32,167 nucleotides of DNA, from positions 1 through 32,167 of the IMG/VR virus record IMGVR_UViG_3300001282_000035; one strand, given 5' to 3'. Of the stretch, positions 1-32,167 are shown in pieces. Positions within the stretch are counted from its first letter, which is position 1; every line of letters begins with the position of its first letter. This DNA is from a virus. Made by a program: the position numbers and the translations under genes. The notes beneath the pieces were generated by a model. It was not told the DNA's origin and searched no databases. It worked only from the letters and a program-made list of their open reading frames with translations.

Positions 1-856
1 TAACATGACTAGACGTGCACTGTGTCTTCATCTCATTCTTGAAGATCAGACGAACTGTCTCACGACTTGCCCAGTCACCAAAGAACGGAGTACCCTTGTA
101 GTAACCAGTCTTTGGAAGTGCACGAGACTCATTCTCGACAGGAAGTAGTTCATATGCGTATACTTTATCAATATCAAGATTGAACAACTGGTTATAATAT
201 TTGCGCGCGAGAGTCCTTGTTGCTTCTTCAGGATTAGTCTGACGCATCAGGTGGTGGCGCAGATCGATGTTACCGAAGTAGAACTCAGCAACCTTACTAT
301 CGGGCTTGATAAAGCTATCAAGGCCTTCCTTCAGTGCACCGTGTAGTGTCTTAAAAGGAACCGAGTTGACATGCCAACCTGGACGGTACATGCAGATAGC
401 ATGACTATCGCCGGCGACCACATTGCCCATGTGTGTGATATTCTTGATAGTTATGGCTGTATTCTCGATACGCTTTAGATTTTCCCAGTCAACCTTTACC
501 CAATCAGGATGGATCTCGCCCTTCATACGTGGCTGCAGCATCTCAGAGTACTTAGGATGATCTATCCACAGAGAATGGACCTTGCCCTTGAACTGTGAGT
601 ATCGGATCAGGTTGTCGATACCACCATAGTTCTTCATGCCGCCGAATAGGTTGAGAGATCCACCCCAGTCATTGCCGTGGTAGACGTAGATCTCATCAAA
701 GGAATTGATGTCAGGATGAATGTCACCGGTACGATCTAGGTGTACATCGTATCCAATCTCCTCCAACTGGTTCGCATAGATCGCCGCCTGAGCAGCACGA
801 TGCGAATGGATGTTGGAGGAGACATGGGTGAATGGGGAGGTGACGAGCGTTCTCAT
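1..856 (-). CDS. SGNH-hydrolase-like protein, partial (C-terminus beyond window)
   Basis: The frame is open from an ATG at 856 to the window edge, giving at least 285 residues with no stop. Two motifs suggest an SGNH/GDSL-type hydrolase: GDSH at residues 149-152, where the nucleophilic serine block would be, and FGNIDLRHH at 194-202, which resembles the G-E/N-D-x-R-x-H oxyanion block of SGNH-like families. Residues 1-140 look like a separate alpha/beta domain rich in Trp, His and Gly. The gene starts 8 bases after the PLP-enzyme gene, so both are probably cotranscribed, and it lies in an apparent DNA-modification cluster. The ribosome binding site is weak. A role in trimming or transferring a group on modified nucleotides would fit but is inference. 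A glycosyltransferase-like N-terminal domain is an alternative reading. The C-terminal residues, including any Asp-His pair, are not visible here. Confidence 0.75.
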   Translation of the reverse strand, partial: MRTLVTSPFTHVSSNIHSHRAAQAAIYANQLEEIGYDVHLDRTGDIHPDINSFDEIYVYHGNDWGGSLNLFGGMKNYGGIDNLIRYSQFKGKVHSLWIDHPKYSEMLQPRMKGEIHPDWVKVDWENLKRIENTAITIKNITHMGNVVAGDSHAICMYRPGWHVNSVPFKTLHGALKEGLDSFIKPDSKVAEFYFGNIDLRHHLMRQTNPEEATRTLARKYYNQLFNLDIDKVYAYELLPVENESRALPKTGYYKGTPFFGDWASRETVRLIFKNEMKTQCTSSHV

Positions 857-864
857 ATTATTCA

Positions 865-1767
865 CTATACATCAAGGGCGGCATAATGTACATCATTTTT
901 TGGCCAATCACGGTAACTATTTACGCGATCGTAAATGGTAGGATCATTCAGAACTGGTTCTGATCCTACGTTCCAGAATAGGATGTTCCTGCCGGTATTC
1001 TTAGGAATGTACTTCCATACCTTACCATCATACGTATCTATGCAAGGAAACGGTGGAAGGTTGCCAGCCTTCTCACTCTGTTGGAAAGGCATCGGTTCAG
1101 AGATAACATCGGCGCGGCCAAGTTCACCAGCCTTCAGGTTACGTGACACAGCAACCGAATGGAACTTGGCATTCGGCCATGCAATCTGCATTGCTCTCGA
1201 AAGAACGCCGGTCGAGATGGCAACATAAACCTCATCAGGTTCTGGGATCTTAGATGCAGCCTTGACGATACCGGCAGTCACAAGTTCATGCTTTAGACCA
1301 AGAGGGACAAAGAATGCATCATCCTGTGTATTAGCCCAGTCACTGGCAATCTTGTTTAGGTTCGGCATTGCAGCAATACGATGGAACGATGCCTCTGCAC
1401 CACGCTCAATGCAACATGCCTGATGGTGCGAGATTCTCTTGGCAGAAGGCATGAATAGCTTGACCTTCTTATCATAACGTTTGGCAACATCAAGGATAGA
1501 GACACCGGCAAGACCTGTACGTGGCTGGACATACACAATAGTCGACTGATTGATTTTTGACATCAGACAGTCACCACCGCGTACCTTGGTTCCTGTGATA
1601 AGATCATCACGGACACACCGAACACCGTCGTGAACCGTAACGACAGGATCAGGATAAGGATCAGACCATGTTCCGGCCAGTTCTAGATAAAAATCCTTGG
1701 CACCTTGCCAACTACGATATCCAACATCCTTGTTATAACCATCTACAACATGTTTATCATGACTCAT
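865..1767 (-). CDS. Fold-type II PLP-dependent enzyme (tryptophan synthase beta/ACC deaminase superfamily)
   Basis: 300 residues. The segment VRDDLITGTKVRGG (about residues 52-65) matches the PLP-lysine region of the ACC deaminase/D-cysteine desulfhydrase/threonine synthase group, with Lys61 as the likely Schiff-base lysine. STGVLSRA (about 185-192) is in the position of the Gly/Ser/Thr loop that binds the cofactor phosphate. Proteins of this superfamily catalyse beta-elimination, beta-replacement or deamination of amino acids. The start overlaps the stop of the upstream transferase-like gene by 4 bases (ATGA), so the two are translationally coupled. PLP enzymes accompany amino acid:DNA transferases in thymidine-hypermodifying phages, so a role in processing an amino acid attached to a DNA base is plausible. 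Free amino-acid metabolism is the alternative. Confidence 0.85.
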   Translation of the reverse strand: MSHDKHVVDGYNKDVGYRSWQGAKDFYLELAGTWSDPYPDPVVTVHDGVRCVRDDLITGTKVRGGDCLMSKINQSTIVYVQPRTGLAGVSILDVAKRYDKKVKLFMPSAKRISHHQACCIERGAEASFHRIAAMPNLNKIASDWANTQDDAFFVPLGLKHELVTAGIVKAASKIPEPDEVYVAISTGVLSRAMQIAWPNAKFHSVAVSRNLKAGELGRADVISEPMPFQQSEKAGNLPPFPCIDTYDGKVWKYIPKNTGRNILFWNVGSEPVLNDPTIYDRVNSYRDWPKNDVHYAALDV

Positions 1768-2915
1768 GCCATATTCCTTACCAGTTGTTTGTACTGATCC
1801 ACACTCAGACCAGCTTTATCTATTATATAGCCGTCTGATGGGTGGTTGGTCATTCCATTAAACGTATCTACTAAGCCCAGATCAAGCATCGCTCTTTGCC
1901 GTCCGTAAGGATGGTCCTTAATTCTGCAAGAAGACCACACGGAATCAAAGCATAGATGATTGTAGTCTGATCCTGGTTTGACATAGTTTTCAACCCATCG
2001 GATGAAATCGCAACAGACGTCTTCTGCATCATAGGGATAGGCACCTGTATCGGCATAGATCTTCTCCATAACGTTATCCAGGAATACTTCCTGCTTCACT
2101 CTGTTAGTATTGATTGCTAGATACGAGATACACTCAACAGCATTCGTACCGTAGTAGAACATGCTTTCCTTGTTGACATACTGAGGATACCAGTCAGCAA
2201 TATCAGCAATGAATGCAGCGTACTGGAATCGATAGACACGAAGGCCATGTCTTTGGTTCCAAGCAAACATCCATTCACCGATCTCACGAAGATCCCTCTT
2301 GGCATTAGATCCTTCAAGCCACCCAGCTAGTTCACGACAAAGCTTCGGTGCAAACTCAGACAAGTAGTAATCGCCGGCCTTCCTATAGTTCTTACCCTCA
2401 GGAATCTTAGGGAAAGCTGGGAACTGATATCCTACCGACGTATAGAATGGATATGGATAATTGTTCAACCGACGAACCATGTCTTCGATTGAATTGCATT
2501 CGTATAAGTGTGGAAGGATTGTGTTGTGGTATCCAGACGGCTTTTTCGAGTAATTAATGCCAGACCCAGTGATGCGATGTAACAGAAAGACATAAAGCCA
2601 TTCTGGGAGGCTAAAATAAGTGTGCCTGCCTGTCCAATCGCGGGCAATGTACCCACGTTCGCGCGTATGGAGTCCCTGTTCCATCTTGTGCCAGTATGGA
2701 TGTTCAGGAGTCCAACCATAGAACACATCGTTTACGATCTGAGAAAAGCCGGCAAACTTACGGTTGACTACATCATAGAGTTCTACATTTTCAAGAAGGT
2801 TATCGGCCATGGCCGACTCCTTATATGGAATCGTGCCTAGGTTACACTTGGCCTGTTGGTCCTTGGCCAGTTCAAAGTATCGAAGATACTCGTCATAGTA
2901 TTGTGTGGTTTCCAT
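1764..2915 (-). CDS. Probable amino acid:DNA transferase-like protein (aGPT-Pplase type)
   Basis: 383 residues, mostly alpha-helical, with no signal peptide or membrane segment. Highly patterned blocks include RITGSGINYSKKPSGYHN (114-131), YPFYTSVGYQFPAFPK (155-170), YRFQYAAFIADIADWYPQYV (228-247) and FYYGTNAVECISYL (253-266). From memory, this block pattern resembles the phage family called alpha-glutamyl/putrescinyl-thymine pyrophosphorylase or amino acid:DNA transferase, which replaces an activated hydroxymethyl group on a base with an amino acid. I could not search to confirm it. Context agrees: it sits directly between a PLP enzyme (4-base overlap) and dCMP deaminase (1-base overlap), next to a nucleotide hydroxymethylase. 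Alternatives are another helical base-modification protein, such as the helical domain of the 5-hmdU kinases, or an unrelated conserved phage protein. The function is tentative; the reality of the gene is certain. Confidence 0.6.
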   Translation of the reverse strand: METTQYYDEYLRYFELAKDQQAKCNLGTIPYKESAMADNLLENVELYDVVNRKFAGFSQIVNDVFYGWTPEHPYWHKMEQGLHTRERGYIARDWTGRHTYFSLPEWLYVFLLHRITGSGINYSKKPSGYHNTILPHLYECNSIEDMVRRLNNYPYPFYTSVGYQFPAFPKIPEGKNYRKAGDYYLSEFAPKLCRELAGWLEGSNAKRDLREIGEWMFAWNQRHGLRVYRFQYAAFIADIADWYPQYVNKESMFYYGTNAVECISYLAINTNRVKQEVFLDNVMEKIYADTGAYPYDAEDVCCDFIRWVENYVKPGSDYNHLCFDSVWSSCRIKDHPYGRQRAMLDLGLVDTFNGMTNHPSDGYIIDKAGLSVDQYKQLVRNMA

Positions 2916-3361
2916 TATTCTTCTTCATGACACAGGAACATCACACTGGCTTCCCTGAACATCTTTTCAGTTGTCTTCATAGATGTCCTCCAGGTATCAG
3001 AGATATTCTTAGGATGTTCCATGATAACCTTGGTGATTCCTACCTGAATGATACCCTTGGCACACTCAGAACACACAGGAAGGCCAACAACATATAGTGT
3101 AGCACCATCAAGTGATACGCCGTTATGACATGCATTGTAGATTGCATTCATCTCACCATGCACAACGTACTTGTACTTCTCCTCACGATCATTATATCGA
3201 TCGTCAGTGTCCTTGATGCCGCGAGGAAACCCGTTGTATCCCTGACTGAGGATCTGACCCTTAGAACCAACAGCAACGGCTCCAACCTTTACCGATGGAT
3301 CCTTTGACCAGGTAGCAACTTCCTTGGCCATATCAAGGTAACGGCGTGTCCACTTGTTCAT
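2915..3361 (-). CDS. cd: Deoxycytidylate (dCMP) deaminase
   Basis: 148 residues. It contains the zinc-dependent cytidine/dCMP deaminase signature: HGEMNAI (His68, catalytic Glu70) and PVCSEC (Cys97 and Cys100 as zinc ligands). The N-terminal DPSVKVGAVAV strand and the GYNGFPRG loop are typical of dCMP deaminases. The enzyme converts dCMP to dUMP, feeding dTMP synthesis, and acts in the cytosol in the phage dNTP-synthesising complex. T4 Cd is longer (193 residues), so this is a compact version like those of many other bacteria and phages. It overlaps the hydroxymethylase gene by one base (TAATG), so the two enzymes that compete for dCMP are made from the same message. It could supply dUMP for a thymidine pathway, but no thymidylate synthase is present in this window. 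Confidence 0.93.
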   Translation of the reverse strand: MNKWTRRYLDMAKEVATWSKDPSVKVGAVAVGSKGQILSQGYNGFPRGIKDTDDRYNDREEKYKYVVHGEMNAIYNACHNGVSLDGATLYVVGLPVCSECAKGIIQVGITKVIMEHPKNISDTWRTSMKTTEKMFREASVMFLCHEEE

Positions 3362-4011
3362 TACTTCACCATATCAAAATGACGTTCATATACGTGGAGG
3401 TTGCCGACATTCCAGATGATCTTAGGTTCACGAACTAGTTGTAGATCGTCACACAGCCGGTCGGCAACATAATTCTGCCATGCATAGTCATTACGATACC
3501 CAAAGACGACGTCATTAGAACGCATCTGAACTACAACAATCAACCGTTCATCACGGATCATATATTGAACGGCATTGGTGCACATAAAGTCTGACATGCC
3601 ATTTTCATTATAATCTTCCCACATACTAGGCCGAGTATAGATCATCACAGCACGACGACTATTAGGATTAGTATGCAGCTCGTTAAGGACGTTTAGATAC
3701 TGCAGCCCGTTATTTTTATGATAGATTGCCCAACCATAGTTAGAGTTGATCTTACCTTCAGTAGAGGCAACCTGTTCCCAGATGGCAGGAGTCTTACCAG
3801 GAATATCCTTGACGTACAGAGACATCGACTTATACCAATCGAGCTCACGCTCTACGTACTCTTCATTGACTTCGCCAAAGATAGTCGGTTGGTCTGCTTC
3901 GAAGTTTGCACCGATCATCTCAATAGTCTTGACACCGGTCTTATCAATGACAAAGTTCTCAGCAGCAAGCTCGTTGATGAAGTGCTGACGAATGTCGGAA
4001 ACCTTAAGCAT
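3361..4011 (-). CDS. 42: dCMP hydroxymethylase (T4 gp42-like)
   Basis: 216 residues of the thymidylate synthase superfamily, strongly like T4 gp42 as I recall it: VIDKTGVKTIEMIGA near the N-terminus, KINSNYGWAIY, SRRAVMIYTRPSM, DFMCTNAVQYMIRD and RSNDVVFGYRNDYAWQ. Cys144 is the catalytic nucleophile (T4 Cys148) and Asp175 aligns with T4 Asp179. In thymidylate synthases and dUMP enzymes that position is Asn, and the Asp favours dCMP. The predicted reaction makes 5-hydroxymethyl-dCMP with methylene-tetrahydrofolate, replacing cytosine in phage DNA and protecting it from host nucleases. The protein is about 30 residues shorter than T4 gp42 at the C-terminus. Its start overlaps the upstream stop by one base. 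An hmC kinase or a host nucleotide kinase would be needed next and is not in the window. Confidence 0.93.
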   Translation of the reverse strand: MLKVSDIRQHFINELAAENFVIDKTGVKTIEMIGANFEADQPTIFGEVNEEYVERELDWYKSMSLYVKDIPGKTPAIWEQVASTEGKINSNYGWAIYHKNNGLQYLNVLNELHTNPNSRRAVMIYTRPSMWEDYNENGMSDFMCTNAVQYMIRDERLIVVVQMRSNDVVFGYRNDYAWQNYVADRLCDDLQLVREPKIIWNVGNLHVYERHFDMVK

Positions 4012-4343
4012 TATGCCATCTCCAAATATACGGTGTATCGACCTTTGTTATTTCCATTGGTTGACCTCGTTGACTTTTTGATCTGATACACCCAGTTATG
4101 AATAGTATTCTTTATAACATCATGTTTAATAACAAGATCTTTAGTCAGACTTTTTTCATCTATGCTGCTAAAATGGTGAGGAGGAAGCATGTCAACAGAC
4201 CACTGATTGTCATGAACTCGGGCTGATATGATGTTAGTATATAGTCCATCTTCAACAGCCAACTTAGTCAGTTTAACACAGCGGTTTGGCCAATAACAAC
4301 CAAATGATGGATAATCTGATAAATCAAATTTAACTCTGCTCAT
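4011..4343 (-). CDS. Hypothetical protein, 110 aa
   Basis: I do not recognise this protein. It has no signal peptide, membrane helix or clear motif. The first half is rich in Trp, Tyr and Pro (PSFGCYWPNRCVK), and the second half is basic with a Thr/Asn/Lys stretch (KKSTRSTNGNNKGR). The start has a good Shine-Dalgarno (AAGGTGG) and the stop shares one base with the gene 42 start, so it belongs to the nucleotide-metabolism operon and is translationally coupled to it. Its composition is more AT-rich than the enzymes around it, as for the other small genes up to 6000, which suggests variable accessory content. A small nucleic-acid-binding protein is possible from the charge but not supported by any motif. 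Confidence 0.75.
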   Translation of the reverse strand: MSRVKFDLSDYPSFGCYWPNRCVKLTKLAVEDGLYTNIISARVHDNQWSVDMLPPHHFSSIDEKSLTKDLVIKHDVIKNTIHNWVYQIKKSTRSTNGNNKGRYTVYLEMA

Positions 4344-4344
4344 C

Positions 4345-4677
4345 TTACTTTACCACCTTAAGCCGGTTGAGATAATCACGAGTTACTGACTGACCTTCCA
4401 TCTTGCCGCGGATATACGACACGGCAAAGCTGGCATAGTTGATCAGATCTTTGTAGGTATCTTCGAGAGACTCAAAGTTTGCAGTCTCGCCAGACTCAAG
4501 AAGAGACTGTGCACGAAGCATCTTGCCATGCATTGTATCGTGGATCGAGTCGACACCACGGCGATAGTGCATTGCCTGAAGTACGTTCGAGTTAGGGTTC
4601 TGATAGTCCTGAGACTTCTTGAGTTGCAGTTCGATGCATTCGCGCAGGACTTTTACTGATTCACGTTCATTAGTCAT
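4345..4677 (-). CDS. Nmad1-type protein (nucleotide modification associated domain 1, DUF1599)
   Basis: 110 residues. The pattern KKSQDYQNPNS (20-30), RRGVDSIHDTMHGKMLRAQSLLESG (39-63) and NFESLEDTYKDLINYASF (67-84) matches the DUF1599 family, renamed Nmad1 because its members cluster with enzymes that modify DNA bases. The helical layout with paired acidic residues suggests a small ligand- or nucleotide-handling protein; the family's reaction is not established to my knowledge. It lies one gene upstream of dCMP hydroxymethylase and ends one base before the next gene starts, so it is part of the same operon. Its presence independently supports reading 1-4680 as a base-modification region. A good GAAGGA-type ribosome binding site precedes the ATG at 4677. 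Confidence 0.8.
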   Translation of the reverse strand: MTNERESVKVLRECIELQLKKSQDYQNPNSNVLQAMHYRRGVDSIHDTMHGKMLRAQSLLESGETANFESLEDTYKDLINYASFAVSYIRGKMEGQSVTRDYLNRLKVVK

Positions 4678-4689
4678 AATATATCCTTC

Positions 4690-4986
4690 TTATGCAAATA
4701 CTTTTTGGTATTGACTATGTAACTCTACCACGCTTTTGATTTCTTGTACATCATTAATTTGCTTAAGTGAAGAACAAATTTTATATCCAAAAGATATGGC
4801 TTCGGACTGAGTTTTAAATGATGCACATCCTTTACCACACCAATCACTGTGTTTTTTGCCATTCGGCATATAATTACTAACTGCAAATCGTGTAACATAC
4901 TTGTTAGTACCTTTACGATAGTAGCAGTTAAATTTTTGATTTCCACCGTCCTGGGTGGCTCCATAATAATGGTTAGAAATTTTCAT
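4690..4986 (-). CDS. Hypothetical protein, 98 aa
   Basis: Function not recognised. The sequence is basic and aromatic near the N-terminus (NCYYRKGTNKYVTRFAV), followed by WCGKGCASFKTQSEAISFGYKI. The run of a short beta-hairpin-like segment followed by Fkt-xx-EA is reminiscent of AP2/Arm-type small DNA-binding folds, but the match is too weak to name. WCGKGC (about residues 49-54) is the only Cys pair close together, and no second pair that would make a zinc site is obvious. An AAGGAT ribosome binding site precedes the ATG at 4986, and the gene is separated by about 12 bases from each neighbour, typical of small early phage genes. The codon use is AT-rich like its neighbours at 4011-4343 and 4999-5442. 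Confidence 0.7.
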   Translation of the reverse strand: MKISNHYYGATQDGGNQKFNCYYRKGTNKYVTRFAVSNYMPNGKKHSDWCGKGCASFKTQSEAISFGYKICSSLKQINDVQEIKSVVELHSQYQKVFA

Positions 4987-4998
4987 AATATAATATCC

Positions 4999-5442
4999 TT
5001 ATTGCTTGTACGAAGAGATAGAAAGGTCATACATTTCACTAATCTTTTCAGGATTAGTAATCGTCCGGACCTTCTTCATTTTTGTCAGATCATACATGCG
5101 CATGTCTGCATTACGTGGACCAAAATTATTAACAACGAAGAAACTATCAGGAGTTGCTTCATAGATAGCAATATGTTCATCACGAGCTGTAGGATTTGAT
5201 ACGAAAAACAGTTTATCTGCTGTATCGGCTTTATACCATTGAGAACGTTCTAATGGCATTGCACAGTGCTTTCGAATAACCGTGCGGACTTTAACTTCTA
5301 CCTTTGTGTCATCGGCTATGATATCTTTATGCATATCATACATGTTACTACTAAAGGTTACATTTTTATATTCACCCGAATCGATTAGATAGTCAATTAC
5401 AAGTCGTTCGCCGAGTGCACCTGTTTTTACGATATTAGTCAT
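4999..5442 (-). CDS. Probable PD-(D/E)XK-fold nuclease-like protein
   Basis: 147 residues. The N-terminus KTGALGERLVIDYLIDSGEY, then DMHKDIIADDTKVEVKVRT (about residues 36-54), gives the spacing of a PD-(D/E)XK catalytic core: Glu in the first helix (GERL), Asp at HKDI, and E-V-K in EVKVRT. Many small phage and restriction-like proteins begin the same way (T-G-x-x-GE-x-L). The predicted role is a Mg2+-dependent nuclease or a nuclease-fold DNA-binding protein in the cytosol, possibly attacking host or competitor DNA that lacks the phage's modification. That target is inference. The gene sits in a run of small AT-rich accessory genes and has a short AAGGA-like leader. The core motifs are visible, but the family assignment is from motif spacing only. 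Confidence 0.6.
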   Translation of the reverse strand: MTNIVKTGALGERLVIDYLIDSGEYKNVTFSSNMYDMHKDIIADDTKVEVKVRTVIRKHCAMPLERSQWYKADTADKLFFVSNPTARDEHIAIYEATPDSFFVVNNFGPRNADMRMYDLTKMKKVRTITNPEKISEMYDLSISSYKQ

Positions 5443-5451
5443 AATATTTCC

Positions 5452-5478
5452 TTGATTTTAGATTGTTGATTTTAGATT
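5452..5478 (-). repeat. Tandem 13-base repeat in the leader of the nuclease-like gene
   Basis: TTGATTTTAGATT occurs twice (5452-5464 and 5466-5478), separated by a single G, so the period is 14. It lies in the 53-base gap between the 87-aa gene and the nuclease-like gene, just upstream of that gene's ribosome binding site. It may be a slippage duplication or a pair of binding sites. Nothing else in the gap is recognisable. Confidence 0.7.
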
Positions 5479-5495
5479 TAAGGTTCTACGCAAAA

Positions 5496-5759
5496 TTAAA
5501 TTCGACTATAGTGTTTATTCCAACCCGAGTCGGTGACCCGAAGGCCTTCGGATGCAAGAAGTGGACGCCACATAGATTCGCACACATACTTAGAGGTGTT
5601 TGCATTTTGGATATCATAGATAAGACGATTAACTGCTGCAGTTTGACGGACAGTCTTTGTTGGGAATGTTGCCAGGATTTCCAAAGCTTTGGTCTTGGCT
5701 TCATTCAAAGGAAGCTTATCAAGTGTGCCAAGAATGGTAAGTTGTTCGTCTTTTGTCAT
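5496..5759 (-). CDS. Hypothetical protein, 87 aa
   Basis: I do not recognise this gene. The N-terminal 60 residues are helical (MTKDEQLTILGTLDKLPLNEAKTKAL is cut here for length; see positions 1-26) and contain several Leu/Ala repeats, and the C-terminus has Trp64, Trp79 and mixed charge. No catalytic motif, membrane helix or signal is visible. An AAAGG ribosome binding site precedes the ATG at 5759 and lies directly after a perfect 13-bp inverted repeat (5774-5808), so translation could depend on that structure. An overlapping out-of-frame ORF (5486-5704) is a shadow. The protein is typical in size for small early T4-type genes that target host functions, but nothing in it says which. Confidence 0.65.
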   Translation of the reverse strand: MTKDEQLTILGTLDKLPLNEAKTKALEILATFPTKTVRQTAAVNRLIYDIQNANTSKYVCESMWRPLLASEGLRVTDSGWNKHYSRI

Positions 5760-5773
5760 GATATAAAGGCCTT

Positions 5774-5808
5774 TCAGGTTGGTATAAGCTTATCCTATAC
5801 CAACCTGA
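5774..5808 (-). promoter_or_regulatory. Perfect 13-bp inverted repeat in a 5' leader
   Basis: Arms TCAGGTTGGTATA (5774-5786) and TATACCAACCTGA (5796-5808) are perfectly complementary around a 9-base loop. The element fills most of the gap between the 64-aa membrane protein and the 87-aa gene. On the minus-strand message the 3' arm ends directly before the AAAGG ribosome binding site. There is no T-tract, so it is not a standard intrinsic terminator. An mRNA stability or processing hairpin, or a translational control element, is more likely. Confidence 0.7.
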
Positions 5809-5823
5809 GTTAATTGTACACAG

Positions 5824-6018
5824 TTATTTTAGTAACGCACCGATCCATGATAACCACACCGGAATATAAAACAAAAGTGATATGAACGGTGCAATGTTAT
5901 CACGGTACTTCCAGCGGCGGCCGCTCTTTGATACTGACCGGGTTTTTCCCCATTCGCCCGGGAAAAAATACCCGAATGCCAATATCAAATAACCTGGCCA
6001 CCACAGGAAGTACCTCAT
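5824..6018 (-). CDS. Small membrane protein, 64 aa
   Basis: 64 residues with two hydrophobic segments: about residues 4-19 (FLWWPGYLILAFGYFF) and about 44-62 (ISLLFYIPVWLSWIGALL). A basic Arg/Lys/Ser linker (GKTRSVSKSGRRWKYR, about 24-39) lies between them. This predicts a helical hairpin in the inner membrane with the positive loop in the cytoplasm. The stop-start junction with the upstream MazG-like gene is TAATG, so the two are translationally coupled. Small two-helix phage proteins can act in membrane remodelling, superinfection exclusion or lysis timing, but no motif selects among these. I do not recognise a named family. Confidence 0.7.
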   Translation of the reverse strand: MRYFLWWPGYLILAFGYFFPGEWGKTRSVSKSGRRWKYRDNIAPFISLLFYIPVWLSWIGALLK

Positions 6019-6425
6019 TACTTCAGCCGTGCCAGCAATCCGTGGTTACCGGCGTGTGATGGCGCTTCCCATCCAGCCGGCTTGATGAGATCCGGCAATC
6101 CAAGAGGATTCGGCCTGCTTGCCTTCACACCAACTTCCTTGGCCATATTTGCACGAAGGACACGATCCCATGCATTATAACTATCGATGCCCATTGCATC
6201 CAATGTACCAATAGCAACAACACAAAGGTCAATCAGCCCATCAACAATCTCTTCGGCATCATTATCACGTACGGCATTCTTAGTCTCGGTTAGTTCCTCA
6301 TCAAGAAATGCCATACGGAATTCAAGAAACTGCTTGAGCTTCTCCTTATCAAAATCAAAAACCTTTTCGTTTACTTGGTAGTACCTGTGCATAACACCAA
6401 TATCACGTACCCAATCTGCACTCAT
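6018..6425 (-). CDS. MazG-like nucleotide pyrophosphohydrolase
   Basis: 135 residues. Helical protein with the all-alpha NTP-pyrophosphatase metal motif: LDEELTET (about 41-48), with paired Glu residues, and AEEIVDGLIDLCVVAIGT (about 57-74), with E-E-x-x-D and E/D-x-x-D spacing. These enzymes hydrolyse (d)NTPs to (d)NMP plus pyrophosphate. In an hmC phage such an enzyme could do the job of T4 gp56, removing dCTP (and giving dCMP to the hydroxymethylase and deaminase), which fits the genes at 2915-4011. Other MazG-type substrates such as dUTP or (p)ppGpp remain possible. The C-terminal ASRPNPLGLPDLIKPAGW is an extension conserved in many phage versions. A GGAGA ribosome binding site precedes the ATG at 6425. 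Confidence 0.8.
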   Translation of the reverse strand: MSADWVRDIGVMHRYYQVNEKVFDFDKEKLKQFLEFRMAFLDEELTETKNAVRDNDAEEIVDGLIDLCVVAIGTLDAMGIDSYNAWDRVLRANMAKEVGVKASRPNPLGLPDLIKPAGWEAPSHAGNHGLLARLK

Positions 6426-6478
6426 TATATTCTCCTTGTTGTATTATTCAATCTATCACACATTGACATTAATGTACA

Positions 6479-7033
6479 CTAACTTTGTAGTGCATCAATA
6501 AATTCTTGTGCCGCGGCGCTAATCACCGGCAACCCACCTAATGACTTATTCTTCAACTTCTTGACAAGCTTCCTAGCCTGTTCCAGATGATACGTGTTAG
6601 CACGTGATGTATGTGCGATACCATCTAGATGATCCATTTCATGGAGGAATACACGAGCAGTCATGCCAGTGAATGTCTTAGTAGCCGTCTCGCCATCAGG
6701 TGTAGTGAAGCGGACCTTGATGCTCTTTGGCCTTTTGATCTTTACGAAAAGATTAGGATACGAGAGGCATCCTTCCTCGAGCATAACCGTCTCAGTTGTT
6801 GCATCCACTACACGAGGATTGAAGACACCAATGATTTCCTCTGCTCGCATCACGAATGCACGTGTACGCACACCGATCTGGTTAGCTGCAAGACCCATGC
6901 CATCATTCTCACGCATGGTCTCGGCCAAATCTGTATAAAGTTGACCAGGATCCACAACCGGGTTCTTGAAGTCGAACGCCGGCATCACCTCACGTAGGAT
7001 CGGGTTGGTCCTATTTAGAATAGTTGAAATCAT
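6479..7033 (-). CDS. def: Peptide deformylase
   Basis: 184 residues with all three deformylase motifs: GMGLAANQIG (45-54), EEGCLSYP (86-93, Cys89 as metal ligand) and HEMDHLDG (131-138, His131 and His135 as ligands, Glu132 catalytic). The enzyme removes formyl from the N-terminal Met of new proteins at the ribosome. Phage versions, known from cyanophages and some other T4-type phages, are usually compact, but this one keeps a C-terminal helical tail (about 150-184) and so approaches bacterial length. The start overlaps the stop of the upstream 70-aa gene by 4 bases (ATGA). It may sustain deformylation during the burst of phage protein synthesis. All active-site residues are present, so it should be active. 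Confidence 0.95.
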   Translation of the reverse strand: MISTILNRTNPILREVMPAFDFKNPVVDPGQLYTDLAETMRENDGMGLAANQIGVRTRAFVMRAEEIIGVFNPRVVDATTETVMLEEGCLSYPNLFVKIKRPKSIKVRFTTPDGETATKTFTGMTARVFLHEMDHLDGIAHTSRANTYHLEQARKLVKKLKNKSLGGLPVISAAAQEFIDALQS

Positions 7034-7242
7034 GCCATTGCCATCTGGATCTTGGCGATCACTTCATCGGCAGTATCAAATTTATCAGTCGACAGAGAAA
7101 TTTCTTTACCCTTGTTCATTATGATGTACCCGGAATCAGCGTAACTTCCCTGTGCTGGAACCTTTGTCACACGCTCAATGTGTCTAACATTGATATAGTG
7201 ATCAACTTTATTCATGTCTCGTACCCAAATAAATCTTGTCAT
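7030..7242 (-). CDS. Hypothetical protein, 70 aa
   Basis: 70 residues, not recognised. The predicted beta-rich half (residues 1-52, with alternating hydrophobics such as FIWVRDMN and GYIIMNKGKEISL) is followed by a helix (DTADEVIAKIQMAMA). Many bacterial and phage proteins of this size with a strand-strand-helix layout are small regulators or adaptor proteins, but no family motif is visible. It is joined to both neighbours by ATGA overlaps: its start overlaps the endonuclease stop at 7239-7242 and its stop overlaps the deformylase start at 7030-7033. Thus the endonuclease is inserted precisely upstream of this gene without separating it from its own operon. Confidence 0.75.
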   Translation of the reverse strand: MTRFIWVRDMNKVDHYINVRHIERVTKVPAQGSYADSGYIIMNKGKEISLSTDKFDTADEVIAKIQMAMA

Positions 7243-7892
7243 GCTGCAATCCTAATAATATGGCCTTTATATGGTTTACCATTTTTGGCCGCCTGTGTAA
7301 ATCGTATGTAATTATAACCATGTTCAATGCAGTATTGTTTGGCATTATCCACAATAACACCATCTACAAAATAAGTAAACCTTAATTTTTGTTTGTGGTC
7401 TTCAGATTTTGGTTTTCGCATTTTATCTTTGTGTGATTCTGATAATTTAGAACCCTTTAAAGAAGACACTAATCCAGTTTTTGATTCGGATATTTTTTGC
7501 TTAGTTTCATTGCTGTGGGATCGACCAAACATTGGATTGTTCTCACCAGTCATTTGCAAACTTTTATTTTGTTTCCACTGATCGGTGTGTTCTTTGCCAG
7601 TCATACCATTTAAATGTCCATACATGGCACCACCGGTTCCACCCTGATGCACATTGTAAACTGGCTTTAATTGTTCAATTAATTCTATTTCTTTTTGAGT
7701 TGCCTCAAACTTTGTATCAAACTGTTCTATAAGTTCTATAGTAAAGTTATTAATACCATATTTTTGAATAGCTCGTGATATTACCATTTTAGATTTACAG
7801 TGTTGGTTTAATCTAGTCTGTAATGGTTGTTTAGTGTAACCAATATAGAAATTTCCATTGATGATATTAATAATTTTATATATTTTAAACAT
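7239..7892 (-). CDS. GIY-YIG homing endonuclease (Seg-like, with NUMOD3)
   Basis: 217 residues. GIY-YIG nuclease domain at about 1-90: KIYKI (3-7), FYIG (15-18), Arg27 in LQTRLNQH, and a Glu near 74 in KEIELIEQLKPVYN. Two to three NUMOD3-type DNA-recognition repeats follow (NPMFGRSHSNETKQKISES, about 116-134, and KLSESHKDKMRKPK, about 149-162), and a C-terminal DNA-binding tail follows them. These free-standing enzymes cut phage DNA lacking the gene and spread by repair. It is strikingly AT-rich compared with 46, 47 and the deformylase, as expected for a mobile gene. No good Shine-Dalgarno is present, and expression appears to be set by the late promoter and hairpin at 7891-7930. It ends in an ATGA overlap with the 70-aa gene. 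Confidence 0.93.
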   Translation of the reverse strand: MFKIYKIINIINGNFYIGYTKQPLQTRLNQHCKSKMVISRAIQKYGINNFTIELIEQFDTKFEATQKEIELIEQLKPVYNVHQGGTGGAMYGHLNGMTGKEHTDQWKQNKSLQMTGENNPMFGRSHSNETKQKISESKTGLVSSLKGSKLSESHKDKMRKPKSEDHKQKLRFTYFVDGVIVDNAKQYCIEHGYNYIRFTQAAKNGKPYKGHIIRIAA

Positions 7893-7925
7893 AGTAATGA
7901 ACCATTATTGAACTTACATTACTAT
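7891..7925 (-). promoter_or_regulatory. Hairpin covering the endonuclease start codon
   Basis: ATAGTAATG at 7891-7899 and CATTACTAT at 7917-7925 are perfect 9-base inverted repeats with a 17-base loop. In a read-through message the 3' arm includes the first two bases of the endonuclease ATG (7892-7891), so the start would be buried. The 5' arm overlaps the late promoter, so a late transcript starting about six bases below it should lack that arm. Confidence 0.75.
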
Positions 7926-7930
7926 TTATA
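7923..7930 (-). promoter_or_regulatory. T4-type late promoter for the homing endonuclease
   Basis: An exact TATAAATA on the minus strand, 31 bases upstream of the endonuclease ATG and overlapping the stop codon of gene 46. It is the only exact late-promoter copy I found left of 13900, inside an otherwise early or middle gene block, and is consistent with late expression of Seg-type endonucleases in T4. Confidence 0.85.
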
Positions 7931-9656
7931 CTTTCTCTTGTTTCTCTTGTTTTATTACTGAAAAATTGCTATGTTTTTCAAATTTAATAACAGAATGGAA
8001 TTTATCATAGAGCTGATCACCTTTATGACTAATAACAAAGATATTTCCATCTGTTATATTTGATAGTATATCCATAAGATTGTCATTACCAGAGGTATCT
8101 AATGACGAGTCGAAGACTTCATCCAAGATAAGAAGATTGGTGGAAGCAGAATTACGCAACTTAGCAATAGCCCTCCAGGTAAACATAAGAGCAAGATCAA
8201 GACGACTTTTCTCGCCCTCGGAGAAAGATGCATAAGAGAACTCGTCTCTAAAACGTGATTTAATCTTTTCATTGAAGTTTTCATCCAATTCAAATTGGAC
8301 AAAGAAGTCCATGGCCGCGAGGTATTTATTGATAAGCTTGTTCATTATGGGAACGTACTGCTTAATAATTCTGGTCTTGATGCCAGAGTCCTTAAGTAGA
8401 ACACCGGCAACCTCAATCACCGACCGCTCATTAGCCAGTTCTTCCTTGTACTTCTGTTGTACAATAAGATGGCTATTAAGTACATGCAAATCTTCCTTGC
8501 TCTCATCAATGACTGTCGTGTTCTTCTTAAGATTCTTGATCTCCTGTTCTAGTGTGCAAATACTAGAATTCCACGATCGGATGTCAGAGTTGAGTTCGGT
8601 GATCTTTGTGTTAATAGCCGTGATCTCCTTATTGATTGCAGTGATCTCAGCAATACGAGTATTGATTGTGGTAATCTCATCCTCAATCTTGACCAAGGCA
8701 TCAGTGATCTCCTGTTCCTTAGACTGGCGATCTGTAACTGTCTCGTTCTTGAAGTCGTGGTCGATTCCCTGTCGGCAGGTCGGGCAACTGTCATTGTCGT
8801 GATAGAACCGAATCTCCTTCTTGAGAGTACGTACCTTGCTCTCAAGTTGACTCTCCAACTCTACCAGTTTTGACTTCTTGTTCGCGACCTTCTCGGCATC
8901 TGCTATCTTAGCAGAATGTGTATCTAGGATACCGTTCTGCACGGCAATGTCATGTTCTGCCTGACACACCAGCGTATCGATCTCCTTGATCATCTCATCC
9001 TTCTGGCGGATCAAATGATCGTTGTTGGTCTTCAGTGAGTTGATATGCTTTAGGGTCATCTCAACCTTATTCTCAATCAGGTTGATCTGGTAGTCGGTAT
9101 CAGTGATTGCTGACTTATTAGTAGTGATCTTCTCCTTGAGGAGGTTGTTCATCGTAGTAAAGATCTGGATATCCAGAAGATCCTCAATGACCTCACGGCG
9201 AGCATGTGCAGGCAATTGCATGAACGGCAAGTAATTTGCACTGCCGAGAATGACAATTTGGCCAAAACTCTTGAAACTTAATTTCAAAATACTCTTCTCA
9301 AGATACTCTTGATAATCCCTGGCGGATGAATTTTGATTTATCATTTCACCATTTTGATAGATTTCGAAGATTTGAGGTTTAATGCCGCGTTTAACACAAA
9401 AATGCTTAGATCCCACCATAAACTCGCATTCTACAACTAAATTCTTCTGTGTCATAGAATTGACGAGTTGTGGCTTATTGATGTTACGGAACGGCTTACC
9501 GTACAAAGCAAACGACAGTGCGTCGAGGATCGTAGACTTACCAGCCCCGTTTTCCCCGACGATCAATGTTGACTTACTACGATCCAGTGCCACCTCTGTG
9601 AACTGGTTGCCGGTCGACAGCATGTTCTGCCAACGAACAGTTTTAAATAGAATCAT
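7926..9656 (-). CDS. 46: Recombination endonuclease subunit gp46 (Rad50/SbcC-like)
   Basis: 576 residues. Walker A GENGAGKST (34-42) in the N-terminal lobe; long coiled-coil arms; a zinc-hook CPTC (about residues 294-297, within NDSCPTCRQG); the ABC signature SFSEGEKSRLDLALMF; and Walker B LLILDEVFDSSLD near the C-terminus, then an ISHK switch. With gp47 it forms the Mre11-Rad50-type complex that resects DNA ends for recombination-dependent replication and helps degrade host DNA. T4 gp46 is 560 residues, so the length is normal. The gene starts 2 bases after gene 47 stops, so the two subunits are coupled. The C-terminus ends directly in the late promoter of the homing endonuclease. Confidence 0.96.
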   Translation of the reverse strand: MILFKTVRWQNMLSTGNQFTEVALDRSKSTLIVGENGAGKSTILDALSFALYGKPFRNINKPQLVNSMTQKNLVVECEFMVGSKHFCVKRGIKPQIFEIYQNGEMINQNSSARDYQEYLEKSILKLSFKSFGQIVILGSANYLPFMQLPAHARREVIEDLLDIQIFTTMNNLLKEKITTNKSAITDTDYQINLIENKVEMTLKHINSLKTNNDHLIRQKDEMIKEIDTLVCQAEHDIAVQNGILDTHSAKIADAEKVANKKSKLVELESQLESKVRTLKKEIRFYHDNDSCPTCRQGIDHDFKNETVTDRQSKEQEITDALVKIEDEITTINTRIAEITAINKEITAINTKITELNSDIRSWNSSICTLEQEIKNLKKNTTVIDESKEDLHVLNSHLIVQQKYKEELANERSVIEVAGVLLKDSGIKTRIIKQYVPIMNKLINKYLAAMDFFVQFELDENFNEKIKSRFRDEFSYASFSEGEKSRLDLALMFTWRAIAKLRNSASTNLLILDEVFDSSLDTSGNDNLMDILSNITDGNIFVISHKGDQLYDKFHSVIKFEKHSNFSVIKQEKQEKV

Positions 9657-9658
9657 GA

Positions 9659-10720
9659 TTACTCCACACTCAAAGCTTCATTATACAGTGAACTGAGGAA
9701 ATTGTACAACACTTTTTTGTCGACTCGTGAATCGACCTGGTCAACCACCTTGTTAAGCACTGTCAGTGTATCCTCGGCCTCGTTGACAATATCGCCATCG
9801 TCCTCCATCTGAAGGTTCAGGTTATCATCCACGACCTGCAGATCCAGCACACCAGCCTTCTCGATCTTGTCAACGAACATATCGAACCAGTAAGGATTGG
9901 TCTTGGTGTGGACGATCAGTTTGACATATGACCCCTTGTAATAATCCCAGTCGACATTCATCAGTTCATCCAGAGTCTTATCCTGGTCATGATAGTGGAT
10001 CTTATTGAACATCTTCAGTGGGTTCTGAATATATGTCAGTTCCCTCGTTTCCGTATCAAATATATGAAATCCCCGACTGTCATTATAATCAGACCAAGAC
10101 ATTTCATAAGGAGCTCCCAGATAATTGATATTACCACGAGTAGATTTATGATGAAAATGGCCAGAACACACGAGATCAAATTTATCAAAAATTTTAGATT
10201 CGAATCCGTGGTCATTTACTGCACCTTTATACATCTCGAAACCGGCGATTTCGAGGTGGCCAAAAAGGATTTGTGCGGGGGTATTTTGTAGGAACTCCAT
10301 GCTCTCATCATAGTTTCCAGAACATACCCAAGGAAGTACACCGATATCGGTACCACCGAGATTAACAACAGTTGGGCTATCATAGTAGTTGATATCATAG
10401 GTTGAATGCTCAAAGAGCTCCTTCATTGAGTTTACCTCATTCGTATTCTTGAACGAGGTGTCATGGTTCCCGATGATTACATCGAGTCTAATTCCTGATG
10501 AGTCACAATGCTGTACGAACTTACGTAGGTGTCGAGCAGTGACAAAGTTGATATACTTACGACGATCTACAATATCACCAAGATGGAAGATGTTGGTGAT
10601 ACCGTTGTCTGCAAGATATGGAAAAAAGTGATCATAGTAGAACCGATTAAAATACTCTGCAAACGCAGGACTATCCCCACGTGCACCCCAGTGGGTATCC
10701 GTGATTAAAGCAATTTTCAT
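9659..10720 (-). CDS. 47: Recombination endonuclease subunit gp47 (Mre11/SbcD-like)
   Basis: 353 residues. Calcineurin-type metallophosphoesterase motifs appear in order: ITDTHWGARGDS (6-17), HLGDIVDRRKY (46-56), IGNHDTSFKN (82-91, GNHD metal motif), GHLEI and CSGHFHHKS (GHxH). This is the nuclease partner of gp46, acting at DNA ends with Mn2+. T4 gp47 is 339 residues. Its start overlaps the stop of the small 56-aa gene by one base (TAATG). It belongs to the 55-small-47-46 recombination and late-transcription operon, the same order as in other T4-type phages. All visible metal ligands are intact, so it should be an active nuclease. Confidence 0.97.
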   Translation of the reverse strand: MKIALITDTHWGARGDSPAFAEYFNRFYYDHFFPYLADNGITNIFHLGDIVDRRKYINFVTARHLRKFVQHCDSSGIRLDVIIGNHDTSFKNTNEVNSMKELFEHSTYDINYYDSPTVVNLGGTDIGVLPWVCSGNYDESMEFLQNTPAQILFGHLEIAGFEMYKGAVNDHGFESKIFDKFDLVCSGHFHHKSTRGNINYLGAPYEMSWSDYNDSRGFHIFDTETRELTYIQNPLKMFNKIHYHDQDKTLDELMNVDWDYYKGSYVKLIVHTKTNPYWFDMFVDKIEKAGVLDLQVVDDNLNLQMEDDGDIVNEAEDTLTVLNKVVDQVDSRVDKKVLYNFLSSLYNEALSVE

Positions 10721-10890
10721 TAACGACCAGCCTTACTCTTATCATTGTATTCACGCAGCGTCTTATCACAATACGCACGAATATTTTCTAATGAAATCAT
10801 ATAATTGTAGCGGATGTGTTCTGGAGTCTTTAAGTCCAGTGCATTCTCAGCAAGTTGTTGGATTAAAACTGGAATATTATTAAGCTTCAT
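10720..10890 (-). CDS. Small protein, 56 aa, between genes 55 and 47
   Basis: A 57-codon frame from ATG at 10890 to TAA at 10720, below the length usually reported by ORF callers. The product is 56 residues, charged and helical, beginning MKLNNIPVLIQQLAENALDL and ending with the basic KSKAGR. Three signs make it real: the start overlaps the 3' end of gene 55 by 11 bases, the stop overlaps the gene 47 start by one base (TAATG), and otherwise the 159 bases between the two genes would be empty in a genome without other such gaps. Function is unknown. Small helical proteins here may modulate the gp46-gp47 complex or simply fill the reading-frame gap by translational coupling. Confidence 0.75.
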   Translation of the reverse strand: MKLNNIPVLIQQLAENALDLKTPEHIRYNYMISLENIRAYCDKTLREYNDKSKAGR

Positions 10891-11461
10891 TTTCATCACC
10901 TTCGATAAATATTTCTATGCCCTTTTTAGGCTTTGATACTGGTATGTTTTTGGCTTCAAACTTCTCCACCAATTCACCAAGTTTCTCAGATACATTTATA
11001 AAGGCTGCAGAGTAGTGTGTTCGATCTTCAGGTGCCATGTCGACCAGCGTATTCATGATCATGCTGTTCTCAAAGCTCTTATGCTTGATGTATAGTTGCT
11101 TCTTTTCCTTTTGAATACGACGAAGGAAAGCGTAGTAGATAATCTGAGTAAAGTATGCGAATGGGTTAGTCGACTTCTCAGGATTAAAGTTATGGAGATA
11201 TGCTAGACAGTTCTCAATGCCATCAGAGATCATCTCATCCTTATAAGAGTACCCGACAAAGTTTGGCCGAGTTGCCAGTCGTGTGGCAATGAGCATGATA
11301 CACTCACCAATGTACCTAGATACGAGAGGACGTTTCTCACCGGCTTCAAGAGATTCTTCATAGAGTCGACGGTATACTACCATCTCTGTGTAGAACTTCT
11401 TGTTATCGATGTAGTTATTGGCCTTCTTCTTTTTGGCCGGGTTGGGCATTGACTCGTTCAT
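10880..11461 (-). CDS. 55: Late-transcription sigma factor gp55
   Basis: 193 residues (T4 gp55 is 185). Key block: NPEKSTNPFAYFTQIIYYAFLRRIQKEKKQ (about residues 94-123), the sigma-2-like region that contacts the -10 element, and a C-terminal acidic tail with a hydrophobic residue pair that in T4 binds the sliding clamp. It binds host RNA polymerase and recognises TATAAATA late promoters, aided by the clamp and gp33 (neither in this window). Seven exact target motifs occur here, mostly in front of head and tail genes, which confirms the role. The N-terminus (MNESMPNPAKKKKANNY) is basic. Its 3' end overlaps the 56-aa gene by 11 bases. A ribosome binding site (AAGGAT) precedes the ATG. Confidence 0.95.
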   Translation of the reverse strand: MNESMPNPAKKKKANNYIDNKKFYTEMVVYRRLYEESLEAGEKRPLVSRYIGECIMLIATRLATRPNFVGYSYKDEMISDGIENCLAYLHNFNPEKSTNPFAYFTQIIYYAFLRRIQKEKKQLYIKHKSFENSMIMNTLVDMAPEDRTHYSAAFINVSEKLGELVEKFEAKNIPVSKPKKGIEIFIEGDENEA

Positions 11462-11470
11462 AGTATATCC

Positions 11471-11836
11471 TTAGTTGATTGTTGACCCGCCTACGAGTCT
11501 TTTAGAGATAAGCTCCTGCATATTCTCTTCCATATTCTCAATATCCTTGATAGCAGCATTGATCATCTTTGTTGTATCGGTATTTTTGCTGGATGCTACA
11601 AAAGCCTCGTAGTAACGAGTCATGCTTTCACTGGCTGGAATTGAAAAGACTATGTGCTTATCTTGTACCACTATATACTGTTGGTCGGTAAATGTACACA
11701 CATTTATTAGTATAATGCTATGTTTATCTTGTATTTCCATAACATAGAACGGGTGATGAATATGAACACCGCCGCTAGTGCTTTCTTGGTTACCAATGAT
11801 TTGCTCACCGTTAACCAAAGTATAAATTCTAATCAT
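11471..11836 (-). CDS. Sm-like-fold hypothetical protein, 121 aa
   Basis: 121 residues. The first 70 or so residues alternate hydrophobic strands (IRIYTLVNGEQIIGNQEST, VHIHHPFYVMEI, SIILINVCTF, QYIVVQDKHIVF), with the pattern of a small beta-barrel of the Lsm/Hfq type, followed by an alpha-helical tail SESMTRYYEAFVASS and a coil. Proteins of this layout occur beside uvsW in other T4-type phages, some of which are reported as Sm-like folds. It would be expected to bind RNA or a short peptide, but no RNA-binding residues can be assigned here. It ends 9 bases upstream of the gene 55 start and its ATG overlaps the stop of uvsW by one base. The assignment is from pattern only. Confidence 0.6.
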   Translation of the reverse strand: MIRIYTLVNGEQIIGNQESTSGGVHIHHPFYVMEIQDKHSIILINVCTFTDQQYIVVQDKHIVFSIPASESMTRYYEAFVASSKNTDTTKMINAAIKDIENMEENMQELISKRLVGGSTIN

Positions 11837-13311
11837 TATAACCTCACATTGTAAATTTCGTAATCGAACTTCTCAGCATCGTAGATCTTACACCGTTCCA
11901 AGAAATGGTTCAATGTAAAGTTAGTCTGTGACTTGTATGATAGGTCGTCAACTATATCATAGAGAATTGCCACATCCTTCTCTGCATGCATACGTAGCAT
12001 ACGACCAATTGACTGAAGTACCTTGATCTTTGACTTGGATGGAGATGCAGCAATCATATGGTGAAGCTTGTTGATACTCACACCGGTTGATGTGGTTCCT
12101 AGCGACGCAATGAGGACAGCATTCTCCTCATCTTCAATAGCGCGACGGATACTTTCCCGGTCCACGCCTGATACACTACCATCAATGTAAAAAACATTAT
12201 GGTCAGACACTGAACTAATGGCGGTATGTAATAGTTTTCCATGGTCAATAATCCTGAAGAATAGTAGCTTGTTTCCCTTGAGTGACAGTGTCAGATTCTT
12301 GAGGAACTTATTACGTTTCTCATTGTTTACCAGATAGTCAATCTCTTCCTGGTAGGTTTTCTTCTTCTTGTTAACCGTCGTGTGGAACAGTTTCTTTTCA
12401 TCGTCAGGATACTTCAGTATGATGCACTTGATCTTAAGTTTCGAAACATGTCCATCCTCCATCAACTGGACGGTTGTCGTCGATCTATACTGTGGGCCGA
12501 AGAGTCCTTCGATTGTTGCTTCGTTGAGAGCGTGTCCATCCAGCGTTCCTGTGCAGCCGAAGCGGTAACGACAGGCTTCGAGGCTAGATAGGATTTGTAC
12601 GAGGCTCGTTGCCTTGCATCCGTGAGCTTCATCTCCAAACACGCACCCGAATTGGCCGTACCATTGCTTTGGCATTTTGTTTTTGCCATTGTTGAGCGAC
12701 TGCCAAGTAGTAATGACAAGTTCAGCAGGGATATCATTAGATTTGCTAAGACCACCAGTACTAACGTGTACATCACCCAAGTATCCATAATCTCTGAAGT
12801 CACTTTCCATCTGTCCGACCAGACCGATCGTAGGAACGATGATTAGGCCTTTGTGTTGTTGATACCATCTCATAACAATGTAGATCATGAGAGACTTACC
12901 AGATGACGTAGGACTTACTAGTGTTCTACGACCGGATCTAATACATTTTATAATTGCCTTGAACTGATAGTCACGGATCTGATACTTCTCAGGGATGTTT
13001 AGAGTTTTGATGAATTCAGTTAATTCATGTTCAGATACGTTGGCATATACTAGTTCATCATCAAAAGTCAGTGTGTATCCACGTGCATCACAGAACTTCT
13101 TGATTCTCTGTGCCATGCCGGCATATACTGTACCAGATAGGTTATTCACTAACCGTATCTTACCATCCCACATCCTGGCCTTGTACTTGGGATGCCACTT
13201 ATAGTTATCGGCGTAGAATGTTAATTGATCCGACAACTCCATAATGGTTGACGGATCTGCACATACCTTTATGTGTACACTATTAATAAATTTTAGGTGG
13301 ACATCTGCCAT
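11836..13311 (-). CDS. uvsW: UvsW-type RNA/DNA helicase
   Basis: 491 residues (T4 UvsW is 503). SF2 helicase motifs: Walker A SPTSSGKS (133-140), motif Ia IVPTIGLVGQM (157-167), DEAH box GDEAHG (226-231), TGTLDG (about 253-258), and the C-terminal motif VI SIGRMLRM. A small N-terminal domain (1-100, with HPKYKARMWDG) is the DNA-recognition part of UvsW. In T4 it unwinds R-loops and Holliday-type forks, switching replication from origin- to recombination-dependent mode. All motifs are intact. It sits between the Sm-like gene (1-base overlap) and a 71-aa gene (2-base gap), with uvsY upstream, matching the T4 clustering of uvsW and uvsY. Confidence 0.96.
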   Translation of the reverse strand: MADVHLKFINSVHIKVCADPSTIMELSDQLTFYADNYKWHPKYKARMWDGKIRLVNNLSGTVYAGMAQRIKKFCDARGYTLTFDDELVYANVSEHELTEFIKTLNIPEKYQIRDYQFKAIIKCIRSGRRTLVSPTSSGKSLMIYIVMRWYQQHKGLIIVPTIGLVGQMESDFRDYGYLGDVHVSTGGLSKSNDIPAELVITTWQSLNNGKNKMPKQWYGQFGCVFGDEAHGCKATSLVQILSSLEACRYRFGCTGTLDGHALNEATIEGLFGPQYRSTTTVQLMEDGHVSKLKIKCIILKYPDDEKKLFHTTVNKKKKTYQEEIDYLVNNEKRNKFLKNLTLSLKGNKLLFFRIIDHGKLLHTAISSVSDHNVFYIDGSVSGVDRESIRRAIEDEENAVLIASLGTTSTGVSINKLHHMIAASPSKSKIKVLQSIGRMLRMHAEKDVAILYDIVDDLSYKSQTNFTLNHFLERCKIYDAEKFDYEIYNVRL

Positions 13312-13313
13312 TC

Positions 13314-13529
13314 TTAAACTCTAGTGACTGCAATGCCGTATCCCATACCAGGATCATACATTGGCACATGTAAACCAGTGTCGACTAGTTCGTCTACCGG
13401 ACAACCCATAGCAGCCAGATCGGCAATGGCTTCTTCACGAGTTTGTCGCAATTTTCCAAACTGATTGCCATCATCCCACCATTGTGCTTGATAAAAATAC
13501 ATCAGATACCTACCTTGAACTTTTCCCAT
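13314..13529 (-). CDS. Hypothetical protein between uvsY and uvsW, 71 aa
   Basis: 71 residues, not recognised. It is rich in aromatic and Gly residues (YLMYFYQAQWWDDGNQFGK), then a helix (REEAIADLAAMGCPVDELV), then a Pro/Gly-rich end (HVPMYDPGMGYG). The alternation suggests a small compact domain. Its start lies 28 bases inside the 3' end of uvsY, and its stop is 2 bases before uvsW, so it sits where T4 has small uvsY.-1/-2 genes. It may be a positional counterpart of these, but I cannot show homology. Translation must begin within uvsY; a GGGAAAAG-like sequence just upstream could act as the ribosome binding site. Confidence 0.75.
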   Translation of the reverse strand: MGKVQGRYLMYFYQAQWWDDGNQFGKLRQTREEAIADLAAMGCPVDELVDTGLHVPMYDPGMGYGIAVTRV

Positions 13530-13936
13530 TCAATCGCCGCTTTGATATTGAAGCCGCGGCCTGTCAGGGATTTAATGATCGATTCTAGAAGCTCGATCTT
13601 TTCTTGTTGGACACCAATACGCAACGACATATTAATCACCTCTTGATCCGCCTCTATATAGTTATTCACGTCTGAACGGATGATTTTGCCCTGAGGTGGA
13701 AGCTTCCAGCCCTTGGCATGAGTTGCCTCGGTAGGACCCATGGTAAAGAACTCGTTCTTAGCAAGCTTCAGTTGTTTGAATTCAGCTTCATACTTACGAA
13801 GAACTAGACGTTCATTCGTAAAGATCTTGAAGTACTTGTGATGGAGTTTGGGGATATTCAGTGCCTCGTTACCGAGTTCTGAACGGTCGATGTGGGAGTC
13901 TTGCTCCCACTGTACGTATATATCATCTATCTTCAT
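13502..13936 (-). CDS. uvsY: UvsY recombination mediator
   Basis: 144 residues (T4 UvsY is 137). Recognisable by the N-terminal MKIDDIYVQWEQDSHIDRSEL, then the basic helical region LHHKYFKIFTNERLVLRKYEAEFKQLKLAKNEFF and the C-terminal heptad-like VINMSLRIGVQQEKIELLESIIKSL that in T4 mediates hexamer formation. The protein helps UvsX displace gp32 from single-stranded DNA and load as a filament. UvsX and gp32 are outside this window. The gene is 21 bases upstream of the tube-like structural gene's stop, with a separate leader. It overlaps the 71-aa gene by 28 bases. Recombination genes here directly follow the head-gene block. Confidence 0.93.
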   Translation of the reverse strand: MKIDDIYVQWEQDSHIDRSELGNEALNIPKLHHKYFKIFTNERLVLRKYEAEFKQLKLAKNEFFTMGPTEATHAKGWKLPPQGKIIRSDVNNYIEADQEVINMSLRIGVQQEKIELLESIIKSLTGRGFNIKAAIEWEKFKVGI

Positions 13937-13956
13937 AATAACCTTTATATCACGAA

Positions 13957-14457
13957 TTATGAATTAAGTACACCTATTTCGTAGCTTAGGAAGCGGAAAT
14001 CTACTGTACATTCAATATAGTTTACGTCAACGTCCATGGTAGTAAACTGCAGATCGGAGATATCGATAGGGAACAACTGAATAAACTTTGCCGAGATATT
14101 TCCAAGTCGGCGACTATTGTTGATGACAAGAGTTGCATCAGAGTATAGTCCAGCGGAACTGTTTTGTAGATTGGCATATCCGGTGAAATCAGTAGGAGAA
14201 CCAAGACCCTTCATCCAGTTATGGATCTCAAGATAGTCGGTCATATCCTCGGCCACACGGAATGTTATAGTCAGTGGTGAATATGTAATCTTACCAGAAT
14301 TAGGAATAGAAACAAACGGCGTGGCAGTCTCTGTTGATGACAGAGTCATACCAGGTAGACGAACCGTCTGTACGTTAAAGTTCAGATTGGGAGTACGAGC
14401 CAACACGAACTTGTAACTGAGTGGTGATAGGAAATTGGGGTTTGTTGACTTAACCAC
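13957..14457 (-). CDS. Tail-tube-like virion protein (second tube-fold gene)
   Basis: 166 residues, starting at GTG (14457) since no ATG lies in frame near the N-terminus and an AAGG leader is well placed. The sequence pattern (SPLSYKFVLARTPNL, NVQTVRLPGM, SIPNSGKITYSPLTITFRVAEDMTDYLEIHNWMKGLG) resembles the tail-tube family: the block V-Q-x-x-x-I/L-P plus x-F-x-V-x-E-D-x-x-x-Y-x-x-x-x-x-W also appears in the window's gp19 (VQAAQIPE, DEDFLIRNAMEEW). It could be the tube-initiating gp48/gp54-type protein or the gp3-type terminator. The position after gp23 and before uvsY is where many T4-type phages carry a small tail gene. It has its own late promoter (14501-14508), downstream of the gp23 terminator. 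Confidence 0.65.
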   Translation of the reverse strand: MVKSTNPNFLSPLSYKFVLARTPNLNFNVQTVRLPGMTLSSTETATPFVSIPNSGKITYSPLTITFRVAEDMTDYLEIHNWMKGLGSPTDFTGYANLQNSSAGLYSDATLVINNSRRLGNISAKFIQLFPIDISDLQFTTMDVDVNYIECTVDFRFLSYEIGVLNS

Positions 14458-14500
14458 TATAGTATTACCTTAAAGCTGATATGATCATTATAACACAGTT

Positions 14501-14508
14501 TATTTATA
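14501..14508 (-). promoter_or_regulatory. T4-type late promoter before the tube-like gene
   Basis: An exact TATAAATA on the minus strand, 44 bases upstream of the GTG start at 14457. It lies between the terminator of gp23 and the tube-like gene, so transcription restarts here after gp23 is ended. Confidence 0.85.
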
Positions 14509-14516
14509 TTGTACAT

Positions 14517-14550
14517 AAAAAAAGGAGGGAGACCTTTCGATCCCCCTCCC
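14517..14550 (-). terminator. Intrinsic terminator after gp23
   Basis: On the minus strand an 11-bp stem (plus-strand arms 14524-14534 and 14539-14549; nine Watson-Crick pairs and two U-G pairs) closes a GAAA tetraloop with a C-G closing pair and is followed by seven Ts (14517-14523). This is an unusually stable form of rho-independent terminator. It sits 30 bases below the gp23 stop. Confidence 0.93.
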
Positions 14551-14560
14551 TCAGTTTGTG

Positions 14561-14574
14561 GTTGGTTAACCAAC
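14561..14574. repeat. Perfect 14-base palindrome below gp23
   Basis: GTTGGTTAACCAAC reads the same on both strands and lies between the gp23 stop and the terminator hairpin. It may protect the gp23 mRNA 3' end or be a binding site. No function is shown by sequence alone. Confidence 0.7.
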
Positions 14575-14579
14575 TCTTA

Positions 14580-15932
14580 TTACATAAGGTTGTTAACAAG
14601 AACGCGACGATAGTACTTGTTCGAATCCTGCTCAAGAGTTGCAGTCGTATCGGCTGCAGTTGTACCCTTAGCGAATGGATTCGGTGCCATGCCGTAACGT
14701 GTCTTGAAGCCGATCTTTGGCTGGAAGCTGTTAGGATCAACAGCACGAACCATCTGAAGCGGAACGTATGGGCAGTAGAACAGACCTGCATCAAAGGCAT
14801 TCGAACCCTTGTAGCCAACAACCAAGAAGTTGGTGCCTGCATATGGATCGATATAAACCTTGATACGACCGTTGAGAACACCAGCGAAGGTGTTGCCAGT
14901 ATCATCAACGTTTAGGTTGTTGCTGTTAAGCGCTGGAGCATAATCCAGAACACCAGCCATCTGAAGAGCTGAAGCAACATCTGACGAGCAGATGATGATG
15001 TTACCCTTACCACGACGTGTCTGCTTAGCAATCTGGTTGCATTCGCGTTCGATCTGGAACAGAAGACCCTTAAACTTTTCAACTGACCAACGGCCGTTTG
15101 AATCGGTATCAAGATCGAAGATACCAGCAGTTGTTGTACCGTCAGCAGCACCGCGCTCGGCAGTGATGATGATCGAGCGAACAACTTCGCGGTTGATTTC
15201 AGCAAGGATTTCACCCGAGAGGATGTTGCTGAGTTCTGTTTCAGCATCAAGACCGTGAATTGCCTTCAGATCCTGTGCAAGTTCAAGCGAATATTCAGCC
15301 TTGAGGGCACGTGTCTTTGCAGATACGGTAACCTTTTCGATGCTGAAGCCCATTTCTGGGAAGATGTAGGTGCTGTTCGAACCAAGCAGTTCGCCTGTTC
15401 CAAGCAGAAGACCCATCGTGTAGTTGTACGTTGAGTTACCAGCATTGTTTGATGAACCAGGAGCAGTACCAACAGTGTTGGCACCAACCGATGTTGCAGT
15501 AGCAGCACCAGTATTAGCAGCATCAACACCAGCGCCGAGGCGTGACGAGTGACCTGTGTTTGCTTCGTTGTAGAATGCTTCAGCACCAAGCGCGCTTGAG
15601 TTAGCATACTTCGAACGCATTGCGAAGATAAGACCAGTTGGACCAGTCATTGGCTGAACGCCGCAGATATCGTATGCGATCAGATTTGGCATCGAACGGC
15701 GAACCAGCGAGATAAGTACTGGATCAAAGTTTGAAACGCCACCAGCAACGTTCACTGGCGATTCGCCAAGAAGCTGCTGTGAAACACCGTTCTGCATGTC
15801 TTCGCGCAGAGCGTTTTCAGTGTTTTCTAGAATTTGTGCGGTGACAGCACGTCTGTGGGCAGTTTCGATCGTAGGCAGATCGGCGTGCTCCAGAACGGGC
15901 TTCCACTTATTTTGGACTTCCTCAGCTAACAT
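14580..15932 (-). CDS. 23: Major capsid protein gp23
   Basis: 450 residues (T4 gp23 is 521). VRRSMPNLIAYDICGVQPMTGPTGLIFAMR (about 78-107) is the gp23 hallmark. The N-terminal 57 residues form the propeptide: helical, ending at LLGE followed by SPVN, which fits the (I/L)xxE/xE rule of the gp21 protease, so maturation is predicted after Glu57. The shell part then continues with GGVSNFDPVLISLV. There is a variable Gly/Ala/Thr-rich stretch at about 145-175. It forms the hexamers of the head. There is no gene 24 paralogue next to it; in such phages gp23 or another protein supplies the vertices. It has a near-consensus late promoter upstream and a strong terminator downstream, which gives a monocistronic high-copy message. 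Confidence 0.97.
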   Translation of the reverse strand: MLAEEVQNKWKPVLEHADLPTIETAHRRAVTAQILENTENALREDMQNGVSQQLLGESPVNVAGGVSNFDPVLISLVRRSMPNLIAYDICGVQPMTGPTGLIFAMRSKYANSSALGAEAFYNEANTGHSSRLGAGVDAANTGAATATSVGANTVGTAPGSSNNAGNSTYNYTMGLLLGTGELLGSNSTYIFPEMGFSIEKVTVSAKTRALKAEYSLELAQDLKAIHGLDAETELSNILSGEILAEINREVVRSIIITAERGAADGTTTAGIFDLDTDSNGRWSVEKFKGLLFQIERECNQIAKQTRRGKGNIIICSSDVASALQMAGVLDYAPALNSNNLNVDDTGNTFAGVLNGRIKVYIDPYAGTNFLVVGYKGSNAFDAGLFYCPYVPLQMVRAVDPNSFQPKIGFKTRYGMAPNPFAKGTTAADTTATLEQDSNKYYRRVLVNNLM

Positions 15933-15973
15933 TGTATTCTCCTTTTACCCTTTGGTATCTTGGTTTGGTATTT

Positions 15974-15981
15974 TATTTATT
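15974..15981 (-). promoter_or_regulatory. Near-consensus late promoter before gp23
   Basis: AATAAATA on the minus strand, one mismatch from TATAAATA, about 42 bases upstream of the gp23 start and overlapping the gp22 stop. Its position mirrors the exact copies ahead of gp21 and gp22, so it is probably functional, but the mismatch makes it weaker evidence. Confidence 0.5.
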
Positions 15982-16954
15982 ATTTTACAGTTCTTGAAAT
16001 AGCTGCAGCATAGTGAGCCATATGAGCAGGTACCGGAGCAACCTGTTCAGTTAGTTCTTCTGCTTCTTCAGTAATAACACCCGTCGAGACAACCTTCTTA
16101 CCTTCGGTGAAGTACTTGTCCTTGATGATATTAAGCTTTCTGGCATATGTTTCAACATCGTTGAAGTCAATGCCTTCTGCAAGTGTACGAAGTTTTTCAA
16201 CCTGGGTTGCAGCAAGACCTTCGCTGACTTCGTCAAATGTAGCTTCTTGTGTTGCTTCGTCGATTACTGACTGAAGCTCAAGTTGTGTGTTGATCGATTC
16301 ATCAAGCTTTGCTTCGAGTTCTTCGATATGTGCATGAAGTTCACCGAGAACATCAACACGATCTTCTGGAACGGTGATGTATGATTCGGCGAATAGATTA
16401 TAGAGACCATCCATGAAGTTCTCTGCAATCTGTGCACGAAGCGATGTTTCAATCGCGAGCTTGTTTTCTTCGATCCACTGTTCAACAACATAGTCAAGAT
16501 ACTGATCGATCTTGGTTGTCATTTCTTCCTTGACACCATCGACTTCTTCAGAAAGTGCTTCAGCAAATTCTTCTTCAAGACGAAGGGTTTCAAGATTCAT
16601 GCGAGCGGTAAGAGCCGCTTCGAAAAGTGTTGATGCACCTTCCTTGAATTCTTCTGTAAGATCTTCACCAGCGAACATTGCGCTGATGTCTTCCTTGACA
16701 GCACCCAGAGTTGCACGTGGCATCTGGCCAAGAGCTGGCTTACCACCAGGAGCGGTTGCTGAAGGTGTTAGGTCTGCTTCCTTGCCGATCTGTGCAAGCG
16801 CATCATTAAGGAAGTGAGAAAGATCGTCACCCTTAAGCTGAGCTAGTAGTGATGTGAAGGTCGCAAGCTTTTCAACGGTGGACGAACCTGCACCTGGCTT
16901 CAGTGTTTCTGAACCTGCAGACTCTTCCATTTCGATATTATCCTTATCTGACAT
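15980..16954 (-). CDS. 22: Prohead core scaffold protein gp22
   Basis: 324 residues (T4 gp22 is 269). Very acidic and highly helical, with long coiled-coil segments (for example EELEAKLDESINTQLELQSVIDEATQEATFDEV, about 210-242; EDLTEEFKEGASTLFEAALTARMNLETLRLEEEFAEAL). This is the usual signature of the T4-type scaffold, which fills the prohead and is degraded by gp21 to small peptides. The Ser/Gly/Pro-rich N-terminal 80 residues and the Ala/Pro linker (TAPGGKPALGQMPRATLGAV) are likely flexible. It begins after a late promoter (16979-16986) and ends within the gp23 promoter region. Conserved gene order 21-22-23 supports the assignment more than sequence similarity, since scaffolds diverge fast. 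Confidence 0.93.
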   Translation of the reverse strand: MSDKDNIEMEESAGSETLKPGAGSSTVEKLATFTSLLAQLKGDDLSHFLNDALAQIGKEADLTPSATAPGGKPALGQMPRATLGAVKEDISAMFAGEDLTEEFKEGASTLFEAALTARMNLETLRLEEEFAEALSEEVDGVKEEMTTKIDQYLDYVVEQWIEENKLAIETSLRAQIAENFMDGLYNLFAESYITVPEDRVDVLGELHAHIEELEAKLDESINTQLELQSVIDEATQEATFDEVSEGLAATQVEKLRTLAEGIDFNDVETYARKLNIIKDKYFTEGKKVVSTGVITEEAEELTEQVAPVPAHMAHYAAAISRTVK

Positions 16955-16978
16955 TGTACACTCCTTGTGAATTTTATT

Positions 16979-16986
16979 TATTTATA
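16979..16986 (-). promoter_or_regulatory. T4-type late promoter before gp22
   Basis: An exact TATAAATA on the minus strand, 25 bases upstream of the gp22 ATG and just after the gp21 3' end. Confidence 0.9.
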
Positions 16987-16991
16987 TTGGA

Positions 16992-17645
16992 TTAAGATTT
17001 GGAAATTTCGTGGAGAAATTTCTCAAAGATCTGCAGTTTACGTTCTTCGAAGGTGCGTGATCTAACAGACGATTCGATCTGCATCTTAGATTTGTGAGCA
17101 ACCAGCATGCTGTTTTCCCAGATCCATTCAACACCTTCCATGATGCCGTTGACGAATGCATCAGGAGCCGAAGGATCGGCAACGATATCAGCAGCAGTTG
17201 CTAGGTGGAAATCACCCTGAACTTCGTTGATACCTTCTTTATTGAGACGCAGTGATCCCATACCACGAGACGAAACGCCTAGACGAACACCTGACTCAAT
17301 GAGACCCTTGGCAGTGTTACCCATAGGAGTATCTGTCAACTTTGCCTTACCGATCCAGTTCAGACCCTCTTGGCGAAGACTGGTGATTACGTGTGAGACA
17401 CGATCAAGGTTGATCTGTGGACCATCTGGGTGACCTAGTTCACCAAGAGCACGACCAGACTTGACGTAGGATTCGTTGTAACGTTCTACTTCCTTGGCAA
17501 GGGTTTCTACTGGGTACATACGACCATTACGGTTCTTGATACCACCTTGCAAGAAGATTCCTTCGATGTACATATTCTTCTTCCCGTCTTCACGGGCTTC
17601 GGTAACAACTGTTACATCTTCAGTAAGTTCAGTAATTAGTTTCAT
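16992..17645 (-). CDS. 21: Prohead protease gp21
   Basis: 217 residues (T4 gp21 is 212). Recognised by MYIEGIFLQGGIKNRNGRMYP (25-45), the catalytic His in LGELGHPDGP (His72), and the nucleophile region RLGVSSRGMGSL (about 121-132, with Ser125/Ser126). It is the serine protease of the U9/prohead family that cleaves the scaffold, core proteins and gp23 at (I/L)xxE/LxE motifs inside the prohead, and then itself. It starts after a late promoter. The gene follows the accessory fibre island in transcription order, so the island lies between the core protein and the protease genes. Confidence 0.96.
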   Translation of the reverse strand: MKLITELTEDVTVVTEAREDGKKNMYIEGIFLQGGIKNRNGRMYPVETLAKEVERYNESYVKSGRALGELGHPDGPQINLDRVSHVITSLRQEGLNWIGKAKLTDTPMGNTAKGLIESGVRLGVSSRGMGSLRLNKEGINEVQGDFHLATAADIVADPSAPDAFVNGIMEGVEWIWENSMLVAHKSKMQIESSVRSRTFEERKLQIFEKFLHEISKS

Positions 17646-17669
17646 TTTAACCTCGTTGTTATTTTAATC

Positions 17670-17677
17670 TATTTATA
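17670..17677 (-). promoter_or_regulatory. T4-type late promoter before gp21
   Basis: An exact TATAAATA on the minus strand, 25 bases upstream of the gp21 ATG. It lies within a perfect 9-base inverted repeat (17667-17675 and 17682-17690), so read-through RNA from the island could fold here. It separates expression of the protease and scaffold genes from the island. Confidence 0.9.
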
Positions 17678-17694
17678 ATTTTAAATAGATCCGA

Positions 17695-17976
17695 TTACGC
17701 CCACACGCGATGGGGAACTGTTGGCTCGACGCTCAACGGTGTCAACTCGGCAAGCTGCTCGTCGCTGAAGTTGCCGCGCAGGTTGGTGTGCCAGCCGGGG
17801 TAGTCCACCACGATAGGCTCGTCGGCCTTGTCATAGCCCGTCACGCGGCTGAATGGCCCGATGTGATCGAGCGACACGCCAGACACCGGGTTGCCTTCAT
17901 CGTCAATGACACCCGCAGCCAGCAGCGCGGCAGTCATTTCAGCTTCGGTGGCGGTCATGAGATACAGGTCGATCAT
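17695..17976 (-). CDS. Small protein after the fibre gene, 93 aa
   Basis: 93 residues from the ATG at 17976, which overlaps the fibre stop by 4 bases (ATGA). A longer frame back to 18078 exists but runs entirely inside the fibre gene and adds an unlikely Pro/His-rich stretch. The sequence MIDLYLMTATEAEMTAALLAAGVIDDEGNP, cut for length, then DHIGPFSRV, YPGWHTNLRG and HRVWA, belongs to a small family common next to tail-fibre genes in many unrelated phages. Its role is not known to me; assembly help for the fibre or a small virion component would fit. GC content is clearly higher than in the capsid genes on both sides, as for the fibre gene, so the two moved together. Confidence 0.85.
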   Translation of the reverse strand: MIDLYLMTATEAEMTAALLAAGVIDDEGNPVSGVSLDHIGPFSRVTGYDKADEPIVVDYPGWHTNLRGNFSDEQLAELTPLSVEPTVPHRVWA

Positions 17977-19781
17977 GCGGTGAGTGCCTGTAGCTGCGCG
18001 TTGGTGAGGCGCGAGGGGTAGAAGGTGATGGTGCGGATGTAGCCCGTTAATGGGTTGCCGCCATCTGAGTTTTGGCAACCGATACCTATCCGGTCGGGGG
18101 AAGGTAGAGTGCCTGATGTGTCGGTACTGACCGTGCCGCCATTCGCGGAGGCGGCAAAATTGTTTGTCTGATAGGCGTATGCAATTTTGCGGACGCTGGC
18201 ATTTCCAAGCGTCATAGATCCCTGAAGTCCCGCCTGAGTGACACCAAGAACTCTGGTTTCTGCCCTCCAGCCGGGGCCATAACCAGCGGATACAAGTAAG
18301 CTATTCCCAGACGTAGGTGCTGCTGCGCTGTCAATGTCGTACACAAACGGGAAGTCGCTACCGCCCGTCGAATTGACGCCTGTTGTGGTTGCAACAAACT
18401 GCGCGATAATCGTCCCCTCGCTCTGGTTGTACCAGCTTGAGAAGTTCGTACCCGTCATCGACGCAACGTCAACCGCGCGGGTGACCGTGGAGGCTACGGT
18501 GGGGATGTAGCTGGTGGCGAATGCACCGGTTTCGACCTGTACGCCGTAGAGGAATACGCCCAAACCGACCGAGACAGGGGTGTAAGTGGCTCCGAAAGTC
18601 GTTTGGGTTGCCGGCTTTGGCGAAACCACAAAAACATAGTTTCCGCCGTCTGCGTCAGAAGTTGCCGTGACTGTGCAGCGATACCAACCGTTTCCGGCAT
18701 TGGTAATAGTGGCAGTTGTTGACGCAGTAGTTGCAACAATAGTCCCGTTGCTCAAGTCAAATAGAGCGCCGTATGCAAGGTTAGCAAACGCGCTGTTTTC
18801 AAAGTTAATCTGAGCGCGGGTATATTCGCCCGCCTTCAGGTATGCAGAGCCGGTGTAAACAGTGTTTACGGCACCTGAAAAAAGTTTATACAAAGAGTGG
18901 CCGCTATTTAGTGTATCGCCAGTGGCAATTTTTGTAGCGTTGCTTGTCCCGGCCGGGCTAGTGGCAGCGTTTGCCGTAACAACGAGTGAGCCGCCCGGAG
19001 AAACCGACCAGCCCACCGTGCCGTCGCTGTACGTCATCAAGTTCACCCGCTGCTCCTCGATTAGCAGGCCGTTGGGCGCGAGTGTGACGGGGTTGTAGTC
19101 GAAGCGCGGGCCGTAGTAGGCCGAGGCGACCGTCTGCACGTAGGTCGAGGGCAGCGTCTGGTAGGTGACGGCTTCGACCTGCGCGCCCCATTGCAATATG
19201 CCGCTAGTTCCATCACTAGCCCACGATACGCCTCTTACTGAATCGCTGGCTGGAATAACATTAATACCAATTCTGGCGGCGGCACTGGTGCCGATTGCCG
19301 TAAGCACCACTGAAACGCGATACCAGCCATTACCAGCGGGCGTTATTCCCCTACTCACAACTGTAGAGGTTCCGGCGGTAAATGCGGTCTCAGTGCCGGT
19401 TTGCAAATCATAGTTGATTGCAAACGTTCCAAACTGGCCAGCAGTTCCAATTAACTGTATGTATCTGTAGCCCGCATCTTTAACGTAGCATGAAAATGCG
19501 TAATTCACGCCAAGCGTCGAAGAAAAATTCTGTTGTAGCTCTTTGAATGCCACCGCTGATATGCCGGGTATAACCTTGTCAGCAGTCGTTGTTCCGTCAG
19601 GCGCAACTCCTACATTAGCCGAAACAGTAACTACGTTTTTTACCCAAGTTGGGTCATCAAGTTGTTGCGAATACAGCAGCAGATTGTTCGGCGCGTAGGT
19701 CACCCGCCCGGTGCTGTCCACCAGCGTGGCGTTCGTCGTGCGAGTAAAAGTAATAAAGTCACTGAATGTTTTGAATCCCAT
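17973..19781 (-). CDS. Fibre/spike-type protein with duplicated carbohydrate-binding-like domains
   Basis: About 602 residues. A possible GTG start three bases earlier (19784) is less well placed relative to the AGGA ribosome site than the ATG at 19781. N-terminal anchor FTRTTNATLVDSTGRVTYAPNN (about 12-33) is typical of phage head-spike/tail-fibre proteins. Two related beta-sandwich repeats follow (about 33-215 and 245-437): each has a NLL/NLMTYS start, an AGNGWYR motif and a GVQVE/GAQVE-x-Y end. The C-terminal 150 residues look like a laminin-G/concanavalin fold (SEGTIIAQF, TGYIRTITFYPSRLTNAQLQ). It likely binds surface glycans of the host. The gene is GC-rich (by eye over 50 percent) within a genome in the low 40s, a sign of horizontal transfer. 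It lies between core and protease genes, not with tail fibres. Confidence 0.8.
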   Translation of the reverse strand: MGFKTFSDFITFTRTTNATLVDSTGRVTYAPNNLLLYSQQLDDPTWVKNVVTVSANVGVAPDGTTTADKVIPGISAVAFKELQQNFSSTLGVNYAFSCYVKDAGYRYIQLIGTAGQFGTFAINYDLQTGTETAFTAGTSTVVSRGITPAGNGWYRVSVVLTAIGTSAAARIGINVIPASDSVRGVSWASDGTSGILQWGAQVEAVTYQTLPSTYVQTVASAYYGPRFDYNPVTLAPNGLLIEEQRVNLMTYSDGTVGWSVSPGGSLVVTANAATSPAGTSNATKIATGDTLNSGHSLYKLFSGAVNTVYTGSAYLKAGEYTRAQINFENSAFANLAYGALFDLSNGTIVATTASTTATITNAGNGWYRCTVTATSDADGGNYVFVVSPKPATQTTFGATYTPVSVGLGVFLYGVQVETGAFATSYIPTVASTVTRAVDVASMTGTNFSSWYNQSEGTIIAQFVATTTGVNSTGGSDFPFVYDIDSAAAPTSGNSLLVSAGYGPGWRAETRVLGVTQAGLQGSMTLGNASVRKIAYAYQTNNFAASANGGTVSTDTSGTLPSPDRIGIGCQNSDGGNPLTGYIRTITFYPSRLTNAQLQALTA

Positions 19782-19784
19782 CAC

Positions 19785-20201
19785 TTATCCTACGTAAAAT
19801 AATTGATTAGTAAAGTCAAGATTTAACGTATAATTTGGCTCAATACTAGTAATTGGCTCAAATATTTTTTGCAATTCTATTGTACAAAAACCGCTTCCGT
19901 TTAAAAAATTAAAACTCAAAGGTTTTTCAGAATTAATTTTTAAAGGCATACCGCAACCAGAATAATCATGGGTACTTGAAGAATCATATATGCCTGCTAT
20001 CGATACACCTCTTAATACTTGAAGGTATGCATTAGGAGTACATGCCCATGATATTTGATTGATATATGCACCAGTTAATATTTCACCAGGCAATGCAATA
20101 TCAGATACAGTATTATTACCGGAAATAGTTAATCCGCAATTCTCTGTTATGTGTAATGTGACAGATAAATTTAGTTTATTAGAAGTAATAATATAAGGCA
20201 T
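19785..20201 (-). CDS. Paralogous small protein A, 138 aa
   Basis: 138 residues, related to the next upstream gene (20209-20586): shared segments include SGNNTVSDIALPGEILTGAYINQISW/AGNNAVSNVASSGETLTGAYITQSVW, VLRGVSIAGIYDSSSTHDYSGCGMPL/IKRGITPVAYYDSTGQHEYAGCGMPI and a final beta strand. No known domain is recognised. The pattern is beta-rich with Gly/Thr turns and no membrane segment, consistent with a small virion or decoration protein. It adds a C-terminal tail (about 15 residues) that its paralogue lacks. It is AT-rich, unlike the fibre gene 4 bases after it, and starts 8 bases before the end of its paralogue's stop. It belongs to the island, but not to its GC-rich part. Confidence 0.8.
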   Translation of the reverse strand: MPYIITSNKLNLSVTLHITENCGLTISGNNTVSDIALPGEILTGAYINQISWACTPNAYLQVLRGVSIAGIYDSSSTHDYSGCGMPLKINSEKPLSFNFLNGSGFCTIELQKIFEPITSIEPNYTLNLDFTNQLFYVG

Positions 20202-20208
20202 GGCATCA

Positions 20209-20586
20209 TTAACTCAAATTATAGTCAGATGGGAATGGTCCAACTTTTTGAACTTCAAACATAATAAAACAATTTGCAGAACCAACAAACTCGATATTAA
20301 TATTATCAGTTTGAAGTACATTTATTGGCATGCCGCAACCAGCATACTCATGTTGACCTGTTGAATCGTAATATGCAACAGGCGTTATACCGCGCTTAAT
20401 TACAATATAACCATTGGGATCACACCCCCAAACTGATTGAGTAATATACGCTCCTGTTAAAGTTTCTCCAGAAGATGCCACATTAGATACAGCATTATTA
20501 CCGGCAACAACAATAGTAGTATTTGCAGGTGTTACATGAAAAACGGCAGATGTGCGCGGCCTATTTGAAACAATCGTTACAGCCAT
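20209..20586 (-). CDS. Paralogous small protein B, 125 aa
   Basis: 125 residues, the second copy of the same fold as 19785-20201, with about a third or more of positions identical over the aligned core. Conserved landmarks are the G-N-N-x-V-S motif, LTGAYI-x-Q, the R-G-I/V-S/T turn, YDS-S/T-x-x-H-x-Y-x-GCGMP and a C-terminal EVQK/ELQK strand. Two Cys residues (in WGCDPN or WACTPN, and GCGMP) are conserved in both copies. Role unknown; head decoration, neck or fibre attachment are possible. The start overlaps the stop of the core-type gene by one base (TAATG), so it is expressed with the core genes from the late promoter at 22168. Confidence 0.8.
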   Translation of the reverse strand: MAVTIVSNRPRTSAVFHVTPANTTIVVAGNNAVSNVASSGETLTGAYITQSVWGCDPNGYIVIKRGITPVAYYDSTGQHEYAGCGMPINVLQTDNINIEFVGSANCFIMFEVQKVGPFPSDYNLS

Positions 20587-21857
20587 TATTCACCTCTATT
20601 ATTAATGGCAAAGTCTAGCATCTGTTCAACACCTTCTGGTGTATCACATGCTTCTAGAAACTTCGACTTGTTGTCTTCACTTAGCTTCTCGAATACTTCC
20701 AGCATAACTCTCTGATGTGATTCTGAGATATCAGTTAAGCGATTTTGTAGACGTTCTTCTTTATTGAGTGGCTTACCACCGCGTTCTGCTGAAAGCTTGG
20801 CAGCAATTGCCATCACACGGCGTTTTTCTGGTGATCTACCCTTGAACTGTGGAGCATCAGACTTCTGGAAGTCCTTGATGTATGTTCCCATCGGTGCCTT
20901 TGCAGATAGCTTCTCATCGAGATCGACTTCTTCGGTTGCCATGACCTTTGCCTTCTCGACACCTGTCACTGATCCACCCCAGCGTTTACGCCCGGCAAGT
21001 TCACGTCCCTTTGAACGATCCTTACCGCCTTCGTTATCAGCAATCGACTTTGTTTTCATTGAATAACGACCTAAAGTGCCACGCGACAATTCATCAAGAC
21101 CTTCAGCTTCTTCTTTAGTCAGACGATCAACGGCTTTACTGATACCTTGTTGTCTATTAAAGTCTTTATTATCTAAACGATTAGAAACCTTCTTCAACTG
21201 TTTTCTTGATTTGTCTAAGTTATCGGTGTCACTAACATAACGCATAGCGGCACTAACACCTGTCATTGCATCATCTACGCTTTTTTGTTTACCAGCAATG
21301 TGTGTTCTGTTTACGCCTGCCTTCTTGACATAGGAACCAAGAGTCTTCTTTGAAAGTTCATCGATCTGTTCAGTTTCTTCAAACTTTGGACGAGCCTTAT
21401 TCATCTCGGTTGATGCAACCTTGACCTTGTTTGTGCCCAATTGTTTACGCTTGGCCATCACATTACCAGCATCTCTATTTCTATCTGGTGCAGATTTACG
21501 CTCATATGAACCCAAAGTAGCGTTAGACAGTTCTTCTAGATCTTCAGCTGCTTCGGCAACCTTCTTTTTGGCGCGCAGGAGTTTAAAGTCATGAGCATCA
21601 AGCTTGCCATTCTTGTTGGCATCGATCTTGTGCTGACTGCCCTTAAGTGCTTCATAGACCTTCTCGTCATCGCCTGGTTCATAACCATGACGTTCTTTGC
21701 GACGGTTAATTGGTTTAGTCTTTCCCTTAAAGACATCGTCACCGTTGCCGTTGCGGTCGGGATTCTTAACAGTTACATGCTTGTCGACAAACTTTTGTTC
21801 ATCGGCAGACTTAACCTTCAAGTAGCCTTCTAGAAATTGATTAAGCGTCTTCGCCAT
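20586..21857 (-). CDS. Core-type protein with EF-hand-like loop and ELS-TLG repeats
   Basis: 423 residues, mostly charged helices, with a high Lys/Glu/Asp content. A calcium-loop-like DANKNGKLDAHD lies at 79-90 (EF-hand spacing D-x-N-x-N-G-x-L-D-x-x-D). Three copies of a repeat (L/I)(D/E)ELS-x-x-TLG-x-Y-x-x-K are at 107-121, 165-179 and 254-268, and a fourth relaxed form is at about 311-328. The position between gp67 and gp21 is that of T4 gp68, an internal prohead-core protein, although it is three times longer. Possible gp21 cleavage sites (LxE-type) occur, and it could be degraded or kept as an internal protein. The start overlaps the gp67 stop by 17 bases. A core or internal virion protein is likely; the exact family is not certain. 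Confidence 0.75.
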   Translation of the reverse strand: MAKTLNQFLEGYLKVKSADEQKFVDKHVTVKNPDRNGNGDDVFKGKTKPINRRKERHGYEPGDDEKVYEALKGSQHKIDANKNGKLDAHDFKLLRAKKKVAEAAEDLEELSNATLGSYERKSAPDRNRDAGNVMAKRKQLGTNKVKVASTEMNKARPKFEETEQIDELSKKTLGSYVKKAGVNRTHIAGKQKSVDDAMTGVSAAMRYVSDTDNLDKSRKQLKKVSNRLDNKDFNRQQGISKAVDRLTKEEAEGLDELSRGTLGRYSMKTKSIADNEGGKDRSKGRELAGRKRWGGSVTGVEKAKVMATEEVDLDEKLSAKAPMGTYIKDFQKSDAPQFKGRSPEKRRVMAIAAKLSAERGGKPLNKEERLQNRLTDISESHQRVMLEVFEKLSEDNKSKFLEACDTPEGVEQMLDFAINNRGE

Positions 21858-22146
21858 CGTCGAGTCCTTCTAAATCTGAGTCGTCAAAATCGGTATCGTC
21901 CAGATCCAGGTCATCGACATCGTCAAACTCGTCGTCATCGATATCATCGACTTCGTCATCATCCGTAGTGTCTTGATCGTCTGGGTCTAAATCATCTGCA
22001 GATGCATAGATGCCTTGCGCAATACTTGTATGCATAGCTTCTATTGCAGCTGTTGTTTTTTCGCCCATGATATCGTCAAAGACAGAAGCAAACTTAGTCG
22101 GTTGCTGTCCTAATGCTGTATCGATTAGATCGTCAATTGTTGGCAT
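21841..22146 (-). CDS. 67: Prohead core protein gp67-like, acidic
   Basis: 101 residues. The N-terminal helix (PTIDDLIDTALGQQPTKFASVFDDIMGEKTTAAIEAM, positions 2-38) is followed by an almost purely Asp/Glu tail. This pattern, together with its location directly after the portal gene, matches T4 gp67 (PIP, 80 residues), a small acidic internal core protein that is processed by gp21 into peptides. The acidic repeat (DDxDDxDxDD) may mimic DNA or neutralise the scaffold during packaging. It begins a new transcription unit with an exact late promoter at 22168-22175. Confidence 0.82.
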   Translation of the reverse strand: MPTIDDLIDTALGQQPTKFASVFDDIMGEKTTAAIEAMHTSIAQGIYASADDLDPDDQDTTDDDEVDDIDDDEFDDVDDLDLDDTDFDDSDLEGLDDGEDA

Positions 22147-22167
22147 AAATTCTCTCCAAATATGTTT

Positions 22168-22175
22168 TATTTATA
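22168..22175 (-). promoter_or_regulatory. T4-type late promoter before gp67 and the core/island operon
   Basis: An exact TATAAATA on the minus strand, 22 bases upstream of the gp67 ATG and 2 bases below the gp20 stop. It is the only late promoter found for the next five genes down to 17695. Confidence 0.9.
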
Positions 22176-22176
22176 A

Positions 22177-23841
22177 TCAAGCCGGTTTCTTCACCACGTC
22201 AGGAACTGCTGGACCGAAGTCGGCATCCTTAGGTGGTTTTGCACCAGGAGGTGCTGGGGGAGCTCCTGCATCTTCACCGGGCGGTGGTTGTCCGCCTACT
22301 GGAATTGGTTGCCCATCTGGACCAACTTCTGATGAGTTATACTGTGGATTGTTCATCTCTTCTTTGATCTGCTCATCAATTTCCTTCATGTCCTCTTCGG
22401 TCTGATGGAGAACATTGCGGCGAATCCATTCGTGCGAGAAGTACTTACTAGCATAGTCATCTACATCGCGAAGCATCGAAACACGATCACGAAGGATCTC
22501 TGTATTACGAAGTTCGGCGAAGTGATTGTCCTCGGCATACTCAAACTTGAAGTTCGTCTTGAACTCTGCCCAATCTTCTGAGGTGATAACACCTTTGAGG
22601 ATTAGTTGCTTCTCAAGGATTCTAACAAATAGATCCGAGAATCTCATCCGCAGGCGAGTAACAAACTTAGCAAACTTGACTTCGTCTCTTGTAATCTCGG
22701 TAGCACGACCAAAACTATACTGTGCAGATGGATCCATACGACCAATAGGAACGTTCAACGACTTGTAGAGTTTATTCTGGAAGTAGGTTACGTCATCCAT
22801 CTGGCCAAGATTCTGACCACCTGGCAATGTAGTGATCTCTGTTCCCTTACCGCCTTCACGACGTGGAAGCCAGAAATCCTCGAGCATGGTCATATGCTTG
22901 CGATCATCACGGATCTCACCGGTAGCAGAATCGTATACGACCTTGTTCTTAAAACGCGTCATAACATCACGAAGATATTGTTCAGCCTTCGGCTTAGGAA
23001 GGTTACCAACATCAATATAGAAGATACGACGTTCAGGTGCACGTGAGATACGATAGATGACTAGTGAGTCTTCCATCGCCTTCAACATGTTTAGTGGCTT
23101 GATTGCCTTCTGAAGGTAACCGATGACTAAGTCACCATTGACGTTGACAAGACCAGATGACACGTTGACAATAGAGTCAACTGCAATCTTTAGACCCTGT
23201 GCGCCGGTATCTTGGAAGGGAGCAACGTTATTAGGAACGCCGGCTGTCTTCGAGAAACCTTTTTCATTATAGATGTAGAACTCTTCGCCGGTTGATGGAA
23301 CTGTAACGTTCGACGTTGAGGAAACTTTTCTCTTCTTTACGGTACGAACTTTACGAATCTTACGCGGATCGATGTATCGAAGTTCCTTGATACCTTCACG
23401 TGGCTTGTCTTCATCAATCATTGCATGATACAGTAATCGACCGTCTACGTACCACTTCTTAAAGATTTCGTATGCGTGTTGATTAAACTCTAGAAGGTCG
23501 ACAATAGTATCGAACTCCTCCATAATCATCTTTTTAATCTTGTCTGGTTGCTCAAGATCGTCTAGGTTAATAGAAACGATTGCCTTTTTAGGATCAGCAA
23601 CAATAGCTTCGTTCACAATATCATCAATGGCCATCTCGACCTCAGGATGCATTGCAACTTCGCGATACTTATTAACTAACTCTGCTTCTGTACGAACTGC
23701 ACCGTCAAGATCGACGAAGGTACCATAAACACCGCCTTCGGCCACAACCATCGCGCCGTCATCGGCAGCTTTGGGTGTGAACGAAGGGATATCAACAGGT
23801 TCAATTTTTCTCTTGAATTCAAAACCAAATAATTCGGCCAT
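22177..23841 (-). CDS. 20: Portal vertex protein gp20
   Basis: 554 residues (T4 gp20 is 524). Characteristic of T4-type portals: KYREVAMHPEVEMAIDDIVNEAI (about 60-82), LRYIDPRKIRKVR, GLVNVNGDLVIGYLQKAIKPLNML, LVIYRISRAPERRIFYIDVGNLPKPKAEQYLRDVM and SQYSFGRATEITRDEVKFAKFV. It forms the 12-mer at one vertex, the assembly site of the scaffold and the docking point of terminase. The C-terminal about 60 residues are Pro/Gly-rich (PPPGEDAGAPPAPPGAKPP), an extension not present in T4. It lies below a strong terminator (23863-23894) with no recognisable late promoter of its own, which may hold its amount low. Confidence 0.96.
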   Translation of the reverse strand: MAELFGFEFKRKIEPVDIPSFTPKAADDGAMVVAEGGVYGTFVDLDGAVRTEAELVNKYREVAMHPEVEMAIDDIVNEAIVADPKKAIVSINLDDLEQPDKIKKMIMEEFDTIVDLLEFNQHAYEIFKKWYVDGRLLYHAMIDEDKPREGIKELRYIDPRKIRKVRTVKKRKVSSTSNVTVPSTGEEFYIYNEKGFSKTAGVPNNVAPFQDTGAQGLKIAVDSIVNVSSGLVNVNGDLVIGYLQKAIKPLNMLKAMEDSLVIYRISRAPERRIFYIDVGNLPKPKAEQYLRDVMTRFKNKVVYDSATGEIRDDRKHMTMLEDFWLPRREGGKGTEITTLPGGQNLGQMDDVTYFQNKLYKSLNVPIGRMDPSAQYSFGRATEITRDEVKFAKFVTRLRMRFSDLFVRILEKQLILKGVITSEDWAEFKTNFKFEYAEDNHFAELRNTEILRDRVSMLRDVDDYASKYFSHEWIRRNVLHQTEEDMKEIDEQIKEEMNNPQYNSSEVGPDGQPIPVGGQPPPGEDAGAPPAPPGAKPPKDADFGPAVPDVVKKPA

Positions 23842-23862
23842 GGGATCTCCAATTTAAATAAC

Positions 23863-23894
23863 AAAAAAGTAAGGGGATTGGTTACCCCTTACTT
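23863..23894 (-). terminator. Intrinsic terminator between gp19 and gp20
   Basis: On the minus strand a perfect 10-bp stem (plus-strand arms 23867-23876 and 23885-23894, AAGTAAGGGG and CCCCTTACTT) with an 8-base loop is followed by a T-run (complement of the A run at 23863-23868). It ends the gp19 transcript just below the gp19 stop. Confidence 0.92.
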
Positions 23895-23896
23895 AT

Positions 23897-24430
23897 CTAA
23901 TCGCCGGCTTTATCTGTCGTACCACCACTAACAGTCCAGTAGTCGTATGTGAACGTAACCTGGAAAGATTCAATCTGATCGGTATTCGCCCAATCAAGTT
24001 CAATTGGTGAGATAACACTTGGGAAGATTCCATCAAATCTGTATTCACGAATCGCTGATCCATCCTTTGCATACTGGATTACAGTAGCATTTGACTTGTA
24101 GCGCCCGATGTCACGAATATTAGCTTCAAAACGATTGATTCTGTTTGACCATTCTTCCATAGCATTTCTGATAAGGAAATCTTCGTCATTCAGTACTGTT
24201 ACTGTCCAATCGCCGAATGTTCTATCACCGGCCAGCTTCATCTGACGACCGAAGTAAAACACTGGAATTACGCCAACTTGTGATTCCGGAATTTGTGCAG
24301 CTTGAACCATAAATGGTGTCTTAAGATCACCAGAGTTATTTGCAGGGTTGCTAATGCGTACCTGGAAGAGATTCTGACGTGCACCGCCGTAGACGAGTTG
24401 GCTTCTCATTTCATTGATATTAAAAGCCAT
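23897..24430 (-). CDS. 19: Tail tube protein gp19
   Basis: 177 residues (T4 gp19 is 163). The family pattern is clear: NLFQVRISNP (about 20-29), PFMVQAAQIPESQVGVIPVFYFGRQMKLAGDRTFGDWTVTVLNDEDFLIRNAMEEWSNRIN, then the final strands (IESFQVTFTYDYW). Hexameric rings stack to form the inner tube of the contractile tail, through which DNA passes. It has its own near-consensus late promoter (24453-24460) and a strong terminator just below, so its message is short and probably abundant. The gene for gp18 lies 29 bases upstream. Confidence 0.96.
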   Translation of the reverse strand: MAFNINEMRSQLVYGGARQNLFQVRISNPANNSGDLKTPFMVQAAQIPESQVGVIPVFYFGRQMKLAGDRTFGDWTVTVLNDEDFLIRNAMEEWSNRINRFEANIRDIGRYKSNATVIQYAKDGSAIREYRFDGIFPSVISPIELDWANTDQIESFQVTFTYDYWTVSGGTTDKAGD

Positions 24431-24452
24431 TTTCTTTTCTCCTAGTTTCTTT

Positions 24453-24460
24453 TATTTATT
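24453..24460 (-). promoter_or_regulatory. Near-consensus late promoter before gp19
   Basis: AATAAATA on the minus strand, one mismatch from TATAAATA, 23 bases upstream of the gp19 ATG and overlapping the gp18 stop. It is the same variant as before gp23, and both genes encode very abundant virion proteins. Confidence 0.55.
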
Positions 24461-26786
24461 AGAACTGGCCAACGACTTCATTGAACTCTACACCAGACCT
24501 TACAGCAACAAAGTTCAACTGGATGAAGTTGATGCTCTTAGCAGGCTTGATGTAAATGTCACCAACAAAGCGATTAGTGTCAATAACTTCTGCAGTGTTA
24601 TTTGTTTCATCGCAAACAACGCGGAAGTCAGTGATACCACGGCGGCCTTGGATATCACGGAGGAATGGCTCGATCAGATTCAGGAATTGTGCTCTTGTAA
24701 ATTCATCATTGAACTCAAATAGCATCTGATTTGCAGCAGTGGCAATTGTTTTTTCGAGAGTGATAAAGAGACGGCGTACGTTGATACGATCGAATGCACT
24801 TGGACGACCCAAAGCAGTCTTATCACCGAACAGAATTGTTCCTTGGCCTGGCTGCGTAATCACAGGATTGATATCATTCTTGTACAGAAGATCGCGATCT
24901 GTCTTGCTTGGGCTGTAGGCTAGCTTGACAAGGTTCTTGATCTGACCACGATTATAACCAGCAGGCGAGAACCATGGGTCGCGAAGATTATCTGAGCGAG
25001 CAGTTAGACCTGCAACATCACCATTAAGTGGTACATAACGATAAACATCATTGTATCTATCGTACTGATACTTATAACCCGAATCAATGAATGCATATGA
25101 ACTGTTACGTACACTCTGGCGGAATATCACAATATTAGAAGCCTGCGATCCTTCTGCAGAAGCACCAACAACATCAGCCTTATCAGGCGATACAAATACC
25201 ACACAATCCTTGCGGACGTCGGCGATATTGTCGATCAGATAGTTAGCTAACTGAGCACCATTAGATGCACCCATTGCTTTACCAGTCATCAGCAGAGATA
25301 CATCAACCGATGAAGAATCGGCGAACAAATCATAAGCAGATGCAAGCGAAGCAATTGTTGCTGTGCTTTCTGTTACACCATCACGACCACCAATGAATGA
25401 CTTGTAATATGGAATTGTTGTTGTTGAATTAGAAAGGCTAGCTGCAAGATCAGATGCAGCTTCAGCACGATCATTGGTAGACCACACATAACGTGAGTTA
25501 TCGTTGATAACCGTCTTAAAGAATGTAGTTGTACCATCTTCGCCGATAGCATCAGTTGCGCGAGATAGATCTTCGTAAACTTCAAGGACCGTCCCTGGTG
25601 TGCCAGTGAACTTACCATCTTCATCTACAACTACAACACTTACCTGATCGACTGTAGTTAGACCACGATCTGATAGATATTGTGATGTACCCGGAGCAGT
25701 TGCAACAGTGTTGAAGAATTCCCACTTGCGTGAGACTGTATTCGAGCTAAAGTTAGAAGCGCGATTCCATGTATCTTCGAAAGTAATTGGGAAGAATGCA
25801 TACTGAACACCAGATTCAGATGTTACAGTCGGAAGCGACTTAATCTTAAGAGTCTGTGTGCCGACAGTGCTATTTCCAAGTTCAACATAGTCACCAACTG
25901 ATAGTGATTGTAGAATTGTATTTGCAGCGGCCTTGGCTTCAGCAAAGGTAAGGTTACCACCACCGATACCAGGTTCGATCCAATTAAGAACGACGTTAGC
26001 TGTAGAAGAATTAACTACAATGCTAATATCAGCCGATGTAAGCTGATTTAGCTTTGTTGCAACACCAACGCTTGTATTGCTGAGCATATTAATAGCACGA
26101 CTATACTGATTTGGAGAAGAGCACATCGACACGCGAAGTGAGTTACCAAGATCACCAGGATAACGAGCTACAAACTGTGTATTTACAAATGTAGCGTTCG
26201 ATGGACCCTTGTTTTCAAAGTCATCAGCATTCTTTACGATATTACTTGCAAGAGCAACTACGCCACTATTAGCAACTGCGTTCAGTGCAAGTGTATTTGC
26301 ATAGAAGTTGAGTTGTGCATCAACATCGGATGTTGCAGCTTTGGTAAGAACTAGGTTTGTGTTTCCAGCAGCGATTGTAGCAGTAGAAACATAGGTATCA
26401 TCTGGGATACCAGCACCAAATACTGCCTGACCTGCAGCAACACCGTATGTATTACCTACAAGAGTAACAGCGGTAGTTGCAGTTAAATTAGCAGACGCCG
26501 CGGCAACCGTGTTTGAAAACCCAGTTGTTACAGCAGCGCGTGAAACATAAAGTGCGTTACCATAAGCAAGGAAGTTAGCCGCAGTGAAGAATGTTTCGTA
26601 GTTGTCTGAAGTTGGCTTGCCATAACGGGCCGCCAGAGTATTTTCCGAATCTACTAGAATGAACTTTCCGATTGGTCCCCAACGAAACACACCGCCAATA
26701 GCACCAACAGTGGTTGCTAAAGCCGGTACGGTTGTTGTAAGATCAATCTCGGAAACGTTAATTCCAGGGCTGACTTGAAACGCCAT
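24459..26786 (-). CDS. 18: Tail sheath protein gp18
   Basis: 775 residues (T4 gp18 is 659). N-terminal VSPGINVSEIDLTTTVPA (5-22) and GVFRWGPIGKFILVDSENTLAARYGKP are the sheath hallmarks. The C-terminal conserved core runs from PWFSPAGYNRGQI through RDLLYKNDINPVITQPGQGTILFGDKTAL to FEFNDEFTRAQFLNLIEPFLRDIQGRRGI and the final VAVRSGVEFNEVVGQF. The extra length comes from an Ala/Thr/Val/Asn-rich insertion in the surface domains (about 90-330). Rings of six subunits surround the gp19 tube and contract on infection. An exact late promoter lies 46 bases upstream. Confidence 0.97.
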   Translation of the reverse strand: MAFQVSPGINVSEIDLTTTVPALATTVGAIGGVFRWGPIGKFILVDSENTLAARYGKPTSDNYETFFTAANFLAYGNALYVSRAAVTTGFSNTVAAASANLTATTAVTLVGNTYGVAAGQAVFGAGIPDDTYVSTATIAAGNTNLVLTKAATSDVDAQLNFYANTLALNAVANSGVVALASNIVKNADDFENKGPSNATFVNTQFVARYPGDLGNSLRVSMCSSPNQYSRAINMLSNTSVGVATKLNQLTSADISIVVNSSTANVVLNWIEPGIGGGNLTFAEAKAAANTILQSLSVGDYVELGNSTVGTQTLKIKSLPTVTSESGVQYAFFPITFEDTWNRASNFSSNTVSRKWEFFNTVATAPGTSQYLSDRGLTTVDQVSVVVVDEDGKFTGTPGTVLEVYEDLSRATDAIGEDGTTTFFKTVINDNSRYVWSTNDRAEAASDLAASLSNSTTTIPYYKSFIGGRDGVTESTATIASLASAYDLFADSSSVDVSLLMTGKAMGASNGAQLANYLIDNIADVRKDCVVFVSPDKADVVGASAEGSQASNIVIFRQSVRNSSYAFIDSGYKYQYDRYNDVYRYVPLNGDVAGLTARSDNLRDPWFSPAGYNRGQIKNLVKLAYSPSKTDRDLLYKNDINPVITQPGQGTILFGDKTALGRPSAFDRINVRRLFITLEKTIATAANQMLFEFNDEFTRAQFLNLIEPFLRDIQGRRGITDFRVVCDETNNTAEVIDTNRFVGDIYIKPAKSINFIQLNFVAVRSGVEFNEVVGQF

Positions 26787-26831
26787 TGTAATCTCTCCCT
26801 ATCGAAGGTGTTTAACCAGTACTTTTGCTTT

Positions 26832-26839
26832 TATTTATA
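26832..26839 (-). promoter_or_regulatory. T4-type late promoter before gp18
   Basis: An exact TATAAATA on the minus strand, 46 bases upstream of the gp18 ATG, beginning 11 bases below the gp17 stop. Confidence 0.9.
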
Positions 26840-26850
26840 ATATGACCAGA

Positions 26851-28506
26851 TTACGCAAACAGGCCCTTGAAATCAGGATTCCACGTTTGAGTAAGATCAA
26901 CAATCTCGGTTGCATCCGGTTCAATCAATTCACGACCATTATCCATAAAGAATGAAAACATCTCGTTGTCAAGATCCTCATCTGTTCTGTTTCTAAGTCT
27001 TAATAATGTATTAATATCTGTAAAGTCCTTAAAGTATTGTTGATTAGACATCCAAGCAAACAATACCAAGGCCATAACAAGATCGTCGTGAGCACCAGAC
27101 TCTGCTTCATATGAAGAATTCTTCTTAGAGAATCTAGATAGTTCGTATATAGTATCATGATCATTAATGACTAACTGGTATTGTTCGATTAATAACTTAA
27201 GCAACGAACAACCAACCGTCTTAGTAACTGCAGTTTGTTTTAATCCACGTTCAGCGTTCTTATTAAAACCAGCAGAGATTCTTTTGCCCTTAGGACCTGC
27301 CTTCTCGGTAAAGATCAGGTTATCAGACTCGTAGTCGATGTAGAGGGCATCAGCAACCGTCAATCCGATGTCATTAATTTCGACAAGGATCACAGCATTA
27401 TTGTATTGTAATGATGTTTGATGAATGGTCTGAGTATACTCTGCAGGGGGAGTCACGTTACTCTTGTATACGCATACTTGATTGTACGGCATCTGAGTGA
27501 CATCAATTACCTGGAATGCAGAGTAGTCAAGACCTTTACCATGCGAGACATCACACGTCATGACATACCGATGTTCCTTCTCAGGAAGGAAGTATGTTGT
27601 CAACCCATTGACTGATAACAGTGGACGTTGCGCAGTCAGCGTCTTAAGTACAGCACCAGAGATTAGTGTACCAGATGAACCGAGCCATGCACATTCAAAT
27701 TCCTGTGCAAACTTCTCGTAGTCAAAGTCCATGGCTCCGAGCGTTTCTTGCTTCCACGCATCATTGCGTCCAGGAACCATCTGCCAGGGAACCTCGACAT
27801 ATTGGTATCCATTGGTACCTTCCTTAGCACCATTACATGTCTTATAGAAATGATTCAGACCATTCGGAGTAGATGTGAACAGAATCTTAGTTGTTTCACC
27901 GGATGAGATGGTTGGGAAAACAGATGCGAAGAACTCATCCCAGTTCTCAACGAACGCAGCTTCATCGATGTACAGCAGCGAGATAGACTTACCGCGAATA
28001 GCAGATGAACTGGTTGCAGCAGCAAGAACCTTACAGCCATTCTCTAGTTCAATCGATCCCTTGTTCCACTCCACAACACCCTGCTGAAGCCAGTCAGGAA
28101 GCGATTCGTACGATAACTTTACACGATCCAAGATCTCTCGAGCAGCGTCACCTTTATTGGCAAGAAGTGCTACAGTCTTGTGTTCATTGAATAGGATATA
28201 GTGGAGGATGATTGCAGCAGCCGTAGTAGTCTTACCAGCCTGACGACTCGTGACAACGGTAACGCGACGATTGTTAGTTAGTTTATCAATGATTTCTTTT
28301 TGATAATCATAAAGCTTTATCTTTATTAGACCGTGATCAACGTGAACAATCTTGATATAACGTTCGGCAAAGTAGATTGGATCCTCAGCACATTTAAGCC
28401 ATTCTTCAACCTGATCAGCCGTCCATTCAATCTTCTTCCTGGCTTTTTTAAGTAACGGGTTGCCGTTATAACCCTTATCAAAAGCTTTTCTAATAGATTC
28501 AAACAT
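26851..28506 (-). CDS. 17: Large terminase subunit gp17
   Basis: 551 residues from ATG at 28506 (TGATG overlap with gp16). A TTG three bases earlier is the only upstream alternative. T4 gp17 is 610 residues. The ATPase has Walker A SRQAGKTT (about 87-94) and Walker B LLYIDEAAF (about 177-185), followed by a coupling-like TSTPNG. The nuclease domain starts near MTCDVSHGKGLDYSAFQVID (Asp near 319), with a further Asp-rich ESGAHDDLVMALVLFAW near 490. It pumps DNA into the prohead through gp20 and cuts concatemers at headful. All motifs are intact. It is followed directly by the gp18 promoter. Confidence 0.97.
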   Translation of the reverse strand: MFESIRKAFDKGYNGNPLLKKARKKIEWTADQVEEWLKCAEDPIYFAERYIKIVHVDHGLIKIKLYDYQKEIIDKLTNNRRVTVVTSRQAGKTTTAAAIILHYILFNEHKTVALLANKGDAAREILDRVKLSYESLPDWLQQGVVEWNKGSIELENGCKVLAAATSSSAIRGKSISLLYIDEAAFVENWDEFFASVFPTISSGETTKILFTSTPNGLNHFYKTCNGAKEGTNGYQYVEVPWQMVPGRNDAWKQETLGAMDFDYEKFAQEFECAWLGSSGTLISGAVLKTLTAQRPLLSVNGLTTYFLPEKEHRYVMTCDVSHGKGLDYSAFQVIDVTQMPYNQVCVYKSNVTPPAEYTQTIHQTSLQYNNAVILVEINDIGLTVADALYIDYESDNLIFTEKAGPKGKRISAGFNKNAERGLKQTAVTKTVGCSLLKLLIEQYQLVINDHDTIYELSRFSKKNSSYEAESGAHDDLVMALVLFAWMSNQQYFKDFTDINTLLRLRNRTDEDLDNEMFSFFMDNGRELIEPDATEIVDLTQTWNPDFKGLFA

Positions 28507-28904
28507 CAATCGTTCTTATTTTTTCTTTGATCCAGCATCTGTTGTAGTTCCATAGTTGACCCTACAAATAGATTATTGGTCACCTGCTGAGTATTAGCAG
28601 CAGGATCTGAATCCATAAGTTTCTTTTTCTTGGCCTGCAACTCCAGAAGATCTTTGCTAGCACCGACCATGGTATTCATCAGAGTAGATAGAACTTCATA
28701 TGCCCTTGGATGCTGTGATTGCCTTGCAACGTCCATCAGATCAAATAATGCCTCTTGGCCTTTACCAATTACATCCATTAAATTCTCACGTGCATAGTCA
28801 AAATCATCTTGCACTGTAGAGTCTGTTGGTTTATCATGTACCATTGGAAGAAACTGTCTGTTACTATCTGGTTGAATATTTAAAATGTCATTTAACTTTT
28901 TCAT
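28506..28904 (-). CDS. 16: Small terminase subunit gp16
   Basis: 132 residues (T4 gp16 is 164). Charged helices with the patterned central segment DDFDYARENLMDVIGKGQEALFDLMDVARQSQHPRAYEVLSTLMNTMVGASKDLLELQAKKKKL (about 33-94), typical of the coiled-coil core of T4-type small terminases that form the ring recognising and holding the DNA end. The C-terminal part (VTNNLFVGSTMELQQMLDQRKN) is the conserved gp17-stimulating tail of marine T4-type phages. It overlaps gp17 and begins at the gp15 stop (TAATG), so 15, 16 and 17 are translationally linked. Confidence 0.9.
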   Translation of the reverse strand: MKKLNDILNIQPDSNRQFLPMVHDKPTDSTVQDDFDYARENLMDVIGKGQEALFDLMDVARQSQHPRAYEVLSTLMNTMVGASKDLLELQAKKKKLMDSDPAANTQQVTNNLFVGSTMELQQMLDQRKNKND

Positions 28905-29734
28905 TATACATTACTTTCGAACTCATGAATAAATCCATAGTTATCATCTGCATTAATTAGAGCCCAATCAATAGATAATGCAGCGTTGGATGTAGGCTGC
29001 CCATTTGCTGTTAACCCAGGAAAGACATGAACTATTTCAGTTGTGGCCGTGTTTGTTGTATTGGCAGTTGTTACATTTGCAGTCGGTCTGATATTCACAT
29101 CGATATACTTGATAATACCGCCGTCTGTTCCATCTCCTGAGCCGATCTTCTTATCCGGTCCGAACAGATATCCTTTTATGGTAAAGTCTAACGTCCAGAT
29201 AATGGCGCGGCGAGTATCAAAGTTGCCCTCGTAAGTATCCTCACTGGAGATATTGTTGAGAATAATAGGAATATCCCATGGGTCGTCTTCCATACTTGGA
29301 ATAAGGTGCACAGATGCAGTCCACTCTGGAGTGAAGTATGGAAGGATCTGTTCTACGATCTTCGTTCCATCCTCGGCATTCTTAACGATGATTGACATCT
29401 GGAAGGAGATGTTATAAGGAACCGGTTGATACAGACTTTTGTTATTCTTTATCTTACGATTTAGTGTATTGAGTTTGCGTTCACCGTCATACTGAAATGT
29501 TGTCATCTCGAATGAGATACGTGGAACTGTGATAGCAATCTTGTTGTCTAGATCCGGGTTACCTTCTAGACGAGCCAAGAACTTTTCCTTTGGGCCATAC
29601 GACAATGGAACCTTCAAGGTCTGAATTGTTTCACCGGCAGTATCTTGTCGTGTGACATAGATGTTATTGAAAACCGTTCCGAAAAGGATTACATATTTTC
29701 TTAGTGTGTTGTGATGAAATGTACTACCGAACAT
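28904..29734 (-). CDS. 15: Tail terminator / sheath stabiliser gp15
   Basis: 276 residues from ATG 29734, one base after the gp14 stop and preceded by an AAGGGA ribosome site. A longer frame to 29878 would add 48 residues entirely inside gp14 and is rejected. The start MFGSTFHHNTLRKYVILFGTVFNNIYVTRQ and length match T4 gp15 (272). The conserved middle (VPLSYGPKEKFLARLEGNPD, PRISFEMTTFQYDGERKLN) and C-terminal Ser/Thr-rich arm are also typical. The protein caps the sheath and joins the tail to gp13/gp14 neck. It is translated from the same message as gp13 to gp17 (late promoter at 31231). Confidence 0.95.
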   Translation of the reverse strand: MFGSTFHHNTLRKYVILFGTVFNNIYVTRQDTAGETIQTLKVPLSYGPKEKFLARLEGNPDLDNKIAITVPRISFEMTTFQYDGERKLNTLNRKIKNNKSLYQPVPYNISFQMSIIVKNAEDGTKIVEQILPYFTPEWTASVHLIPSMEDDPWDIPIILNNISSEDTYEGNFDTRRAIIWTLDFTIKGYLFGPDKKIGSGDGTDGGIIKYIDVNIRPTANVTTANTTNTATTEIVHVFPGLTANGQPTSNAALSIDWALINADDNYGFIHEFESNV

Positions 29735-29735
29735 T

Positions 29736-30464
29736 TTAAATTTTCCCTTCACTGAAAGGATCAATTTGTGACCAATCAAGAATTGCTTCGCCCTCGAGTT
29801 GGAACTCAGTATTATCCTCGTACGAATCACCGGCTTGTGTTTCAAAATCATAACCACTCTGAATGATTTCAAACCCATCTTGATCTACGATAACAAAACC
29901 GTCGTTTGTAAGGAGACCATATGTCTCCATAACAATACTGTTTTTCTTTTCAATACTATCGATTGCTTCAATGCCGGTATTTAGTTTTTCTGAACTGTAC
30001 TCAAAGATCTCACACGTAAGATCATACATTTGAATAGAACCCATCTGATAGAAGATAGGTGTCTTGTTCACATACTTAATTACCATGATACGATCGACCA
30101 TAGGAATATAGATTAGATCACCTTCCTGTGGGCGGATGATTCCTTCTAGACTGCCAACCTCGTTCATGAAGTTACGAACAGAGACAGTAAGTGTCATCTG
30201 GTCTCTGATTTCTAGATTGAACTTTGAAAGGAACGTTCCATCACCCTCATAGGTATCATAGCTACGAATGTAAAGATCGATGTAGTAGGAGTTGTTATAT
30301 TCGGATAGTGCATCCTCGCCGTAGATATCATCTTTGGCTACCAACGTTCTAGGACAATAATACATGTCATGACCATAGATCTTGATAGATTCCATGACCA
30401 AGTCTTCAATCAGGACCTGCTCCTGGCTGTTCTTGAAATTATTGAAATAGAAATTGGTGCCCAA
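29736..30464 (-). CDS. 14: Neck protein gp14
   Basis: 242 residues (T4 gp14 is 256). The start codon is TTG at 30464: the family begins with N-x-F-Y-F-N-N-F-x-N-S-Q-E-Q as here (residues 3-16), and no ATG occurs before residue 24. The conserved block VMESIKIYGHDMYYCPRTLVAKDDIYGEDALSEY and GSLEGIIRPQEGDLIYIPM follow. It is a component of the collar that closes the filled head and receives the tail with gp13. The TTG start may lower its output. It is 4 bases below the gp13 stop and 1 base above the gp15 start. Confidence 0.94.
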   Translation of the reverse strand: MGTNFYFNNFKNSQEQVLIEDLVMESIKIYGHDMYYCPRTLVAKDDIYGEDALSEYNNSYYIDLYIRSYDTYEGDGTFLSKFNLEIRDQMTLTVSVRNFMNEVGSLEGIIRPQEGDLIYIPMVDRIMVIKYVNKTPIFYQMGSIQMYDLTCEIFEYSSEKLNTGIEAIDSIEKKNSIVMETYGLLTNDGFVIVDQDGFEIIQSGYDFETQAGDSYEDNTEFQLEGEAILDWSQIDPFSEGKI

Positions 30465-30468
30465 GATC

Positions 30469-31212
30469 TTATCCGATCATATCAAGAACCGGAAGGGAGA
30501 AGCTAGAGATCATCTCCTGCTCCATCTTGGTTCTTGCGTCGACTGCATCGTTGTAAATCTTCTCACCATTGAACTGTACACCGCCAGGCAGATTCATGCC
30601 GGTGAATTTGGTCAGATTCGATCCCCACTGTTCCTTGATAAGGACAGTAGCATAGTTCTGAAGCCAACGATCATTCCATGCATCAGTGTATATGTTCGGA
30701 TCTATAACCTCGTACGCCTCTACCAGTAGGAACATTCCAACCTTAAGAGTGTTCCAATCCGTATCGACATAGAGTCTATTCTTATGACGAGTATAACGAA
30801 TCGGTTGTTTACCGACAAGCATCTCAGTCAGAAGTGCCAGATGCTCCATGACCATATAGTATGGAACGATTGACACGTTTGTCAGGGTATAGAGATCGTT
30901 CAATGCGATCTGGTATCTAATATTGAAAAGATCATCAGCACGGATAGATGGATCGCCAATTGCGAAGATACTAACGGCACCGATAATGTTCTCTGGAAGG
31001 GTGATATACTTATTGAGTACATCTGTCTCTGTTACAATATGCTTATAGTAGATCTTATCAGAACCATCAAAGTGATAGTCCCAGTAGTAGCGAATAGCCT
31101 CATCGATACGATCATCTACTTGGTCATCGTCAACGTTGATTTCAATTACTGGAGCTCCGAGTTTACGAAGGCAATACTGTTTGAATGTTTCTTTTGTAGT
31201 TGGTGCTGCCAT
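30469..31212 (-). CDS. 13: Neck protein gp13
   Basis: 247 residues (T4 gp13 is 309). T4-type hallmarks: ETFKQYCLRKLGAPVIEINVDDDQVDDRIDEAIRYYWDYHFDGSDKIYYKHIVTE near the N-terminus, LPENIIGAVSIFAIGD, and VLIKEQWGSNLTKFTGMNLPGGVQFNGEKIYNDAV near the C-terminus. It is the first protein bound below the portal on the full head, with gp14. The gene begins the late unit 13-14-15-16-17 with an exact late promoter 19 bases upstream. Other T4-type marine phages have an equally short form, so no truncation is implied. Confidence 0.95.
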   Translation of the reverse strand: MAAPTTKETFKQYCLRKLGAPVIEINVDDDQVDDRIDEAIRYYWDYHFDGSDKIYYKHIVTETDVLNKYITLPENIIGAVSIFAIGDPSIRADDLFNIRYQIALNDLYTLTNVSIVPYYMVMEHLALLTEMLVGKQPIRYTRHKNRLYVDTDWNTLKVGMFLLVEAYEVIDPNIYTDAWNDRWLQNYATVLIKEQWGSNLTKFTGMNLPGGVQFNGEKIYNDAVDARTKMEQEMISSFSLPVLDMIG

Positions 31213-31230
31213 GGTAACCTCTTTTGCTTA

Positions 31231-31238
31231 TATTTATA
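31231..31238 (-). promoter_or_regulatory. T4-type late promoter before gp13
   Basis: An exact TATAAATA on the minus strand, 19 bases upstream of the gp13 ATG. The following stretch, 31239-31332, holds no gene that I can see; it is AT-rich and separates this unit from the 151-aa gene. Confidence 0.9.
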
Positions 31239-31332
31239 ATACGCCCATGCTCATTATTAGATGTACAAAATCCCAGAAGTGTGTATAATGAATATATCAA
31301 TTGTGAACAGATATCATGTTAGTGTATTACTA

Positions 31333-31788
31333 TTAAAACGATTCAAAATCTACTTGTATATCTGCGGATGCTGTAACACCTCCACTTGTCACAGTACAAC
31401 GGTAGACACCTGACTTGTATTGCTCGGCAACTAAATTGGTAGTGAATGTGGTTGATGCAGATGTCGAACTGTTGATTGTATAACTGCTACCAGATACATA
31501 TGTCCAAGCATATGTATATCCTCCAGCACCACCGGTACCACTACCTGTGGCAGCAGCACTAGTAACACTACCTGCGCCCGATCGCGTGGTATACAAACTT
31601 GATGGGCTAATAGTTATAGCCAGTGCATTGGATTTACCGTACAGGTTTGACAAGGAAATAGTACCGGACGGTACACCAGCTAGCGTTCGAACGTTTGTCT
31701 GATTCAAGGAGATATTCGTCGTCGACGATAGTCCAAGCTCAACATTGACGTTAGCTAGTGATATAGGTCCGGTACTAGGAAGAGTCAT
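31333..31788 (-). CDS. Virion protein with Ig/PKD-like domain, 151 aa
   Basis: 151 residues in two parts. Residues 1-54 (LPSTGPISLANVNVELGLSSTT, SLNQTNVRTLAGVPSGTISLSNLYGKS) match a short repeat-like module found in fibre or neck proteins of many T4-type marine phages. Residues 55-151 are Ser/Thr/Gly-rich beta strands ending in YRCTVTSGGVTASADIQVDFESF with a single Cys, like an Ig/PKD-type sandwich. A surface-exposed virion protein, such as a whisker, neck fibre or decoration, is likely. It starts 3 bases below the stop of the 64-aa gene. Which structure it decorates is not visible. Confidence 0.78.
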   Translation of the reverse strand: MTLPSTGPISLANVNVELGLSSTTNISLNQTNVRTLAGVPSGTISLSNLYGKSNALAITISPSSLYTTRSGAGSVTSAAATGSGTGGAGGYTYAWTYVSGSSYTINSSTSASTTFTTNLVAEQYKSGVYRCTVTSGGVTASADIQVDFESF

Positions 31789-31791
31789 GTG

Positions 31792-31986
31792 TTACTGTTG
31801 AAGCTGTGCTTGTGCCTGTTGAAACAGTTTCTTAAGAAGTGGATCAACTACGCGGTGTGGAAGTTCTTGTAGTCCACCCATCATAAGATTCAATTCATTG
31901 ATATCAACTGTAAGAGTTACAGTAGGAACCGGTTGAGTCTGCTGATTTTCAGCAAGCTTTGCATCTAGTTCTGGATTAGTAGCCAT
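31792..31986 (-). CDS. Small conserved structural-operon protein, 64 aa
   Basis: 64 residues. N-terminal Asp/Glu/Gln helix (ATNPELDAKLAENQQTQ), a central strand TVTLTVDINELNLMMGGLQELP and a C-terminal Gln-rich helix (LLKKLFQQAQAQLQQ). This VTLTVDxxELxxxxxxLQELP pattern recurs in small genes at the same place in other T4-type phage genomes, but its role is unknown to me. It probably acts in or beside the virion. It has a good ribosome binding site (AGGAGA) before the ATG at 31986 and is directly followed by the 151-aa virion gene. Confidence 0.75.
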   Translation of the reverse strand: MATNPELDAKLAENQQTQPVPTVTLTVDINELNLMMGGLQELPHRVVDPLLKKLFQQAQAQLQQ

Positions 31987-32001
31987 AATATATTCTCCTA
32001 A

Positions 32002-32167
32002 TTATGTATTTGCGATTGGGGTTGGTGGTATTACAGGTTCTTCACCTGGTTCTGCCCATGGTAGGGCACTTGAAGCAACATCGACCATTGGTCTTACGAT
32101 TGCATCAATCTGTTTCTGGATCTGCTCATCAATATGAGTTTTGTATCCAGAGTTGTTATTTACTACA
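32002..32167 (-). CDS. C-terminal end of a structural protein, partial
   Basis: The frame runs from the right window edge to TAA at 32002-32004. The 54 visible residues include NNNSGYKTHIDEQIQKQIDAIVRP and the acidic, Pro-rich end WAEPGEEPVIPPTPIANT. The start is outside the window. In T4 a fibritin/whisker gene precedes 13, and a collar or fibre protein would fit this position, but the fragment is too short to say. Confidence 0.75.
   Translation of the reverse strand, partial: VVNNNSGYKTHIDEQIQKQIDAIVRPMVDVASSALPWAEPGEEPVIPPTPIANT

Follow-up and report, generated by a model that had tools for sequence, protein, structure and literature searches.

Gene content and conservation across relatives suggest that a cassette carried by a T4-like virus very probably hypermodifies hydroxymethylcytosine (hmC), as a set of three genes is conserved together with a dCMP-type hydroxymethylase. 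The group added to hmC could derive from an amino acid, a proposal that we consider evenly balanced and that draws mainly on homology of the cassette's PLP enzyme to its counterpart in the phage M6 cluster. The window analyzed here is the whole stretch of 32,167 nucleotides (32 kb) of IMG/VR record IMGVR_UViG_3300001282_000035, a fragment of a T4-like virus whose terminase has its nearest relatives in the Sinorhizobium phages phiN3 and phiM12. Relatives of the cassette were found in hundreds of T4-like aquatic viruses.

Consistent with the original prediction, which had been made from the sequence of the window, all genes of the operon lie on the minus strand at the coordinates given, and consecutive genes overlap by 1 to 4 bases (865/865, 1764-1767, 2915/2915, 3361/3361, 4011/4011). 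The overlapping chain comprises the dCMP hydroxymethylase, the dCMP deaminase, a protein termed P3, the PLP protein, and the SGNH protein, and is preceded by Nmad1 and a 110-aa ORF. The genes named in the earlier list were all recovered, but the 110-aa ORF had been left out. The features are as follows:

2..865, minus strand: SGNH protein, 5' part of the gene, with the 3' part beyond base 1 (PF09198, phrog_7922, Foldseek, conserved Ser/His)
865..1767, minus strand: fold-II PLP enzyme of the M6-cluster PLP family (phrog_7093, hhalign)
1764..2915, minus strand: P3, mostly helical, from a virus-borne family, predicted DNA-level transferase (relatives, structure model, C16 paralogy)
2915..3361, minus strand: dCMP deaminase (PF00383, E=9e-22; phrog_174, E=6e-46)
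3361..4011, minus strand: dCMP hydroxymethylase of the T4 gp42 type with Asp175 (PDB 1b49, E=3e-107)
4011..4343, minus strand: 110-aa ORF of the same operon, between hydroxymethylase and Nmad1, present only in the closest relatives
4345..4677, minus strand: Nmad1 (DUF1599, nucleotide modification associated domain 1; PF07659, E=4e-7)
6018..6425, minus strand: MazG/PRA-PH-type nucleotide pyrophosphohydrolase (PF01503, E=7e-10)

The matches listed bear out the earlier assignments of the deaminase and Nmad1, as well as that of a dCMP hydroxymethylase with Asp175. The best match of the latter is the T4 dCMP hydroxymethylase (PDB 1b49), it is 66% identical to the protein of Citrobacter phage Moon and 63-66% identical to gp42 homologues, and within the thymidylate-synthase fold it is closest to gp42. 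D175 ('...GYRNDYAW') is invariant, and all common sequence patterns among the relatives carry this Asp, which specifies dCMP, where an Asn would specify dUMP. The residue has been tied experimentally to modified-cytosine contigs, on which the PF01503 domain also co-occurs with thymidylate synthase homologues (PMC8670742). It is thus possible that the MazG-like protein at 6018..6425 removes dCTP in the service of hmC incorporation. The first step of the proposed pathway, which is strongly supported, would accordingly be the formation of hm-dCMP by the hydroxymethylase, with the deaminase and the MazG-like pyrophosphohydrolase holding dCTP low, resulting in hmC in the phage DNA. An additional ORF called on the minus strand at four loci ('c32') turned out to be hydroxymethylase antisense, miscalled by the simple gene caller used.

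To assess how the remaining genes are linked, we used P3 as the anchor. One search yielded 26 loci, a profile search yielded 512 relatives in viral contigs, and a divergent P3 query yielded 141. Linkage was counted only at P3 loci with enough flanking sequence, namely 43 unique loci in a first set and 41 in a second set drawn mostly from a divergent lineage. Across these 84 loci, the PLP gene was present at every one (84/84), the SGNH gene at 83/84, and at 77/84 a hydroxymethylase bearing the Asp for dCMP was nearby. The first set contributed 43/43 PLP genes, 43/43 SGNH genes, and 37/43 adjoining hydroxymethylases, and the second 41/41, 40/41, and 40/41, respectively. Gene order in the second set is usually SGNH-PLP-P3 as against P3-PLP-SGNH in the first. 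That the three genes are kept together in two independent lineages despite the changing order points to a single pathway. Five of the six first-set loci lacking an adjoining hydroxymethylase form one group with the order SGNH-P3-C16-PLP, to which two long records belong. Record G007 (256 kb) has no neighboring hydroxymethylase but encodes a dCMP-type homologue elsewhere ('GLTFDAPFF'); in G006, only an ordinary thymidylate synthase was seen. We also observed that the thymidylate synthase gene of G007 is split across both ends of the record.

A further gene, C16, joins the cassette at 29/43 and 8/41 loci of the two sets and is absent from the window. P3 had no match in 50,697 phage records, and in genome assemblies it was detected on four MAG contigs only, which are probably viral. 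The T4-like replication block that harbors the cassette often holds genes of unrelated function, and the virus might therefore contain plain hmC only, with P3, the PLP enzyme, and the SGNH protein serving, for example, amino acid metabolism or host takeover. We regard this as very unlikely given the near-perfect linkage of the three genes with a dCMP-type hydroxymethylase, the lobe of the SGNH protein that resembles T4 beta-glucosyltransferase (BGT), and the homology of the PLP enzyme to an enzyme of DNA hypermodification.

The latter homology is the main indication of what may be added to hmC. The PLP protein matched phrog_7093 (E=6e-39), a family labelled 'threonine dehydratase', and its lysine 61, the PLP lysine, is conserved, in agreement with the earlier assignment to fold II. 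Comparison by hhalign with the PLP protein of the M6 cluster, which by Pfam comprises ADDT, PALP, radical SAM, HMUDK kinase, and HMUDK_hel genes, gave probabilities of 97.5-97.9% (E 8e-12 to 4e-13), and the two proteins have in common the PLP lysine and the C-terminal signature 'PFP...YD.K.W...FWN(V/I)G'. In M6, amino acids are reportedly attached first and then reshaped on the DNA, and pathways of this kind reportedly use PLP-dependent decarboxylases (the 2022 NAR study 'Pathways of thymidine hypermodification'). Fold-II PLP enzymes are typically beta-replacement enzymes or dehydratases, which, like the label of phrog_7093, would suit an enzyme that makes a free amino acid (e.g., a diaminopropionate-like one) for loading onto hmC by P3/C16, with the SGNH protein as an editing esterase. 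In Microcystis phage Mae-JY30, moreover, a relative of the PLP gene adjoins ParB/sulfiredoxin-like genes, and this fold includes free-serine kinases. Against such a route speak the order of events described above for the pathway of the M6 homologue and the finding that, in Erythrobacter phage R6L, a ParB-like/DNA methyltransferase fusion contains an inserted domain of the same PLP family. Overall, we consider synthesis of a free amino acid distinctly improbable, and favor a PLP enzyme that would act on the amino acid once attached.

The transferase that such a pathway would need had been sought in P3, as the original prediction held that 1764-2915 resembles amino acid:DNA transferases. This was not supported. 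P3 gave no match in Pfam, NCBIfam, PDB sequence, or PDB fold searches, PF18724 (ADDT) matched none of 61 diverse P3/C16 members, and profile-profile comparison with the M6-type family gave no match, with an hhalign probability of 1.4% against the M6/phiW-14 ADDT. On these searches, which linked P3 to no protein of known activity, we did not assign it to ADDT. The structure model is mostly helical and of middling quality (pLDDT 60), and a Foldseek search of viral models (BFVD) returned only four confident relatives. Two of these are named 'Amino acid:DNA transferase domain-containing' in UniProt, namely A0A6J5L8T5, a P3 orthologue with 67% identity, and A0A6J5LCY1, a protein of 330 aa; these names are all that agrees with the earlier claim.

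P3 and C16 themselves appear to be paralogues, as judged from an hhalign match over 99 columns (P=0.004) and a shared E-D..C signature. A spaced HMUDK_hel motif, defined post hoc (G.G...GL, with LC.F 50-90 residues on), occurred in 9/26 C16 proteins, 0/46 P3 proteins, and 0/1816 background ORFs. Using a profile of the HMUDK_hel core, 31% of C16 proteins scored above the 99th percentile of the background, although the scores were weak.

The SGNH protein consists of two halves. Its ORF starts at 865 (GTG) or 856 (ATG) and is truncated by base 1 of the window; the full-length protein in the related contig L003 has 346 aa. An N-terminal segment weakly resembles T4 BGT (PF09198, E=0.0026, residues 24-105; phrog_7922, E=0.045, same segment). 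In a Foldseek search of the AlphaFold model (pTM 0.73) against the PDB, SGNH enzymes, including PAF-acetylhydrolase and sialate esterase, matched with a probability of 1.00 and T4 BGT (1qkj) with 0.98, all at E-values of at least 0.003. The SGNH fold predicted earlier was thus recovered, but the BGT-like N-terminal half had been missed and the start of the ORF needed correction. In the SGNH half, with motifs GDSH..., GNID.RHH..., and H316 (numbering of the full-length relative), the Ser of GDS and the His are conserved across 60 diverse members, whereas the Asp of the classic DxxH is replaced. That this half acts as an acyltransferase is a guess, against which count the replaced Asp and the hydrolase activity of many SGNH proteins. 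The BGT-like part corresponds to the N-terminal lobe only, the second half being SGNH where BGT has its UDP-glucose lobe. Because the sugar-nucleotide lobe is absent, glucosyl transfer by the SGNH protein alone is unlikely.

The original prediction placed a missing kinase outside the window. L003 is 99.4% identical to the window over positions 1-6200 and extends beyond base 1, where it carries the complete SGNH gene, a DUF3310 gene, and a GT-A-like glycosyltransferase gene; in other relatives, clamp and clamp-loader genes then follow. No kinase was detected left of base 1 in L003. Furthermore, PF18748 (5-hmdU DNA kinase), PF18723 (HMUDK_hel, the kinase-associated helical protein), and PF18724 (ADDT) identified no gene in eight records with the cassette (90-256 kb each), most of them possibly incomplete, so that for these families and records the prediction found no support. 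The single weak PF18724 match, in G011, proved to be the gp44 clamp loader. An M6-type radical SAM gene was likewise not found among the cassette neighbors.

The glycosyltransferase, encoded two genes further downstream both in L003 and at 33/43 flanked loci of the first set, raises the question of whether the cassette places a sugar on hmC. Here, a new glycosyltransferase would modify hmC as in T4, the SGNH protein would acylate or deacylate the sugar, and the PLP enzyme would make or modify a sugar substituent. The BGT-like half of the SGNH protein fits this scheme, as does phage 50AhydR13PP, in which the SGNH gene adjoins genes for a UDP-galactopyranose mutase and a glycosyltransferase-like protein, a layout identical in Aeromonas phage 25. 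However, the glycosyltransferase occurs in only 2/41 second-lineage cassettes, and we therefore rejected it as a core part; other T4-like phages also carry its relatives, and no P3 was detected there. Moreover, the SGNH protein is without the UDP-binding lobe, PLP fold II differs from the fold of sugar aminotransferases, and M6, whose pathway adds no sugar, uses a PLP enzyme of the same family. Taken together, a sugar on hmC appears to be a serious but less probable alternative to an amino acid.

For the amino acid, we propose three steps following hmC formation. Acting on DNA, the SGNH protein would target the 5-hydroxymethyl of hmC, most likely acylating the hydroxyl to create a leaving group and thereby replacing the kinase of the hmU pathway. 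That it activates the hydroxyl in the kinase's place is a tentative suggestion. P3, together with C16 in many relatives, would then join an amino acid or another amine to the 5-methylene carbon. Finally, by homology to M6, the PLP enzyme would remodel the amino acid once bound, e.g., through decarboxylation. The modification would probably serve to shield the phage DNA from nucleases that recognize C or hmC. We regard the full four-step pathway as the best explanation and give it an even chance of being right. The earlier inference that the phage attaches an amino acid to hmC hence fares differently in its parts: hypermodification based on hmC is upheld by the conserved gene set, the amino-acid nature of the adduct is plausible, mainly from PLP homology, and the identity of P3 as the transferase was not confirmed.

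Comparison with characterized systems places the cassette between several of them. As in the Pseudomonas phage M6, whose modified base is 5-(2-aminoethyl)dU (PMC6449724), and in the phages ViI (Salmonella) and phiW-14 (Delftia), a thymidylate-synthase homologue makes the hydroxymethylpyrimidine. With M6, the cassette further shares the PLP family and a UDG-superfamily-like gene, found close to the M6 cluster as well as in many cassettes. In contrast, the cassette builds on hmC, not hmU, and has P3/C16 and the BGT-SGNH protein, while PF18748, PF18723, PF18724, and the M6-type radical SAM were not found. By analogy, the cassette may nevertheless work like these thymidine hypermodification systems, although their defining kinase and ADDT genes were sought and not found. 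With T4 glucosylation it has in common the gp42-type hydroxymethylase, the T4-like genome, and the BGT-like fold of half the SGNH protein; the difference is that no beta-glucosyltransferase was found in the search with PF09198, which recovered only the first half of the SGNH protein, below the cut-off.

Two cytosine-based systems provide further parallels. In the MetaGPA study, an hmC carbamoyltransferase yields 5-carbamoyloxymethylcytosine, likewise a non-sugar group on hmC, and the partner domains are a dCMP-type thymidylate synthase homologue, PF00383, and PF01503 (PMC8670742); the cassette, however, is without a carbamoyltransferase. Phage S-B43 carries an amino acid on a C5 substituent of cytosine, the glycine amide of 5-carboxymethylcytosine (CmoA/CmoX/CmoY, PMC12783734). 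Its carboxymethyl handle differs in coming from a C5-methyltransferase homologue and an asparagine-synthetase-like ligase, with no hydroxymethylase. A C5-MTase beside some cassettes was considered as CmoX and rejected, its nearest cultured relatives being S-TIM5-type methylases, with S-B43 not among the tblastn matches. Known amino-acid hypermodifications of DNA start from hmU or, in one case, from carboxymethylcytosine, and a route from hmC would, if true, be new chemistry, involving two new enzyme families and a possible substitute for the activating kinase. No description of such a cassette was found in the open-access literature searched. That the route is in fact kinase-free, combining an SGNH acyltransferase with a glucosyltransferase-derived, hmC-reading lobe, the P3/C16 family, and an M6-type PLP enzyme, is a bolder proposal that we put forward with considerable doubt.

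Cultured carriers of SGNH gene relatives include the Aeromonas phages 44RR, 31, and 25. These phages have gene 42 (dCMP hydroxymethylase) without glucosyltransferases, and how they treat their hmC has been a question since 2010 (PMC2993671), to which the cassette would, if the reading is true, offer a candidate answer. In 44RR and 31, the SGNH gene is fused to a weakly HMUDK_hel-like domain. Since the C-terminus of 44RR ORF233 reached only a sub-cut-off E=0.0012 in Pfam and a 12-column hhalign match to HMUDK_hel, we did not accept it as such and keep it as a weak lead. In phage 25, where the SGNH gene is situated amid sugar genes, glycosylation fits equally well.

The SGNH gene is present in cultured T4-like Aeromonas phages that have gene 42 (dCMP hydroxymethylase) without a glucosyltransferase:
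L028:8004-10388, Aeromonas phage 44RR, ORF233, SGNH gene
L226:1782-5053, phage 25, SGNH gene region
L220:1784-5053, phage 50AhydR13PP, SGNH gene region
In these phages, the gene is either joined to a weakly HMUDK_hel-like domain or adjoins genes for UDP-galactopyranose mutase and a glycosyltransferase-like protein. The genes concerned are candidates for the hmC modification of these phages.

Additional genes accompany the cassette in relatives. Immediately after the SGNH gene, about 10 of the 43 flanked loci, including contigs L014, L017, L019-L021, and L025, carry a homologue of C5-cytosine methyltransferases (PF00145, E=1e-19). Its closest cultured relatives are the methylases of S-TIM5 cyanophage, and its position beside the cassette is unexpected in phages predicted to have hmC. 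In 21 of the 43 loci, P3 is preceded by a small protein resembling the UDG superfamily (PF03167, E=0.004; e.g., L012:9481-9897); a UDG-like gene (L031:11800-12336) lies close to the cluster of phage M6 as well. Near the cassette of a few viruses lies a PP-loop, asparagine-synthetase-like ORF (L017:3698-4777, L014:2220-3311), which gave no Pfam match and by eye resembles the CmoY class of amide ligases.

Three further genes of the window stand out:
4999-5442, minus strand, small conserved ORF containing the residue pattern D...E.K
6479-7033, minus strand, peptide-deformylase-like protein, adjoining the cassette
7239-7892, minus strand, ORF starting with GIY-YIG-like sequence, between gp46 and a small ORF
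The position of the deformylase-like gene is kept in most first-lineage loci. The GIY-YIG-like ORF, found in few relatives, is probably a homing endonuclease. The small conserved ORF had no family match; judging from its residue pattern, it might encode a PD-(D/E)XK-type nuclease.

The cassette PLP family also occurs as an internal domain of gp1 of Erythrobacter phage R6L (L029:6855-9284), a ParB-like/DNA methyltransferase fusion, where it is inserted between the 'LDPFAGG' and 'SCPPY' parts.
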